Assembly: GCF_020037015.1 (NCBI RefSeq)
Contig: NZ_JAIQDE010000001.1
Location: 558,001-622,000, forward strand
Source: Corallococcus sp. AS-1-6
Lineage (GTDB): Bacteria; Myxococcota; Myxococcia; Myxococcales; Myxococcaceae
Direction: 5' to 3'
DNA: 64,000 nucleotides
In this document: positions 1-64,000 of the stretch, piece after piece
Layout: every line of letters starts with the position of its first letter
Position numbering within the stretch: the first letter of the stretch is position 1
Notes under the pieces: generated by a model
What the model was told of the DNA's origin: nothing
What the model saw: the letters and a program-made list of their open reading frames with translations, nothing else
Database searches by the model: none
Made by a program: the position numbers and the translations under genes

Positions 1-2
1 TT

Positions 3-3000
3 ATGACTCCACAAAAGACTTCGCGGTTGCTGACGTCCCTCACGGGACTTCGCCGCTCGGCTGCGGGCCTGTTGGCCCTGCTGTGTACCGTGCTGTTGGC
101 GTCGCCCGCCTCCGCTGAACCCGACATCATTGGCCTGGGCGATGGCCACAGCGGTGCGCTGACGGTCAACACGCCCAACACGGTCGTCAACACGTACGCG
201 CGGCTGACGGCGGGTGCTCCCGTTGGCCAGACGTTCGTGAACGTCACGGACACGACGGGCTTCGCCGTGGGCGACCTGGTGATGATCTACCAGTCCACCG
301 GCTTCACGGGCGCGGTCACCTCCGGTGCGACGGGCCCGTTCGACTTCAACGCGAACGCGGTGGGCAACTGGCAGTTCGTGCGGGTGACGGCGCTGACGGG
401 CACGCGCCTGACCTTCACGGGCACGCCGCTCACGGCGGCGTTCACGGGAGGCACGAGCGCGACGGCCATCCGCACCTCGGCGCAGGCCATCCGGGTGCCG
501 GAGTACACGAACGTGACCATCAACGCGGGCGCGAGCATCGTCGCCCGTCCGTGGTCCAGCGCCGACATCAACGACACGGTGGGTGGCGTCGTCGCCTTCT
601 TCGCCACGGGGACGGTGACGAACAACGGCGCCATCTCCGCCACGGGCGCGGGGTTCCGCGGCGCGGATTACTTCAACAGCAGCGGAGATAACTGCGCCGC
701 GAACGCGTATGACCTGTCGCAACCCAATGGCGGCGCCATGAAGGGCGAGGGGCTTGTGCCTGCCCGCTACAAGCCGCCCACGGTGTTCTTGCAGACCGCG
801 CCAATCTCGGGCCGGGGCAACATCCTCAACGCGGGGGGTGGCGGCATCTGCCACAACTCCGGTGGTGGTGGTGGTGGCAACGGCGGCGCGGGGGGGATCG
901 GCGGTCGGACGTGGACCGGTGACACCGCTCCGGCGCGTCCGGTGGGCGGCCTCCCCGGTGGCCAGATGCTGTTCAGCCCGGCGGCTCGCGTCCTGTTCGG
1001 CGGCGGCGGTGGCTCGGGTCACGGCAATGACGATACTGGCTCCGGCGGCGGAAACGCGGGCGGTGTCGTCTTCGTGCGCGGCGCGGCGCTTGCGGGAACA
1101 GGCAGCATCACGGCGGACGGCGTCTCCGCGGCGGACTCCCAGAACGACGCGGCGGGTGGTGGTGGCGCGGGCGGTACCCTCTCCCTGCGGTTCACGGGCG
1201 CCCTGGCGTGTAGCGGTACCGGCGCGCTGTCCGCGAAGGGTGGAAACGGCGGCAACAGCACCTTCTTGGATTCGCCGCACGGCACGGGTGGTGGCGGTGG
1301 CGGTGGTTACATCCACCTGCAGGCCAGCTCCTACGCCTGCCCCGCGTCGGTCTCGGGCGGCGCGGCGGGCATCCAGCCCACGCTGACCGCTCCGGATGGT
1401 GCGACCTACGGCTCGGCGCCGGGCAACCCGGGTGTCATCACCATGGGCCCGGCTCCCACCGTGCTGACCCCTGCCAATGGTTCGTCCACGTCGAACCCCA
1501 CGCCCCCCATCACGGGCACGACGCCGGGCCCGAACCAGACGGTCCGCATCTACATCGACGGTCAGCCCCAGGCCACGACGGTGACGTCCGACGCGGCGGG
1601 CAACTTCAGCTTCACGCCGACGGTGCCCCTGAGCGTGGCCGCGCACACCGTCTACGCGGTCACGGTGACCAGCGGCGTCGAGAGCGCCCCGAGCAACACC
1701 AACACCTTCACCGTCACCGCCCCCGCGACGCCGACGGTGGCCATCACCGCGCCGGCCAACGGCGCCACGGTGACCAACCCCACCAACGTGACGGTGTCGG
1801 GTACGGCGGCCAACGCCACCTCCGTCACGCTCACCGTCAACGGGACGAACTACGGCCCCATCCCGGTGACCGGCGGCGCATGGAGCCAGGTGCTCAGCCC
1901 GAGCCCGCTGCCCAACGGCACCTACAACGTGTCCGCGGTGTCCACGAACGGCACAGTCAACAGCACCACGGCGACCTCCACCTTCACGGTGGCAGCGCCG
2001 ACGGTGGCGATCACCATGCCGGCGAGCGGCTCGACGGTGACGAACCCCAACGTGACGGTGACGGGCACGGCCGCGAACGCGACCAGCGTGACCGTGACCT
2101 TCCAGGGCACGAACTACCCGGCGACGGTGACGGGCGGTAACTGGAGCGTGGCCCTGCCGGGCCCGCTGGCCAACGGCAACTACACCGTGACCGCGGTCTC
2201 CACCAACGGCACGACCAACAGCACCACGGCGACCTCCGCCTTCACGGTGGCCGGGCCGACGGTGGCCATCAGCACCCCGGCCAACGGCTCCACGGTGACG
2301 AACCCGAACAGCGTGACGGTGACCGGTACGGCCGCGAACGCCACCAGCGTCACGCTCACGGTCAACGGGACGAACTACGGCCCCATCGCGGTGACCGGTG
2401 GGGCATGGAGCCAGGTGCTCTCCCCGAGCCCGCTGCCCAACGGGACGTACAACGTGTCAGCGGTGTCCACGAACGGCACGACCAACAGCACTGCTGCGAC
2501 CTCCACCTTCACGGTGGCGGGCCCGACGGTCGCCATCACCACGCCGGCGAACGGCTCGACGGTGTCGAACCCGAACGTGACGGTGACCGGTACGGCCGCG
2601 AACGCGACCAACGTGACCGTGACGTTCCAGGGCACCAACTACCCGGCCACCGTGACGGGCGGTTCCTGGTCCGTGGCCCTGCCGGGCCCGCTGGCCAATG
2701 GCACGTACACCGTGACGGCCGTGTCCTCGAACGGCACGACCAACAGCACCACGGCCTCGTCCACCTTCACGGTGAACGTGCCCGCGCCGACGGTGGCCAT
2801 CACCACCCCGGCCAACGGCTCGACGGCGTCGAACCCGAACGTGACGGTGACCGGTACGGCCGCGAACGCGACCACGGTGACGGTCACCTTCCAGGGCACG
2901 AACTACGGTCCCATCACGGTGACGGGTGGCAACTGGAGCCAGGCGCTGCCCGGCCCGCTGGCCAATGGCACGTACACCGTGACCGCCGTGTCCACGAACG

Positions 3001-6000
3001 CGTATGGCACGAACAGCACGACCGCGACCTCCACCTTCACGGTGGCGGGTCCGACGGTGGCGATCACCACCCCGGCCAACGGCTCGACGACGACCAACCC
3101 CAACGTGACGGTGACGGGCACGGCCGCGAACGCGACCAACGTGACCGTGACCTTCCAGGGCACGAACTACCCGGCCACCGTGACGGGCGGCAACTGGAGC
3201 GTGGCGCTGCCGGGCCCGCTGGCCAATGGCACGTACACCGTGACGGCCGTGTCCTCGAACGGCACGACCAACAGCACCACGGCGACCTCCACCTTCACGG
3301 TCGCGGTGCCCGCGCCGACGGTGGCCATCAGCACCCCGGCCAACGGCTCCACGGTGACCAACCCGAACGTGACGGTGACCGGTACGGCCGCGAACGCGAC
3401 CACGGTGACCCTGACGTTCCAGGGCACGAACTACGGCCCCATCACGGTGACCGGTGGCAACTGGAGCCAGGCGCTGCCCGGTCCGCTGGCGGATGGCACG
3501 TACACCGTGACCGCCGTGTCCACGAACGCCCAGGGCACGAACAGCACGACCGCGACCACCACCTTCACGGTGGACCAGACGCCTCCGACGGTGGCCATCA
3601 GCACCCCGGCGGACGGCGCGATCCTCAACACCCCCAACGTGACGGTGACCGGCACGTCCGTGGGCGCATCGTTCGTGACGCTCACCTTCGACGGCGCCAG
3701 CTACGGCCCCATCACCGTGAACGGTGACGGCACCTGGAGCTACGCGCTGCCCGGCCCCCTGGCCGAGGCCACGTACACCGTGACCGCGACGGCCACGGAT
3801 GCGGCGGGCAACACCAGCACGCCGGACAGCTCCACGTTCACGGTGGACCTGACCGCGCCGACGGTGGCCATCAGTTCGCCGGCCGACGGCTCCGTCATCG
3901 GCACCGACACGGTGACGGTGACCGGTACCGCCACGGGCGCGACGTCCGTGACGCTGACCTACGGCGGCACCAACTACGGCCCCATCCCCGTGGATGGCGC
4001 GGGCAACTGGACCTACGCGCTGCCCGTGACCCTGCCGGAAGGCCCGAACACCGTGACCGCGGTGTCCACGGACGCGGCCGGCAACACCAGCACGCCCGCG
4101 ACCTCCACCTTCACGGTGGACCTGACCGTCCCCACGGTCGCCATCACCACGCCGGCCAACAACACCTCGGTGAACACCGGCTCGGTGACGGTCACCGGCA
4201 CGACGACCAACGCGACCTCCGTGACGCTCACCTTCGATGGCGCCAGCTATGGCCCCATCACCGTGAATGGTGACGGCACCTGGAGCTACGCGCTGCCCGG
4301 CCCCCTGGCCGAGGCCACGTACACCGTGACCGCCGTGTCCACGAACGGCGCGGGCACCCCCAGCGCGACCGCGACCTCCACCTTCACGGTGGACCTGACG
4401 CCGCCGACCGTCGCCATCAGCACCCCGGCGGACGGCTCGACGACGAACACCCCCAACGTGACGGTGACGGGCACGTCCACGGGCGCGACGTCCGTGACGC
4501 TGAGCTACAACGGCACGGACTACGGTCCCATCCCCGTGGATGGCGCGGGCAACTGGACCTATGCGCTGCCGGTGACCCTGCCCGAGGGCTCCATCACCCT
4601 CACCGCGACGTCCACGGACGCGGCGGGCAACAAGAGCACGGCTGCCAACACCACCTTCACGGTGGACCTGACGGATCCGGAAGTCGAAATCACCGCGCCG
4701 GTGGACGGCTCGACGGTGGCCTCCGGCACGGTGACCGTCACCGGCACCTCCGTGGGCGCCACCTCCGTGACGCTGTCCTTCCAGGGCAATGACTACGGCC
4801 CCATCCCCGTGGATGGCTCCGGCAACTGGAGCCAGGCGCTGCCCGGTCCGCTGACGGATGGCACGTACACCGTGACCGCGGTGTCCACGGACGCGGCCGG
4901 CAACGAGAGCACGCCCGACAGCTCCACCTTCACGGTGGACACGGCCGCCCCGACGGTGGCCATCACCACCCCGGCCAACGGCTCCACGGTGGGCGCCAAC
5001 GTCACGGTCACCGGTACGACCGCGGGCGGGGCGACGAGCGTGACCGTGTCCTTCCAGGGCACGGACTACGGCCCCATCCCCGTGGATGCCTCCGGCAACT
5101 GGAGCCAGGCGCTGCCCGGCCCGCTGGCCAACGGCACGTTCACGGTGACGGCGGTGGCGGTGGACGCGGTGGGCAACACCAGCACGACCGCGACCTCCAC
5201 CTTCACGGTGAACACGGCCGCCCCGACGGTGGCCATCACCACGCCGGCCAACGGCTCCACGCTGACCAACCCCAACGTGACGGTCACGGGCACGTCCGCG
5301 AACGCCACGTCCGTGACGGTGACGTTCAATGGCACCAACTACGGCCCCATCGCGGTGAACGCCTCCGGCAACTGGAGCCAGGCGCTGCCCGGCCCGCTGG
5401 CGGATGGCACGTACACCGTCACGGCGGTGTCCACGAACGGCGCGGGCACGAACAGCACGACCGCGACCACCACCTTCACCGTCAACACGTCGGGCAAGGT
5501 GGACTCGGACAACGACGGTCTGCCGGACGACGAGGAGATCCTCGCGGGCACCGACCCGAACAACCCGGACACCGACGGCGACGGCATCCCCGACGGCATC
5601 GAGGTCAAGGTGGGCGGGACGGATCCGCTCGACAGCGACTCGGATGACGACGGCATCCTCGACGGCAACGAGGACAAGGACCACGACGGCGTCGTCGACG
5701 CCGACGAGACCGACCCGAAGAGCATCGACACCGACGGCGACGGCCTGACCGACGGCGTGGAGCTGGGCCTCACCGAGCCCCAGGGCACCGGCACCGACCC
5801 GTCCAAGTTCGTGGCGGACAAGGACCCGTCGACGAAGACCAACCCCCTGGACGACGACACGGACGACGACGGCCTCACCGACGGCAACGAGGACGCCAAC
5901 CACGACGGCAAGGTGGACCCGACCGAGACGGACCCGAACAAGCTCGACACGGACGGTGACGGCCTGACGGACGGCCTGGAGCTGGGCCTCACCCAGCCCC

Positions 6001-8468
6001 AGGGCCAGGACACCGACCCGGCGACGTTCAAGGCGGACCAGGACCCCGACACCAAGACGAACCCGCTCGACCCCGACACCGACAAGGGCGGCGTGTTCGA
6101 CGGCGTCGAGGACCGCAACCACAACGGCCGCGTGGACGTGCAGGAGTCCGACCCGCTCAACCCGGCGGACGACCAGGACGCGGACGGCGACGGCATCGAC
6201 AACGCCAGGGAGCTGGAGCTCGGGACGGATCCGTTCGACTCCGACTCGGATGACGACGGCGTGCCGGACGGCATCGACGGGATTACCGATACGGACGGCG
6301 ACGGCACCATCGACGCGCTGGACCCGGACAGCGACAACGACGGCATCAACGACGGCACGGAGCTGGGCGTCACGGCGGAGACCGCTCCGGCGGGCACCGA
6401 CACGTCGTCCCCGAACTTCAAGCCGGACGCGGACCCCTCGACGAAGACGGACCCGAAGAACCCGGACACGGACGGCGACGGCCTGAAGGACGGCGAGGAG
6501 GACGCCAACCACGACGGCCGCCGTGACGCCACGGAGACGGATCCGAACATGAAGGACACCGACCAGGGCGGCATCGACGACGGCACGGAGGTGAAGGGCG
6601 GCTCGGATCCGCTCGACGCCAACGATGACTTCCTGGTGGTGGGCCACGGCTGCAGCACGGGCGGCTCCGGTTCGCTGGCGCCCTTCGCGCTGATGCTGCT
6701 GGCGCTGCCCCTGGTGGGCCGCCGCTTCCGCCGCGCCGGGGACCTCCTGGCGCGCGCGGGTGGGGCGCTGGCCGTGTTCATCACGGCGCTGTTCGCGAGC
6801 GGCTCCGCTCACGCGCAGGCCACCGCCGTGTCACAGGCCATCGACGTGCAGCAGTACAAGCCGGGCCCGGGCGTCGCGGACGTGCTCGCGGTGCACGGCG
6901 CGAAGGTGCAGCGGCACCTGGGGTGGAACGTGGGGCTGTCGGTCAACTACGCCGACAAGCCGCTCAACTTCTTCGACCCCCGCTCGGACACGTACGTCAC
7001 CTCCCTGGTGAAGAGCCAGGTGGGCTTCGACCTGATGGGCGCCGTCGGCCTCTTCGACCGGTTCGAAATCGGCGTCGTGCTGCCCATCACCATCCAGGGC
7101 TCGGAGGCCTCTCCGGCCGTGGACTCCTCCTTCGCCAACGGGGTGAGCGGGGGCGGCATCGGCGACCTGCGCCTCATCCCGAAGGCGCGGCTGCTGGACG
7201 GTGACGACTACGGCGTGTCCGTGGTGCTGCCCATCTCGCTGCCCACGGGCGGTGCGTCGGACTTCCTCGGCGGGTCGGGCGTGTCCGTCAACCCGCGCGT
7301 GGTGGCGGAGTACGGCAAGCGCTTCCGCCTCCTCGCCAACGTGGGCGTGGACCTCCGCAAGGCGGAGCAGCTTCGCAACCTGAACGTCGGCAGCGCGCTG
7401 GCGTACGGGGTGGGCGCGGAGGTCCCGCTGGGGAATTCGCCGCTGGCCGCCCAGGCGTCGCTGGTGGGCGCCATGGGCTTCAAGCAGCAGAACGAGGAGG
7501 AGCGTCCCCTGGAGCTGCTCGCGGCCCTGAAGTACCGCGCGCCGACCGGCCTGTCCGCGCAGGTGGGCGCGGGCCCGGGCCTCACGCACGGCTACGGCAC
7601 GCCGACCTTCCGCGTGCTCGCGTCCGTGGCCTACACCGCCCCGGAGCGCGCCGCGGAGCCGCCCCGGCCGGTGTGCCCGGAGGGCCCCGAGGACTTCGAC
7701 GGCTTCCAGGACCAGGACGGCTGCGCGGACCCGGACAACGACGGCGACGGCATCCCGGACACGGAGGACAAATGCCCCAACGAGCCGGAGACGGTGAACG
7801 GCTTCGAGGACACCGACGGCTGCCCGGACACGCAGCCCGTGGCGCCGCCTCCGCCCGCGCCGGTGGACAGCGACGGCGACGGCATCCTGGACCCGGACGA
7901 CAAGTGCCCCAACGCGCCCGAGGACATGGACGACTTCCAGGACCAGGACGGCTGCCCGGATCCGGACAACGACAAGGACGGCATCCCCGACACGGCGGAC
8001 AAGTGCCCGCTGGAGCCGGAGACCATCAACGGCGTGGAGGACGAGGACGGCTGCCCGGACAAGGGCAAGGTGAAGGTGCTCGTCGAGGGCGAGCGCATCT
8101 TCATCCTGGAGAAGGTCTACTTCGCCACGAACAAGGACGTCATCCTGCCGCGCTCGTTCCCCATCCTGAAGCAGGTGGCCGCCGTGCTGCGCGCCAACCC
8201 GCAGGTGGAGCTGCTGCGCATCGAGGGCCACACGGACAGCCAGGGCAACGACGCCGCCAACCTGGACCTGTCCAAGCGCCGCGCCGCCAGCGTGAAGACG
8301 TTCCTCGTCAACGAGGGCATCGCCGCCGAGCGCCTGGACTCCGAGGGCTTCGGTGAGTCGAAGCCGGTGGACACCAACAAGACCGCCGCGGGCCGTGAGA
8401 ACAACCGCCGCGTGGAGTTCAACATCGTGAAGCTGGGCAAGGTGGAGGTGGAGAAGCCCACCCCGTAG
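3..8468 (+). CDS. Giant secreted surface protein: Ig-like repeats, TSP3 repeats, MYXO-CTERM-like segment, OmpA-type C-terminus
   Basis: A 2821-residue exported protein. Residues 1-38 form a Sec signal peptide ending ASA-EP. A Gly-rich region (about 215-460) is followed by 15 Ig-like modules of 85-90 residues (each opening with PTVAI-type strands), then Asp-rich thrombospondin type 3 calcium-binding repeats (about 1835-2200). A Cys-Ser-Thr-Gly-Gly motif at C2217, a hydrophobic helix and an Arg cluster look like a MYXO-CTERM sorting signal, normally the extreme C-terminus. Here the frame continues through a second signal-peptide-like stretch ending SAHA-QA (about 2271), a probable beta-barrel, more TSP3 repeats and an OmpA peptidoglycan-binding domain (about 2695-2815, motif GHTDSQGN). 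The start lies two bases from the window edge, so no upstream signal is visible. The role is inferred as adhesin or envelope anchor. Resemblance to proteins named in gliding-motility screens is from memory and too weak to name it. Confidence 0.85.
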   Translation: MTPQKTSRLLTSLTGLRRSAAGLLALLCTVLLASPASAEPDIIGLGDGHSGALTVNTPNTVVNTYARLTAGAPVGQTFVNVTDTTGFAVGDLVMIYQSTGFTGAVTSGATGPFDFNANAVGNWQFVRVTALTGTRLTFTGTPLTAAFTGGTSATAIRTSAQAIRVPEYTNVTINAGASIVARPWSSADINDTVGGVVAFFATGTVTNNGAISATGAGFRGADYFNSSGDNCAANAYDLSQPNGGAMKGEGLVPARYKPPTVFLQTAPISGRGNILNAGGGGICHNSGGGGGGNGGAGGIGGRTWTGDTAPARPVGGLPGGQMLFSPAARVLFGGGGGSGHGNDDTGSGGGNAGGVVFVRGAALAGTGSITADGVSAADSQNDAAGGGGAGGTLSLRFTGALACSGTGALSAKGGNGGNSTFLDSPHGTGGGGGGGYIHLQASSYACPASVSGGAAGIQPTLTAPDGATYGSAPGNPGVITMGPAPTVLTPANGSSTSNPTPPITGTTPGPNQTVRIYIDGQPQATTVTSDAAGNFSFTPTVPLSVAAHTVYAVTVTSGVESAPSNTNTFTVTAPATPTVAITAPANGATVTNPTNVTVSGTAANATSVTLTVNGTNYGPIPVTGGAWSQVLSPSPLPNGTYNVSAVSTNGTVNSTTATSTFTVAAPTVAITMPASGSTVTNPNVTVTGTAANATSVTVTFQGTNYPATVTGGNWSVALPGPLANGNYTVTAVSTNGTTNSTTATSAFTVAGPTVAISTPANGSTVTNPNSVTVTGTAANATSVTLTVNGTNYGPIAVTGGAWSQVLSPSPLPNGTYNVSAVSTNGTTNSTAATSTFTVAGPTVAITTPANGSTVSNPNVTVTGTAANATNVTVTFQGTNYPATVTGGSWSVALPGPLANGTYTVTAVSSNGTTNSTTASSTFTVNVPAPTVAITTPANGSTASNPNVTVTGTAANATTVTVTFQGTNYGPITVTGGNWSQALPGPLANGTYTVTAVSTNAYGTNSTTATSTFTVAGPTVAITTPANGSTTTNPNVTVTGTAANATNVTVTFQGTNYPATVTGGNWSVALPGPLANGTYTVTAVSSNGTTNSTTATSTFTVAVPAPTVAISTPANGSTVTNPNVTVTGTAANATTVTLTFQGTNYGPITVTGGNWSQALPGPLADGTYTVTAVSTNAQGTNSTTATTTFTVDQTPPTVAISTPADGAILNTPNVTVTGTSVGASFVTLTFDGASYGPITVNGDGTWSYALPGPLAEATYTVTATATDAAGNTSTPDSSTFTVDLTAPTVAISSPADGSVIGTDTVTVTGTATGATSVTLTYGGTNYGPIPVDGAGNWTYALPVTLPEGPNTVTAVSTDAAGNTSTPATSTFTVDLTVPTVAITTPANNTSVNTGSVTVTGTTTNATSVTLTFDGASYGPITVNGDGTWSYALPGPLAEATYTVTAVSTNGAGTPSATATSTFTVDLTPPTVAISTPADGSTTNTPNVTVTGTSTGATSVTLSYNGTDYGPIPVDGAGNWTYALPVTLPEGSITLTATSTDAAGNKSTAANTTFTVDLTDPEVEITAPVDGSTVASGTVTVTGTSVGATSVTLSFQGNDYGPIPVDGSGNWSQALPGPLTDGTYTVTAVSTDAAGNESTPDSSTFTVDTAAPTVAITTPANGSTVGANVTVTGTTAGGATSVTVSFQGTDYGPIPVDASGNWSQALPGPLANGTFTVTAVAVDAVGNTSTTATSTFTVNTAAPTVAITTPANGSTLTNPNVTVTGTSANATSVTVTFNGTNYGPIAVNASGNWSQALPGPLADGTYTVTAVSTNGAGTNSTTATTTFTVNTSGKVDSDNDGLPDDEEILAGTDPNNPDTDGDGIPDGIEVKVGGTDPLDSDSDDDGILDGNEDKDHDGVVDADETDPKSIDTDGDGLTDGVELGLTEPQGTGTDPSKFVADKDPSTKTNPLDDDTDDDGLTDGNEDANHDGKVDPTETDPNKLDTDGDGLTDGLELGLTQPQGQDTDPATFKADQDPDTKTNPLDPDTDKGGVFDGVEDRNHNGRVDVQESDPLNPADDQDADGDGIDNARELELGTDPFDSDSDDDGVPDGIDGITDTDGDGTIDALDPDSDNDGINDGTELGVTAETAPAGTDTSSPNFKPDADPSTKTDPKNPDTDGDGLKDGEEDANHDGRRDATETDPNMKDTDQGGIDDGTEVKGGSDPLDANDDFLVVGHGCSTGGSGSLAPFALMLLALPLVGRRFRRAGDLLARAGGALAVFITALFASGSAHAQATAVSQAIDVQQYKPGPGVADVLAVHGAKVQRHLGWNVGLSVNYADKPLNFFDPRSDTYVTSLVKSQVGFDLMGAVGLFDRFEIGVVLPITIQGSEASPAVDSSFANGVSGGGIGDLRLIPKARLLDGDDYGVSVVLPISLPTGGASDFLGGSGVSVNPRVVAEYGKRFRLLANVGVDLRKAEQLRNLNVGSALAYGVGAEVPLGNSPLAAQASLVGAMGFKQQNEEERPLELLAALKYRAPTGLSAQVGAGPGLTHGYGTPTFRVLASVAYTAPERAAEPPRPVCPEGPEDFDGFQDQDGCADPDNDGDGIPDTEDKCPNEPETVNGFEDTDGCPDTQPVAPPPPAPVDSDGDGILDPDDKCPNAPEDMDDFQDQDGCPDPDNDKDGIPDTADKCPLEPETINGVEDEDGCPDKGKVKVLVEGERIFILEKVYFATNKDVILPRSFPILKQVAAVLRANPQVELLRIEGHTDSQGNDAANLDLSKRRAASVKTFLVNEGIAAERLDSEGFGESKPVDTNKTAAGRENNRRVEFNIVKLGKVEVEKPTP
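1450..5490 (+). repeat. In-frame tandem array of about 15 Ig-like modules
   Basis: About 260-270 bp modules repeat in frame. The upstream half shows two alternating subtypes, one with a TLTVNGTNYGPI-type core and one with a TVTFQGTNYPATV-type core. Long stretches are almost identical at the DNA level (for example around 2570-2740 and 3100-3270). Downstream modules (after about 3590) are more divergent and carry DAAGN motifs. Confidence 0.85.
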
Positions 8469-8494
8469 CGCTCCACGCCCGGAATGAAACACGC

Positions 8495-8527
8495 GAGGCC
8501 CGGTTCCCCCCGAGGGAGCCGGGCCTC
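8495..8527 (+). terminator. Probable intrinsic terminator after the giant surface gene
   Basis: A 13-bp stem (GAGGCCCGGTTCC paired with GGAGCCGGGCCTC, one G-U pair) with a short loop, 26 bases after the stop codon and followed by TTCGTC. The U-tract is poor, as is usual in very GC-rich genomes. Confidence 0.65.
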
Positions 8528-8808
8528 TTCGTCATCCGCGCCCCGTCCTGTCACGTCAGGTGTGCGCGGAGGGCGCGCACAACGGGTCACGGTGAGTCAC
8601 CGGACGCGAGTCAAGAGGGTGTTTACGCGCGCGCGATGTCCGCATGGCCGCTGATGCCATTCGCGTAAGTGGGCGTCAGGACTCGGTCGCGCAGCAGGGC
8701 GCTACAGGCTGGTAGCGGAATACTTGCCAAAGCGCCCGACTTCCTGATGATTGTCGAGGGTGGGTGTTTCCGCGGACGGCGCCGCGGTGCTTCCGCCACG
8801 AGGACGAC
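8528..8808. other. Intergenic region upstream of ftsZ
   Basis: There is no credible coding frame between the terminator and ftsZ. It contains a 13-bp dyad (CGGTGA-G-TCACCG, 8590-8602) and presumably the ftsZ promoter. A weak sigma70-like candidate is TTGCCA near 8724 with no convincing -10 box. Confidence 0.5.
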
Positions 8809-10044
8809 ATGGACCAGTTCGAGCAGAACAAGCAGGCCGCGAAGATTCGTGTCGTGGGCGCGGGCGGGGCGGGCTGCAACGCGGTCAACACGATGATTCT
8901 GTCGAAGCTGGACCGCGTCGACTTCATCGCCGCCAACACCGATGTCCAGGCGCTCGCCGCGAGCAAGGCGCCCACCCGGCTGCAGTTGGGCCAGGCGCTC
9001 ACCAAGGGTCTGGGCGCCGGCGCCAACCCGGAGATGGGCCGCGAGGCCGCCCTGGAGTCGCGCGATCAGATCGCCGCGGTGCTGGAAGGCGCCGACATGG
9101 TCTTCGTCACCGCCGGTATGGGCGGTGGCACCGGCACGGGCGCCGCGCCCATCATCGCGGACATCGCCAAGAGCCTGGGCTGCCTCACGGTGGGCGTCGT
9201 CACCAAGCCCTTCCTCTTCGAAGGCAACAAGCGCCGCAAGCAGGCCGAGCAGGGCATCGTGGAGCTCAAGGCCGCGGTGGACACGCTCATCACCATCCCC
9301 AACCAGCGCCTGCTGTCGCTCTCCAATGAGCCCATGCCGCTCTTGGAGACCTTCAAGCGCGCCGACGAGGTCCTGCTCAACGCCGTGCAGGGCATCAGCG
9401 ACCTCATCCAGTACCACGGCTACATCAACGTGGACTTCGCGGATGTGAAGACCATCATGAGCGACAAGGGCCTGGCGCTCATGGGCACCGGCCACGCCTG
9501 TGGCGACCGCCGCGCCATCACCGCCATGCAGCAGGCCATCTCCAGCCCGCTGCTGGAGGACGTCTCCATCGACGGCGCCACCGGCCTGCTCATCAACATC
9601 ACCGGCGGCCGCGACATGACCCTGCAGGAGGTCAACGAGGCGCTGACGCTGGTGCACGACGCGGCGGACGGCGAGGCGGAGATCATCTTCGGGTCGCTCA
9701 TCGACGAGCAGATCCAGGACGAGGTGAAGATCACCATCATCGCCACGGGCTTCGTGCACCGGGACGCGCCCAAGGTGCGCTCCATGCCGCAGGTGGTGCA
9801 GGTGCCGCTGGTGGGCCGTCCCTCCACGCCGCCGTCCGTGCTGTCCTCGACGCGTGAGGAGGTGGCCAGCCTGGTGCCCGCGAAGAGCACGCCGCGTCCG
9901 ACCATGTCCACGGTGGAGGCGCCCAAGTCGTCCATGCAGAGCGCGCGCACGGCCGTGGTGAAGGACGCGGCGCTGCCCCTGGACGAGGATCAGTTCGACA
10001 TCCCCACGTTCCTGCGCCGCCAGGGCCAGACGGAGCTGCCGTAA
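8809..10044 (+). CDS. ftsZ: Cell division GTPase FtsZ
   Basis: Tubulin-like GTPase that forms the division ring under the membrane. The 411-residue product shows the [11 protein letters not shown] nucleotide-binding loop (17-27), the GTP signature GMGGGTGTG (103-111), the T7 loop [15 protein letters not shown], and the terminal peptide DIPTFLRRQ that binds FtsA, SepF or ZipA-type partners after a variable linker. The ATG at 8809 was chosen because it begins MDQFEQNK just before the conserved domain and follows a GAGGA box. An upstream GTG at 8764 only adds unconserved residues. No ftsA, ftsQ or mur genes adjoin it, so here it stands apart from a division/cell-wall cluster. Family assignment is firm. 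Confidence 0.96.
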
Positions 10045-10063
10045 GCAGGCAGCGGCGGGGACG

Positions 10064-10447
10064 CTAGCGGGGGAGGCGGGCGACGCTCGCCGTGCCCCTG
10101 CCGGTGAGGCGGTCGCATCGGGTGAACAGTCCGTCCACCTCGTCGTAGAGCGCGTCGATGCGCTCCGACGCGCTGGGGGCGGGCAGCAGGCCGTCGCCGG
10201 ACAGCTCCTCCAGGCGGGTGCCGGCGCGCTGCAGCAACTGCAGGGCCTTGAGCAGGGAGCGGCCCTGCTGCGTGCCGTCGGGCGTGAAGAGGGTGCCGCC
10301 CTCGTAGAGCGTCACCAGGTTGGCGCGGGTGTCCTGCTGCCGCTGGTTGAGCCGGTTCCGGTACAAGTCCAGACGGCGGGCGCGACGGGCACCATGCAGG
10401 TCCACGACGCTGTGCGTTCCTGTCGACGGGGGATTCACGTCGGGCAA
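10064..10447 (-). CDS. Small hypothetical protein
   Basis: A 127-residue soluble protein with no recognised family. It is Arg- and Leu-rich and mostly helical in appearance (an RRLDLYRNRLNQRQQDT-like helix near the N-terminus, then a short strand-rich patch GGTLFTPDG). It converges on ftsZ with a 19-bp gap and diverges from the biotin carboxylase gene. The start is uncertain: TTG at 10447 or GTG at 10438; neither has a clear ribosome-binding site. Codon use fits the neighbours, so it is probably a real gene. Confidence 0.6.
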   Translation of the reverse strand: MPDVNPPSTGTHSVVDLHGARRARRLDLYRNRLNQRQQDTRANLVTLYEGGTLFTPDGTQQGRSLLKALQLLQRAGTRLEELSGDGLLPAPSASERIDALYDEVDGLFTRCDRLTGRGTASVARLPR

Positions 10448-10578
10448 GGTACGCCAGGGGCTCGCAAGCCCGCAAATTTACGGGACTGTACGGACCTGTT
10501 GCGCGGCTGCCCGGACGCTTGTCAGTCAAGGGGGTGGGGGTTAGTTTGGCCGCCCTTCGCAACGCCAGGGTGCCTGCC

Positions 10579-11928
10579 ATGTTCCAGAAGCTGCTCATCG
10601 CCAACCGGGGTGAAATCGCGCGTCGCATCGGGGCGGTGGCCCGAGGCATGGGCGTGAAGACGGTGGCGGTGTACTCGGACGCGGACGTGAACCTGCCTTT
10701 CGTGAAGGAGGCGGACGAGGCCGTGAGGATCGGCCCCGCGCCCGCGAAGGACAGCTACCTGAGCATCCCCGCCATCCTGGAGGCCGCGAAGAAGACGGGC
10801 GCCCAGGCGGTGCACCCGGGCTACGGCTTCCTGTCGGAGAACGGCGAGTTCGCCCAGGCGTGCGCGGACGCGGGGCTGACGTTCGTGGGCCCGCCGCCGG
10901 AGGCCATGGCGCGGATGAAGGACAAGAGCCAGGCGCGCAAGCTGGTGTCCGCCGCGGGCGTGCCGGTGGTGCCCGGCAGCGACGGCGTGCTGCCGGACGT
11001 GCAGAGCGCCCTGGAGGCCGCGGAGCGCATCGGCTACCCGGTGCTGTGCAAGGCCGCCAGCGGCGGTGGCGGCATCGGCATGGCGGCGGCGAACAACCCC
11101 GCGGAGCTGGAGAAGGTCTACCGCCAGTGCACGGACCGCGCGAAGGCCGCCTTCGGCCGCGAGGGCGTGTACCTGGAGCGCTACTTCCCGGCGCCCCGCC
11201 ACATCGAGGTGCAGATCCTGGGCGACACCCACGGCCACCTCATCCACGGCCTGGAGCGCGAGTGCTCCATCCAGCGCCGGCACCAGAAGGTGGTGGAGGA
11301 GGCCCCGTCGGTGCTGTTCGCCAACGGACGCAACGCGGGCCTGGCGGAGGAGCTCTTCACGGCGGCCGTCAAGGCGGCGAAGGCGTTCGGCTACGCCAAC
11401 GCGGGCACGGTGGAGTTCCTGTACTCCGACGGGCAGGTGTACTTCATCGAGATGAACGCCCGGCTCCAGGTGGAGCACCCGGTGACGGAGCTGACCACCG
11501 GCCTGGACCTCATCGGCTGGCAGTTGCGCATCGCCGCGGGCGAGAAGCTGACGGTGAAGCAGGAGGACGTGAAGCGGAAGGGCGCGGCGCTGGAGTTCCG
11601 CATCTACGCGGAGGACCCGGTGAAGTACTTCCCGTCCCCCGGCCCGCTGAAGGTCTTCCAGCCGCCCACGGGCGAGGGCGTGCGCCTGGACTCCGGCTAC
11701 GCGGAAGGGGACGTGGTGACGCCGAACTACGACCCGATGATCGCCAAGCTCATCATCAGCGGCGCCACGCGCGACGAGGCCATTGCCCGCGCGGTGAAGG
11801 CGCTGGAGTCCTTCCGCATCGAAGGCATCAAGACGAACATCCCGCTCCACCTGCGCATCCTGAAGGACCCTGCCTTCAGCGCCGGTGAGCTGGACACGCA
11901 CTTCCTGGATTCTCACGCGAAGCCTTAA
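10579..11928 (+). CDS. accC: Biotin carboxylase subunit of an acyl-CoA carboxylase
   Basis: ATP-grasp enzyme that carboxylates biotin on a carrier protein, the first half-reaction of acetyl-, propionyl- or related acyl-CoA carboxylases. The 449-residue length is typical. Visible motifs are FQKLLIANRGEIA at the N-terminus, HPGYGFLSEN, the glycine-rich loop KAASGGGGIGM, ERECSIQRRHQK, and EMNARLQVEHPVTE in the ATP-grasp core. The ATG at 10579 places the conserved N-terminus at residue 2; an upstream in-frame start adds 20 unrelated residues. It is followed after 27 bp by a biotinyl carrier and then an enoyl-CoA hydratase. No carboxyltransferase gene is in the window, so the acyl-CoA substrate cannot be read from context. 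The symbol denotes the family only. Confidence 0.9.
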   Translation: MFQKLLIANRGEIARRIGAVARGMGVKTVAVYSDADVNLPFVKEADEAVRIGPAPAKDSYLSIPAILEAAKKTGAQAVHPGYGFLSENGEFAQACADAGLTFVGPPPEAMARMKDKSQARKLVSAAGVPVVPGSDGVLPDVQSALEAAERIGYPVLCKAASGGGGIGMAAANNPAELEKVYRQCTDRAKAAFGREGVYLERYFPAPRHIEVQILGDTHGHLIHGLERECSIQRRHQKVVEEAPSVLFANGRNAGLAEELFTAAVKAAKAFGYANAGTVEFLYSDGQVYFIEMNARLQVEHPVTELTTGLDLIGWQLRIAAGEKLTVKQEDVKRKGAALEFRIYAEDPVKYFPSPGPLKVFQPPTGEGVRLDSGYAEGDVVTPNYDPMIAKLIISGATRDEAIARAVKALESFRIEGIKTNIPLHLRILKDPAFSAGELDTHFLDSHAKP

Positions 11929-11955
11929 GTATTCCCACCCGAGGAGGGACGGTTC

Positions 11956-12168
11956 ATGGCGGACGTTGCGGCGCACATCACGGGCACGGTGTGGAAGATC
12001 GAAGTGAAGGTGGGCGACAAGGTGGATGCCGGCACCACGCTCGTCATCCTCGAGTCCATGAAGATGGAGATGCCCGTGGAGGCCGAAGAGGGCGGCACGG
12101 TGAAGGAGATCCGCTGCAAGGAGGCGCAGCCGGTCAACGAGGGTGACGTCCTCGTGGTGCTCGAGTAG
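11956..12168 (+). CDS. Stand-alone biotinyl/biotin carrier domain protein
   Basis: A 70-residue protein that is almost only a biotinyl domain: the motif ESMKMEMP carries the biotin-accepting Lys36. It lacks the long N-terminal part of canonical AccB. It should shuttle carboxybiotin from the upstream biotin carboxylase to a carboxyltransferase encoded elsewhere. A strong GAGGAGGGA ribosome-binding site precedes the ATG. It shares an operon with the genes on either side (27-bp and 16-bp gaps). Confidence 0.9.
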   Translation: MADVAAHITGTVWKIEVKVGDKVDAGTTLVILESMKMEMPVEAEEGGTVKEIRCKEAQPVNEGDVLVVLE

Positions 12169-12184
12169 CCACGGGCGCCACCGG

Positions 12185-12949
12185 ATGGAGCCCACGCTGG
12201 AGGTGGAGGATCGCGAGGGCGGTGTCCGGGTGCTCACCGTCTCCAACCCGTCGCGGCGCAACGCGCTGAATGACGCGTTGCTGGCCCGGCTGGACGCGGC
12301 GCTGGAGCCGGCCGCCCACGTGCGCGCGCTGCTGGTGCGCGGCCGGGGCGGGCACTTCTGCGCGGGCTACGACTTGACGCACCTGGGGCCGCCGGGCGCG
12401 GACGGGCGGCTGCCGGATGACCCGCTGGTGGCGTGCCTGCTGAAGCTGGAGCGGCACCCGGCGCCGTCGGTGGCGCTGGTGCAGGGCGGCGCGGTGGGCG
12501 CGGGCTTCGACCTGGCGGCCTCCTGCGACTTCCGCGTGGGCGCCGCCGACGCGTTCTTCCTCATGCCTCCGGCCCGGCTGGGCATCGTGTACTCGCCGGA
12601 GGGGCTGGCGCGGGCGGTGCGGCTGGTGGGGCTGTCGCGCGCCAAGCAGTTGTTCCTCACCGCGCGCCGGCTGCCGGCGGCGGAGGCGCTCGCGTGGGGC
12701 CTGCTGGATGAGTGCCCCGAGGACGCGGAAGGCCGCGCGCTGGCGCTGTGCGCGACGCTGGCCGCGGGGGCGCCCAGGGCGGTGTCGGGGATGAAGGAGG
12801 CGTTCGGGCTGCTGGCGCGCTCCGGGCTGTCCCCGGAGGACGTCGCGCACCTGCGTCAGGTGCGCGGCGAGGCGTTTGGCAGCGAGGACGCGAAGGAGGG
12901 GCGCGCGGCCTTCCTGGAGAAGCGCGCGCCCCGGTTCTCCGGCCGCTAG
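12185..12949 (+). CDS. Enoyl-CoA hydratase/isomerase family protein
   Basis: A 254-residue crotonase-fold enzyme acting on acyl-CoA thioesters. It has the NPSRRNALN substrate loop, the oxyanion-hole motif GHFCAGYDL and a second oxyanion segment GGAVGAGFDLA. Position 3 of the carboxylase operon suggests a step in branched-chain or fatty acyl-CoA metabolism, but the reaction is not set by sequence. The ATG at 12185 was chosen because the upstream frame overlaps the biotinyl gene without conserved residues. Its stop overlaps the stop of the convergent regulator by 4 bp. Confidence 0.85.
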   Translation: MEPTLEVEDREGGVRVLTVSNPSRRNALNDALLARLDAALEPAAHVRALLVRGRGGHFCAGYDLTHLGPPGADGRLPDDPLVACLLKLERHPAPSVALVQGGAVGAGFDLAASCDFRVGAADAFFLMPPARLGIVYSPEGLARAVRLVGLSRAKQLFLTARRLPAAEALAWGLLDECPEDAEGRALALCATLAAGAPRAVSGMKEAFGLLARSGLSPEDVAHLRQVRGEAFGSEDAKEGRAAFLEKRAPRFSGR

Positions 12950-13539
12950 GTGTCGCCGAACAGCTCGCCCATGCGCAACTGCAGCGCGGAGGCGATCTTG
13001 TAGAGCGACGAGATGGACGCGGAGGACTCCGCGCGCTCAATCTGGGACAGCAGGGACACGGACAGGCCGGTGCGGCGGGCGAGCTGCTTGAGCGTGAGCT
13101 CCTGCGTCTTGCGCGCGTCGCGGATGGTGCGGCCAATGGCGCGGTGCAGGTCCGCTTCCGGGTCCTGGGACAGGCCCTTCTTCTGCAGCGCGTTGCGCAC
13201 GGCGGCCGTGAACTGCTCCGGCTCCATGGGCTTCTTCACATAGTCGGACGCCTGCGCCTTCAGCGACGCGACGGCCGTGTCCACGGTGGGGTACGCCGTG
13301 GCGACGATGACCGCGATGTCCGTGTCGTACTTGCGGATCAGCTCCAGCACCTCGGTGCCGGACATCTGCGGCATCATCATGTCGAGGATGACGAGATGGA
13401 AGTCGGAGCCACGGAGGATGTCCACCGTCTGGGTGGGGTCCGTGGTGGTGACGACCTCGTAGCCTTCACGGGTCAGCACGAGCTTGAGGTAGTCGCAGTT
13501 GTCCTGCTCGTCATCAACTACCAGGATGCGAATCTGCAC
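12946..13539 (-). CDS. Response regulator with XRE-type helix-turn-helix output
   Basis: A 197-residue fusion. The receiver domain (1-120) has Asp9/Asp10, phosphoacceptor Asp53 (VILDMMMPQ), Thr81 and Lys103. The output (about 130-195) is a Cro/C1-type HTH (LTLKQLARRTGLSVSLLSQIER) instead of the usual OmpR, NarL or Fis type. It presumably controls transcription after phosphorylation by an unlinked kinase. The GTG start is supported by a GAGGAG box. It lies 69 bp downstream of the FHA gene on the same strand, so co-transcription is possible. Confidence 0.88.
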   Translation of the reverse strand: MQIRILVVDDEQDNCDYLKLVLTREGYEVVTTTDPTQTVDILRGSDFHLVILDMMMPQMSGTEVLELIRKYDTDIAVIVATAYPTVDTAVASLKAQASDYVKKPMEPEQFTAAVRNALQKKGLSQDPEADLHRAIGRTIRDARKTQELTLKQLARRTGLSVSLLSQIERAESSASISSLYKIASALQLRMGELFGDT

Positions 13540-13608
13540 AGCGTCTCCTCGCTGCAGGGTTGAGGGAAGTGCTGCGGGGGGGCTACTCGCCAGTGTTGGA
13601 GGCGGGGG

Positions 13609-15489
13609 TTATTGAGCCTGGGACGCTGCTTGGGTGACCTTGCTCAGGGCTTTGATCACCAGGTCGCGCTTCGGATAGCCCTCGGGGGTGAGCAGGAGGA
13701 AGGTCTTGTAGGCCTGCTCACTCGCCTTGAAGTCCTTCAGCGTGGCGTGCACCACGCCCAGCATCAGGTGACACTCGGGGACCTTGGGGGCTCGCGCCGC
13801 GCAGTCCTTGGCGAGCGACAGGGCTCCGTTGGCGTCCGTCTTGGCCAGGGTGAGCACCTTGGCCTTGATGGGTTCGATGTTCGCCGCGACGTCCGCCGGC
13901 TTCATCGTCTTCAGGGTGTCCGCCGTCACGTCCTCCGCCGTCAGGGTGGCGGCGCTGGCCGGGCTGGCGGCTTCGGTGTCCTGCGGCTTCTGGGCGTCCA
14001 GGCGTTGCTTCACGCCGTCGTAGCGGGAGCTGAAGACGGTCTCCGGGGAGACCCTGGCGAAGCTGGCCGCCGCCTCCTTGAACTTGCTGGCGTCCAGGGC
14101 TTCCTGGGCGGCCTTGAGGTTCTTGTCGGCTTCCATCTCCTGGGCCAGCAGGCGCTCGCGCGCGGCCTGCGCCTTGACGGCCTGCGGGCCCCGGGCGCCT
14201 TCGCCCAGGCTCTTGAGGATCGCGCTCGCGACCTCGAAGTCGGCGGCCCTGAGCGCGGTGGCGAAGTCCTCTTCCGTCGCCTTCGGGGTCTGGGGTTCCG
14301 GGGGCGGCTTCACCGGCTCCGGAGTCCTCGGCGCGTCAGGGGCCTTCGTGTCCGGCGGCTTCGCCGCCACGGTCTCCGGGGGCTTCGTCTCCGGGGGCGG
14401 GGTCCGCGGCGGCGCCTCCGGGGGCGGCTGCTGCGGATCCGCGGCGACCACGGGCGGCGTGGTGTCCGGCGGCTTGGGCAGCAGCTCCTGGCCCTTCACC
14501 ACGAAGAGCGCCGCGCCCGCGCCAATGGACAGGAACACGATGACCGCGGCCACCCACATCTTCTTGGAGCCGGCGCGGCCCTGCTGCGCGGCGATGTCGT
14601 CTTCCAGCGAGCCGGGCCCCACGAAGCGCAGCTTCACGTGGCCCATCTCGATGATGTCACCGTGGGCGAGCGTCGCCTGGGCGTAGCTCTCGCCGTTGAC
14701 CGTCATCCCGTTGGCCGACTGCATGTCGATGACGCGCCACTCGCCGGTCTCCTCGCGCACGACCTTCGCGTGCGTGCGGGACAGCGAGCGGTGGTCCAGG
14801 GCCACGTCGTTCTCCGACGTGCGGCCGATCCGCAGCTCCGTGCGGTTGCAGTCGAACTCCTGGCCCTTGAACTCGGCGGGGCCGAGCACCACCAGCCGGG
14901 GCTGCTCGTCCTCCGGCACGCGCTCCACGCGCCGGGGCCGGTCCGCCTCCATCTGGTCCATGCGGATGATGGACGTGGCGTTGCGGCGGGCATCCGCGGA
15001 CACGGGCGTGTGGTCGTGCTCGTCGTCCGAGTCGTCGTTGTCCTCCGCCTCGTCCTCCCCGTCCACCATGGTGTCGCGGGGGCGGGGGCCGCTGGCGACG
15101 GCGTCCTCGTCGTCGTCCTCCTCGGGCTCCGGCTCCGGCCGGCGGGAGGCGGGCACCTTGGCGGTGATGGCGCCAGTGGGGGCGCTGGCGTTGGCCGCGC
15201 CCTCGACCTGCAACGCCAGATCGTAGTCGCCAATCTGGATGAGGTCGCCCTCCTTGAGAGGGAGCTGGCCTGCGACGCGCTCGCCGTTGATCCGGGTGCC
15301 GTTGTAGCTCCCCAGGTCTTCGAGCACGACGTGGCCATTGAGGCGCACGAGCCGGGCGTGTCGACGTGACACGTTCCGCTCGGTCAGGCGGATGGTGTTC
15401 CCCTCCTGACGGCCAATGGTGATTTCGTCGCGCACGAAGGGAACAACGGTCTTGCGCCCCTCGTCGTCTTCGATGATGAGCTTCAGCAC
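13609..15489 (-). CDS. Membrane protein with two FHA domains and C-terminal TPR-like region
   Basis: A 626-residue protein. Two forkhead-associated (phosphothreonine-binding) domains occupy about 1-98 (motifs IGRQ, SRRHA, YNGT) and 205-292 (IGRTSEND, SRTHA, ANGMTVNG), separated by an acidic linker. One transmembrane helix lies at about 316-337 (WVAAVIVFLSIGAGAALFVV). A Pro-rich linker and a helical TPR-like C-terminus follow, predicted to be periplasmic. The design suggests it reads Ser/Thr-kinase signals in the cytoplasm and connects to an envelope complex. Only 51 bp separate it from the divergent rhomboid gene. The GTG start has no clear ribosome-binding site and lies close to the predicted promoter, so the transcript may have a very short leader. 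Confidence 0.85.
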   Translation of the reverse strand: MLKLIIEDDEGRKTVVPFVRDEITIGRQEGNTIRLTERNVSRRHARLVRLNGHVVLEDLGSYNGTRINGERVAGQLPLKEGDLIQIGDYDLALQVEGAANASAPTGAITAKVPASRRPEPEPEEDDDEDAVASGPRPRDTMVDGEDEAEDNDDSDDEHDHTPVSADARRNATSIIRMDQMEADRPRRVERVPEDEQPRLVVLGPAEFKGQEFDCNRTELRIGRTSENDVALDHRSLSRTHAKVVREETGEWRVIDMQSANGMTVNGESYAQATLAHGDIIEMGHVKLRFVGPGSLEDDIAAQQGRAGSKKMWVAAVIVFLSIGAGAALFVVKGQELLPKPPDTTPPVVAADPQQPPPEAPPRTPPPETKPPETVAAKPPDTKAPDAPRTPEPVKPPPEPQTPKATEEDFATALRAADFEVASAILKSLGEGARGPQAVKAQAARERLLAQEMEADKNLKAAQEALDASKFKEAAASFARVSPETVFSSRYDGVKQRLDAQKPQDTEAASPASAATLTAEDVTADTLKTMKPADVAANIEPIKAKVLTLAKTDANGALSLAKDCAARAPKVPECHLMLGVVHATLKDFKASEQAYKTFLLLTPEGYPKRDLVIKALSKVTQAASQAQ

Positions 15490-15507
15490 GGGTCCGGTCC
15501 GAGTACA

Positions 15508-15537
15508 GCTATAGCAGAATGCCCTTCACCGAGACAA
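15508..15537 (-). promoter_or_regulatory. Candidate promoter of the FHA gene
   Basis: Read on the minus strand, TTGTCT (15532-15537) is followed after 18 bases by TATAGC (15508-15513). The start codon at 15489 would lie only about 12 bases from the expected transcription start. Confidence 0.4.
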
Positions 15538-15540
15538 GCC

Positions 15541-17169
15541 ATGTATCCCCCGAGAACAACAGGGTTTTTCGCCCATCCCAGGGTCAGGAAGGCACTGTTG
15601 TCCATCGGTCGATTGGCCGGAAAGGGTGGTGAGGGCAGGGTACCGGCGCTCACGATAGCGCTGATCGCGGCGCAGGCCATTCTGTACGCGTTCGTGGCGT
15701 CCGGAGGGCCGCCCGGCGTGGATGCGCTGATCCACTGGGGCGCCAAGTCGGGCCCCCTGGTGACGGACGCGGGGCAGGGCTGGCGGCTGCTGTCCGCCAA
15801 CCTCCTGCACCGGGACGCCCTGCACCTGGGGCTCAACCTGCTGGTGTTCGCGGGGGTGGGCACGGCGGTGGAGCGCGCGTGCCGGTGGTGGGACTACGTG
15901 GCGCTGCTCGCCGTGTCCGGGCTGGCGACGATGGCGGGCTCGCTCTGGTGGTCTCCCACGGTGAGCGTGGGCGCGTCCGGGTGGGTGTTCGGGTGCGTGG
16001 GGGCGCTGCTGGTGCTGGGGCGGCGCGGCCGGGGCGAGGCCCGGGGCGCGCGGCCCGGGTGGTTCTCCGGGGAGAACGCGCTGCCCACGGTGCTCGTCTT
16101 CCTGTGGCTCGGCTGGACGAGCGTGGGCGTGGACAACGCGGGGCACATGGGCGGGCTGATGGCGGGCCTGCTCGTGGGCGTCCTCCTGCGCTCGCGGGCG
16201 TGGGGGGCGGGGGGCGTCCGGGCGGCGGCGCTGGTGGGGCTCGCGGGGCTGGGCGCGGCGGTGGTGGTGATGGAGCGGTCCCGGTGGCGGGTGGAGCACG
16301 ACGACGGCTTCGGGGTGGCGGTGTCGCTGCCGGACGGCTGGCGCCGCGAGGAGGACGGCCAGGGGCGGAGGGCCTTCTCCAACGGGCTGAAGGGCCTGGG
16401 GCGGGCCACGCTCACGGCGGAGGCCATCGAGGCGGGGGAGCCCGGGGACGGCTCGGCGCAGGCCCAGCACTTCCTGGACGCGTCGCTGGTGCCGGGGCGG
16501 GCGGGACCGGAGGGGCACACGGTGTCCGCGGGCGCCGTCGAGCCCGCGTCATTGGGAGGCCGGCCCGCGCAGCGGATCCGCGCGGAGCTGGACGGGGTGG
16601 GGGGGCGGACCCACCTGGTGGCGTGGTTCGTGCCGCGCGGGGAGTGGGTGTACCGCATCGTCTTCACCTGGCCCCAGGCCTACCCGGCCTACGCGCGGGT
16701 GGTGGAGCGGATGACGGCGGACGTGCGCTTCGAGGAGCCCGCGAGCCTGCGGGTCGCCCGGGCCCGGGCGTTGCTGGTGCCGGGCGTGGCGGGGCCGCTG
16801 CGGGAGCTGGGGCTCGCCCTGCGGCGGTGGGGGCTGCCGGCGGATGCCGTGGAGCCCCTGGCGTCGGCGGTGCGGCTGGCGCCCACCCAGGTGGACACGC
16901 GCGTGGAGCTGGCCCGCGCGTACTTCGAGTCCGGACAGGTGGAGGCGGGCTGCCACGCGGCGGCGGAGGCCCGGGTGTACGGGCCGTCCGACACGGGCGC
17001 GCTGGAGGCGGGCGTGCGCTGCGCGCTGGCGAGGGGAGACACGGCCGAGGCCTTGCTGCGCCTGGAGGAGGCCCGCCGCGTGGACCCCCGGGATGCGCGC
17101 CTGCGCGCGGCCGAGGGCGCCTTGAAGGCGGCGGTCGAGGGGCCGGAGCGCTCCCCACCGCGGCGGTGA
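15541..17169 (+). CDS. Rhomboid family intramembrane serine protease with C-terminal TPR-like domain
   Basis: A 542-residue protein. Residues 35-255 form a multi-pass rhomboid core with catalytic Ser146 (GASGWVFG) and His202 (NAGHMGG), plus the HLGLNLLVF helix. Rhomboids cleave transmembrane helices within the membrane. A soluble region follows (about 260-400), containing a PsbP/DcrB-like stretch (VAVSLPDGW), then a helical repeat region (about 410-535) with TPR spacing. The extra C-terminus is unusual and may choose substrates or partners. It is divergent from the FHA-TPR gene, which could share its regulation. The two-residue dyad makes the protease call secure; the substrate is unknown. 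Confidence 0.85.
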   Translation: MYPPRTTGFFAHPRVRKALLSIGRLAGKGGEGRVPALTIALIAAQAILYAFVASGGPPGVDALIHWGAKSGPLVTDAGQGWRLLSANLLHRDALHLGLNLLVFAGVGTAVERACRWWDYVALLAVSGLATMAGSLWWSPTVSVGASGWVFGCVGALLVLGRRGRGEARGARPGWFSGENALPTVLVFLWLGWTSVGVDNAGHMGGLMAGLLVGVLLRSRAWGAGGVRAAALVGLAGLGAAVVVMERSRWRVEHDDGFGVAVSLPDGWRREEDGQGRRAFSNGLKGLGRATLTAEAIEAGEPGDGSAQAQHFLDASLVPGRAGPEGHTVSAGAVEPASLGGRPAQRIRAELDGVGGRTHLVAWFVPRGEWVYRIVFTWPQAYPAYARVVERMTADVRFEEPASLRVARARALLVPGVAGPLRELGLALRRWGLPADAVEPLASAVRLAPTQVDTRVELARAYFESGQVEAGCHAAAEARVYGPSDTGALEAGVRCALARGDTAEALLRLEEARRVDPRDARLRAAEGALKAAVEGPERSPPRR

Positions 17170-17176
17170 CGCCGTC

Positions 17177-18034
17177 TCACCTCGCGCCGAACGGGCGCAC
17201 CGCGAGCCCCGCGCCCAGCATCCCCTCGTCGCGCCGGAAGAGGCCCGCGTCGCTCTTCACGCCCGTGGCCGTGAGCCGCACGACCACCGGCGCGTCGTTG
17301 ACCGCGAGGAGCACGTGCTCCAGCGCGACCTCGCCCCGCGCCCGGAACCCGGCGCCGCCGTCGGAGCCGAAGCTCCAGCCGGCGAGCCCCGTCGCGCGCA
17401 GGGCCCACCTGCCATCCCGCGTCTCCCAGCCCGCGTCGATCAGCAGCGACGTGAAGGGGGACACCTCGTTGCGGGTGCCGTCCGGCGCGTGTCGCAGGGC
17501 ATGGCTCGCGGCGGGGCCCACGGCCAGCCAGCCCCGCTCCGTGTTCGTGCGGAGCGGATCCAACAGCAGCCCCACGCGCCCCGTCTCCAGCGTCCAGCCC
17601 GGGCCCTCCCAGACGCGCCGCTCCAGGTGCGCCGCGCGCACGGCGAGGGCCACGTCGAACGGGAAGGGGATGCGCCGGGGCCGGCCGATGGAGACGAGCA
17701 GGGAGCCCTCCTCCACGTGCCTGCGCAGCAGGCCGTCGTACGCGGTGAAGGTCAGCCCCTGCTGCTCGCCGCCCCACGCCTCCGTCATGAGCAGCCGGTG
17801 CGAATCAATCCACAGCGAGTCCGCCTTGCTGCCGCTCGTGCGCACCCAGCGGACCAGGAACCCCGTGCGCACGGCGAGGGACTCCGCGTCGTCCTGCACG
17901 CGCAGGCCGGTGCCCAGCACCCAGCCGGTGCCGGGGTCGAAGCAGGTGGGGAACGTCTCCCCGGCCGCCGTCCGGCCCTGACAGGACAGGCCGGGCGTGG
18001 TGCCCAGGAGCAACGCCAGCGCGAGCGCCACCAT
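17177..18034 (-). CDS. Exported hypothetical protein, paralogue of its upstream neighbour
   Basis: A 285-residue protein with an N-terminal hydrophobic signal sequence (ALALALLLGTTPGLS). The mature part is rich in alternating polar/hydrophobic strands and looks like a beta-rich, possibly outer-membrane, protein. It shares landmarks with the adjacent upstream gene: an IGRPRR motif, a VLLAVNDAPVVVRL segment and similar order, so the two look like an ancient tandem duplication. The 7-bp spacing indicates one operon. No function can be assigned. Confidence 0.7.
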   Translation of the reverse strand: MVALALALLLGTTPGLSCQGRTAAGETFPTCFDPGTGWVLGTGLRVQDDAESLAVRTGFLVRWVRTSGSKADSLWIDSHRLLMTEAWGGEQQGLTFTAYDGLLRRHVEEGSLLVSIGRPRRIPFPFDVALAVRAAHLERRVWEGPGWTLETGRVGLLLDPLRTNTERGWLAVGPAASHALRHAPDGTRNEVSPFTSLLIDAGWETRDGRWALRATGLAGWSFGSDGGAGFRARGEVALEHVLLAVNDAPVVVRLTATGVKSDAGLFRRDEGMLGAGLAVRPFGAR

Positions 18035-18041
18035 CCCGGGC

Positions 18042-19271
18042 CTAGCCCTTCCCGGGAGGGGACGCCGGCGCGGACCTCCTGGCCGGGGCCCACAGGGAGA
18101 AGCGCAGGCCCGCCTGCGCGGACCACTCCCAGCCGGCGGGCGCGTTCGCCACGTCGTCCCGCCACGTCCCGCGCCCGTCCAGCGTCACGCTCACGGGCTG
18201 GTCGTTGATGGCCAGGACGATGAGCTCATAGCCCGCGCGCAGCCGCAGCCGCTCCGGACGCAGGGGCCGGCCCTCCACGGCTTGCGCGAGGAGCACCTTC
18301 TGGGCCTCCGCGCCGAAGCGCACGTGGTGGAAGCCGTCGCGGTCCAGGGTGAGGTCCCCCTCCAGCGCCGCCGCGGGGACGAGCGTGAAGAAGCCGTTCG
18401 TGCGGTCGCGCTCCACGGCGGGCCCGGTCCGCAGGCGCACGTAGGACACGAGGTCGCTCGAGTGCCACAGGTCCAGCGTCACCTGCGTCGTGGCCACGGA
18501 GAGGAAGTCCCCGTGCGCGTCCCCACGGCGCACCTGCTCGCCGTGGAGCAGCTCCATCCAGAAGCCCAGGTTGGCGTGGATGTCGAAGCGCCGGGGGCGG
18601 CCGTAGAAGGTCGTCACCCGGAAGAGCGGCGCGTCGTTCTGGCTGCGGAAGTCGTAGCGCAGGAGCGTGACGTCGTAGGAGGCCGCGTCGCCCAGGTACA
18701 GCTCCGTGTCCAGCAGCGTCATCCGGTGCAGCCGCTCCGAGTCCCCCGGCCACTCCAGGTCCACGCCGAAGTCCACCCGCACGCGCTCGTCCAGGCGGTC
18801 CGTCTCGCGCAGCCAGCGCGGCGCCCAGGCCCCGCCCACGTAGACGCGCCGGTGCAGGTCGAAGTTGTACTGGAGCACCCGGCCACGCTCGTCGCGGTAC
18901 CAGCCCGGCGGCGCCTCCGCGATGGCGGGCACCAGGCGGTACTGGCGCACCGTCTCCATGGGCATCAGGTTCGACACGCACCTGTCCACCCGCTGCAGGG
19001 GCTGGTCCTTCTCATGGCCCTCCGAGTCCAGCTCGTTGGCGGGCGACACCAGGCACTGCTTCTTCGCGTCGTCGCAGCGGGCGCGCCAGGCCCCGGAGGG
19101 AACGGCCGGCGTGGGCGGCAGGGCGAGGCACCGCGCCTGCCCGGCGGAGGGCTGCTGGGGAGACGACGCGTCCGGAAGGGCCATCTGGAGGTCCCATGGC
19201 TCCGGCTCCTCCGGCGCCTCCACCTGCCCCAGCAGGAGGGCACATCCCAGGGTCACCGCTGAAACCAGCAT
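18042..19271 (-). CDS. Exported hypothetical protein (first of a tandem paralogous pair)
   Basis: A 409-residue protein starting MLVSAVTLGCALLLG, a short signal peptide with a cysteine in a lipobox-like position (TLGC, weak). An AAGGAG box lies just before the ATG at 19271; the longer open frame upstream is not needed. A Cys-containing N-terminal part (about 40-90) is followed by a strand-rich region sharing YGRPRRF and VLAINDQPVSVTL segments with the downstream gene. It probably faces the periplasm or sits in the outer membrane. No family is recognised. Confidence 0.7.
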   Translation of the reverse strand: MLVSAVTLGCALLLGQVEAPEEPEPWDLQMALPDASSPQQPSAGQARCLALPPTPAVPSGAWRARCDDAKKQCLVSPANELDSEGHEKDQPLQRVDRCVSNLMPMETVRQYRLVPAIAEAPPGWYRDERGRVLQYNFDLHRRVYVGGAWAPRWLRETDRLDERVRVDFGVDLEWPGDSERLHRMTLLDTELYLGDAASYDVTLLRYDFRSQNDAPLFRVTTFYGRPRRFDIHANLGFWMELLHGEQVRRGDAHGDFLSVATTQVTLDLWHSSDLVSYVRLRTGPAVERDRTNGFFTLVPAAALEGDLTLDRDGFHHVRFGAEAQKVLLAQAVEGRPLRPERLRLRAGYELIVLAINDQPVSVTLDGRGTWRDDVANAPAGWEWSAQAGLRFSLWAPARRSAPASPPGKG

Positions 19272-19391
19272 CACTGCTCCTTGATGAGCGGCCCGCCGCG
19301 CTCCGGCCACGCGGTCGGGGTTCGTGATGGGGGCCCCTACAAGGCCCGTGCCCCTGGCGGGACGACGGTGTTTCGCGGACTTGCCCGTGCG

Positions 19392-19413
19392 GCTGTGCAG
19401 GCGCCTGCACAGC
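19392..19413. promoter_or_regulatory. Perfect 22-bp palindrome between divergent genes
   Basis: Two 11-bp arms (GCTGTGCAGGC and its exact reverse complement) abut without a spacer, midway in the 290-bp divergent gap. A related half-site, CCTGTGCACG, follows at about 19415. It could be an operator for either divergent transcript. Confidence 0.55.
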
Positions 19414-19561
19414 ACCTGTGCACGCGGCGGCGCGTGCGCTGGCGCGAGAACGACGCACCCCCTTCCAGGTCGGTCGACCGGCGGGGGTGGGGGGGATATA
19501 AGCCCCCCGGCCCCATGGGGTTCACGGGGGCCCGTCCCGGACGACGAAGGAGCACGCGCGC

Positions 19562-21874
19562 GTGGCAAGCGACGGCGAAAAGAACTCGCAGGGGGAATCC
19601 ACCTTCACCCAGGCCATCCTCGGTGAGGACACCCTGACGTCTTCATGGGGGCGGCGGTGGCTGGCCCTGTCCTTCAGCGCGCGCGTCGTGCTGGCGACCG
19701 CGGGCTTCGCGGCGCTGCTCTTCGTGCCCTACCTGGGCGCGGTCGGCCTGTGGGACCCCTGGGAGACCCACTACGGCGAAGTGGGCCGGCAGATGATCCA
19801 GCGCTCCGACTACGTCTATCCCTTCTGGGAGAACGCGTGGTTCTTCTCCAAGCCGCCGCTCACCATGTGGATGCAGGCGCTGGGGATGAACCTCGTCGGC
19901 GCGCTCCGGGGCGACGGCGCCATGGGGCTCTACACGGAGTGGGGCATGCGCATGCCCTTCGCGCTGCTGAGCATCACCGCCGTGGCGCTCCTGTCGCTGG
20001 CGGTGGCGCGGGTGGTGAACATGCGCGCGGGCCTGGCCACGGGCTTCGTGCTGGCCACCATGCCGCTGTACTTCCTGCTCACCCGGCAGACCGTCACCGA
20101 CACGCCCTTCGTCACCACCTTCGTGTGCGCCATGGCGTGCGCCATCATCGGGCAGTTGGACGACACCACGAAGCACCGCGCCGGCTGGTGGTACGCGTTC
20201 TATGTCTTCGCGGGCCTGGCCACGCTGGCCAAGGGCCTGCTGGGCGTGGGCCTGCCCGCGGTCATCCTGGTGCTGTACGCGGTGGCCGGCGTCATCCCGT
20301 GGAGCCGCGAGAGCCTGGAGGCGCACCTGCGCTGGCTCGCCAGCGGCGAGGTCCGCGCCCAGGTGCGCGCGGGCACGCGGGCCATGCCCGTGCTGTGGGC
20401 GCAGATGTACCGGATGAAGCTGGGCACGGGCATCCTCGTGTTCGCGGCGGTGGCGGTGCCCTGGTACCTGACGCTGGTGCTCTTCAACGGCGTGGACGAC
20501 GAGGGCAAGCTGTTCTGGTACCGCTTCTTCATCCACGACCACCTGAACCGCCTCACCGCGGGCGTGCACACCACCACGCCGGGCGGGTCGTTCACCTACT
20601 TCATCGAACAGGGCGGCTTCGCCATCTTCCCGTGGGTGGCGCTGGTGCCCGGCGCGTTCGCGGTCGTGTCGCGCCTCAAGCTGCGCTCGCGGGACAAGGC
20701 GGACCACCTGGCGCTCATCGCCGTGCTGTGGGTGGCGTTCGCGTTCTACCTGCTGGCCTCCAGCGCGACGAAGTTCCACCACTACGTGTTCCCCATCCTG
20801 CCGGGCCTGTCCGTCCTCATCGCGCTGTTCGTGGACCGGCTGTGGCGGGACGGCATCTCCGAGCACGCGGTGAGCCTCATCTTCGGCCTGGTGCTCTTCA
20901 TCCTGGTGGGCAAGGACCTGGCGGAGAACCCCAAGGACTTCACCGACCTGTTCGTCTACAACTACGACCGGCCCTATCCGCAGGACCTGGTCTCCAAGCC
21001 CATCGCGTTCTTCTCCTCGCGCCCGCTGTGGATGGGCGACCTGGTGACGCTGGTGCTGCTGGCCTTCGGCGTGTATCTGGCCTTCGACGCGTTCTCCTCC
21101 AAGGCGAACACGGAGCGCCCGGCCGCCGGGCGGGCCGTCGCGCTGGGCCTGCTGCTCACCGGCGGGGCCACGCTGACGGCGGTGGCGTCGCAGGGGCAGG
21201 TGTCCGCGATGGGGCTGTGGGGCGTGGCGCTGGTGGCGCTCGCGGGCTTCCTCTTCTGGCAGGCGTCGCGGCCGGAGGAGGCGCCGGGGCGCACGGTGCT
21301 CCAGGTGGTGGGCTTCGGGCTGGCGCTGGTGGGCGTGGCGCTGGCGGTGCGCGGCTTCAAGGGGCCGCCCGCGTCGGACGCGCTGTTCAAGGCCCTGTCC
21401 GGCACCATCAACGTGAAGGTGGGCATGGGCTTCGCGTTCGGCGTGGCCGGCGTGCTGGCGGCGGTGGCCGCGCTGCAGCGCTCGCGCGTGCTGCTGTTCA
21501 GCACCTTCTGGGGCCTGGCCGCGGCGTTCGCGCTCTGGTTCAACTGGGGCCACTGGGTGGACCTGTCCCACCACTGGACGCAGCGCGACCTGTTCTGGCG
21601 CTACTACAACCAGCGCAAGGCGGGGGAGCCCATCGCCGCGTACATGATGAACTGGCGCGGGGAGACGTTCTACTCGCGCAACACGGTGGAGCAGTTCCGC
21701 GCCAGCGACGCCAACACGCGCATGCGCCAGTACGTGTCGCGGCCCGGCCGCGAGTGGGCGCTGGTGGAGCACAACCGCGTGAACCTGCTGCGCAACGCCG
21801 TGGGCTCCGACAAGACCGTCACCCTCATCGACCGGGACATCAACAACAAGTTCGTCCTGGTGACCATCGAGTGA
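19562..21874 (+). CDS. Family 39 (ArnT/PMT-like) membrane glycosyltransferase
   Basis: A 770-residue polytopic membrane protein with about a dozen hydrophobic helices. It shows the first-loop signature DPWETHYGEVGRQM, typical of GT39 enzymes such as ArnT that use polyprenyl-phosphate sugars and act on the periplasmic face. Likely acceptors are lipid A, lipopolysaccharide or protein; none is fixed by sequence. GTG start with AAGGAG 9 bases upstream. It overlaps the next gene by 4 bp (GTGA), so it heads a three-gene operon with an ABC-2 exporter. Confidence 0.85.
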   Translation: MASDGEKNSQGESTFTQAILGEDTLTSSWGRRWLALSFSARVVLATAGFAALLFVPYLGAVGLWDPWETHYGEVGRQMIQRSDYVYPFWENAWFFSKPPLTMWMQALGMNLVGALRGDGAMGLYTEWGMRMPFALLSITAVALLSLAVARVVNMRAGLATGFVLATMPLYFLLTRQTVTDTPFVTTFVCAMACAIIGQLDDTTKHRAGWWYAFYVFAGLATLAKGLLGVGLPAVILVLYAVAGVIPWSRESLEAHLRWLASGEVRAQVRAGTRAMPVLWAQMYRMKLGTGILVFAAVAVPWYLTLVLFNGVDDEGKLFWYRFFIHDHLNRLTAGVHTTTPGGSFTYFIEQGGFAIFPWVALVPGAFAVVSRLKLRSRDKADHLALIAVLWVAFAFYLLASSATKFHHYVFPILPGLSVLIALFVDRLWRDGISEHAVSLIFGLVLFILVGKDLAENPKDFTDLFVYNYDRPYPQDLVSKPIAFFSSRPLWMGDLVTLVLLAFGVYLAFDAFSSKANTERPAAGRAVALGLLLTGGATLTAVASQGQVSAMGLWGVALVALAGFLFWQASRPEEAPGRTVLQVVGFGLALVGVALAVRGFKGPPASDALFKALSGTINVKVGMGFAFGVAGVLAAVAALQRSRVLLFSTFWGLAAAFALWFNWGHWVDLSHHWTQRDLFWRYYNQRKAGEPIAAYMMNWRGETFYSRNTVEQFRASDANTRMRQYVSRPGREWALVEHNRVNLLRNAVGSDKTVTLIDRDINNKFVLVTIE

Positions 21875-22830
21875 GCCTCCTCGTCCCGCCCCCGCTCGCG
21901 GAGGCGCCCGCGAAGGGCGGCCTGCGCGTGCGCGGCCTGGCGAAGCGCTTCGGTGCGCGCACCGCGGTGGAGGACCTCACCTTCGACGTGCGGCCCGGCG
22001 AGGTGTTCGGCCTGCTGGGCCCCAACGGCGCGGGCAAGACGACGACGGTGCGCATGCTGACGGGGCTGCTCAAGCCCTCCAGCGGCGACGCGGAGGTGTG
22101 GGGCCACTCCGTCACGCGCGACGGCGAGTCGCTGCGCAAGGTGGTGGGGCTGCTCACCGAGCAGCCCGGGCTCTACGACAGGCTCACCGCGCGGGAGAAC
22201 CTGCGCTTCTTCATGAAGCTGCATGAGATGGACGAGTCCACCGCGTGGCCCCGGGCGAAGCACTACCTGGAGCGCTTCGGGCTGGGAGGCCGCGAGGACG
22301 ACCCGTGCGGCGGCTTCAGCAAGGGCATGCGCCAGAAGCTGGCCATCGTGCGCACGCTGGTGCACGACCCGCGCGTCATCTTCCTGGACGAGCCCACCAG
22401 CGGCCTGGATCCGGAGTCCGCGCGCACCGTGCGCGACGCGGTGGCGGAGCTGGCGTCCGAGGGGCGCACCATCGTGCTGTGCTCGCACAACCTGGCGGAG
22501 GTGGAGCGGCTGTGCGAGCGCGTGGCCGTGGTGCGCCGCCGCCTGCTGGCGCTGGGGCCGGTGCGCGACCTGCGCCGCGCGGGCCAGGCGCTGGACGTGC
22601 GCGTGGAGGGCGACGCGCAGGGCTTCCTCCCCCACCTTTCGGCGCTGCCCTTCCGGCCCAACGTGCTGGTGGAGGGCGGGCGCCTGCGGGTGATGCTGGC
22701 GGACGAGGCCCTGGCGCCGGACGTGGTGGCGTGCCTGGTGGGCGCGGGGGCCCGCGTGCACAGCGTGGTGCCCGCGCAGCGGCCGTTGGAAGAGGTGTAC
22801 CTGGACCTGCTGCGGGAAGAGGGGACGTGA
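21871..22830 (+). CDS. ABC transporter ATP-binding protein (ABC-2 exporter type)
   Basis: A 319-residue ATPase: Walker A GPNGAGKTT, signature GGFSKGMRQKL (variant of LSGGQ), Walker B VIFLDEPTSGLDPES and the switch histidine CSHNL. The C-terminal region (about 230-319) is typical of drug, lipid or polysaccharide exporters. It would energise the permease that follows. Translationally coupled to the glycosyltransferase by a GTGA overlap and to the permease by another. Confidence 0.93.
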   Translation: MSLLVPPPLAEAPAKGGLRVRGLAKRFGARTAVEDLTFDVRPGEVFGLLGPNGAGKTTTVRMLTGLLKPSSGDAEVWGHSVTRDGESLRKVVGLLTEQPGLYDRLTARENLRFFMKLHEMDESTAWPRAKHYLERFGLGGREDDPCGGFSKGMRQKLAIVRTLVHDPRVIFLDEPTSGLDPESARTVRDAVAELASEGRTIVLCSHNLAEVERLCERVAVVRRRLLALGPVRDLRRAGQALDVRVEGDAQGFLPHLSALPFRPNVLVEGGRLRVMLADEALAPDVVACLVGAGARVHSVVPAQRPLEEVYLDLLREEGT

Positions 22831-23633
22831 GCATGGCCTTCCGGCCGCGACGCGCGTTGGCGGTGTTCTGGAAGGACTCGCTGGACCTGCGCAAGAACGT
22901 GGGCCTGCTCGTGTCCATGGCGGTGCTGCCGCTGGTGATGGTGACGGTGCCCATCGGCGTGGTGTGGACGTACGTGCGGCAGCCGGACCACGCGGACCTG
23001 CGCACGGTGGCGCTCTTCTACGACCCCACGCTGCCCCTGGGCGCGAGCGCGGCGCGCTTCCTCATCGACAAGTCGCTCACGGACTGGTTCGGCATGTTCC
23101 TGGTGATGCCCGTCTTCATCCCCATCCTCATCGCGTCCCAGAGCGTGGCGGGGGAGAAGGAGCGCCGCACGCTGGAGCCGCTGCTCGCGTCGCCGGTGTC
23201 CGCGGCGGAGCTGGTGGCGGGCAAGTGCCTGGCCGCGCTGGTGCCCGCGGTGGTGCTGACGTGGGCCGCGTTCGCGCTGTTCTGCGTGGGCGTGGACTGG
23301 GTGGCGTGGCCGCTGGTGGGCGCGCCGCTGATGCCCAACGCGCTGTGGGGCTTCGGCGTGTTCGTGCTCGCGCCGCTGTTCGCCTTCTTCGGCAACGGCG
23401 TCGCGGTGCTCATCTCCGCCCGGGTGAGCGAGGCGCGCATGGCGCAGCAGCTCTCCGCGCTGGTGGTGCTGCCGCTGGTGGGGCTGGTGGGAGGCCAGGT
23501 GGCCGGCGTGCTCAAGGCGGGCGTGGGGTACTACGCCATCCAGGGCGCGGTGGTGCTGGTGCTGGACTTCATCCTCCTGGCGGCCAGCATCCGGCTCCTG
23601 GACCGGGAACGTCTGGTCAGCCGCTGGGGTTGA
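22827..23633 (+). CDS. ABC-2 type transporter permease
   Basis: A 268-residue membrane protein with about six hydrophobic segments and the ABC-2 permease motif GEKERRTLEPLLASPVS after the second helix. It pairs with the preceding ATPase to form an exporter. Start either GTG 22827 (4-bp overlap with the ATPase stop, matching the previous junction) or ATG 22833; the upstream frame is not coding. Substrate unknown; the link to the GT39 enzyme suggests an envelope lipid or glycan. Confidence 0.88.
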   Translation: MSMAFRPRRALAVFWKDSLDLRKNVGLLVSMAVLPLVMVTVPIGVVWTYVRQPDHADLRTVALFYDPTLPLGASAARFLIDKSLTDWFGMFLVMPVFIPILIASQSVAGEKERRTLEPLLASPVSAAELVAGKCLAALVPAVVLTWAAFALFCVGVDWVAWPLVGAPLMPNALWGFGVFVLAPLFAFFGNGVAVLISARVSEARMAQQLSALVVLPLVGLVGGQVAGVLKAGVGYYAIQGAVVLVLDFILLAASIRLLDRERLVSRWG

Positions 23634-23829
23634 GTCACTGGCGGGTTGGAGAGTGGACTGCCAGGGGGCCGGCCGGACGGGCAGGCGCCCGTGAAGCTGT
23701 TATGTTCAGGCCAGGATGCCGGGGGAAGCGCGGTGGCGCTTTCGCGCTGGCGGCCCCGCATTTAGGGGTGGGGTTTACGAAGCTTTGAAGACCTGCCGCC
23801 CACGCGGCCACGGAGGCGCTGAAACAGAC

Positions 23830-24873
23830 ATGGGGATCTTCGACAGCATCAAGGGCGAGGCGCAGCGGAACTTCATCGCCCGCGCGGACAGCGCGAAGGG
23901 TGAGATCGTCTACAAGTATCCGGAGAAGAACGTCCGGATGAAGACGCAGCTCACCGTGGACGCGGATGAGGTGGCGCTGTTCGTCAAGGACGGCAAGGTG
24001 GAGGGCAAGCTGGGGCCCGGCCGCCACACGCTGGACACCAACAACATCCCGTTCCTGTCGCGCCTGCTGGAGAGCTTCACCGGCGGCAACATGTTCATGG
24101 CGGAGATCTTCTTCGTCTCCAACCGTGAGCACACGGGCGTGAAGTTCGGCGGCCCCATTGGTGACGTGCGCGACCCGGAGACGGGCCTGGGCATCGGCAC
24201 CATGGTGTACGGCGACTTCTCCATCCGCGTGACGGAGCCGGAGAAGCTGGTGGTGGGCCTGGTCGGCATGGGCCGCGCGACCAACGAGGAGTTCCTGGGC
24301 TGGTTCAAGGGCCAGGTGCTCAAGGTGACGCGCGACCGCACCGCCGAGCTGCTGGTGAAGAAGAAGTGGCCGCTCTTGGACGTGACGAGCGGCGCCTACG
24401 TGGAGGAGATGGAGCAGGAGATCCTCGCCGGCCTGAAGCCGCACGTGGACTCCTACGGCCTCACCATCGTCCGCATGGGCAACTTCGTCGTCAGCATCAA
24501 GCCCGAGGACGAAGTCACGCTGAAGAAGCTGTCCAAGGACGTGGCGTACTCGCGGCTGGCGGGCGGCTTCCAGCAGTACGCCCAGGGCCAGGCGATGCTC
24601 GGCGCGTCCGAGGGCATGGCCAAGGGCGGTGGCGGCTCCGACGGCGCCATGCAGGGCATGGGCATGGGCATGGGGTTCGGCATGGCGCAGATGTTCGCCA
24701 ACCAGCAGAACCAGCAGCAGCAGCGCCCCGCGGAGCCCGCGCAGGCGGCGCCTCCCGCGGACACGCGCAGCCCGGCGCAGCGGCTCAAGGAGATCAAGGA
24801 GCTGAAGGACGCGGGCGTGCTCTCCGACGAGGAGTACGCCGCCAAGCGCGCGGAGCTGATGAAGCTCTTGTAG
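23830..24873 (+). CDS. SPFH domain protein with C-terminal SHOCT motif
   Basis: A 347-residue protein. Residues about 1-240 resemble the SPFH (band 7/stomatin-like) group whose members begin MGIFDSIKGE and are often annotated virion-core-like. A Gly/Met- and Gln-rich hinge follows (MGMGMGFGMAQMF), then a SHOCT oligomerisation motif (LKELKDAGVLSDEEY type) at the C-terminus. Such proteins scaffold membrane-associated complexes; the specific role is unknown. The ATG at 23830 has GGAGG 12 bases upstream. It converges on an FHA gene across a shared terminator. Confidence 0.85.
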   Translation: MGIFDSIKGEAQRNFIARADSAKGEIVYKYPEKNVRMKTQLTVDADEVALFVKDGKVEGKLGPGRHTLDTNNIPFLSRLLESFTGGNMFMAEIFFVSNREHTGVKFGGPIGDVRDPETGLGIGTMVYGDFSIRVTEPEKLVVGLVGMGRATNEEFLGWFKGQVLKVTRDRTAELLVKKKWPLLDVTSGAYVEEMEQEILAGLKPHVDSYGLTIVRMGNFVVSIKPEDEVTLKKLSKDVAYSRLAGGFQQYAQGQAMLGASEGMAKGGGGSDGAMQGMGMGMGFGMAQMFANQQNQQQQRPAEPAQAAPPADTRSPAQRLKEIKELKDAGVLSDEEYAAKRAELMKLL

Positions 24874-24902
24874 TCCCGCGGCTGTCCGCGCTGACTTGAA
24901 CG

Positions 24903-24936
24903 AGGGCCCTGTCTCCCCGTGGGGAGGCGGGGCCTT
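24903..24936. terminator. Bidirectional hairpin terminator
   Basis: Between convergent stops: a 16-bp imperfect stem (AGGGCCCTGTCTCCCC with GGGGAGGCGGGGCCTT, mostly wobble mismatches) with a GT loop. Confidence 0.6.
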
Positions 24937-24945
24937 CGCGCTTCT

Positions 24946-25488
24946 TCAGGGGGCGGGCGTGCCCGGCACGGCGAGGCGCAGTTGTTCGTGCAGCGTCTCC
25001 GCGCGCAGGTAGAGGAACTGCACGTCGCCGAAGGCCAGCGTGGCGCCGTCGTGGAGCATCACCTGGGCCTTGAAGCCCAGGGGCGCGCCGTTGATGAAGG
25101 TGCCGTTCATGGACTGGGCGTCGCGCACGGAGAAGTCCCCGGCGCCCGCGTTCCAGCGCAGGGTGGCGTGGTGCTGGGAGACGGAGGGCTCCGGCACCAC
25201 CAGGTCGCACGCGTCGGTGCGGCCCACGGTGAACTCCTCGCCGTCCTGGTTCGGCTGGAGGAAGTGCACCTCCAGGTTGTCGAAGTCGCGCAGCATCGCG
25301 AGCAGCCGCTCCTCCATGCGCGAGCGGTGCGCCATCCCCACCGTGCGCAGGCCCACCATGCCGGGGGCCACCACGGCCTTGAAGGCGGCGTCCACGGGCT
25401 GCTGGATGAGGACGACGGCGCCGGACGCGGCCCGGAAGGACTCCAGCGAGGCGCTCGCGAAGGGACGGAGCTGTTTCACGGACACCAT
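24946..25488 (-). CDS. FHA domain protein
   Basis: A 180-residue soluble protein with one FHA domain (about 75-165: FTVGRTDACD, SVSQHHATLRW, SMNGTFINGA) after an N-terminal helical region with unknown function. It should bind phosphothreonine on a partner and so belongs to the Ser/Thr kinase network. It lies 64 bp after the metallopeptidase lipoprotein on the same strand; a joint transcript is possible. Confidence 0.85.
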   Translation of the reverse strand: MVSVKQLRPFASASLESFRAASGAVVLIQQPVDAAFKAVVAPGMVGLRTVGMAHRSRMEERLLAMLRDFDNLEVHFLQPNQDGEEFTVGRTDACDLVVPEPSVSQHHATLRWNAGAGDFSVRDAQSMNGTFINGAPLGFKAQVMLHDGATLAFGDVQFLYLRAETLHEQLRLAVPGTPAP

Positions 25489-25552
25489 GGCGTGGACCCT
25501 ACGTGCAACCGGCGGGAACGGGAAGGGCCCGCCGGGGTGTGGAGGCGTGTGC

Positions 25553-27274
25553 CTACGAGGCCAGCGGCGTGGCCTGGGCCCGGGGCATCTGGAGCACCGG
25601 GGCCGGCGCGGGCGGCGGGGGCGCGGGCGTGTCGTCCAGCCGGCGCAGGTCCAGCTTCATGGGCACCTGGAGCGTGGTGCTCAGCCGCAACAGCAGCACG
25701 TCCGGCGCCAGGCCGTTCTCGCCAATCGCCTGCGTCAGCTCGCGCGCGGAGGGCGCGGTGCCCCGGGCCCAGAGCTCCTTGAGGAACGCGCCCGCCTCCG
25801 GCGCGTGCCACCACGCCGGGCCGAAGCGCGCCTTGAGCTGCCCCTGGAGCTGCCCCGCCAGGAACCACGCCCGGAAGCTGTCCGCGGACTGGTAGAAGTC
25901 CTCCTGGTCCACGAGGTAGCGCTCCACGTCGTCCTCGGTCATGGGCATGGCGCCCGTGCGCGCCATCAGGGCCCGGTAGAGCTCGCGCGGATCCACGTCC
26001 GTGCGGCGGTGCAGCTCCAACTGGTAGAGCAGCCGGCCCGCCGCGTGGCGGATGAGGTACAGCTTGTGCGCGCTGGAGGTCGCCAGGTACTGGGCGCGCT
26101 TGTCCGCGTCCCCCAGCACGCCCGCGTTCTCCTCCAGCCACACCGGGTCCTCCAGCAGGTCCTCGAAGAGCGCGGAGTACGCCTCGCCCACGGTGGGGTT
26201 GCCCAGCCGCGCCAGTTCGAAGCGGGCCTCCTGGGTGAAGGCCGTGTGCAGGAGGTGCCCCACCTCATGCAGCACGCGGCCCTGGTGCAGCACGCCCGTG
26301 CCCGGCTTGAAGGACAGCCGCACGTCGGACGGCACCTTGACCGCCATGGCCAGCGGGCGCGGGTTCTTGCGCGGCAGGTCGCGCGCGTCCACCTTCACGT
26401 TGGGCAGCGCGTTCAGGTCGATGCCCAGCCCCGCCACCGTGGCCTGCGCCTTCGCCAGCGACTCGCCCTTGGGGAACGCGTCCTCCACCTCGCGCGAGCG
26501 GAACAGGCGCGGGATGTCCGCGCGGGAAATCTGCGCGAAGGGCAGCCCCAGCTCGCGCTGCGAGAGCCGCTCCATCACCAGCCGGTACGGTTCCTGGGTG
26601 GCCTGGAGGACCTCCTCCGCCAACTGCGCCAGCCGCTCCAGGTCCGCCTGCCGCAGCTCGCTGCCGAAGGCCTCGTAGGACTCGAAGCCCATCTGCGTCA
26701 CCAGCTCGCGGGTGCGCGTCTCGCGGCGCAGGAGCGTCTGGTTGAGGCGGTGGAGCGCGGGCGTGGCCGCGGCGTAGAGCGCCTTGCGCTTGAGGGCGCT
26801 CTTCTCGTTGGCGAGCAGCCGCTCCAGGTCGTGGTAGCGCACCTCGCGCCCGTCCACGCTCAGCTTGAGGGACGCCTCCAGGTTGGCGGAGGCGTCGTTG
26901 TGCTCGGCCAGCTCGCGCGACAGGAACTCCCCGGCGAAGTGGCCGTGGAGCGCGGTGAGGGCGCGCAGCTCGCGCGGGTCCTTCGTCAGGTGCCGCAGCC
27001 GGTCGATGCGCCGCAGGTTCTCCAGGCTGAAGAGCGCCTGCTTGCCGCTGTAGGTGGCGGCGATGTCCACCGCCTTGCCCTCCGTCCAGAAGTCCCAGAC
27101 GAGCCGGTGCTGCTCCTCCAGGAGCAGGGCGGCCTCCGCGGACAGGGCGTTCACCTCGCCGGTCAGCAGTTCTTCCTCGCTGGGAGGGGGGACCGCGACC
27201 GGGGGCGGCGCCTTGTGACAGGCGCTCAGCAGACACACGGCGGCGGCGAGGAGGGACGGAATCCTTGGGGACAT
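25553..27274 (-). CDS. Lipoprotein zinc metallopeptidase-like protein (gluzincin, M2/M3-like)
   Basis: A 573-residue protein with signal and lipobox (LLSAC, Cys about 19), so probably membrane-anchored and facing the periplasm. The HEVGH zinc motif (within RVLHEVGHLLHTAF) and a downstream Glu in SALFEDLLEDP match the HExxH...E layout of all-helical M2/M3 peptidases. The fold around it is strongly helical as expected. A Pro-rich tail ends the protein. Likely an oligopeptidase, although an M3-like member with little activity cannot be excluded. Diverges from epmA by 29 bp. Confidence 0.78.
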   Translation of the reverse strand: MSPRIPSLLAAAVCLLSACHKAPPPVAVPPPSEEELLTGEVNALSAEAALLLEEQHRLVWDFWTEGKAVDIAATYSGKQALFSLENLRRIDRLRHLTKDPRELRALTALHGHFAGEFLSRELAEHNDASANLEASLKLSVDGREVRYHDLERLLANEKSALKRKALYAAATPALHRLNQTLLRRETRTRELVTQMGFESYEAFGSELRQADLERLAQLAEEVLQATQEPYRLVMERLSQRELGLPFAQISRADIPRLFRSREVEDAFPKGESLAKAQATVAGLGIDLNALPNVKVDARDLPRKNPRPLAMAVKVPSDVRLSFKPGTGVLHQGRVLHEVGHLLHTAFTQEARFELARLGNPTVGEAYSALFEDLLEDPVWLEENAGVLGDADKRAQYLATSSAHKLYLIRHAAGRLLYQLELHRRTDVDPRELYRALMARTGAMPMTEDDVERYLVDQEDFYQSADSFRAWFLAGQLQGQLKARFGPAWWHAPEAGAFLKELWARGTAPSARELTQAIGENGLAPDVLLLRLSTTLQVPMKLDLRRLDDTPAPPPPAPAPVLQMPRAQATPLAS

Positions 27275-27303
27275 GGGCCGCCCATGTTACTTCCGACCTG
27301 CCG

Positions 27304-28317
27304 ATGCCCAACGTAAACCCATGGCGAGCGGCCCGGGGACGCCAGGGCCTCTACTCCGCCCTGCGACAGTTCTTCGCTGGCCAGGGCTACCTGGAAGTGG
27401 AGACGCCGCTGCTCGTGCCCACGCCCGGCATGGAGCCGTACATCACCGCCTTCGAGACGCCCTTCGTCCCGGAGACGGACCTGGGCCGGGCGCGCACGCT
27501 CTACCTGCACACCAGCCCCGAGTACGCGATGAAGCGCCTGCTCGCGCAGGGCGCCGGGCCGCTGTTCCAGATCTGCAAGGTGTTCCGGAACGGCGAGGTA
27601 TCCCAGACGCACAACCCGGAGTTCACGCTGCTGGAGTTCTACCGGCCGCACGCGGACTACCACGCCATCATGGACGACCTGGAGGGCGCGCTGGCGGCGG
27701 CGGGCCGGGCGGCGGCGGACGCGGAGGAGGGAGAGCCGGGCGCGGACCCCGCCTTCTTCACGCGCACGCCGTACGAGCGCGTGACGGTGCGGGACGCAGT
27801 GCTGCGCGCCACGGGCGTGGACATCCACGTGCACTCGGACGGCGCGTCGCTCAAGCGGGCCGCGGACGCGGTGGGCGTGCACACCGGGAGCTCCACGTCC
27901 TTCGACGACGTCTTCTTCCACCTCTTCCTGGAGCGGGTGGAGCGGGGGCTGGGCCACGAGCGGCCCACCTTCCTGATTGAATACCCCGCGTCCATGGCGG
28001 CCCTGTCCCGGCTGAAGCCCGGCGACGGCCGCGTGGCGGAGCGGGTGGAGCTGTACGCGAAGGGGCTGGAGCTGGCGAACGGCTTCTCCGAACTGACGGA
28101 CGCGGCGGAGCAGCGCGCGCGGCTGGTGGAGGAGCAGGAGCTGCGCCGCAAGCTGGGCCGTGCCGTGTATCCCCTGGACGAGCGCTTCCTGGAGGCGGTG
28201 GGCCGCATGCCGCCGTCCGCGGGCATCGCCGTGGGGCTCGACCGCATCCTGATGCTGCTGCTCGGGGTCCAGCGCATCGAGGACGTCCTCCTGTTCCCCG
28301 CGCACGGGTTCGTCTGA
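27304..28317 (+). CDS. epmA: Elongation factor P lysine ligase-like protein EpmA (GenX/PoxA)
   Basis: A 337-residue class II lysyl-tRNA-synthetase-like enzyme without the anticodon-binding domain. It attaches (beta-)lysine to elongation factor P. Motif 2 (FQICKVFRNGE...HNPEFTLLEFY) and motif 3 (GIAVGLDRILMLLLG) are clear. The ATG at 27304 gives the conserved N-terminal VNPWRAARGRQGL. No efp or epmB is present in the window. Its stop overlaps the plsC start by one base (TGATG), forming an epmA-plsC-ppa operon. Confidence 0.93.
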   Translation: MPNVNPWRAARGRQGLYSALRQFFAGQGYLEVETPLLVPTPGMEPYITAFETPFVPETDLGRARTLYLHTSPEYAMKRLLAQGAGPLFQICKVFRNGEVSQTHNPEFTLLEFYRPHADYHAIMDDLEGALAAAGRAAADAEEGEPGADPAFFTRTPYERVTVRDAVLRATGVDIHVHSDGASLKRAADAVGVHTGSSTSFDDVFFHLFLERVERGLGHERPTFLIEYPASMAALSRLKPGDGRVAERVELYAKGLELANGFSELTDAAEQRARLVEEQELRRKLGRAVYPLDERFLEAVGRMPPSAGIAVGLDRILMLLLGVQRIEDVLLFPAHGFV

Positions 28318-29054
28318 TGCTCAAGGTGCTCCAGACGGTGTTCGCTGGCGTGGCCACGGTGGGACTCACGGGCGTGACGTCCGCGACGGTGACGGTGCTG
28401 TCGGAGCTCAACCAGCACCCGGCGGCGGACAAGGTGCTGCGCGCGTGGGCCCTGTCGGGGCTGGCGTCCGCGGGCGTGCGGCATGAGGCCTTCGGCGTGG
28501 AGAACGTCCCGCGCGAGGGCAACGTCGTCTTCGTGAGCAACCACCAGTCGCACTTCGACGCGATGGTGAACTTCGCGCACATCGACAAGCACACGCGCTA
28601 CGTCGCCAAGGCGGAGCTCTTCAAGGTGCCCGTGTTCGGCCGGGCCATGCGCGTGGCGGGCAACATCCCCGTGCAGCGCACCGGCGGCGCGGATGACCGG
28701 GCCCGGCTCCAGGAGGCCGTGACGGCGCTGCGCGAGCGCGTCAGCGTGCTGTTCTACGCCGAAGGCACCCGCAGCCCGGACGGCGAGCTGAGGCCCTTCA
28801 AGAAGGGCGCGGCCACGCTGGCCATCCAGGCCCAGGTCCCCGTCGTGCCCATGGCCGTCTCCGGCACCCGGCTCATCCTCCCCAAGGGCGGGCGGGCCAT
28901 CCAGTGGGGCCAGCGGGTGGCGTTGGTGGTGGGCCCGCCGGTGCCCACCGCGGGGCTGACGTTGGATGACCGCGATACCCTGACCCGCCGCCTGGAAGAA
29001 GCGGTGGCCGGGCTGTACGCCGAGGCGCGCCAGCGCTCGGGAGACACTCCATGA
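28317..29054 (+). CDS. plsC: 1-acyl-sn-glycerol-3-phosphate acyltransferase
   Basis: A 245-residue membrane-associated acyltransferase making phosphatidic acid. The catalytic NHQSHFD block (His76, Asp81) and the FYAEGTRSPDG substrate block are both present, with an N-terminal hydrophobic helix. Overlaps epmA and ppa by 1 and 4 bp, indicating translational coupling. The exact acyl acceptor is inferred from the family; paralogues in myxobacteria could act on other lysolipids. Confidence 0.9.
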   Translation: MLKVLQTVFAGVATVGLTGVTSATVTVLSELNQHPAADKVLRAWALSGLASAGVRHEAFGVENVPREGNVVFVSNHQSHFDAMVNFAHIDKHTRYVAKAELFKVPVFGRAMRVAGNIPVQRTGGADDRARLQEAVTALRERVSVLFYAEGTRSPDGELRPFKKGAATLAIQAQVPVVPMAVSGTRLILPKGGRAIQWGQRVALVVGPPVPTAGLTLDDRDTLTRRLEEAVAGLYAEARQRSGDTP

Positions 29055-29785
29055 AGAAGAGCACCCAGACCCCGTCGCAGGCCCACCCCTGGCACGGCAT
29101 CTCGCCCGGACCGGAGGCCCCTGAAGTCGTCACCGCGTACATCGAGATCGTCCCCACGGACGCCGTGAAGTACGAGATGGACAAGGAGTCCGGCATCCTG
29201 ATGCTGGACCGGCCGCAGCGCTTCAGCAGCCAGTGCCCCACGCTCTACGGCTTCATCCCGCGCACGTACTGCGGCGAGCAGGTGGCGAAGCGCTGCGCGG
29301 AGCGCACCGGCGTGAAGGAGATCCGCGGCGACGGGGACCCCATCGACATCTGCGTGCTGACGGAGAAGGTCGTCTCCAACGGCAACCTGCTGGTGCACGC
29401 GGTGCCCGTGGGCGGCTTCCGCATGGTCGACGGCAACGAGGCCGACGACAAGATCATCGCGGTGCTGGAGTCGGACCTGGTGTACGGCGAGCTCCAGTAC
29501 ATCGCGCAGCTTCCGCGCCCGCTGCTGGACCGCCTGAAGCACTACTTCCTCACCTACAAGCAGATTCCGGGCGAGGGGAAGCGCAGCGTGGAGATCGCGG
29601 AGGTCTACGACCGGCCGGAGGCGCTGGAGGTCATCCGCCGCAGCATGCGCGACTACGACAAGCTGTTCGTGGAGCCGGAGGCGAAGCCGGCGAAGAAGTC
29701 CGCGCCCGCCGCCCGCCGCAAGCCGTCCGTGGCGAAGGCCGCCGCCAGGGGCCCCATGGGCCGGGGCAACCGGAGCGGGAAGTAG
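29051..29785 (+). CDS. ppa: Inorganic pyrophosphatase (family I) with basic C-terminal tail
   Basis: A 244-residue soluble enzyme that hydrolyses pyrophosphate. It has the N-terminal HPWHGIS block and the metal site GDGDPIDICV. After about residue 210 a Lys/Ala/Arg/Pro-rich tail (EAKPAKKSAPAARRKPSVAK and onward) has no counterpart in the catalytic family and resembles histone-H1-type tails. It ends the three-gene operon. The tail may bind nucleic acid or polyphosphate, which is conjecture. Confidence 0.92.
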   Translation: MKKSTQTPSQAHPWHGISPGPEAPEVVTAYIEIVPTDAVKYEMDKESGILMLDRPQRFSSQCPTLYGFIPRTYCGEQVAKRCAERTGVKEIRGDGDPIDICVLTEKVVSNGNLLVHAVPVGGFRMVDGNEADDKIIAVLESDLVYGELQYIAQLPRPLLDRLKHYFLTYKQIPGEGKRSVEIAEVYDRPEALEVIRRSMRDYDKLFVEPEAKPAKKSAPAARRKPSVAKAAARGPMGRGNRSGK

Positions 29786-29811
29786 CCGCGTCTTGAAGTG
29801 TCCCGCGCGCG

Positions 29812-29845
29812 GGAAGGGCAGGGCCCCGGCAAGGGCCCCGCTTCC
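29812..29845. terminator. Possible terminator between convergent genes
   Basis: An imperfect hairpin (GGAAG...GGCCCC with GGGCCCC...CTTCC, with a bulge) followed by TTTCG, in the 84-bp gap between ppa and the convergent YjbR gene. Confidence 0.4.
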
Positions 29846-29869
29846 TTTCGCGCGTGGAGCGGGCCTGTC

Positions 29870-30544
29870 CTACGAGCGGCGGGCGCGCTTGGGCGTGGAG
29901 GTCGCGGCGCGCTTGCCCCGGGCCGGAGCGGCGGCCTTGCGCGCTGATTTGGCCTTGGCGGCGGAGGCCGTCTTCGCCACCGCCTTGCCCGCCTTCTGGG
30001 TGGCCTTCTTCGCCGCGGTCTTCACGCGGGCGGCGGCCTTCTTGGCCACGGTCTTCACCTTGCCCACGACCTTCTTCGCGGCCTTCTTCGCCGGAGCCAC
30101 GGCCCGGCGCACGGCGGCCTTCTTGCTCGCGGCGGCCTTCCTGGCCGGCTTCGCGGCGGGGCCGGGGACGGCGGTGCCCCGGGCGGGGAGCTGGTCCACG
30201 AGCTTCTTCGGCGCGATGGCGCGGTAGCTCTCGTCGATCCACGCCTTGATGACGGGCACCGGCACCTGCGAGGCCTCCTCGAAGTGGGCGGTCACCCAGC
30301 CGCTCTTCCCCAGGCCGTACTCGGTGGGCTCGGTGAAGGGCAGCGTGAGGGCGGCGTCCTTGGACTCGGGCAGCTTCGCGGAGAGGTTCAGCTTCTCGCC
30401 GTCGACGGTCATGAAGAGGAAGGTCTTGTCGTTGACCTTCATCGCGCGGTGGCCCCAGGGAAAGTCCTCGTGGGCGCCGGGGTAGCTCATCGCATGTTCG
30501 CGCAGCACGGCTTCGACCTTCTGCGTCTCGTTCTCTGCGGGCAT
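29870..30544 (-). CDS. MmcQ/YjbR family protein with histone-H1-like tail
   Basis: A 224-residue protein. Residues 1-115 match the MmcQ/YjbR (DUF419, double-wing DNA-binding fold) family: HEDFPWGHRAMKVNDKTFLFM and AHFEEASQVPVPVIKAWIDESY-type segments. The remaining 100 residues are almost entirely Lys, Ala, Arg and Val in AKKA/AAKKATQKA-type repeats, as in eukaryotic histone H1 and bacterial HU tails. It probably binds DNA through both parts. The ATG at 30544 was chosen because upstream residues are unrelated to the family. Confidence 0.85.
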   Translation of the reverse strand: MPAENETQKVEAVLREHAMSYPGAHEDFPWGHRAMKVNDKTFLFMTVDGEKLNLSAKLPESKDAALTLPFTEPTEYGLGKSGWVTAHFEEASQVPVPVIKAWIDESYRAIAPKKLVDQLPARGTAVPGPAAKPARKAAASKKAAVRRAVAPAKKAAKKVVGKVKTVAKKAAARVKTAAKKATQKAGKAVAKTASAAKAKSARKAAAPARGKRAATSTPKRARRS

Positions 30545-30743
30545 GGGCACCTGGCTTCGTTGTGTGTCGTGACAGCTTAACCGCACCTGTCGCATCCAGC
30601 GTATTCCCCAATGTGTCGGTCGCCGGAAGACAGACGGGTGATGGAGCACCCGTGGTTTCCCGCATCCGTCGGAGCCCTTGGCCCTAGGTACGGGGTGGCG
30701 GGCACGCATAGTCTCGGGGTCAACGCTAAGGAGTCGCTGCCCG

Positions 30744-32189
30744 ATGCCCCAGTCGCTGCTCGCCACGGATGGCTACAAGTTCAGCATGGCGGAGGCCGGC
30801 TGGCCCCTGCGGAAGGAAACGTTCTACTACTCGCACCGCAAGGGCGGGCCCCAGGTGATGCCGCTGGACCTGGAGGCGTGGGTGAAGGCACTCCTGCCGG
30901 AGCCCCGGCCGGACGACTACGCGTTCCTCGCCCGCCACGACTACGAGATGGGCGTGGGCTTCAAGGCGGCCATCCTGCGCAAGGCGCAGGTGTCCGTGCG
31001 CGCCATCCCCCGGGGCGCGGTGTTCCTGCCGCGCGAGCCCATCCTCACCCTCACGGGGCCCTCGGCGCTGGTGTCGTGGCTGGAGCCCATGCTGTTGCAG
31101 CTCAACTACCGCGTCCAGGTGGCCACGCAGGCGCTGCAGGACCGCGAGGCCCTGGCCCGGACGCTGGCCACGGTGACGTGCGAGGAGGAGAAGCGCATCG
31201 CCCTGGAGACGCTGGATCAGGTGGGCGTGCGCGCCGTGTCCATGCAGGCGGACCCGGAGGGCTACGCGCGGCGCGTGCGCGCGCAGGTGCAGGAGCTGGT
31301 GGACGTCGTCGGGGACCCCTCGCGCATCTTCGAGGTGGGCCTGCGCGCGGCGACCTGCCTGGAGCAGCACGCGCTGGCCCTGCGCGCGTGCCAGGAGGCG
31401 GGCGTGCAGCGCACGAGCAACGTGGAGGGCGCGCGCGTGCTGGGGATGATCCCCGTGGGCACCATGGGCCACGAGCACGTGCAGCGCTACGGCTCCGACG
31501 ACGCGGCCTACCGCGCGATGCACGAGCGCCGGCCGCAGCGCTCCAGCTACCTGCTGGACACCTTCGACACGCTGACGTCGGGCATCCCCGCGGCGTTCAA
31601 GCTCATCTCGGAGGATCCGCAGGGTGGGGACTCCATCCGCTTCGACTCCGGGAACAAGAAGCTCCAGTACCTGTACGCGGTGACGCGCGCGCGAGACCTG
31701 GGCATCAAGCCGGTCATCATCCTGGAGGACGGGCTGGACGCGCAGATGACGCGCGAGTTCGAGGAGCTGCGCAAGCAGGTGGGCTGGGAGCCGGCGACGC
31801 AGTTCTACGGCTACGGCGGCCACATCGTGGCGCGCACCATGTTCCATGCGCTGACGCGCGACCGGGTGGCGGCCATCTACAAGCTGTCGTGCTCCGGCGC
31901 GACGCCGGTGATGAAGTTCGGCAACGAGCTGGCGGAGGGCAAGCAGAGCGTGCCGGGGACGCCGGTCCTCTTCCGCCGCCGCACGGGCACGGGGCCGCTG
32001 GGGCTGGTGGGGCAGGCGGGGGAGGCGACGCCCCAGGGCTACTTCCCGCTGATGGAGTCCGCCCCGTCCACGCCGTCGCTGGTGGGGACCGAAGGCCTGA
32101 CGCTGGAGGAGCAGCGCATCGGTTACACTGCCACCACGCAGGCGCTGGTGGAGTCCATCACCCGGCGCCACTTCCCGCAGGGCCGCTGA
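30744..32189 (+). CDS. pncB: Nicotinate phosphoribosyltransferase
   Basis: A 481-residue enzyme making nicotinate mononucleotide from nicotinate and PRPP. The N-terminal LLATDGYKFSMAEAGWP, the conserved QRTSNVEGARVLGMIPVGTM region and the phosphate-binding IRFDSGN segment are visible. An AAGGAG box precedes the ATG at 30744. The nicotinamidase gene follows after 42 bp, completing the deamidating NAD salvage route. Confidence 0.9.
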   Translation: MPQSLLATDGYKFSMAEAGWPLRKETFYYSHRKGGPQVMPLDLEAWVKALLPEPRPDDYAFLARHDYEMGVGFKAAILRKAQVSVRAIPRGAVFLPREPILTLTGPSALVSWLEPMLLQLNYRVQVATQALQDREALARTLATVTCEEEKRIALETLDQVGVRAVSMQADPEGYARRVRAQVQELVDVVGDPSRIFEVGLRAATCLEQHALALRACQEAGVQRTSNVEGARVLGMIPVGTMGHEHVQRYGSDDAAYRAMHERRPQRSSYLLDTFDTLTSGIPAAFKLISEDPQGGDSIRFDSGNKKLQYLYAVTRARDLGIKPVIILEDGLDAQMTREFEELRKQVGWEPATQFYGYGGHIVARTMFHALTRDRVAAIYKLSCSGATPVMKFGNELAEGKQSVPGTPVLFRRRTGTGPLGLVGQAGEATPQGYFPLMESAPSTPSLVGTEGLTLEEQRIGYTATTQALVESITRRHFPQGR

Positions 32190-32231
32190 CGCCATGGACG
32201 CGGCGGCGCCGGCGGGCCTGGAGAGCACGTC

Positions 32232-33200
32232 ATGCCGCTGCCCCCGCCCCGGTTCCACGATGACGCCCGCGTCGGCCAGCTCTACCTGGAGCGCGTGGCG
32301 GAGGTCTCCCAGGAGGCCTGGCGCTACGCCGCCGAGCACCGCGTGCGCCCGGCCCGCGAGGACAGCCAGCGCATCGCGGCGTTCGGCATCGACGCGCAGG
32401 TGGCCTTCTGCACGCCGGGCGCGAGCCTCTTCGTCCCGGGCGCGGTGGAGGACACGCAGCGCACGCTGCGCTGGCTGTACGCGCACCTGGACCGGCTGAC
32501 GGGGCTGGTCTTCTCGCTGGACACGCACCGGGCCTTCCAAATCTTCCATCCGGCGTGGTGGCGGGACGCGCAAGGGCGCCCGCCCGAGCCCATGACGGTC
32601 ATCACCGCGAAGGACGTGCGGGAGGGCCGCTGGCGGGCGACGCGCCACCCGGAGGAGAGCCTGGCGTACTGCGAGGGGCTGGAGGCGAGCGGCCGGTACG
32701 TGCTGACCATCTGGCCGTACCACGCGCTCCTGGGCGGACAGAGCCACGCGCTGGTGCCCGCGTTGTACGAGGCGAGCCTCTTCCACGCGCTGGTGCGGGA
32801 CACGCCCACGCACTTCGAGCTGAAGGGCGAGCACCCGCTGACGGAGAACTACTCCGTGATGGCGCCGGAGGTGACGCAGGTGAAGGGCCAGCGCGTGGGC
32901 GAGTTCAACGCGCGGCTGATGGAGCATCTGCTGTCGTTCGACCGCGTGTACGTCTTCGGGCAGGCCAGCTCGCACTGCGTGCTGTCCACGCTGCGCGACC
33001 TGCAGCAGTACCTGGAGCGCACGGACAAATCGAAGCTGGGGAACATCTACATCCTGGAGGACGCGATGAGCCCCGTGCCCGCGCCTCCGCTGGAGCCGCT
33101 GCCCGCGGCGCTGGACTTCCCGCGCGTGGCGAAGGAGGCCCTGGCGGGCTTCAAGGCCGCGGGGATGCGCGTGGTGCGCACGACGGATCCGCTGGAGTAG
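32232..33200 (+). CDS. pncA: Nicotinamidase (isochorismatase-fold hydrolase)
   Basis: A 322-residue protein, longer than the usual 180-220 residues, with additional N- and C-terminal segments. The catalytic triad fits Asp54 (GIDAQ), Lys198 (ELKGEH) and Cys249 (SSHCV); Asp97, His99 and His106 fit the metal site. It would deamidate nicotinamide to nicotinate for the upstream PncB. Assignment to nicotinamidase rather than another cysteine hydrolase rests partly on this neighbour. Confidence 0.85.
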   Translation: MPLPPPRFHDDARVGQLYLERVAEVSQEAWRYAAEHRVRPAREDSQRIAAFGIDAQVAFCTPGASLFVPGAVEDTQRTLRWLYAHLDRLTGLVFSLDTHRAFQIFHPAWWRDAQGRPPEPMTVITAKDVREGRWRATRHPEESLAYCEGLEASGRYVLTIWPYHALLGGQSHALVPALYEASLFHALVRDTPTHFELKGEHPLTENYSVMAPEVTQVKGQRVGEFNARLMEHLLSFDRVYVFGQASSHCVLSTLRDLQQYLERTDKSKLGNIYILEDAMSPVPAPPLEPLPAALDFPRVAKEALAGFKAAGMRVVRTTDPLE

Positions 33201-33213
33201 GGCCGCGCCGCCG

Positions 33214-34329
33214 CTACCGGCCCAGCCGCGCGAGCGCCCACTTCGCGGTGGCGTCTCGCAGCGTCTCCCGGGCGGTGGCGCCGGGGCGGGCCTGGCCGCT
33301 CAGCTCCACCACCTCCTGGAAGAGGGACAGCTCCGGTCCGTTGTCCCGCTGCACGACGCCCGCGAAGAGCACCACGTGCGTGCCCTGCGCGCGCGCCAGC
33401 CGTGCGAGCGCCACGGGCCCCTTGCCCATGGACGTCTGCCGGTCGAAGCGCCCCTCGCCCGTGAGCACCAGGTCCGCGAGCAGCACGCGCCGCTCCATCC
33501 CCAGCGCCCGCGCCACCAGGTCATACCCGGACGTGAGCTTCCCGCCGCCGAGCGCCGCGAGCCCGTAGCCCAGGCCTCCCGCCGCGCCCGCGCCCGGGAG
33601 GTTCGCGGTGTCCTCGTCCACGATGCGGCAGAACGTGGCCAGCGCCGCCTCCAGCTCCTCCACCGCCGCCGCGTCCGCGCCCTTCTGCGGACCGAAGAGG
33701 CGCGCGGAGCCGTCCGCGCCCAGCAGCGGCGTCGTCACGTCCGTGGCGATGAGCAGCTCCACCTGCCCCAGGCGCGGGTGCCTGCCGCTGGCGTCCACGC
33801 GCGAGAGCCTGGCGAGGCTCGAGCCCCCCGGCGGCAGCGGCGCCCCGTCCGCGTCCAGGAAGCGGAAGCCCAGCGCCTCCAGCGCGCCCTTGCCGCCGTC
33901 CGTGGTGGCGCTGCCGCCCAGGCCGACGATGAGCCGCTCGCACCCCGAGTCCAGCGCCGCGCGCAAGAGCTGCCCCGTGCCGTGCGTGCACGCGGCCCGC
34001 GCGTCCCGCTGCTCCGGCGGCACCAGCGCGAGCCCCGAGGCCTGCGCCATCTCCACCACCGCCGTGCGCCCGTCGTCCAGCCGCGCCCAGCAGGCCTCCA
34101 CCGGCGTGCCCATGGGGCCGCGCACGGTGAGCCTGCGGCGCTCGCCCTTGGGCATGCCCACGAGCAGCGCGTCCAGCGTGCCCGGGCCTCCGTCCGCGAG
34201 CGGCGCCACGTCCAGCACCACGTCCAGCGAGGCCTGACGCAGCCCCTCCGCCATGGCGTCCGCGGCCTCGGCCGCGCTCAAGGTGCCCTTGAACTCCTGG
34301 GGCGCAAGCAGCCAGCGTGGGGGAATCAT
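33214..34329 (-). CDS. Glycerate kinase (GlxK/GarK type)
   Basis: A 371-residue enzyme phosphorylating D-glycerate. Key segments are APQEFKGTLSAAEAADAMAEG, the PLADGGPGT loop, LIVGLGGSATTDGG and LTGEGRFDRQTSMGKGP. The usual length is 370-385. The start at 34329 gives the conserved N-terminus and drops a 41-residue unrelated extension. It converges on pncA with a 13-bp gap and lies downstream of the CxxxxCC protein and rlmI on the same strand. Confidence 0.92.
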   Translation of the reverse strand: MIPPRWLLAPQEFKGTLSAAEAADAMAEGLRQASLDVVLDVAPLADGGPGTLDALLVGMPKGERRRLTVRGPMGTPVEACWARLDDGRTAVVEMAQASGLALVPPEQRDARAACTHGTGQLLRAALDSGCERLIVGLGGSATTDGGKGALEALGFRFLDADGAPLPPGGSSLARLSRVDASGRHPRLGQVELLIATDVTTPLLGADGSARLFGPQKGADAAAVEELEAALATFCRIVDEDTANLPGAGAAGGLGYGLAALGGGKLTSGYDLVARALGMERRVLLADLVLTGEGRFDRQTSMGKGPVALARLARAQGTHVVLFAGVVQRDNGPELSLFQEVVELSGQARPGATARETLRDATAKWALARLGR

Positions 34330-34411
34330 GCTCGGGCACCTACAGGCTTGGACCGCGCGGACACGGGGGGACTCCGGTGGGCGCTCCGCCACCGCGTCTG
34401 CAGCATGGACG

Positions 34412-34906
34412 TCATCGTTCCTCCCGGGCCGGGGCGGTATTGACCCCGGCATACCATTCCAGGAGGGGACGTGGCCCCCGCAGTGACGGCATCACGCGTT
34501 GTGAAATCCGCTCCAACCGGAGCAGGAGCCGGGACACCTCGTCCGACGGCTGGCGGGCGGGGCCCTGGATGCGCTGACAGAAGAACGTGCGGCAGCCGAA
34601 CGGCCGGTCCGCGTACACGGTGCAGCGCAGGCCCGCGGCGTCCAGGTAGGGGCAGGCGCCGTCGGCGCGGGGGGGCGGAAGGGGCTTGCTGCGCTTGAGC
34701 AGCTCCCACTCGGGGAGCCACAGCCAGGGCTGGCGCTTCGTGACGGCCAACTGGCAGCACTCCCCGCTCGCCGGGCACGAGTACGGGGCGTACGCCGCGT
34801 CCGCCTGGCGGTAGACGGTGCGCGTCTCCTGGAGGGCGCGCTCCAACGCCCGCGTCCCGGACGCGGGGGCCTCGTCGTCTGCGTCGTCCCAATCCCGGCG
34901 TGCCAT
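34412..34906 (-). CDS. YkgJ-like cysteine cluster protein
   Basis: A 164-residue protein of the CxxxCxCC type. The cysteines C44, C50 and C51 (SCPASGECCQL) and later CPYLDAAGLRCTVYADRPFGCRTFFC form a metal- or Fe-S-binding cluster typical of YkgJ/FliB-like proteins. Function of the family is uncertain, possibly lysine methylation or Fe-S binding. Lies 64 bp downstream of rlmI. Confidence 0.82.
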   Translation of the reverse strand: MARRDWDDADDEAPASGTRALERALQETRTVYRQADAAYAPYSCPASGECCQLAVTKRQPWLWLPEWELLKRSKPLPPPRADGACPYLDAAGLRCTVYADRPFGCRTFFCQRIQGPARQPSDEVSRLLLRLERISQRVMPSLRGPRPLLEWYAGVNTAPAREER

Positions 34907-34970
34907 GACTGAACCGTTCCCGCACGTCGGGGTCCGCTGGATGGACCCCTTGGATGGGTCCTACCCTATC

Positions 34971-36284
34971 TCACAGCATGCGCAGGACGAAACATTTGAG
35001 GTAGCGCGTCTCGCGCAGGTTGAGGAGGACGGGGTGGTCGCGGCCGGCGCCGCGGCGCTCGATGATCTGCACCCGGCGCTTCGCGTCCGCGGCGGCGGAG
35101 GCGAGCATCTCCTCGAAGGCCTGCTCGTCCACGTGGTACGTGCAGCTCGCGGTCACCAGGATGCCGCCGGGGCGCAGGAGCTGGAAGGCGCGCAGGTTGA
35201 GCTCCTTGTAGCCGCGCACCGCCGCCGGGATGGCGTCCTTGTTCTTCGCGAAGGAGGGCGGATCGATCACGATGGTGTCGTAGCGCTTGCCCTCGTCCAC
35301 CGCGTCGCGCAGGAAGTCGAAGGCGTTGGCCGTCACGACCTCCAGGTTGGAGAGCTTGTTGGACTGGGCGTTGTCGCGAAGCTGCGCGGAGGCGGACTCT
35401 GAAATCTCCACCGCCGTGACGTGCTTCGCGCGCGTGGCCAACTGGAGCGCGAACCCGCCCACGTAGCTGAAGCAGTCCAGCGCCTCGCCGAAGGCATACT
35501 GCGCCGCCATCACGTGGTTCTCGCGCTGGTCCAGGAACGCGCCCGTCTTCTGGCCCTCCAGCAGGTCCGCGCGCATGCGCACCAGGCCCTCGTCGAAGGA
35601 CACGGGGCCCGGCGGCAGCGCGCCGCGCAAGAGGCCCTTCTCCGGGAGGAGGCCCTCCAGGTGGCGCACGCTCACGTCGGAGCGGTTGACGATGCCCTTG
35701 GGGTGGAAGAGCTCCTCCAGCAGGTCCGCGATGAGCGCCTTGCGCTGCTCCATGGCGGGCACCAGGAACTGCACGCTGAGGTAGTCGCCGTAGCGGTCCA
35801 CCACGAGCCCGGGCAGGCCGTCCGCCTCGCCGTGCACCAGCCGGTACGTCGCCTCGCCGGGCAGCGCCAGCTTGCGCAGCGCCTCGGCGGACTGGAGGCG
35901 CTGGCGGAAGAAGTCCGCGTCCACCGGGACGTCGTCGTTGGTGAGCCAGCGCAGGGAAATCTTCGACTGCTTCGAATAGAAGGCCTTGCCCAGGAACCAG
36001 CCGCGGCCGTCCACCACGCGGACGACTTCACCGCCCTGGAGGCCGGGGTCGCCGTTGAGGTCCGCGCGGTAGATCCACGGCGGGCCCGCGAGCCAGCGGT
36101 CGGAGCCGCGGCGCAGGAGCATCACCTGGGGCGTGCCGTCCGGGCCCAGCTCCGGCGACGTGCGGTCCGCGCGGGGCTTTTCCGGGCGCTGGCCGTGCTT
36201 CTCCGGGCGCTGGCCGGGCTTGCCGCCACGTCCGGGGGGAGGGGAGCCGGGCCGGCCGGAGCGGGGGGGAGAGGAGGGCTTCAT
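34971..36284 (-). CDS. rlmI: Class I SAM-dependent rRNA methyltransferase, RlmI type
   Basis: A 437-residue enzyme expected to methylate 23S rRNA cytosine (C1962 in E. coli). A PUA-like RNA-binding region (about 50-130) is followed by the methyltransferase: EGQKTGAFLDQRENH, the SAM loop DCFSYVGGFALQLA, DPPSFAKN and the TASCTYHV motif. A basic Pro/Gly/Arg-rich N-terminal tail of about 45 residues is extra to the family. Start at 36284 by position of the tail; no good ribosome-binding site. Divergent from the next gene by 59 bp. Confidence 0.88.
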   Translation of the reverse strand: MKPSSPPRSGRPGSPPPGRGGKPGQRPEKHGQRPEKPRADRTSPELGPDGTPQVMLLRRGSDRWLAGPPWIYRADLNGDPGLQGGEVVRVVDGRGWFLGKAFYSKQSKISLRWLTNDDVPVDADFFRQRLQSAEALRKLALPGEATYRLVHGEADGLPGLVVDRYGDYLSVQFLVPAMEQRKALIADLLEELFHPKGIVNRSDVSVRHLEGLLPEKGLLRGALPPGPVSFDEGLVRMRADLLEGQKTGAFLDQRENHVMAAQYAFGEALDCFSYVGGFALQLATRAKHVTAVEISESASAQLRDNAQSNKLSNLEVVTANAFDFLRDAVDEGKRYDTIVIDPPSFAKNKDAIPAAVRGYKELNLRAFQLLRPGGILVTASCTYHVDEQAFEEMLASAAADAKRRVQIIERRGAGRDHPVLLNLRETRYLKCFVLRML

Positions 36285-36343
36285 CAAGGCGTCTCGGAGG
36301 GAAAGAGGCGGGAGCGACCGCGCGGCGTATACTCGCAACCCGC

Positions 36344-36895
36344 GTGAGTTACGAGTTGGTCCTTCAGGCGCGGACCCCAGGCGCCCCCTTCGACATGGCA
36401 CGGGTGGACGCCCTGCTGGCGGCGCGCCCGGGGACCGGCCGCCCGGACGGCGCGCGCGAGTGGGACCTGGGCGTGGGCACCGTGGAGGTGCTGCCCCTGC
36501 GCGACGGCAAGCGGGTGGTGGGCGCGGAGCTGCGCGTGCCGCTGGTGGACGGGGAGGACCTCATCCGCGAGGCGCTGACGGAGGCCGCCGGGCTGGCCCA
36601 CGAGGCCCGGCTCCGGCTGTTCGACCCGCAGTTGGGAGAGGTCCTCACGGGCGCCGCCACGGAGCGGGTGGTCGAGCAGTACCTGCGCACGGAGCACTAC
36701 CGGCGCACGGCGAAGCCCATGGAGCTCACCCCCGGCCTGGCGGAGGCGATGGACCGGGCCGAGCGGGTGAACAGCCTGGGCCTGCCGTCCGAGCGCATGT
36801 CGCTGACGTCGCGGCTGGTGTTCTTCGCGGTGGGCGGCTTCGCGCTCCTCTACTTCGTGATGCGCTTCCTGATGGCGAAGCTCAACGGGGAGTGA
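36344..36895 (+). CDS. Hypothetical protein with C-terminal membrane anchor
   Basis: A 183-residue protein of unknown function. The soluble part (1-155) alternates strands and helices and includes a LPLRDGKRVVGAELRVPL segment; a single hydrophobic helix near the end (FFAVGGFALLYFVMRFLM) would anchor it by the tail. GTG start. Same strand as fxsA after 88 bp. Confidence 0.65.
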   Translation: MSYELVLQARTPGAPFDMARVDALLAARPGTGRPDGAREWDLGVGTVEVLPLRDGKRVVGAELRVPLVDGEDLIREALTEAAGLAHEARLRLFDPQLGEVLTGAATERVVEQYLRTEHYRRTAKPMELTPGLAEAMDRAERVNSLGLPSERMSLTSRLVFFAVGGFALLYFVMRFLMAKLNGE

Positions 36896-36983
36896 GCCGG
36901 GGGGCGCCGGTGACCCCGGGTGGGGACACGGCGTGTGCAGCCGGCAATGAGCGCGGGAGTGAATCTGGCGTTAACGTGCCGGC

Positions 36984-37544
36984 GTGCTCAAGGCCCTCGT
37001 CATCGTCTGCATCCTGTTGCCCCTGGCGGAGCTGTACCTGCTGATCACCCTGGGGCATCACATCGGGTTGGGATCCACGCTCGCGCTGCTGGCGGCCTCC
37101 GCCGTGCTGGGGAGCCTCATCGCCCGGAGGCAGGGCGAGAAGGTGTTCCGCAACTGGCGCGAGGCCATGGCCGGAGGCGGCGTGCCCGAGGAGGGCCTGC
37201 TCAACGGCGTGCTGGTGCTGGTGGGCGGGGCGCTGCTCATCGCGCCGGGGTTCATCTCGGACGTGATGGGGCTCCTGCTGATGGTGCCGCCGGTGCGCCG
37301 TGTGGTGACGGCGCGGGTGCGGCGCTCGCTGGAGCAGACGCTGCGCTCGGGCACGGTGCGCTTCACGCAGGTCGGGCCGGTGCCAGGCGAGGACCCGTTC
37401 CTGGACGCCCGGCGCTTCGACCCGCAGGAGACGGCCGCGAAGGTGGAGCCCTCGGAGGAGGGCCCCGCGACCTTCCGCCGCCCCCGGAGCGAAGGGGGCG
37501 AGGTGGACGCGGAGTTCACCAGCGACGAGGAACCCCGGGGCTGA
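36984..37544 (+). CDS. fxsA: FxsA family membrane protein
   Basis: A 186-residue inner-membrane protein. Hydrophobic helices at 1-30 and 30-48 and around 75-100, with the signature LLPLAELYLLITLGHHIG and PGFISDVMGLLLMVPPVR, match FxsA. In E. coli it relieves exclusion of phage T7 by the F plasmid; the normal role is unknown. The C-terminal acidic tail is variable. GTG start. The 3' end overlaps the convergent anti-sigma gene by 29 bp. Confidence 0.88.
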   Translation: MLKALVIVCILLPLAELYLLITLGHHIGLGSTLALLAASAVLGSLIARRQGEKVFRNWREAMAGGGVPEEGLLNGVLVLVGGALLIAPGFISDVMGLLLMVPPVRRVVTARVRRSLEQTLRSGTVRFTQVGPVPGEDPFLDARRFDPQETAAKVEPSEEGPATFRRPRSEGGEVDAEFTSDEEPRG

Positions 37545-39759
37545 CGGGCGCGCGCTGGGGCGAGCCGTTCCAGCGCGGCGTCACGGGCGCGGGCAGGGGC
37601 GCGGGCGTCTTCGCGGGAGCGCCGGGCTCGGGTTCGGGGGACATGCCCAGGGCGATGCGGGCCTCGGTGGCGTAGTGGCCGTTGGGGAACTCGCGGAGGT
37701 ACTGGCGGAACTCGTCCTCCGCGTCCGCGGGCAGGTGCTGCCGGTTGAAGCAGCGGCCGCGCAGGATGCGGGCCTGTTCCCGGTGGCTCGTGCGAGGGCT
37801 GGCGGTGGCGATCTCCCCCAGGCCCACGAGGAACTGACCGCACGTGGTGCCGGCCGTCTGGACCTTGGCGTAGCCGAGGAAGCGCTCATCGGAGTCGTCC
37901 GACAGCAGTCCGCCCGGAACGAGCGCCCCCAGCGTCTTGCGCTTGCGAGGCTCCGAGGGCGTGGCCGGAGCCACGGACGGAGCCTGCACGGCGCCCGGCA
38001 GCGGCGCGGAGGACGCGAGCGAACCCGCCGAAGCGCCAGGGTAGGGCGCGAAGTCGTCGGACGGGGTGGACTCGCGCGGATGCACGGGCTGGGGAATCTC
38101 CGTGTTGGGCGCCTGCGCCAGCGCCTCTCCCGGCGCGGACATGGCAGGGGCCGCCGGAGCGTTCGGAGTGGCCTGGGCGACAACGGTGCCCGGTGCCTCG
38201 GGCATCTTCTGCGCGACGGCCTGGGAAGGCGCGGCGTTGCTCTCTGCCGAATTGGTGCCGGGAGCCGGGGCATCCGGCGTCTTCTGCTGCGCAACGGCCT
38301 GTGAATGCGCGGCATCGTTCTCTGCGGACGGAGTGCCAGGAGTCGGGGCCGCAGGCGCCTTCTGAGCAACGGCCTGAGACGTCGCAGCGTTGTTCCCCGC
38401 AGGCGGGGCGCTGACAGCCGAGGCATTGGGACTCTTCTGCGCGAAGGCCTGCGAATGCGCGGCGTTGTGCTCTGCGGACGAAGCGCCGGGAGTCGGGGCA
38501 TCGGGCGTCCTTTGCGCAACGGCGCGCGAATGCGCGGCATTGTCCTCCATGGACGGAGTGCCGGGAGCCGGGGCATCCGGCGCCTTCTTGGCGACGGCCT
38601 GCGACGGCGCGGCATGATTCTCCACGGACGCAGTGCCCGGCTTCGAGACCGTGTCGCGGGTCACAACGGACGGGCTCGCATCGCCGCGTGATGGTCCCTT
38701 CATCGGGGGCACGATGCTCGCGACCGCGGCAGCGGGCTCCGCGTCCCGCAGGTCCCGGAACGCCTGCCGGTCTCCCGCCGAGAGCTCCCGAGGCTTCATT
38801 GCTTCACCCGCGCCCCCGAGCTCCACGCGCTCGCCCGCGCCCACGAAGCGCGGAGGCTGTCCCTCCGCGTCCACTCGCACGCGTCCTTCGAGCACCGCCA
38901 CCGCGGCTCCGGCCGCCGTGCGCTCCACCGAGAACACCGTCCCCACGACGGACACCCGCAGGCCCGCGGACTCCACCAGGAACGCATCCCGCCGCGCATG
39001 CGAGGCCTTCACGGACAGCCGTCCCTGCTGGACGGTCAGGTGCACGGCGTTCGCCTCGGCGCGGGCGAACACCACATCCGAACCCGCCGACAGCCGCACG
39101 CGGCTCTCATCCGGAAGCCGCAGCACGGCCGAAGCCTTCGGCGGCGTCCGCACCGCCATGCCCGAGCGCAGCCGCATCCCCGCCGCCAGCGCGTGCTCCA
39201 CACCCGTGGCCTCCCGCACCACCGCGCCGGTGACGCGCTCCGCCTCCGTGGTGGACGCAGCCTCCGAATGAGCCGCGACCCTCTCAGGCGCCGAAGGGGA
39301 TTCCGCACCCGACGCGACCGCTCCCTCCGTAACGCCACCCTGCCCACGGGTCTTCAAGTCCACGGGCCGCTCGCCGGAAGCCCCAGCGCCCAGGCCGGTC
39401 GCGACCGGGGCCTCCGCTCCTCGCGCCGCATCCTTCCAGCGCGCCCCACCCAGCCACACCACCAGCGCGACGGCGCAGGCCCCCGCGAGCGTCAGCGCCC
39501 AGGGCGACAGGAACCGCCGCTCGGGCACCGCCATCCGCTTCGCCGCGGCCGCCTTCAGCTTCGCCCCCGTCTCCTCCCACCGCACGGACGGCTCCACCGA
39601 GCGCGCCGTGTGCAGCAGCGTCCGGGCCTCCACCACGCGCTTCCACTCCGCCGCGCACGCGGCGCACTCCGCCACGTGCGCCTCCACGCGAGCCTTGCTG
39701 GCGGCGTCCAGCTCCCCCGCGGCCAGCGCCCACAGGGCCTGCGTCTCATGACCGGCCAT
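37516..39759 (-). CDS. Membrane anti-sigma factor with FecR domain, repeat linker and TPR-like C-terminus
   Basis: A 747-residue protein. An N-terminal zinc-finger anti-sigma motif (His28-x3-Cys32-x2-Cys35) binds the sigma factor. A transmembrane helix (about 83-105) is followed by a FecR-like domain (about 190-320, e.g. GTVFSVERTAAGAAVAVLEG), a long Ala/Pro-rich repeat section (about 370-530) and a short TPR-like end (DAEDEFRQYLREFPNGHYA). It overlaps the upstream sigma gene by 14 bp, and a GGGAGG box precedes the ATG. It should hold the sigma factor inactive until an envelope signal arrives. Convergent with fxsA. Confidence 0.85.
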   Translation of the reverse strand: MAGHETQALWALAAGELDAASKARVEAHVAECAACAAEWKRVVEARTLLHTARSVEPSVRWEETGAKLKAAAAKRMAVPERRFLSPWALTLAGACAVALVVWLGGARWKDAARGAEAPVATGLGAGASGERPVDLKTRGQGGVTEGAVASGAESPSAPERVAAHSEAASTTEAERVTGAVVREATGVEHALAAGMRLRSGMAVRTPPKASAVLRLPDESRVRLSAGSDVVFARAEANAVHLTVQQGRLSVKASHARRDAFLVESAGLRVSVVGTVFSVERTAAGAAVAVLEGRVRVDAEGQPPRFVGAGERVELGGAGEAMKPRELSAGDRQAFRDLRDAEPAAAVASIVPPMKGPSRGDASPSVVTRDTVSKPGTASVENHAAPSQAVAKKAPDAPAPGTPSMEDNAAHSRAVAQRTPDAPTPGASSAEHNAAHSQAFAQKSPNASAVSAPPAGNNAATSQAVAQKAPAAPTPGTPSAENDAAHSQAVAQQKTPDAPAPGTNSAESNAAPSQAVAQKMPEAPGTVVAQATPNAPAAPAMSAPGEALAQAPNTEIPQPVHPRESTPSDDFAPYPGASAGSLASSAPLPGAVQAPSVAPATPSEPRKRKTLGALVPGGLLSDDSDERFLGYAKVQTAGTTCGQFLVGLGEIATASPRTSHREQARILRGRCFNRQHLPADAEDEFRQYLREFPNGHYATEARIALGMSPEPEPGAPAKTPAPLPAPVTPRWNGSPQRAPVSPGVPRRW
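38165..38650 (-). repeat. Degenerate 84-90 bp coding repeats in the anti-sigma linker
   Basis: About six copies encode units like APTPGTPSAENDAAHSQAV with a following AQK-PDAP element. They differ by substitutions and whole-codon changes but stay in frame. Confidence 0.7.
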
Positions 39760-40498
39760 GGGAACCTCCCACCGGCCGGGCGACGACCAGACGCTGCATG
39801 GCTTCGGTGAACTCCAATCTCGCGTGGTGCAGGCGGCTGCGCACGGTGTTGGGAGAGCTTCCCACGGCCAGGGCAATCTCGTCCGCGCTCATGCCGCTCA
39901 GCTCGGCGTAGACGAAGACGATGCGCTTCCTGGGCGAGAGCTTCTCCAGCGCCGCCTCCACCAACCTCGCGGCCTGACGACGCTCCGCGGCGCGCTCCGG
40001 GTCCTCTCCGGGCGCCACCACCTCCGGCGGGTCCGCGAAGGGGTCCTCCGGCCGGCGCCGCTTCCACCGCAGATGGCTGAGCGCCACGTTGGCGCACACC
40101 CGGTAGAGGAACGTCCTGAACCGGGACTCCCCCCGGAAGCCCTTCACCGCCGTGAGCAGCCGCAGGTACGTCTCCTGGAGGAGGTCATCCACCTCCACGC
40201 GGTTTCCCACCAGGTGGCGCAGGGTCCGCGCCGCGTCCAGCTTCGTGGCCTCGTAGAGCTGCTCGAAGGCGGTCAGGTCCCCCTGCTGGACCCGCTGGAC
40301 CAGGAGCCGCAGGCGGGCTTCGTCCGAGGACGCCGGCTCACGCGCGTCCACCGCGCCCACGCCGGACTCCGGCGGGACGGCGGACGCCCACGTGCGCGCT
40401 CCTCGGCTGAACACCAGGCCTTCTCCTTCGGGGCGACGCCGGACGTCCCCCTCCTCCAGGAACGCCCTCCAGTCTGTATCGGTGGTCCAGACGAGCAC
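39746..40498 (-). CDS. ECF-type RNA polymerase sigma factor
   Basis: A 250-residue sigma-70-family protein. Region 2 (about 75-150: DLTAFEQLYEATK, DDLLQETYLRLL, FRTFLYRVCANVALSHLR) and region 4 (LSPRKRIVFVYAELSGMSADEIA, then NTVRSRLHHAR) are complete. The 65-residue N-terminal extension is unusual. GTG start with GGAGG just upstream. It overlaps the membrane anti-sigma gene by 14 bp, the classical regulatory pair; the target promoter is not identifiable here. Confidence 0.92.
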   Translation of the reverse strand: MLVWTTDTDWRAFLEEGDVRRRPEGEGLVFSRGARTWASAVPPESGVGAVDAREPASSDEARLRLLVQRVQQGDLTAFEQLYEATKLDAARTLRHLVGNRVEVDDLLQETYLRLLTAVKGFRGESRFRTFLYRVCANVALSHLRWKRRRPEDPFADPPEVVAPGEDPERAAERRQAARLVEAALEKLSPRKRIVFVYAELSGMSADEIALAVGSSPNTVRSRLHHARLEFTEAMQRLVVARPVGGSHGRS

Positions 40499-40538
40499 AC
40501 TGCCTCCGTGCCCCTGGGTCTCCGGAGAGACGAAAAAA

Positions 40539-40556
40539 GATCAAAATTATTTGATC
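40539..40556. promoter_or_regulatory. AT-rich inverted repeat between sigma gene and lipoprotein gene
   Basis: GATCAAA-N4-TTTGATC, lying in an AT-rich patch that is very unusual for this sequence. On the minus strand the hairpin is followed by TTTTTT, so it may act as an operator or as a weak terminator/attenuator ahead of the sigma operon. Confidence 0.5.
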
Positions 40557-40650
40557 AATCCGGCCCCCTCTTGCGTCGAAGGCTCTCGAAATCGGATGAC
40601 CCCCCCGGTGGCCGGTCCGGACCCATCCCATTCCTTTGGAGCCCCCACTC

Positions 40651-41853
40651 ATGAGGAACACCACGCTTCGCGGCACATTGCTCGTGCCGTTCCTTACGCT
40701 GTTAGGCCTTTTGTCGGGTTGCATCCTCGAGACGAATGGTGGCGGCTACTGGCCTGACGACGACTACGACACCAGCTACGGCTGCTCCACCACGTCCGAC
40801 TGCGGCTCCAATCAGTACTGTCGCTCGGGGAGCTGCTGGGACCTGAGTTCCGACTCCCAGAACTGCGTCTATTCGAGCGAGTGTCCCGGCACGCAGATGT
40901 GCATCAACGGCTGGTGCGCCCAGTCCTGCTACCGCGACTCGGAATGTGGCGCGGGCGGCCTCTGCAAGGACAACTTCTGCACCTCCGGCACCAAGCCGGA
41001 CGCGGGCACGGACGGCGGCACCAAGACGGATGGCGGCACGAAGCCGGACGCGGGCACGGACGGCGGCACGAAGCCGGACGCGGGCACGGACGGCGGCACG
41101 AAGCCGGACGCGGGCTCCGACGCCGGCACCCCGGTCTGCCGGGTCAATTCTGACTGCGGCACGGACCACTACTGCATCAACGGCACCTGCCGTCAGCAGT
41201 GCGACGCGGATGACAAGTGCGGCCCGGGCGGCCTGTGCATCCAGGGCCTGTGCCAGAAGCCGCAGACGGACCCGAACGCGTGCACCACGGAGGCTCAGTG
41301 CCCCACGGGCCGCGACTGCGTGAACGGCCAGTGCCGCGCGCCGTGCACCTCCACGACGGAGTGCTCGGCGGACACCAAGTGCGAGGTGGGTTACTGCCTG
41401 CCCATCCCGACTGGCGGCCAGTGCCAGGCCAACTGCGAGTGCCCGGCGGGCCAGGTCTGCACCAGCGGCCAGTGCAAGTCGCCGCAGCCGGACCCGGGCC
41501 AGGCGTGCCTCGCCAACTGCGACTGCCCCTCCGGCCAGGTGTGCAACAACGGCTACTGCAAGCAGCCGGTGCCGGACGCGGGCTCGGGCAGCAACATCTC
41601 CTGCACGGTGAACTGCGAGTGCCCGTCCGGTGAGGTCTGCACCAGCGGCAAGTGCAAGCTGCCCCCGACGCAGCCCACGACGGACGCGGGGACCACCGGC
41701 ACCGTGTGCCGCGCCAACTGCGAGTGCCCGGCCGGCCAGGCCTGCACCAGCGGCCAGTGCAAGCCGGTGAACCACGGCTCAGGCAAGGTCTGCCAGGCCA
41801 ACTGCGAGTGCCCATCCGGCGAGCGCTGCCAGGACAACGTCTGCTGGCTGTAG
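40651..41853 (+). CDS. Cysteine-rich repeat lipoprotein
   Basis: A 400-residue lipoprotein: signal peptide with lipobox LLSGC (about Cys23). The mature part contains about ten small disulfide-type repeats (CPAGQVCTSGQC, CPSGEVCTSGKC and similar), in the style of myxobacterial Cys-rich repeats. A low-complexity spacer, GTKPDAGTDG, interrupts them. It probably sits on the outer membrane or cell surface. The ATG at 40651 gives a compact signal peptide. It diverges from the ECF sigma gene, which may control it. Confidence 0.82.
   Translation: MRNTTLRGTLLVPFLTLLGLLSGCILETNGGGYWPDDDYDTSYGCSTTSDCGSNQYCRSGSCWDLSSDSQNCVYSSECPGTQMCINGWCAQSCYRDSECGAGGLCKDNFCTSGTKPDAGTDGGTKTDGGTKPDAGTDGGTKPDAGTDGGTKPDAGSDAGTPVCRVNSDCGTDHYCINGTCRQQCDADDKCGPGGLCIQGLCQKPQTDPNACTTEAQCPTGRDCVNGQCRAPCTSTTECSADTKCEVGYCLPIPTGGQCQANCECPAGQVCTSGQCKSPQPDPGQACLANCDCPSGQVCNNGYCKQPVPDAGSGSNISCTVNCECPSGEVCTSGKCKLPPTQPTTDAGTTGTVCRANCECPAGQACTSGQCKPVNHGSGKVCQANCECPSGERCQDNVCWL
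40990..41124 (+). repeat. 30-bp in-frame tandem repeats in the lipoprotein
   Basis: 41041-41070 and 41071-41100 are identical 30-bp units; a near-identical unit lies at 40992-41021 and a partial one at 41101-41124. Each encodes KPDAGTDGGT. Confidence 0.9.
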
Positions 41854-41870
41854 CCGTCAGCGGCTGACGC

Positions 41871-42857
41871 TCACCGTAAGGGGGCCACCATGCGCCAGCA
41901 GCGGTGGATCTCCTTGCGGTGGAAGTCCTCGGGGATGGAGCGGGGGGTGAGCTCCTCCACCTGCGCCATGCCCCGGGTGGCGGAGTCCTTCAGCTCGAAG
42001 CCCAGGAAGTTGGTGGAGAAGTAGAGGACGCCTCCGGGGGCCATGAGCGCCCGGAGGTGTTCCAGCATCCGCACGTGGTCGCGCTGCACGTCGAAGGTGC
42101 CCGACATCTTCTTCGACGTGGAGAACGACGGCGGGTCGCAGACGATGAGGTCGTACTTGTCGTCGCCGTGCTTCGCCTGGTCCTCCAGCCACGCCTTCGC
42201 GTCCGCGCGGATGAGCACGTGGCGCGGATCCGCCAGGCCGTTGAGGACCAGGTTGTCCTCCGCCCAGTCCAGGTACGTGTTGGACAGGTCCACGCTCACG
42301 CTGCTCGCCGCGCCGCCCGCCGCCGCGTACACGGTGAACGCGCCGGTGTACGCGAAGAGGTTGAGGAAGTGCTTCCCCTTCGCCTCGCTGCGCACGCGCG
42401 CGCGGGTGTTGCGGTGGTCCATGAAGAGGCCGGTGTCCAGGTAGTCGCCCAGGTTCACCCAGAACTTGAGGCCCTGCTCCTCCACCACCAGCCGTTCGCT
42501 GCCCTGGCCCACGCGTTGGTACTGCGAGCGGCCCCAGGGCTGGGGCGTGTGCGTCTTCACGGAGATGCGCTCGGGCGCCACGCCCAGCACGGCGGTGACG
42601 GCGGCGAGCACCTCGTCGCGCTCGGCGTCCTCGGAGGCGCCCTTCGCGCGGGCCTTGCGGCGGGGGAACTCCACGACGTGGGCGTGGTCGCCGTAGAGGT
42701 CCACGGCGTAGGGGTACTCGGGGATGTCCCGGTCATAGACGCGGAAGGCGGTGAGCCCCTGCGCGCGAGCCCACTTGCGCAGGCGCTTCGCGTTCTTGCG
42801 CAGGCGGTTCTCGAACATGCCCGCGCCCTGCGTGTCCTGCTTGCCTTCATCCGACAT
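41871..42857 (-). CDS. SAM-dependent methyltransferase, RlmK-like (C-terminal half of RlmKL)
   Basis: A 328-residue methyltransferase like the stand-alone RlmK half of E. coli RlmKL, which makes m7G2069 in 23S rRNA. Visible motifs are NLGDYLDTGLFMDHRNTR, LNLFAYTGAFTVYAAAGGA, SVDLSNTYLDWAEDN, VCDPPSFSTSKK and YFSTN. The ATG at 42857 was preferred because GAGGGG precedes it; the ATG at 42869 has no such signal. Substrate is by homology. Converges on the lipoprotein gene with a 17-bp gap. Confidence 0.8.
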   Translation of the reverse strand: MSDEGKQDTQGAGMFENRLRKNAKRLRKWARAQGLTAFRVYDRDIPEYPYAVDLYGDHAHVVEFPRRKARAKGASEDAERDEVLAAVTAVLGVAPERISVKTHTPQPWGRSQYQRVGQGSERLVVEEQGLKFWVNLGDYLDTGLFMDHRNTRARVRSEAKGKHFLNLFAYTGAFTVYAAAGGAASSVSVDLSNTYLDWAEDNLVLNGLADPRHVLIRADAKAWLEDQAKHGDDKYDLIVCDPPSFSTSKKMSGTFDVQRDHVRMLEHLRALMAPGGVLYFSTNFLGFELKDSATRGMAQVEELTPRSIPEDFHRKEIHRCWRMVAPLR

Positions 42858-42907
42858 GGTTCCCCTCATATTGCAGGCCGCCCCGGGGGCGGGGGAAAAC
42901 CGGCCCC

Positions 42908-43669
42908 ATGAGCGTGCGCGTCGAGAAGAACGGCCCCGTCACCACCGTCATCCTCCACCGGCCGGAGGTCCGCAACGCGGTGGACGCGGACACGGCCCGG
43001 GCGCTGGCGGACGCCTTCCGGGCCTTCGACGCGGACCCTGACGCGAAGGTGGGCGTGCTGTACGGCGACGCGGGCACCTTCTGCGCGGGCGCGGACCTGA
43101 AGGCCGTGTCGGAAGGGCGCCTCCTGCGATTGGAGCCGGACGGGGACGGGCCCATGGGGCCTTCGCGCATGCGCCTGTCCAAGCCGGTGGTGGCGGCCAT
43201 CAGCGGCCACGCGGTGGCGGGCGGCCTGGAGCTGGCGCTGTGGTGCGACCTGCGCGTGGCGGAGGAGGACGCGGTGCTGGGCGTCTTCTGCCGCCGCTGG
43301 GGCGTGCCCCTCATCGACGGGGGCACCGTGCGCCTGCCCCGGCTGATTGGCCTGTCACGCGCGCTGGACCTCATCCTCACCGGCCGCCCCGTGTCTTCGG
43401 GTGAGGCGCTGGGCATGGGCCTGGTCAACCGCGTGGTGCCGAAGGGCGAGGCCCGGAGCGCCGCGGAGGCGCTGGCCGCTCAAATCGCCGCCTTCCCGCA
43501 AGCCTGCATGAACGCGGACCGGACCTCCGCCTACGCCCAGGGGGACCTGGCCTTCGAAGACGCGATGCGCCAGGAGTTTCAGGGCGGGGTGAAGGTGCTC
43601 CAGACGGAGTCCATCCCCGGGGCCACGCGCTTCGCGAAGGGGGCGGGGCGGCACGGCCAGTTTGACTAG
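42908..43669 (+). CDS. Enoyl-CoA hydratase/isomerase family protein
   Basis: A 253-residue crotonase-fold enzyme. It has HRPEVRNAVD, the oxyanion motif GTFCAGADL and the second loop AISGHAVAGGLELAL, the standard layout. A second member after the one at 12185, with which it is only distantly similar. Diverges from the RlmK-like gene by 50 bp. The reaction is not fixed by sequence. Confidence 0.85.
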   Translation: MSVRVEKNGPVTTVILHRPEVRNAVDADTARALADAFRAFDADPDAKVGVLYGDAGTFCAGADLKAVSEGRLLRLEPDGDGPMGPSRMRLSKPVVAAISGHAVAGGLELALWCDLRVAEEDAVLGVFCRRWGVPLIDGGTVRLPRLIGLSRALDLILTGRPVSSGEALGMGLVNRVVPKGEARSAAEALAAQIAAFPQACMNADRTSAYAQGDLAFEDAMRQEFQGGVKVLQTESIPGATRFAKGAGRHGQFD

Positions 43670-43719
43670 GGCCCCGGGAGCGCTGCACGGCCCCTGGGAC
43701 TGTGTTAGTTCGCGAAGCC

Positions 43720-44865
43720 ATGCGCTTCGACACGCTCGCCATCCACGCCGGCCAGGAGCCGGATCCCACCACCGGCGCCATCATGACGCCCGTGTACCTG
43801 ACCTCCACCTACGTCCAGGACGGACCGGGGGAGCACAAGGGCTACGAGTACAGCCGCACGCAGAACCCCACGCGCAAGGCGCTGCAGGACTGCCTGGCCG
43901 CGCTGGAGGGCGCGAAGTACGGCGCCGCGTTCGCGTCCGGCCTCGCCGGCACGGACATGCTGATGCACATGCTGGAGGCCGGTGACCACGTCATCGTCTC
44001 CGACGACGTGTACGGCGGCACCTTCCGCATCTTCGACAAGGTGTTCAAGCGCTCCGGCCTGAACTTCTCCTTCGTGGACCTCTCCAAGCCGGAGAACTTC
44101 GAGGCGGCCATCACCCCGAAGACGAAGATGGTCTGGGTGGAGACGCCGACGAACCCGATGCTCAAGCTCATCGACCTGGGCCGCATCGCTGAAGTCGCCA
44201 AGAAGCGCGGCATCCTCTCCGTCGCGGACAACACGTTCATGACGCCGTACTTCCAGAAGCCGCTGTCCCTGGGCTTCGACGTCGTGGCGCACTCCACGAC
44301 GAAGTACCTGAACGGCCACAGCGACGTGGTGGGCGGCTTCGTCTGCACCAGCCGCGACGACATCGCGGAGCGGATGTACTTCCTGCAGAACGCGGTGGGC
44401 GGCGTGTCCGGCGCCTTCGACAGCTTCCTCGTGCTGCGCGGCGTGAAGACGCTGCACGTGCGCATGGACCGCCACGCGCAGAACGCGATGAAGGTGGCCC
44501 AGTACCTGTCCACGCACAAGCAGGTGAAGAAGGTCACCTACCCGGGCCTGGAGACGCACCCGCAGCACGCGCTCGCCAAGCAGCAGATGACCGGCTTCGG
44601 CGGCATGCTGACGTTCGACATCCACGGCGGCCTGGAGGCGGCGCGCACCTTCCTCAAGACGGTGAAGGTCTTCGCCTGCGCCGAGTCCCTGGGCGGCGTC
44701 GAGTCCCTCATCGAGCACCCCGCCATCATGACCCACGCCTCCATCCCCAAGGAGACGCGGGAGAAGCTGGGCATCGCGGACGGCTTCATCCGCCTGTCCG
44801 TCGGCATCGAGGACGCGCAGGACCTCATCGACGACCTCGCGCACGCGCTCGACCGCGTGAAGTAG
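43720..44865 (+). CDS. PLP-dependent cystathionine gamma-lyase/gamma-synthase family enzyme
   Basis: A 381-residue trans-sulfuration enzyme. PLP is bound by Lys195 (AHSTTKYLNGHSD), with YSRTQNPT and SGLAGTDM substrate-binding loops. The family includes cystathionine gamma-lyase and gamma-synthase; the presence of a cystathionine beta-synthase gene 4 kb away favours the lyase of reverse trans-sulfuration, making cysteine from homocysteine. The ATG at 43720 gives the usual MRFDTLAIHAG N-terminus. Confidence 0.9.
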   Translation: MRFDTLAIHAGQEPDPTTGAIMTPVYLTSTYVQDGPGEHKGYEYSRTQNPTRKALQDCLAALEGAKYGAAFASGLAGTDMLMHMLEAGDHVIVSDDVYGGTFRIFDKVFKRSGLNFSFVDLSKPENFEAAITPKTKMVWVETPTNPMLKLIDLGRIAEVAKKRGILSVADNTFMTPYFQKPLSLGFDVVAHSTTKYLNGHSDVVGGFVCTSRDDIAERMYFLQNAVGGVSGAFDSFLVLRGVKTLHVRMDRHAQNAMKVAQYLSTHKQVKKVTYPGLETHPQHALAKQQMTGFGGMLTFDIHGGLEAARTFLKTVKVFACAESLGGVESLIEHPAIMTHASIPKETREKLGIADGFIRLSVGIEDAQDLIDDLAHALDRVK

Positions 44866-44950
44866 TCCGGACGCCCGCTCGCGCTCCAGGCGGCCCGCCT
44901 GCCCTCCGGGGCAGGGGGAATGTCGGTTGGGACACAACGTTCCTGGCGCG

Positions 44951-46780
44951 ATGCGTAACCGACTGCTTGTCTCCACCGGCCTCCTGGGCGTGTGGCTCGC
45001 GACTGGCTGCGAGTCACCGCCCGCTCCCTCCGACTCCGACTTCCCACCGGCCGCGCTGCCGGAGTCGCTCTCCGCGTCCGACTGCAACCAGCTCGTCACC
45101 CGGGCCGTGACGGCCAGCGGTGACGACGGCAACGTCCCCGCCAACACGCAGGACGACGACCTGGGCACGCGCTGGAGCGCGCAGGGCACGGGCGTCTGGC
45201 TCCAGATGGACCTGGGCTCGGCGCAGACGCTCACGGGCACCACCATCGCGTGGCACCGGGGCAACGAGCGCCAGAACCACTTCGTCGTCTCCACGTCCAC
45301 GGATGGCGCCACCTTCACCCAGGCGTACGCGGGGGACAGCGCGCTCGACACGTCCGCGCAGACGGTGGCGTTCTCCTCGCGCAGCGCGCGCTACGTGCGC
45401 ATCACCGTCAACGGCGACACGGTGAACGACTGGAACTCCATCGCGGAGGCCCGCGCGTGCGCGGCCAGCGCGCCTCCGTCCTCCAGTGACTCCGGTCCCG
45501 CGCTGCCGCGGCTGCCGTACCTGCAGAGCGTGAAGCAGACGTCCGCCATCGTGGCCTTCCGCACCGCCAGCGGCTGCAACCCCACGGTGCGCTACGGCGA
45601 GGGGACGAACCTCACGTCCTCCGTCAGCGCGGGCGTGTCCGGCACGCGCCACGCGGTGAAGCTGTCCAACCTGTCCGCGGGCCGCACCTACGGCTACGTG
45701 GTGGAGGCCTGCGGCACCAGGACGGGCCTGCGCAGCTTCCAGACGTCCACGACGTCCTCGGCCACGAAGGCGCACTTCACCGCGATGGGCGACTTCGGCA
45801 CCGGCGGCAGCATGCAGGCGAAGGTGATGGCGGTGATGAACACGCCGCAGTGGCGCTCGGAGCTGCTCCTGGCCCTGGGGGACAACGCGTACCCGGACGG
45901 CACGGACGCGGAGTTCCAGGCGCACCTCTTCACGCCCATGGCGGGCCTGCTGCGCGAAGTGCCCATGTTCGCCACGCCCGGCAACCACGAGTACGTGACG
46001 AACCAGGCGCAGCCCTACCTGGACAACATGTACCTGCCGGCCAACAACCCGCAGGGCACCGAGCGCTACTATTCATTCGACTGGGGCCCGGTGCACTTCA
46101 TCTCCCTGGACTCCAACTGCGCGGTGGGCCTGGCGTCCGCGGACCGGTGCACGCTCTCGGCGCAGAAGGCGTGGGCGGAGTCGGACCTGGCCGCCAACAC
46201 GCGCCCGTGGACGGTGGCCTTCTTCCACCACCCGTCGTGGTCCAGCGGCGAGCACGGCTCGCAGCTCACCATGCGCCGCCAGTTCGGCCCGCTGTTCGAG
46301 AAGTACGGCGTGGACCTGGTCCTCACCGGCCATGACCACGACTACGAGCGCAGCAAGCCCATGTACGGCGACACCGTGGCCTCCAGCACCCAGCGCGGCA
46401 TCCCGTACCTCGTGGTGGGCAGCGGCGGCGCCACGCTGCGGCCCTTCCCGTCCAGCCAGCCCGCGTGGACCGCGCTGCGGGACAACCAGGCCTACGGCTT
46501 CCTGGACGTGACGGTGGACGGCGGCACGCTGACCGCGCGGCTCATCACCTCCGGCAACACCGTGCGCGACACGCTGACCCTCAAGAAGACGCTGGCCAAG
46601 GCCGCCGCCCGCGGCGTCCAGTCCAGCGCGCTGGAGGCGGACGAGGCCGCGGCGGAGGAGGCCCGGGACACGCCGCCGGGCCCCACGGACGAGCGCGCCG
46701 AGCCGGTGCGGCGCGGCCCCGTTCCGCCCGCGGACACGCCGGAGTCCGTGGCCGACCCGGAGGAGCCGCTTCCGCAGTAG
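44951..46780 (+). CDS. Purple-acid-phosphatase-like lipoprotein with discoidin-type domain
   Basis: A 609-residue lipoprotein (lipobox LATGC, Cys about 20). A discoidin/F5-8C-like carbohydrate-binding domain (about 45-170: RWSAQGTGVWLQMDLG, RYVRITVNG) precedes an Ig-like purple-acid N-domain (about 180-265) and a metallophosphoesterase domain with MGDFGTGG, GDNAYPDG, TPGNHEY, FFHHPSW and TGHDHDYERS metal motifs. It likely acts on phosphoesters at the cell surface. An acidic Pro-rich tail ends the protein. The ATG at 44951 yields the signal peptide; the upstream frame does not. Confidence 0.88.
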   Translation: MRNRLLVSTGLLGVWLATGCESPPAPSDSDFPPAALPESLSASDCNQLVTRAVTASGDDGNVPANTQDDDLGTRWSAQGTGVWLQMDLGSAQTLTGTTIAWHRGNERQNHFVVSTSTDGATFTQAYAGDSALDTSAQTVAFSSRSARYVRITVNGDTVNDWNSIAEARACAASAPPSSSDSGPALPRLPYLQSVKQTSAIVAFRTASGCNPTVRYGEGTNLTSSVSAGVSGTRHAVKLSNLSAGRTYGYVVEACGTRTGLRSFQTSTTSSATKAHFTAMGDFGTGGSMQAKVMAVMNTPQWRSELLLALGDNAYPDGTDAEFQAHLFTPMAGLLREVPMFATPGNHEYVTNQAQPYLDNMYLPANNPQGTERYYSFDWGPVHFISLDSNCAVGLASADRCTLSAQKAWAESDLAANTRPWTVAFFHHPSWSSGEHGSQLTMRRQFGPLFEKYGVDLVLTGHDHDYERSKPMYGDTVASSTQRGIPYLVVGSGGATLRPFPSSQPAWTALRDNQAYGFLDVTVDGGTLTARLITSGNTVRDTLTLKKTLAKAAARGVQSSALEADEAAAEEARDTPPGPTDERAEPVRRGPVPPADTPESVADPEEPLPQ

Positions 46781-46850
46781 CCGCGCGGCCCGCCGGAGGG
46801 TAGGGAAGGGCTGAACCGCCGGCGGGCCCGGCACCCACAGAAGGGACACC

Positions 46851-47297
46851 ATGCGCTACTTCGAGGACTTCCCCATCGGCGAAATCATGGAGCGGGGGCC
46901 GTACGTGGTGACGCGCGAGGAGATCATCGCGTTCGCGCGCCAGTTCGACCCGCAGCCCTTCCACATCGACGAGGACGCCGCCGGCCAGAGCATCTACGGC
47001 GGCATCATCGCCAGCGGCTGGCACACCGCCGCCATCTGCCACAAGCTCATGGTCGAGGGCCTCCTGGGCCAGGCCGCCGGCATGGGCTCGCCCGGCCTGG
47101 ACGAGCTGCGCTGGAAGAGGCCGGTGCGCCCCGGTGACACGCTCCGGATCCGCATCGAGACGCTGGAGGCCAGGCCCTCCGCGAGCAAGCCGGACCGCGG
47201 CGCGCTCAAGCTGCGCCTGGAGGTCGTGAACCAGCACGGCGAGGTGGTGATGACGGAGGTGGCCAACGCCCTCTTCGCCCGCCGCCCGGCGCCGTAG
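46851..47297 (+). CDS. MaoC-like (R)-specific enoyl-CoA hydratase family protein
   Basis: A 148-residue hot-dog-fold protein. The hydratase-2 pattern is present: [17 protein letters not shown] followed by [12 protein letters not shown]. It likely hydrates enoyl-CoA or a related thioester. Single gene with a clear ATG after an AGAAGGGAC box. Confidence 0.88.
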
Positions 47298-47312
47298 AAA
47301 ACGACCCCCACT

Positions 47313-47343
47313 TTGAGTTCCAGGGCTGACCTGGGTTACCAAT
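47313..47343 (+). promoter_or_regulatory. Candidate promoter with internal dyad
   Basis: TTGAGT (47313-47318) is followed after 18 bases by TACCAAT. The spacer holds the dyad CCAGG-N5-CCTGG (47320-47334), a possible operator for the next gene. Confidence 0.4.
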
Positions 47344-47362
47344 ACGCCCAAAGGAGAAGCCC

Positions 47363-47821
47363 ATGTCCAACACCAATGAGGTCGTTCCTCCTCCGGCGCC
47401 CAGCCGGCTGAAGCGCCCCGTGGAAGTGGTGCGCGCGGAACTGCTCGCGGATGAAGACGTGAAGCAGCAGGCGGAGATGCTGAAGATCCCCGTCGCGCAG
47501 TACGTGGAGAAGATCCTCGACTACGCCATCCACCCGGACAAGCCGCCCCAGTTGGAGATCATCCCCGACGAGGAGCTCAAGGCGCGCGACCCGAAGATCG
47601 CCACGGTGGAGGAGATTGGCACCCACCTGCAGAAGATCATCGACGGGGAGGTCGTCATCAGCCCCGCCCAGCAGCGCGACGGCTTCAGCAGCGACAAGAG
47701 CCACGAGCAGCGCTACAGCGCCGCGCTGGGCTCCGCCAGCAAGCCCGGCCAGACCGTGGCCCCCAAGCCCGGCGCCGCCGTGGATCCCGCCGAGGCCAAG
47801 AAGGGCCCCATCCGGGGCTGA
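47363..47821 (+). CDS. Hypothetical protein
   Basis: A 152-residue soluble protein without a known family. The first 100 residues look helical and charged (VVRAELLADEDVKQQAEMLK; AQYVEKILDYAIHP), the tail is Gly/Ala/Pro/Lys-rich and probably disordered. AAAGGAG precedes the ATG, and a strong hairpin terminator lies directly after the stop, so it is probably a monocistronic gene. Confidence 0.75.
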   Translation: MSNTNEVVPPPAPSRLKRPVEVVRAELLADEDVKQQAEMLKIPVAQYVEKILDYAIHPDKPPQLEIIPDEELKARDPKIATVEEIGTHLQKIIDGEVVISPAQQRDGFSSDKSHEQRYSAALGSASKPGQTVAPKPGAAVDPAEAKKGPIRG

Positions 47822-47832
47822 GCCGCCCCGCC

Positions 47833-47856
47833 AAGGCCCCGGAATCCCGGGGCTTT
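47833..47856 (+). terminator. Intrinsic terminator
   Basis: AAGGCCCCGG and CCGGGGCTTT form a 10-bp stem with an AATC loop, 12 bases after the stop. Confidence 0.7.
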
Positions 47857-47857
47857 C

Positions 47858-47922
47858 CAGTGGGAGGCCCGGATAATCCCGGAACCGGAAACTTCTCCGG
47901 CGTCCCGCCGAGAATCCCACTG
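47858..47922 (+). promoter_or_regulatory. Possible structured leader with closing 8-bp stem
   Basis: CAGTGGGA (47858-47865) pairs with TCCCACTG (47915-47922), enclosing small hairpins (CCGG/CCGG; CCGGA/TCCGG; GGCG/CGCC, the last two competing). This may be a folded RNA or DNA element before the next gene, or chance in GC-rich DNA. Confidence 0.3.
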
Positions 47923-47972
47923 TCAGTCTCACTTCGAGGGCCCGCGCGGCCCTCCCCGAAAAGGATCAGACC

Positions 47973-48371
47973 ATGGGTGGCATCGGCAAGGCTCTCGGCA
48001 AGGTGATGGACATCGTCAAGCCGTTCGTGTCGGCGGTGAACCCGCTGCTCGGCGCGGCGATGGGTTTCGCCAGCGGCCTGATGCAGGGCAAGAACCCCCT
48101 CCAGGCGCTGCTGGGCGCGGCCACCGACCTCATCCCGGGCGGCGGCGTGCTCAAGAACGCGCTGGGGACCTTCGCCAACTCCGGCCTGCTGGACGGCGCG
48201 GGCGGCAACAGCCTGCTGTCCGGCGCGCTGAACCTGGCGAAGGGCAAGAGCAAGGTCACCGACGTCCTCGGTGACCTGTTCAAGTCCACCAAGAGCAACC
48301 CGCTCACCAACCTGGGCATGAGCAACGCGACGGAGCTCGCCGCCCAGCGCATGTCGACGTTCCTCTCCTAG
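47973..48371 (+). CDS. Small Gly/Leu-rich hypothetical protein
   Basis: A 132-residue protein, hydrophobic-amphipathic with many Gly, Leu, Ala and few charges (GGIGKALGKVMDIVKPF; AMGFASGLMQGKNPLQALLGAATDLIPGGG). No signal peptide or clear family. It might associate with membranes or with a phage- or toxin-type particle; neither can be shown. It is separated from the next gene by 3 bp, so they share a message. AAAAGGA precedes the ATG. Confidence 0.65.
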   Translation: MGGIGKALGKVMDIVKPFVSAVNPLLGAAMGFASGLMQGKNPLQALLGAATDLIPGGGVLKNALGTFANSGLLDGAGGNSLLSGALNLAKGKSKVTDVLGDLFKSTKSNPLTNLGMSNATELAAQRMSTFLS

Positions 48372-48374
48372 TCC

Positions 48375-48776
48375 ATGAAGCCCGTCCGCTTCGACCCCAA
48401 GGTCCACCACGAGCTGCTCAACCTGTGGCGCAAGCCGTGGGATGAGACGATGACGCCGGACGCACTGCCGGAGTACGGCTTCGTGGTGCCGGACAAGGCG
48501 GCGGGCTTCCTGTACCGCACGGACAGCTCGGTGGCGTTGATTGAAGGCATCATCGCCGCGCCCGGGCTGACCAAGGAGGACCGCAACGAAGCGGTCAACG
48601 CCATCGTCGCCGCCGTCCGCGACGAGGCCCGGCGCCAGGGCTTCAAGCTGCTGTTGGGCTACTCGCAGTTGGACGCCATCAAGAACCGCGCGGAGCGCTT
48701 CGGCTTCATGCACGTGGGGCCGGGCTACCACATGGTGGCCCTGGACCTGACGAAGCCGGACCCGCCGGGGCTCTGA
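48375..48776 (+). CDS. Probable GNAT-like acetyltransferase
   Basis: A 133-residue protein with a GNAT-type strand/helix pattern: GFLYRTDSSVALIEGIIAAP, then a long helix (EAVNAIVAAVRDEARRQGFK), LLLGYSQLDAIKNRAERFGFM near the C-terminus. The acetyl-CoA loop is not canonical, so catalysis is uncertain. Similar small GNAT-like proteins occur in phages, and the tight pairing with the hydrophobic small gene could reflect such an origin; this is inference. Confidence 0.6.
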   Translation: MKPVRFDPKVHHELLNLWRKPWDETMTPDALPEYGFVVPDKAAGFLYRTDSSVALIEGIIAAPGLTKEDRNEAVNAIVAAVRDEARRQGFKLLLGYSQLDAIKNRAERFGFMHVGPGYHMVALDLTKPDPPGL

Positions 48777-48809
48777 AGCAACAACACGCCTCACCGCCAG
48801 GAAACACGA

Positions 48810-48848
48810 CGGGCCCGAAGGGAGGATGTCCTCCTCCTTCCGGGCCCG
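48810..48848. terminator. Strong bidirectional terminator
   Basis: A 17-bp stem (CGGGCCCGAAGGGAGGA with TCCTCCTTCCGGGCCCG, two mismatches) in the 101-bp gap between convergent genes. Confidence 0.75.
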
Positions 48849-48877
48849 CGGTGTTTCAGGGCCTGACGCCCGCGGCT

Positions 48878-50245
48878 TTAAGCAGCGGTGCGGTGCAGGT
48901 AGTCGATGAGGTCGATCTTCGTGACGATGGCGACGACGGTCTCTCCGTCCTTCACCACGGCCACGTTGTCGCGCGCGAAGATTTCACGCAGCCGGTCGAT
49001 GCTGGCCTCGGCGGACACGGCGCCCTGGAGCGGGGCGACGATGGGGTCGATGGCGTCCTGGAACTTCACCTTGTTGGCGACCAGGGCGTTGAGCAGGTCG
49101 TACTCGTGCACCATGCCCACGGCGCGCCCGTCGTCGGACACCACGGGCATCTGGCTGATGCCGTGGCTGCGCATGGTCTCCACCACGCGGTCCACGCGGT
49201 CACCGCGCTTGGCCGTCTTCAGGTCGCGGGGCTTCGCGCCGATGATGTCGCGCACGGTGCCGGCGCCCTTCTCCTGCATGAAGCCGTTGTCGCGCATCCA
49301 CTCGTCGGAGTGGAACTTGCTGATGTAGCTGCTGCCGGAGTCCGGCAGGACGACCACGATGGTCTTCCCCTTGCCGACCTCCTTCGCCAACTGCACCGCC
49401 ACGTGCACGGCCGCGCCGGACGAGCCACCCGCGAAGATGCCCTCCTCACGCGCCAGCCGGCGCGCGGCGTTGAAGCACATGCGGTCATCCACCTGGCGCA
49501 CGTCGTCCACGACCTTGAAGTCCATGGCGCCGCAGAGCATGTCCTCGCCAATGCCCTCGACCTTGTAGACGTGCGGCTCGGTGAGCTTGCCCGTCTTGAA
49601 GTAGCCCTCGTAGACGGAGCCCTCCGGATCCACGCCGATGTTCTTCAGGCCGGGGATCTTCTCCTTGAGGTACTTGCCGGCGCCGCTCATGGTGCCGCCG
49701 GTGCCCAGGCCGGACACGAAGTAGTCGAACTTGCCCTCGGTCTGCTGGAAGATCTCCGGACCGGTCGTGTGGTAGTGCGCCTCGATGTTGTCCGGGTTGT
49801 GGTACTGGTTCAGCATGAAGGCGCCCGGCGTCTCCTTGGCCAGCCGCTTGGACGTCTCGTAGTAGCTGCGCGGGTCCTCGGCCGGGACGTTCGTCGGCGT
49901 GACGACGACCTGGGCGCCCATGGCCTTCAGGCGGTTGATCTTCTCCAGGGACATCTTGTCCGGCATGGTGAAGATGCACTTGTAGCCCTTCACCGCCGCG
50001 GCCAGCGCCACGCCCATGCCGGTGTTGCCGGACGTGTTCTCCACGATGGTGCCGCCGGGCTTGAGCTTCCCCTCCCGCTCGGCCTTTTCGATGATGTAGA
50101 GCGCCATGCGGTCCTTGATGGACGCGCCGGGGTTCATGAACTCGCACTTCACGAGCACGGTGGCGTCGTTCGGACCGACGAGCTTGTTGAGCTTCACCAG
50201 CGGCGTGTGGCCAATGGCGGTGAGGATGTTCTGTTGGATGTCCAT
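48878..50245 (-). CDS. cbs: Cystathionine beta-synthase with tandem CBS domains
   Basis: A 455-residue PLP enzyme joining homocysteine and serine (or a cysteine-synthase-like reaction). PLP binds Lys44 (NPGASIKDR), with ENTSGNTGMG phosphate loop and GLGTGGTMSGAG. Two CBS regulatory modules follow (about 340-450: HGISQMPVVSD and VVKDGETVVAIVTKIDL). With the gene at 43720 it can build a reverse trans-sulfuration route. The ATG at 50245 was selected by homologous N-terminus; upstream residues are unrelated. Diverges from amgK across 259 bp. Confidence 0.92.
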   Translation of the reverse strand: MDIQQNILTAIGHTPLVKLNKLVGPNDATVLVKCEFMNPGASIKDRMALYIIEKAEREGKLKPGGTIVENTSGNTGMGVALAAAVKGYKCIFTMPDKMSLEKINRLKAMGAQVVVTPTNVPAEDPRSYYETSKRLAKETPGAFMLNQYHNPDNIEAHYHTTGPEIFQQTEGKFDYFVSGLGTGGTMSGAGKYLKEKIPGLKNIGVDPEGSVYEGYFKTGKLTEPHVYKVEGIGEDMLCGAMDFKVVDDVRQVDDRMCFNAARRLAREEGIFAGGSSGAAVHVAVQLAKEVGKGKTIVVVLPDSGSSYISKFHSDEWMRDNGFMQEKGAGTVRDIIGAKPRDLKTAKRGDRVDRVVETMRSHGISQMPVVSDDGRAVGMVHEYDLLNALVANKVKFQDAIDPIVAPLQGAVSAEASIDRLREIFARDNVAVVKDGETVVAIVTKIDLIDYLHRTAA

Positions 50246-50299
50246 CGTGCGTGGCTTCCCGAAAAAAGTGAGGGTCGGGGCCTTATATGTGCTCCGCCC

Positions 50300-50340
50300 C
50301 GTCAGGGGGAACATGCCCGAAGGCATGGCCCTTCCTGACG
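50300..50340. promoter_or_regulatory. Nested inverted repeat upstream of cbs and amgK
   Basis: CGTCAGG (50300-50306) and CCTGACG (50334-50340) enclose CATGCC-CGAA-GGCATG. On the minus strand the inner hairpin has a TTCG loop closed by C-G, an extra-stable type. A weak cbs -10 box, TATAAG, lies at 50282-50287. Confidence 0.5.
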
Positions 50341-50504
50341 CAGGATGCCGCGACCGTGTGGGTGTTGCCCTGGGGTTCCTCGTCGCGTAGGCGACAGGGC
50401 AGGCGTCTGGCGGACGCGTGGCCCACGCGGGCTTTGACCCGCCGCGCCGTGCCTCCGATACTCGCGGGCGTCGTTTCCTTCCCCCTCCGGAGCACCCGCC
50501 CCCC

Positions 50505-51545
50505 ATGGAACTTGAGGCCGCCCTTCGCGACCAGGTGGGACAGGCCATTGGCCGTCCCGTCCCCGATGCCCCCATCCAGAAGCTGAAGGGCGACGCGAGC
50601 AACCGCTCCTACTACCGCGTCGGCCGCGCCCCGGAGAGCTGGGTGCTGATGGTGATGCCGCCGGACGCGACGAAGAAGAGCGAGGAGGCCACCAAGGGCG
50701 AGCCCCCGAAGGAGCTGCCCTTCATCAACGTGCACCGCTACCTGGAGAAGCTGGGCGTGCGCGTGCCGCGCATCCTCCGCTACGACGAGCCCGCAGGCAT
50801 CATGGTGCTGGAGGACCTGAGCGACATCACCTTCGAGTCCGCGCTGGAGGGAGGCCGCCACCACCAGGCGCTCTACACGCGCGCGGTGGACCTCTTGGCG
50901 AAGCTGCGCGTGCAGGCGGAGAAGCAGCGCGACCCGGAGTGCCTGGCCTTCACGCGCGCCTTCGACGAGGACCTGTACGACTGGGAGCTGCACCACTTCC
51001 GCGAGTGGGGCCTGGAGGCCTGGAGCGGCAAGACGCCCACGGACGCGGAGCGCGCGGAGCTGGACGCCACGTTCCGGGACATCGCGAAGCAGCTCGCCGC
51101 CGCGCCGCGAGGCTTCACGCACCGCGACTACCAGAGCCGCAACATCATGGTGAAGGAGGGCGAGCTGGTCGTCATCGACTTCCAGGACGCGCTCCAGGGC
51201 CCGCGCCAGTACGACCTGGTGGCGCTCCTGCGCGACAGCTACGTGGAGCTGGACCGCGACTTCGTGGACACGATGCTGGACCGCTACATCGCCACGTTCG
51301 AGCAGGAGAGCGGGGAGAAGATCGACGCGAAGGAGTTCAAGGCGTTCTTCGACCTGCTCACCATCCAGCGCAAGCTGAAGGACGCGGGCCGCTTCGAGTT
51401 CATCAACCGCGTGAAGGGCAACCCGGGCTTCCTCGTCTCCATCCCCGCGTCGCTGCGCTACGTGAAGGCCGCGTTCGCGCGCCGGCCGGAGCTGGCGGGG
51501 CTGCAGAAGCTGATTTCGAAGTACGTGCCCGAGCTGGCGGCCTGA
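50505..51545 (+). CDS. amgK: Aminosugar kinase AmgK-like (N-acetylmuramate/N-acetylglucosamine kinase)
   Basis: A 346-residue aminoglycoside-phosphotransferase-fold kinase. The catalytic block is FTHRDYQSRNIMV with VIDFQDALQGP following; the N-terminal segment KLKGDASNRSYYRV is typical for AmgK. It would phosphorylate MurNAc at C1 for reuse of cell-wall sugars. The MurU-like uridylyltransferase follows after 4 bp, which supports the assignment. ATG at 50505 chosen by homology; the upstream stretch of the open frame is unrelated. Confidence 0.87.
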   Translation: MELEAALRDQVGQAIGRPVPDAPIQKLKGDASNRSYYRVGRAPESWVLMVMPPDATKKSEEATKGEPPKELPFINVHRYLEKLGVRVPRILRYDEPAGIMVLEDLSDITFESALEGGRHHQALYTRAVDLLAKLRVQAEKQRDPECLAFTRAFDEDLYDWELHHFREWGLEAWSGKTPTDAERAELDATFRDIAKQLAAAPRGFTHRDYQSRNIMVKEGELVVIDFQDALQGPRQYDLVALLRDSYVELDRDFVDTMLDRYIATFEQESGEKIDAKEFKAFFDLLTIQRKLKDAGRFEFINRVKGNPGFLVSIPASLRYVKAAFARRPELAGLQKLISKYVPELAA

Positions 51546-51549
51546 AGCC

Positions 51550-52578
51550 ATGAAAGCGATGGTCCTCTGCGCGGGCCTGGGCACGCGCCTGCGCCCGCTC
51601 ACGGAGCGCTGGCCCAAGCCGGCCATGCCGTTTCTTGGCCAGCCGCTGCTCCGCTATCACCTGGCGGTGCTGAAGGCCGCCGGGGTGACGGAGGTGGGCA
51701 TCAACACGCATCACCTGCCGGACACGATGACGGCGGCGGCCCGCGCGGAGTGCGAGCGCGCGGGGCTGCCGCTGCACGTCGTGCACGAGCCCGTCATCCA
51801 GGGCACGGGCGGAGGCATCCGCGGCCTGCGCGACTTCCTCTCCGGCGAGGACTTCCTCGTGTTCAACGGGGACATCCTCTTCCCGGTGGACCTGCGGCCC
51901 GCGGTCGCGGCGCACCGCGAGTCCGGCGCGGTGGCGACGATGGTGCTGTTGCCCATGCCGGAAGGGGAGAAGTACGCGGCGGTGGAGGCGGACGCGGGCG
52001 GGCAGGTGCGCCGCATCGCGGGGTACGGGCCGGGCGGTGAAGGCCTGCGGCCGTGGCACTTCACCGGCGTGCACGTGATGTCCCCCAGCGTGTTCGACTT
52101 CATGACGGCGGAAGGCCCCGAGGACATCAACCGCGAGGTCTACGTGCGGGTGATGCAGGCGGGGCTCCAGGTGCGTGGGCACGCGGTGGACGCGTACTGG
52201 TCCGACCTGGGCATGCCGTCGCGCTACCTGGCCACGGTGCGGGACGTGCTCGAAGGGCGCGTGCCGTTGCAGGCGCTGGGGACGGACTCGCCGCTGCACG
52301 GGCTGAAGGCCGGGGCGGACGGAGCCTGGGGGCATCCGGAGGCCCGCGTCGAGGGCACCGTTCGCGGGCCTGCGTTCGTGGGCGCGGGCGCTGTCGTGGA
52401 AGCGGGCGCCAGCGTGGGCCCGGGCGTGTCGGTGGGCCCGGGCGCGCGGGTGGGGCAGGGCGCGAAGTTGGAGCGCTGCGCAGTGTTCGAGGAGACGCAG
52501 GTGGCCCCCGGTGAGGCGCTGACTGAAGTGCTCGCGTGGGGCCCGCACCGGGTGCCCGCGCCGCTCACGGGGCGCTGA
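51550..52578 (+). CDS. murU: Nucleotidyltransferase, MurU-like, with hexapeptide-repeat tail
   Basis: A 342-residue sugar-1-phosphate nucleotidyltransferase (CAGLGTRLRPLTERWPKPAMP signature, FNGDILF metal site). Next to AmgK it most likely makes UDP-MurNAc, bypassing de novo synthesis. Unlike short MurU proteins (about 220-240 residues), it has a C-terminal left-handed beta-helix of hexapeptide repeats (VGAGAVVEAGASVGPGVSV), as in GlmU-type or mannose guanylyltransferase enzymes, so substrate assignment depends on the neighbour. Confidence 0.8.
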   Translation: MKAMVLCAGLGTRLRPLTERWPKPAMPFLGQPLLRYHLAVLKAAGVTEVGINTHHLPDTMTAAARAECERAGLPLHVVHEPVIQGTGGGIRGLRDFLSGEDFLVFNGDILFPVDLRPAVAAHRESGAVATMVLLPMPEGEKYAAVEADAGGQVRRIAGYGPGGEGLRPWHFTGVHVMSPSVFDFMTAEGPEDINREVYVRVMQAGLQVRGHAVDAYWSDLGMPSRYLATVRDVLEGRVPLQALGTDSPLHGLKAGADGAWGHPEARVEGTVRGPAFVGAGAVVEAGASVGPGVSVGPGARVGQGAKLERCAVFEETQVAPGEALTEVLAWGPHRVPAPLTGR

Positions 52579-52595
52579 GCTCGGGGGTGAAGGAC

Positions 52596-52631
52596 GAAGG
52601 CCCGCGCTCCCTTTCGGGGGCACGGGCCTTC
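52596..52631. terminator. Hairpin terminator between convergent genes
   Basis: GAAGGCCCG pairs with CGGGCCTTC (9 bp) around an 18-base loop, followed by TCGTTTC. Confidence 0.6.
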
Positions 52632-52654
52632 TCGTTTCTCGCGACGGGGGTCGC

Positions 52655-53419
52655 TCAGGCGGCGTGGTAGCGCGCCAGCACGCAGGTGACGTTGTCGTTG
52701 CCGCCCGCCGCGTTGGCCAGGTCGATGAGCTGGCCGCACGCCTTCTCCAGCTCCGGCGTGCGCGACAGGATGTCCTGCATCTGCGCGTCGGTGATCATGC
52801 CGCTCAGGCCGTCCGAGCACAGCAGGAAGACGTCGTTCTCCAGCGGATCCACGCGGGTGACGTCCACCTGCACCTGCTCCTTCATCCCCAGCGCGCGGAC
52901 GATGACGTTCTTGTGGGGGAAGTTCTCGATCTCCTCCGGCGTGAGCTTCTTCGCCTTGAGGTAGTCGTTGAGCAGCGAGTGGTCCTCCGTCACCTGCTGG
53001 AGGATGCCGCCGCGGAAGAAGTACACGCGGCTGTCGCCCACGTGGCCCACGTAGACGCCGTTCTCCGCGAAGTGCACGGACACGATGGTGGTGCCCATGC
53101 CCTTGTACTTGGAGTCCGTCGTGGCGCGCTCGAAGATGCGCGCGTTCGCCAGCTTGATGCCGGTGGCGAGGCGGTTCTCGTCGTAGTTGCGCTGCTTGTC
53201 CATCTTGAAGGGCCAGGTGGCGTCCTGGTCCTTGGACGTGAGGCGGAAGAACTCACCCAGCTCGTCCACCGCGATGCGGCTGGCGATCTCCCCGGACGAG
53301 TGGCCTCCCATGCCGTCCGCCACGCACACGAGGTTCTCCTCGGTGAGCACGAGGTAGTTGTCCTCGTTGTGGTTCCGCTTCATCCCGACGTGGGTGCTGC
53401 CGGCGACCTCGATACGCAT
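52655..53419 (-). CDS. PP2C-family Ser/Thr protein phosphatase
   Basis: A 254-residue metal-dependent phosphatase. Metal-binding motifs are KRNHNEDN, VADGMGGHSSGEIAS, VGHVGDSRVYFF, CSDGLSG and GGNDNVTC. It reverses phosphorylation by eukaryote-like kinases, whose signals FHA proteins in this window would read. No kinase is encoded here. The ATG at 53419 fits the usual length of 240-260 residues. Confidence 0.93.
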   Translation of the reverse strand: MRIEVAGSTHVGMKRNHNEDNYLVLTEENLVCVADGMGGHSSGEIASRIAVDELGEFFRLTSKDQDATWPFKMDKQRNYDENRLATGIKLANARIFERATTDSKYKGMGTTIVSVHFAENGVYVGHVGDSRVYFFRGGILQQVTEDHSLLNDYLKAKKLTPEEIENFPHKNVIVRALGMKEQVQVDVTRVDPLENDVFLLCSDGLSGMITDAQMQDILSRTPELEKACGQLIDLANAAGGNDNVTCVLARYHAA

Positions 53420-53463
53420 GCGAAGGGACTCTTCCGGGGGAGAGGCGTGAAAATCGGGGCGCG

Positions 53464-53493
53464 ACGTTAACAAAGCGTTCCAAAAGGGGTCAA
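53464..53493 (-). promoter_or_regulatory. Candidate promoter of the PP2C gene
   Basis: On the minus strand TTGACC (53488-53493) is followed after 18 bases by TAACGT (53464-53469), about 45 bases before the start codon. Confidence 0.45.
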
Positions 53494-53567
53494 AAAGCTC
53501 TCTCGTGTCGCAGCATTCCACCCTCCGGGTGTGGGTGGGCGGGACGGCCCCCGCCACCCCGGCTCCC

Positions 53568-53936
53568 CTAAACGCCCGGGGGCTCCCCCGGGGCGAAGAG
53601 CAGGCGGTCGCCCTCCTGGGTGCCGCTGGCCAGGAGGACCCCGGCGGGCAGCTCCAGGACGGAGCGGGCCTTGAAGTAGATGGACGAGGTGCGCCAGGGA
53701 GGCATGGCGGACAGTTGCTTGACGATGCGCCCTTCCGCGTCCAGGAAGGCGACGTCGATGGGGATGCGCATGAAGAAGGTGTGGATGGAGTTGCAGGGGT
53801 CGATGTGCATCCCGCCCCCCATGGGCAGCGAGGCGCGGCCCATGAGCCCCTGGAAGCGCTGGACGAAGGACTCGGCGCGTTCGGCGCGGTCCGCGAGCAG
53901 CCGCTGCCGCGTTTCGTTGGTCACCCTCCAGTGCAT
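53568..53936 (-). CDS. DUF192 family protein
   Basis: A 122-residue single-domain protein with the DUF192 pattern: FVQRFQGLMGRASLP, CNSIHTFFMRIPIDVAFLD and VLELPAGV. Function is unknown. Start ATG at 53936, 17 bp from the divergent trmL gene. It precedes the PP2C gene on the same strand by 148 bp that holds the PP2C promoter. Confidence 0.9.
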   Translation of the reverse strand: MHWRVTNETRQRLLADRAERAESFVQRFQGLMGRASLPMGGGMHIDPCNSIHTFFMRIPIDVAFLDAEGRIVKQLSAMPPWRTSSIYFKARSVLELPAGVLLASGTQEGDRLLFAPGEPPGV

Positions 53937-53953
53937 GTCCGGTGTTCTATCCC

Positions 53954-54457
53954 ATGCTTGAGCCCCTGGCGTCCCCCCTGCACCTGGTCCTCGTGTCGCC
54001 CCAGATTCCGCCCAACACCGGCAACGTGGCCCGGCTGTGCGCGGTGACGGGGTGCCGGCTCATCCTGGTGGAGCCCCTGGGGTTCTCCATCGACGACCGG
54101 CACCTGAAGCGGGCGGGGCTGGACTACTGGGACAAGGTGTTCCTGAAGCTGTACCCGACCTACGACGCCTACGTGGCGGAGTACCCCCAGGCCCGGCGGT
54201 GGCTGTTCTCCGCCCGGGCGGAGACATCCCTGTACGCGGCGCGGTTCGAGCCGGGGGACCACCTGGTGTTCGGCTCGGAGGTGACGGGGCTGTTGCCGGA
54301 GGTGATGGAGGGGGGGACGGGGACGCCGGTGACCATCCCGATGCTGCCGGAGCGCCGGAGCTTGAATCTTTCGACGTCGGTGGGGATTGGCGCCTACGAG
54401 GCGCTGCGGCAGGTGCAGTTGGGGACAGCGGGCAGGCAGGCGCCGCCGTCGAATTGA
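53954..54457 (+). CDS. trmL: tRNA (cytidine/uridine-34-2'-O)-methyltransferase TrmL
   Basis: A 167-residue SPOUT methyltransferase. The signatures [23 protein letters not shown] and [16 protein letters not shown] form the knotted SAM site. It methylates the wobble base of certain leucine tRNAs. ATG at 53954 or a GTG 12 bases earlier; length fits either (E. coli 157 residues). The large helical protein gene starts 34 bp downstream. Confidence 0.92.
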
Positions 54458-54491
54458 GGGGCGGGCGGGACGGGCTACACTCCGTGGCCGA

Positions 54492-57400
54492 ATGTCCGCC
54501 TCGCAGGTCGCCGAAGCGCTGTATGCCGCCCACAAGTCCCGAGCCACCGGCCGGCTGACGCTGCACGCCGGTGGACGCGAGTCCGCGCTGTGGCTGCGCG
54601 AGGGTGACCTGGTGGGGGCGAAGCTGGGCTTCGGCTACCAGACGCCGGCGCAGGCGCTCTTCCAGAACGGGCTGTTGGGGGCGGATTCCCTGGACGCGCT
54701 GTGGGCGCGGGGTGGGGCTTCGGCGCCGGACGAGGAGCTGCTGGAGGACAGCGGGCTCCAGTCCGCGGTGGTGCACGAGCAGCAGGTGCTGGCGCAGGTG
54801 CGGCGGCTGAGCGAGCTCGCGGAGCGCGCGGACTTCGAGGCGGAGGCGGTGGAGGCGGCGGGGGATTTCGCGCCCATCGCGGGCATGCGGGTGGTGCGGG
54901 CGGCGCTGGAGCCGGCGCCCCGTGAGTCCGTGCCCGCGAGGGTGTACCGCTGCCCGGACGTGGCGGCGTGCGAGCCGTGGCTGACGGAGGCGTCGGAGCG
55001 GAGCCTGCTGGAGACGCTGGGGGCGTTCCGGAGGCCGGAGGCGCTGACGGGAGCACAGCAGGCGCTGCTGCGGGTGCTGGAGCGCGAGGGCCGCATCGAG
55101 GCCCTGTCGGTGGAGGAGTGGGAGGAGCGCGAGCGGCTGCGGCGCGAGGAGGAGCTGCGGCAGGCGGAGGAGGAGGCCTGGGCCATCGAGGAGGCGCGCC
55201 GGCGCGAGGAGGCGGAGCGGCGCGCGGAGGAGGCGAGGCTCGCGGAGCTGGCGCGGCTGGAGGCGGAGCGGCTGGCCGAGGAGGCGAGGCTCGCGGAAGA
55301 GGCTCGGCTGGCGGAGCTGGCGCGGCTGGAGGCGGAGCGGCTGGCGGAGGAGGCCCGGCTGGCCGAAGAGGCGCGGCTCGCGGAAGAGGCGCGGCTCGCT
55401 GAAGAGGCACGGCTCCGGGCGATCGAGGAAGCACGTCAGGCGGAAGAGGCGCGGTTGGCGGAGCTGGCGCGGCTGGAGGCGGAGCGGCTCGCGGAAGAAG
55501 CTCGGCTGGCGGAGCTGGCGCGGCTGGAGGCGGAGCGGCTCGCGGAAGAAGCTCGGCTGGCGGAGCTTGCTCGCATCGAAGCGGAGCGACTGGCGGAAGA
55601 GGCGCGGCTGGCGGAAGAGGCGCGCATCGAAGCGGAGCGTCTCGCGGAGGAGGCCCGCCTCGCGGAGCTGGCGCGCATCGAAGCGGAGCGTCTCGCGGAG
55701 GAGGCCCGCCTCGCTGAACTTGCGCGCATCGAAGCGGAGCGGCTGGAGGCGGAGCGGCTGGCCGAGGAGGCTCGTCTCGCGGAAGAGGCGCGACTCGCGG
55801 AGTTGGCGCGGCTGGAGGCGGAGCGGCTGGCCGAGGAGGCTCGTCTCGCCGAACTGGCGCGCATTGAGGCGGAGCGGCTAGCCGAAGAGGCGCGGTTGGC
55901 GGAGCTTGCTCGCATCGAAGCAGAGCGACTCGCCGAAGAGGCCCGGCTTGCGGAGCTGGCGCGCATCGAGGCGGAGCGGCTGGCCGAGGAGGCCCGGCTC
56001 GCGGAAGAGGCTCGGCTGCGTGCGGAAGAGGAGGCCCGGCTCGCGGAGGAGGCACGCCTCGCGGAAGAAGCGCGTCTTGCCGAAGAAGCTCGCCTTCGCG
56101 CCGAGGAAGAGGCGCGTCTTGCCGAGGAGGCTCGGCTCGCTGAAGAGGCCCGCCTTGCGGAAGAGGCTCGCCTTCGCGCCGAAGAAGAGGCTCGGCTCGC
56201 CGAAGAGGCGCGGCTGGCGGAGGAGGCACGCCTTCGCGCGGAGGAAGAGGCTCGGCTCGCTGAAGAGGCGCGGCTGGCGGAAGAGGCCCGACTTCGTGCG
56301 GAGGAAGAGGTTCGGCTTCGCGCCGAAGAGGAGGCCCGGCTCGCCGAAGAGGCCCGGCTTGCGGAGGAGGCGCGCGTCGCGGAAGAGGCCCGACTCGCCG
56401 AGGAGGCCCAGCTTCGTGCCCTTGAAGAGGCGCGGCTCGCTGAACTTGCACGTATCGAAGCCGAGCGACTAGCCGAAGAGGCTCGCTTGGCCGAGGAGGC
56501 CCGTCTCGCGGAAGAGGCTCGGCTGCGTGCGGAAGAGGAGGCCCGTCTCGCGGAAGAGGAGGCCCGGCTCGCGGAAGAGGCTCGACTTCGAGCACTCGAA
56601 GAGGAGCGGCTTGCGGAGGAGGCACGTCTTCGCGCGGAGGAGGAAGCGCGGCTGGCGGAGGAGGCCCGCCTTGCCGAAGAAGCTCGTCTTCGTGCGGAGG
56701 AAGAGGCTCGTCTCGCGGAGGAAGCCCGTCTTCGCGCGAACGAGGACGCTCGACTCGCGGAAGAGGCGCGGCTGGCTGAAGAGGCCCGGCTTGCTGAAGA
56801 GGCTCGGCTGCGTGCGGAAGAGGAGGCCCGGCTCGCGGAAGAAGCGCGTCTTGCCGAAGAGGCTCGCCTTCGCGCCGAAGAAGAAGCCCGGCTCGCTGAA
56901 GAGGCTCGCCTCGCCGAAGAGGCACGGCTGGCTGAAGAGGCACGGCTGGCTGAAGAGGCTCGCCTTGCCGAAGAGGCACGGCTGGCTGAAGAGGCTCGCC
57001 TTGCCGAAGAGGCTCGCCTTGCCGAAGAGGCTCGGCTTCGTGCGGAGGAAGAGGCGCGACTCGCTGAGGAAGCACGGCTGGCTGAAGAGGCGCGACTGGC
57101 CGAAGAGGCTCGCCTCGCCGAAGAGGCACGACTCGCGGAGGAGGCCCGCCTTCGTGCCGAGGAGGAAGCGCGAGTAGCCGAAGCGGCGCGGCTCGCTGAA
57201 GAGGCCCGGCTCGCTGAAGAGGCCCGGCTCGCTGAGGAGGCCCGGCTAGCCGAAGAGGCCCGCTTGGCCGAAGAGGCCCGTCTTCGTGCGGAGGAAGAAG
57301 CGCGTCTCGCTGAAGAGGCTCGCCTCGCTGAAGAGGCCCGGCTCGCTGAAGAGGCTCGCCTCGCTGAGGAGGCCCGGCTCGCTGAGGAGGCCCGGCTCGC

Positions 57401-60400
57401 TGAGGAGGCCCGGCTTGCCGAAGAGGCCCGCTTGGCCGAAGAGGCCCGCTTGGCCGAAGAGGCCCGTCTTCGTGAGGAGGAGGCTCGACTCGCAGAAGAA
57501 GCACGCCTCGCGGAGGAAGCTCGGCTTCGCGCGGAAGAGGAGGCTCGTCTCGCGGAGGAGGCCCGACTCCGTGCAGAGGAAGAGGCCCGACTGGCGGAAG
57601 AGGCACGTCTGGCAGAAGAGGCCCGCCTTCGCGCCGAAGAGGATGCGCGCGTCGCTGAAGAGGCTCGCCTCGCAGAAGAGGCCCGGCTTGCGGAACTGGC
57701 GCGCATTGAAGCCGAGCGCCTTGCCGAAGAAGCGCGGCTCGCCGAAGAGGCCCGGCTTCGCGCGATCGAGGAGGCTCGACTCGCTGAGGAAGCGCGGCTG
57801 GCTGAAGAGGCGCGCCTGCGTGCGGAGGAGGAAGCCCGCCTGGCTGAAGAGGCCCGGCTTCGCGCGGAGGAAGAAGCGCGTCTCGTTGAAGAGGCTCGAC
57901 TCGCCGAAGAGGCCCGGCTTCGGAAGAGGCCCGGCTTCGCGCGGAGGAAGAAGCGCGTCTCGTTGAAGAGGCTCGACTCGCCGAAGAGGCCCGGCTTCGT
58001 GCGGAGGAAGAGGCACGACTCGCTGAAGAGGCTCGTCTGGCCGAAGAGGCCCGGCTTCGTGCGGAGGAAGAGGCACGACTCGCTGAAGAGGCTCGTCTGG
58101 CCGAAGAGGCGCGCCTGCGTGCGGAGGAGGAGGCACGACTCGCCGAAGAGGCTCGACTCGCCGAAGAGGCCCGTCTTCGCGCAGAGGAAGACGCACGACT
58201 CGCCGAAGAGGCCCGGCTGGCCGAAGAGGCCCGGCTGGCCGAAGAGGCCCGGTTGGCGGAGGAGGCCCGCCTCGCGGAAGAGGCTCGCCTCGCGGAAGAG
58301 GCTCGCCTTGCCGAAGAGGCTCGCCTTCGCGCGGAAGAGGAGGCTCGGCTCGCGGAGGAAGCCCGTCTTCGTGCTGAAGAAGAGGCCCGGCTGGCCGAAG
58401 AGGCCCGCCTCGCGGAGGAAGCCCGCCTTCGCGCGATCGAAGACGCCCGACTCGCAGAGGAGGCTCGGCTGGCGGAAGAGGCTCGCCTTCGCGCGGAAGA
58501 AGAGGCACGTCTCGCGGAAGAGGCTCGACTGGCCGAAGAGGCTCGGCTCGCCGAAGCCGCACGCCTCGCGGAAGAAGCCCGCCTTGCCGAAGAGGCTCGC
58601 GTTCGCGCCGAAGCCGAAGCACTGCGCCTCGCGGAGGAAGTCCGTCTTCGCGCCGAGGAGGAAGCCCGTCAGGCCGAACTCCACCGCCTCGCCGAAGAGG
58701 CCCGTGCCGCCGAGGCCGCCCGCCTCGCGGAACAGGCCCGCGCCGCCGAAGAGGCCCGCCTCGCGGAACAGGCCCGCGCCGCCGAAGAGGCCCGCCTCGC
58801 CGAAGAGGCCCGCGCCGCCGAAGCCCAGCGCCTGTCCGAACAGGGCAAGCCCGCCCATCCGCCCTCACTCCCCCGGCGCTCCCGCCCGGCCGCGCCCTCC
58901 ACGCCGCCCCCGGTCCTCGTCCCCCTCGCCGCCGCGCCCGCGGAGCCCGAACCGCTCACGCTCGGGCCCGAGGACATCATCCTCACCGCGGAGCCTGAAC
59001 CCGCCGCCCCGTCGAACTCCTGGGCGGACTCCATCCCCGCGTCCCCCCGCGACGCCCTGGAGCTCCCCTCCAGCGACAACACCGCCGCCCTCACGGAGGC
59101 CCGCAAGCGCGCCCAGGCCGCCCTGCTCCAGGACATGGCCGAGGCCCTGCGCCGCTCCGCCTCCGTCCCCCTGGACCCGTGGCTCACCGAGGAGCCCTCG
59201 CGCTTCCCCGTCGCGCCCCCCCCGGAGCCCGACCTCCCCCTCCTGGAGGTCGAGCCGGAGAGCTGGGGCGACATCGTCCCCGCCGCCGCCCCCCTCCCGG
59301 ACACCCAGGCCCCCGCGCCGGCCGCCCCCGTCGTCCCCGCCGAGGCGCCCCCGCAGCCGGACCTCTGGGCCGTCCAGCCCCCCAAGTTCCCCGCGTCCTC
59401 CACACCGCCCGTGCGTCCCGCCCGCGCCAGCGAGGACGACCTGTGGCGCATCGTCTCCTTCGACGAGTCCAACGACCCCGCCCAGAACCTCACCGCCTCC
59501 TTCGAGGCCGCCCTCCAGCAGGTGGACGCCCACCTGGAGGCCCTCATCCGCTCGGATGTCCGCTCGGCCGGCGACGCCAACGAATTCCTCGTCGAGGCCA
59601 TCGTCGAAGCGACCTTCGAGCCGCTGCCTTCTCCCCTCGCCACCGCGTTCCCCGGTGACAACGCGGGGGCTTCTGGCCAGACTGGGGATGAGTTGTCCGG
59701 TGATCTGGACGACTGGGATTTTGACGAGGACGACGTGGCGGCCGAAGACCCCTCCAACCCCGACGAAGCCTCCAAGCTCCGGCGCCAGCGCCTCCTGCGC
59801 CGTGCCATGGAGAACATGGGCACGCTCGGCGCCCGCCCCGTTCCCCCCGCCGCCGCGAGCACCCCGGCCACGCCCGAAGGCGTCGCGCCGCCCGCCGCCG
59901 TCGCCGCGCCGGCGGAGCCCCCCAAGCCCGACGAGGGCCGGCTCGCGCAGCAGATTGAGCAGCGCTACGCCGACATCCAGACGAAGAAGGACCACTTCGT
60001 CACACTTGGGGTTCCGCAGGACGCCTCGCGCGACCAGGTGAAGGCCGCCTTCCTGAGCCTCGCCAAGGTCTTCCACCCGGACCGGCTGCCCCCGTCGCTG
60101 CCCCACCTGGCGCCGAAGATCACCGCCGTCTTCGAGTCCATCCGCGAGGCCTACGAAGTCCTCCACGACGACACCCGCCGCAAGAACTACCAGTTGGCCC
60201 AGCAGGGCGCGCAGGCCGCCCCCAAGCCCCCGGCCTCCAGCGGCGCCCGCCCCGGCAGCCCCGCCGCGGCCCGCGCGGACACCAACGCGGACGACCTGTT
60301 CCGCATGGGCGAGGTCTTCTTCCGCAAGCGCGACTTCGTCGCCGCCAGCGAGCACTACGAGCGCGCGTACGGCCTGGACCCCAAGCCCCTGTACCTCGCG

Positions 60401-60676
60401 GCGCGCGCCTGGGCCGTCTACATGGACCCCGGCCGCAAGGCCGACATGCCCCGCGCCAAACAGTGGATGGCGGATGCGGTGCGCACCGACCCGAACTGTG
60501 ATCGCGCCCACTACCAACTGGGCGTCATCGCCCGCGTGGAAGGGGACATGGACCGCGCGGAGAAGCACTTCCGGGAAGCCGTCCGTGCGAACCCCAAGCA
60601 CCTGGAGGCGAACCAGGAGCTGCGGCTCATCGACATGCGCAAGAAGAACCCGCCCAAGAAGGGTCTCTTCCGCTGA
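54492..60676 (+). CDS. Giant helical repeat protein with DUF4388-like N-terminus, J-domain and TPRs (frame broken at 57922)
   Basis: The N-terminal 150-190 residues begin [20 protein letters not shown] and resemble DUF4388 (two-helix/strand, [23 protein letters not shown]). From about residue 233 to 1444 (frame-corrected) the sequence consists almost entirely of E, A, R and L in LAEEAR and LRAEEEAR units, without Gly, Pro or aromatics. A Pro-rich linker follows (about 1445-1780), then a J-domain (HPD in [15 protein letters not shown]) and TPR units ([17 protein letters not shown]). The frame changes at 57922/57923 because a 17-bp unit is duplicated; removing it gives one 2055-residue protein. 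As given, translation from 54492 would continue with an Arg/Pro-rich tail to 60041. Start ATG 54492. Cytoplasmic; role unknown. Confidence 0.75.
55190..58840 (+). repeat. Long array of 18- and 24-bp coding repeats (EARL-type)
   Basis: Units of 18 bp (LAEEAR) and 24 bp (LRAEEEAR) with highly variable synonymous codons (GCG/GCC/GCT, GAG/GAA, CGG/CGC/CGT/CGA). Some neighbours are identical in 60-bp blocks (57983-58042 and 58043-58102). Confidence 0.9.
57846..57999 (+). repeat. Exact 77-bp tandem duplication causing the frameshift
   Basis: 57846-57922 and 57923-57999 are identical. Each copy begins and ends with the same 17-mer, GAAGAGGCCCGGCTTCG, so the junction has that 17-mer twice in a row. 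77 is not a multiple of 3, hence the frame change; a 60-bp step would have stayed in frame. Confidence 0.9.
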
Positions 60677-60729
60677 CTCGCCTGTCCCCCGGGGAGGGAG
60701 CCGGCCGGTTTTCCGGACAGTCCCGCCCA

Positions 60730-60759
60730 TTGACACACCTGGAAACCGGACCCGATGCT
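60730..60759 (+). promoter_or_regulatory. Candidate promoter of the receiver-DUF4388 gene
   Basis: A perfect TTGACA (60730-60735) is followed after 18 bases by GATGCT (60754-60759), about 60 bases before the GTG start. Confidence 0.5.
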
Positions 60760-60807
60760 TGCTCCCACGGGACGCCCCCGTCGGATCCGCCGTCCCGCCC
60801 GTCTTGA

Positions 60808-63603
<2,796 letters not shown>

Positions 63604-63655
63604 GCAGGGGAGGCGGCCTGTCCGCCTCCTGCCCGCCCTTGTTGTCGGAGTCGTC

Positions 63656-64000
63656 GTGCTCGTCCTGGGACTTGAAACCTCGTGCGATGAAACCGCCGCC
63701 GCCGTCGTGGAGGACGGGCGGCGCGTCCTGTCGGACGTCGTCTCCACGCAGGTGGACATCCACCGCCGCTGGGGCGGCGTCGTACCGGAGCTGGCCAGCC
63801 GCAACCACATCGTCCAGGTGATGCCCGTCGTCCACGAGGCCCTCACCCGCGCGGACAAGGCGCTGGACGACATCGACCTCATCGCCGTCACGTCCGGCCC
63901 CGGCCTCATCGGCGCGCTGCTCGTGGGGCTCCAGGTGGCCAAGGGCTTGAGCCTCGCCACCGGCAAGCCCTTCGTGGGCGCCAACCACCTGGAGGGGCAC
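63656..64000 (+). CDS. tsaD: tRNA N6-adenosine threonylcarbamoyltransferase TsaD (partial, 3' end outside window)
   Basis: 115 residues of TsaD are present: [15 protein letters not shown] at the N-terminus and [13 protein letters not shown]. The enzyme transfers threonylcarbamoyl to A37 of ANN-decoding tRNAs and is universal. The GTG at 63656 is preferred because the conserved [11 protein letters not shown] follows directly; GGAG lies about 10 bases upstream. The window ends inside NHLEGH, a metal-binding stretch. It lies 52 bp after the receiver gene. Confidence 0.93.

Follow-up and report, generated by a model that had tools for sequence, protein, structure and literature searches.

Introduction

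Single alpha-helix (SAH) domains, such as those of myosins, alternate opposite charges at i+3 and i+4, contain few hydrophobic networks and are built from even-numbered units (PMC5378345, PMC5812594). The sections of these papers cited here put their mean length at about 75 residues and the longest myosin ones at about 200 (PMC5378345), with E, K and R accounting for up to 80% of the residues (PMC5812594). According to the cited sections, cyanobacterial DnaK1 has PilB and/or Hfq of the pilus motor among its interaction partners and is paired with DnaJ3, a J-protein of the TPR type; placing DnaK1 at the pole requires the coiled-coil protein HmpF, and PilB is bound by PATAN regulators (PMC12288463, PMC9239167). 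The cited part of PMC12288463 describes the DnaK1 system as not crucial to pilus assembly in cyanobacteria, and the two-hybrid assays in the cited part of PMC9239167 found no binding of DnaK1 to HmpF, nor of Synechocystis DnaK1 to PilB.

The 64,000-nucleotide stretch of Corallococcus sp. AS-1-6 analyzed here (the window) contains a gene for a protein with a DUF4388 (PATAN)-derived head, a very long rod and a J-domain/TPR tail. This head/rod/tail architecture is well supported, and a partner and function can be proposed for it conditionally. The rod resembles SAH domains in all three of the above respects, but is much longer and less charged (45–59% in family rods), with Ala near 30% and Leu near 15%. 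The cyanobacterial components, which meet at the pilus motor, likewise include a J-domain with TPR, PATAN and a long helical protein; there they are separate proteins, whereas similar module types are found here in one chain, a likeness that is one of description. FrzS, a regulator of pili in M. xanthus, also starts with a signalling-type part that leads into a long helical region, but in the cited part of the source these are a pseudo-receiver and a coiled coil (PMC11580455), and we claim a likeness in layout, not homology. Myxobacteria also have rod-free DUF4388/PATAN, J-domain and TPR proteins that share the end domains and their order (L005, in the Corallococcus genome itself, and L101–L104, L109, L110, L112 and L114–L117, most of them at the same locus); apart from lacking the rod, these differ from the rod-bearing family in that the heads scanned exceed the DUF4388 cut-off and carry an MshE-type motif. 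A search of openly licensed PMC papers by title and abstract opening returned none on the rod protein.

Locus and reading frames

The features of the locus, all on the forward strand, are as follows.

53942–54457, + strand: upstream neighbour, SpoU-type methylase (PF00588, 97.7 bits), which we take to be TrmL-like, ending 34 bp before the rod gene
54492–55169, + strand: N-terminal head, divergent DUF4388 (PATAN), 226 residues, from an alignment of 27 family members
54636–54803, + strand: helical insertion in the head, residues 49–104, where outgroup homologues have the MshE-type c-di-GMP motif
55170–57845, + strand: rod, frame A part, 892 codons, 97.5% E/A/R/L
57846–57999, + strand: perfect 77-bp tandem duplication, frame-shifting (57846–57922 identical to 57923–57999)
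58001–58846, + strand: rod, frame B part, 282 codons, 95.4% E/A/R/L
58847–59989, + strand: Pro/Ala-rich linker (P and A each 18% of the 362 residues preceding the J-domain region)
59498–59536, + strand: 13-residue family motif in the linker
59780–59818, + strand: 13-residue basic motif
59990–60190, + strand: J-domain (PF00226, 50.3 bits, cut-off 27.8), HPD at 60074–60082
60503–60601, + strand: TPR, best Pfam stretch (PF00515, 40.5 bits, cut-off 27.8)
60820–63603, + strand: downstream neighbour and candidate partner, receiver, DUF4388, membrane segment (62860–62916, judged by eye) and TPR

The first-pass annotation treated 54492–60676 as one protein, which the contig does not bear out, as the span is 6,185 bp (2 mod 3) and its two frames do not join. 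Frame A is open from the ATG at 54492 to beyond 57845 and frame B from upstream of 58001 through 60673, the break lying within the rod repeat at the tandem duplication. Among the 11 exact repeats of at least 40 bp in the gene, only this one has a shift that is not a multiple of 3. Taken at face value, the unjoined frames would mean a real break and a strain that produces only a head-plus-rod fragment. We consider this very unlikely: the duplication is exactly 77 bp, without a partial third copy, in a draft assembly of 82 contigs; several short-read sister assemblies break in the rod gene, with contigs stopping just 5′ of the J-domain (those named in this check have NODE_ style contig names); the gene is open in 15/15 one-contig genomes of the Myxococcus family; and frame B retains a clean repeat and the conserved tail. 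On this sequence comparison, the duplication is probably an assembly artefact. An Rfam scan of 50000–64000 gave no match, and a search of 53800–54700 for sigma-70-type promoter and terminator patterns was negative.

The rod as a predicted single alpha-helix

As first described, the central section is nearly all E, A, R and L (about 97%); no other stop-free run of 100 codons in the window exceeds 71%. Its length of 1,174 codons, with the duplicated block excluded, is nominal, since this gene is a breakpoint in several sister assemblies from short reads. The 6- and 8-residue units originally reported are recovered in the hydrophobic spacings, which are mainly 6 in frame A (86 cases, followed by 3 with 30, 5 with 18 and 8 with 18) and 6 and 8 in frame B. 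Synonymous codons vary while the peptide is kept, also as reported: the 80 EEARLA units have 55 distinct DNA spellings, and codon identity between neighbouring units is 0.49, vs. 0.43 expected from independent draws. A 74-residue rod query, which would miss rods of different composition, gave 19 matches in the genome at E≤1e-8, all 19 within the rod gene, providing no candidate for a second rod of like composition.

Rod statistics cover the 35 family genes, out of 40 fetched, in which the rod reaches 450 residues or more; L071, cut by a contig end, was included, and L070 and L073 (short rods) and L069, L075 and L076 (contig-end cut) were left out. In 35/35 rods and both parts of the window rod, alternating-charge i+3/i+4 networks exceed those of shuffled sequences (0.40–0.80 vs. 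0.09–0.21 per residue) and hydrophobic i+3/i+4 networks are fewer than in the shuffle. Like-charge i+3 pairs are depleted in the family segments (0.000–0.039 vs. 0.107–0.174 per residue shuffled), and the longest hydrophobic seam is 2–3 in 33/35 rods, 4 in L048 and 5 in L054, the last exceeding its shuffle mean of 3.9.

An alternative is that the rods assemble as long dimers or stacks of the coiled-coil type, like the tails of FrzS or HmpF, with the J-domain as an accessory. Such an assembly could draw on the Leu and Ala content of the rod as hydrophobic material, and Arg-rich designed repeats have aggregated, according to the cited part of PMC5812594. Rods of the window’s genus also show a minor hydrophobic periodicity at about 3.4 residues (power 5.6–9.9, vs. 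8.3 for the GCN4 control and 6.0 for part A, whose segment overlapped the first of the two 77-bp copies), with stronger signals at other periods. However, windowed heptad and hendecad scores are below the shuffle in 17/17 family segments, and on these scores either type of coiled coil was rejected for the family; together with the scarcity of like-charge i+3 pairs and the short seams, this makes such an assembly quite unlikely. A heptad signal above the shuffle was seen in a homologue from another family, L099 (0.27 vs. 0.20, period 3.44), in which alternating-charge networks exceed the shuffle (0.249 vs. 0.107) and hydrophobic networks do not, so that its coiled-coil character depends on the heptad score alone. 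The 202-residue outgroup rod fragment L100 follows the charge pattern at i+4 (opposite 0.347, like 0.030 per residue) but not at i+3 (opposite 0.099, like 0.188).

AlphaFold2 modeling of the first 1,000 residues gave helices at 207–401 and 425–999, with a pLDDT of about 57–83 in the rod, a pTM of 0.25, and four of five models averaging 54–60 pLDDT; AlphaFold2 tends to favour helix for such sequences. The prediction speaks, with moderate confidence, for helix over disorder, and the opposite-charge networks and heptad scores agree with the initial proposal of a non-heptad salt-bridge helix. The homologues have conserved ends and the rod is predicted to be helical, in contrast to random lengths without conserved ends or disorder throughout. 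By its charge pattern, the rod resembles a single alpha-helix, the helix itself being predicted.

A divergent DUF4388 head

The head was modeled by AlphaFold2 with a mean pLDDT of 88.7; its final helix continues directly into the rod. The earlier assignment as DUF4388-like holds as homology, traced through orthologues, but not as a scoring match, as PF14332 gives the window head 18–19.5 bits, under the Pfam gathering cut-off of 25. PF14332 is found at E≤0.01 in 19/27 family heads (best 7e-7). A profile built from the 27-member head alignment, with E-values that refer to a small ORF set, matches the rod-free proteins L114, L115, L103, L117, L102 and L104 (E 2e-10 to 5e-8) and L109, L112 and L101 (E 2e-5 to 5e-4); in this set it did not match L110, L113 or L116. 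DUF4388 exceeds the cut-off in 5/5 outgroup heads scanned (42.6–56.2 bits), these being three of the six best profile matches and two others. Comparison of the family head with two single DUF4388 sequences by hhalign gave probabilities of only 3–4%. The orthologues support the window head as a divergent DUF4388 descendant, rather than a scoring member. The head also gave a GlutR_N match over a 32-residue stretch (21.8 bits, below the cut-off of 27), and kinship with glutamyl-tRNA reductase was rejected.

At the position of the insertion, the MshE-type c-di-GMP motif (NF053729) was detected at E≤1e-4 in 15/15 outgroup heads tested, a count that leaves out L106 and L108; of these matches, 4 are over the 38-bit cut-off and 3 cover only part of the motif. 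The heads of L098–L100 are missing at contig ends. Among the Myxococcus-family heads, 0/27 match the motif at E≤0.05. Residues 49–104 align weakly in structure with PilF GSPII-B (Z 3.3–3.5 over 53–54 residues) and with the PilB N-terminus (Z 2.1–2.2), Z values under 5 being in the range that the tool calls common. Foldseek found no match of the head to the PDB at E≤0.001, and a sequence search with the head alignment found 0 PDB matches at E≤1.

The J-domain/TPR tail

The J-domain/TPR end proposed from the sequence is borne out by both Pfam models, and by eye the TPR-like region starts near 60290. The whole-protein DnaJ model TIGR02349 scores 49.7 bits vs. a cut-off of 377.2, covering the J-domain alone, so that by this model the protein is not a canonical DnaJ. 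Conservation of the ends was confirmed in the search of myxobacterial genomes: the C-terminal J-TPR is present at E≤1e-40 in 85/96 Myxococcus-family genomes and the HPD motif is invariant (33/33 aligned); 9/83 good-quality family genomes have no match to the rod protein. Patterns for the two linker motifs, both composed after inspection of the sequences, occur in 39/40 family and 0/20 outgroup rows for the family motif, and in 30/40 and 5/20 for the basic motif. A 36-residue query around the basic motif had its next-best match in its own genome at only E 0.026.

Rod length in the Myxococcus family

Rod length ranges from 62 to 1,346 residues among 36 complete family genes fetched; all lengths are approximate because the borders come from a composition window. 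In the three best-sampled genera, rods measure 1,170–1,346 (n=5), 896–1,165 (n=11) and 720–790 (n=4) residues, and the within-genus cv is 4.6–11.3% in 7/8 genera, four of the eight having two members only (statistics on 31 of the 35 long rods). Three species with nearly identical C-termini have rods of 1,052, 906 and 896 residues, and one genus contains rods of 474 and 847. The steadiness of length in seven of eight genera, together with the several-fold spread in the family, fits a spacer better than a ruler; of the two roles first suggested, the spacer-like one stands and the fixed-length ruler does not. Grouping of lengths by genus is what would be expected if rod length set a distance in the cell, such as polar-complex depth, as a ruler or polar cytoskeletal strut. 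This reading is also very unlikely, since species whose ends are nearly identical differ by ~150 residues (22 nm) and a monomeric helix of such length would be expected to bend thermally.

Wide length differences between genera and between close species, exact in-frame duplications visible in the gene, and the existence of rod-free orthologues would also fit a tolerated, drifting expansion by repeat slippage, in which helicity and solubility are selected, the distance is functionless, and the head, J-domain and TPR work as in the rod-free form. We regard this as possible but rather unlikely: rods reach at least 450 residues in 35/40 fetched genes, within-genus variation is low, the charge pattern is constant (35/35) though repeat units differ, and synonymous codons are nearly randomised, which together indicate long-standing selection on the protein.

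Neighbourhood and origin of the rod

The methylase and receiver-DUF4388 neighbours are retained in relatives. Around the rod-free genes L102, L109, L110, L112 and L117, the methylase, the receiver-DUF4388 gene and an opposite-strand PP2C gene are kept with the arrangement unchanged, and other rod-free loci keep some of the three. Elsewhere in the Corallococcus genome, L005 combines DUF4388 (49.5 bits) and DnaJ (33.2 bits) without a rod. The pairing of DUF4388 with a J-domain is therefore not unique, and is most simply the ancestral state of the rod gene itself. Other families have orthologues at this locus that lack the rod, which points to a PATAN-J-TPR protein that received it. Most simply, the rod would have been inserted into a shorter ancestral protein of this type, a direction of change that we infer from sequence comparison. 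The tree leaves out the receiver-bearing homologues L105–L108 and L111 and its root is arbitrary; placement of L113 and L116 in it is meaningless because their rows were cut at the wrong HPD.

Proposed function

We tentatively propose a cytoplasmic Hsp70-recruiting scaffold that would be spaced from a pilus-type motor partner, with the docking partner, the Hsp70 partner and the purpose of the distance all putative. The insertion in this PATAN-type head may share ancestry with the N-terminal domain of pilus ATPases, and the head would dock on a partner, likeliest in the complex of a type IV pilus or a related secretion motor, or among the polar regulators of such a complex. The J-domain, with its intact HPD, would recruit and activate Hsp70 (DnaK), and the TPR and linker motifs may hold a client or Hsp70. 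In the Myxococcus family, a non-coiled single helix would be placed between head and tail, with a straight length of mostly 70–200 nm (about 10 nm in two short-rod members), so that Hsp70 could act away from the docking point. The absence of the c-di-GMP motif from the rod-bearing family’s heads counts against the pilus-motor model. PilM is present in 190/195 genomes, and co-occurrence therefore cannot discriminate; the small-genome family members G084–G086 have PilM and no match to the rod protein.

A bolder form of the proposal, which we hold to be unlikely, is a co-chaperone on a single helix of up to ~1,300 residues (~200 nm) that would keep a chaperone at a genus-specific distance from a polar motility machine, its pilus-docking PATAN head having given up c-di-GMP sensing. 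A helix of ~1,300 residues would, to our knowledge, be longer than any known single alpha-helix. Should the rod prove to be a single helix in solution, its length would be ~6 times that of the longest myosin SAH quoted in the cited part of PMC5378345, and it would be a natural test of the stiffness and length that such helices can attain in cells.

Homologues with no rod, a short rod or a long rod, many of them sharing a single conserved locus, offer a comparative series on the purpose of a spacer. A DnaK homologue is reportedly involved in social motility, according to the title of a reference in PMC9239167. The head brings PATAN and c-di-GMP motifs together with J-domain chaperones, and motility genetics is well developed in this lineage, so that the question of which J-protein serves a motility-linked DnaK in myxobacteria can be tested directly.

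Gene layout and frame break

The giant gene extends from 54492 to 60676 (6,185 bp) and is read in two frames, A and B, that are not joined. It is followed by a gene for a receiver-DUF4388 protein:

54492–57845, + strand: frame A, from the ATG at 54492; a 226-residue head, then 892 codons of E/A/R/L repeat
57846–57922 and 57923–57999, + strand: perfect tandem duplication (unit of 77 bp), which shifts the frame
58001–60673, + strand: frame B; 282 repeat codons, Pro/Ala-rich linker, J-domain (HPD motif at 60074), TPR
60820–63603, + strand: downstream neighbour; receiver (judged by eye, with the Asp where one is expected), DUF4388 (75.9 bits), membrane segment, TPR

The giant gene contains 11 exact repeats with a length of 40 bp or more, and all but the 77-bp one are displaced by a multiple of three. 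The break most likely arose as an assembly artefact with a 77-base overlap, because the assembly is a draft of 82 contigs, contigs of several sister drafts stop right before the J-domain, and the gene is open in 15 out of 15 one-contig genomes of Myxococcaceae relatives ("the family"; 1,345–2,131 codons stop to stop). Assemblers that give NODE_-style contig names, the style seen in the named sister drafts, commonly use a k-mer size of 77.

Composition and predicted helical nature of the rod

E, A, R and L make up 97.5% of the rod in frame A and 95.4% in frame B; outside the rod, no stop-free stretch of 100 codons in the window exceeds 71%. A search of the genome with a rod query gave 19 matches, all 19 inside the giant gene. 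The proposal in the first-pass annotation that synonymous codons vary while the repeat peptide is retained was borne out: the 80 EEARLA units have 55 DNA spellings, and adjacent units share codons only slightly more often (0.49) than independent draws would (0.43). The rod uses rarer codons (such as GCT, CTT, CGT and GAA) more often than five neighbouring genes do. Judged by their synonymous sites, the units are old, and their peptide has been retained.

Of 40 family genes, 35 have rods that reach 450 residues, and rod statistics were computed for these. In all 35, alternating-charge triplets at i+3/i+4 (0.40–0.80 per residue vs. 0.09–0.21 shuffled) exceed the shuffle, and hydrophobic triplets at the same spacing are fewer than in the shuffle. 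In 17 family segments, like-charge i+3 pairs are nearly absent (0.000–0.039 per residue vs. 0.107–0.174 shuffled) and the windowed heptad and hendecad signals lie under shuffle in 17 out of 17; a GCN4 control scored above shuffle (heptad only, being too short for the hendecad test). Three observations count against a non-coiled reading: rods of the window's genus retain some whole-length hydrophobic power near period 3.4 (5.6–9.9), the hydrophobic seam of one rod (L054) exceeds its shuffle mean, and Leu and Ala form nearly half of the rod.

AlphaFold2 modelling of the first 1,000 residues gave helices at 207–401 and 425–999, with the last head helix running unbroken into the rod; pLDDT in the rod was about 57–83 and pTM 0.25, and the head was badly modelled in this run. 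The models thus favour a helix over disorder, without high confidence. The rod is best described from its sequence as resembling a single alpha-helix (SAH) rather than a textbook SAH, because about half of its residues are charged. According to two sources, even-numbered repeat units are expected to give straight helices and some Arg-rich designed repeats aggregated (PMC5812594), and myosin SAHs have a mean length of about 75 and a maximum of about 200 residues (PMC5378345).

Rod length is neither random nor fixed. It is 1,170–1,346 residues in Corallococcus (n = 5), 896–1,165 in genus g19 (n = 11), 720–790 in g3 (n = 4) and 816–900 in g7 (n = 3); g4, g5 and g26 are represented by pairs only, and g6 is split (474 and 847). 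Three close species have rods of 1,052, 906 and 896 residues, and two members have short rods of 78 (L070) and 62 (L073).

Rod-free orthologues at a conserved locus

Gene order was checked at 60 loci, some cut by contig ends: 40 from the family and 20 from other families (outgroup). Where contigs suffice, the family order is PP2C (opposite strand), methylase, giant gene and receiver-DUF4388 protein. All three neighbours are in the same arrangement at 5 of the 20 outgroup loci (L102, L109, L110, L112, L117), and some of them at L101, L104, L114, L115 and L116; L103 has the methylase upstream, PP2C after the gene and a receiver homologue upstream on the other strand. The arrangement was not seen at L105–L108, L111 and L113, and the rod-bearing L098–L100 are cut by contig ends.

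Loci without a rod have a frame of 564–913 codons stop to stop, spurious upstream codons included. Searched against a small ORF set, a profile of 27 family heads picked up six rod-free heads (E 2e-10 to 5e-8) and, more weakly, another three, and missed L110, L113 and L116; DUF4388 was found at 42.6–56.2 bits in 5 out of 5 scanned outgroup heads. The basic motif RRQRLLxRAMxNM ahead of the J-domain is present in 30/40 family and 5/20 outgroup rows, and SFEAALxQVDxxL in 39/40 family rows (both short-rod members included) and 0/20 outgroup rows. The simplest reading of these sequences is that a PATAN-J-TPR protein is ancestral and that the rod was inserted later.

At the corresponding position, L099 (reverse strand, first 1,669 codons), a homologue outside the family, carries a long rod whose heptad signal lies above shuffle, unlike the family pattern; it begins at a contig end, and one stretch reads X.

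The head and c-di-GMP motif

An MshE-related c-di-GMP motif (NCBI NF053729) lies within the DUF4388 region of 15 out of 15 scanned outgroup homologues (11 at the locus plus L105, L107, L111 and L113) at E ≤ 1e-4, exceeding the curated cut-off in four and matching partially in three. It was found in none of 27 family heads, where the alignment shows it replaced. Residues 46–104 of the modelled family head matched Thermus PilF GSPII-B (Z 3.3–3.5, 53–54 residues, 3.0–3.1 Å) and a PilB N-terminal domain (Z 2.1–2.2), low values of a size that is common according to the tool, with unrelated chains scoring higher but over head residues 141–226. These alignments hint at a relationship between the helical insertion of PATAN and the N-terminal domain of the ATPases. 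Cyanobacterial PilB has an MshEN domain (PMC9090330).

In L003 (538–2151), L103 (4160–4759), L114 (4178–4777) and L111 (4191–4835), the insertion inside DUF4388 matches this motif above the cut-off. Because several myxobacterial DUF4388 proteins match at this level, a c-di-GMP-binding-type insertion may be frequent in PATAN domains.

Proposed function

The J-domain with its intact HPD implies a putative Hsp70 partner, and the TPR and conserved linker motifs suggest that clients or partners may be bound. We tentatively propose an Hsp70 scaffold whose docking site would be a pilus-type motor or the polar regulators of that motor and whose rod would serve as spacer; taken whole, this is possible but somewhat short of probable, and the scaffold role without docking site and spacer is the more credible part. 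The proposal is favoured because the giant protein unites in one chain module types that in cyanobacteria belong to separate proteins around the pilus motor. There, as described in PMC12288463 and PMC9239167, DnaK1 and the TPR-type DnaJ3 act at the pilus motor, polar placement of DnaK1 requires the coiled-coil protein HmpF, and PATAN regulators bind PilB; pilus assembly does not depend crucially on the DnaK1 system, and two-hybrid assays showed no DnaK1-HmpF binding. In M. xanthus, two PATAN proteins co-occur with the pilus activator SgmX, according to PMC11580455. Two results count against the proposal: genome co-occurrence with PilM did not discriminate, and the rod-bearing family lacks the c-di-GMP motif in its heads.

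SAHs, PATAN domains and J-domain proteins are kinds already known; what is new is that they are fused, that the predicted helix is so large and that the rod has been inserted at a conserved myxobacterial locus that is ordinary in other respects. A literature search, with subscription journals mostly outside its scope, found no paper on the giant protein.

Neighbours and other observations

In many relatives the receiver-DUF4388 gene at 60820–63603 lies next to its giant neighbour; its product is a candidate partner. Three other TPR proteins of the same genome probably form a paralogous set: L002 and L005 have a J-domain, L003 has a J-like stretch seen by eye, and DUF4388 is present in L003 and L005. 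A Myxococcus-type copy with 80% identity occurs in a record titled Comamonas sp. KCTC 72670 (L143, BNCN01000011.1), which is probably mislabelled. Away from the giant gene, a tandem repeat of 30 bp whose exact match extends over 54 bp lies at 41032–41115.
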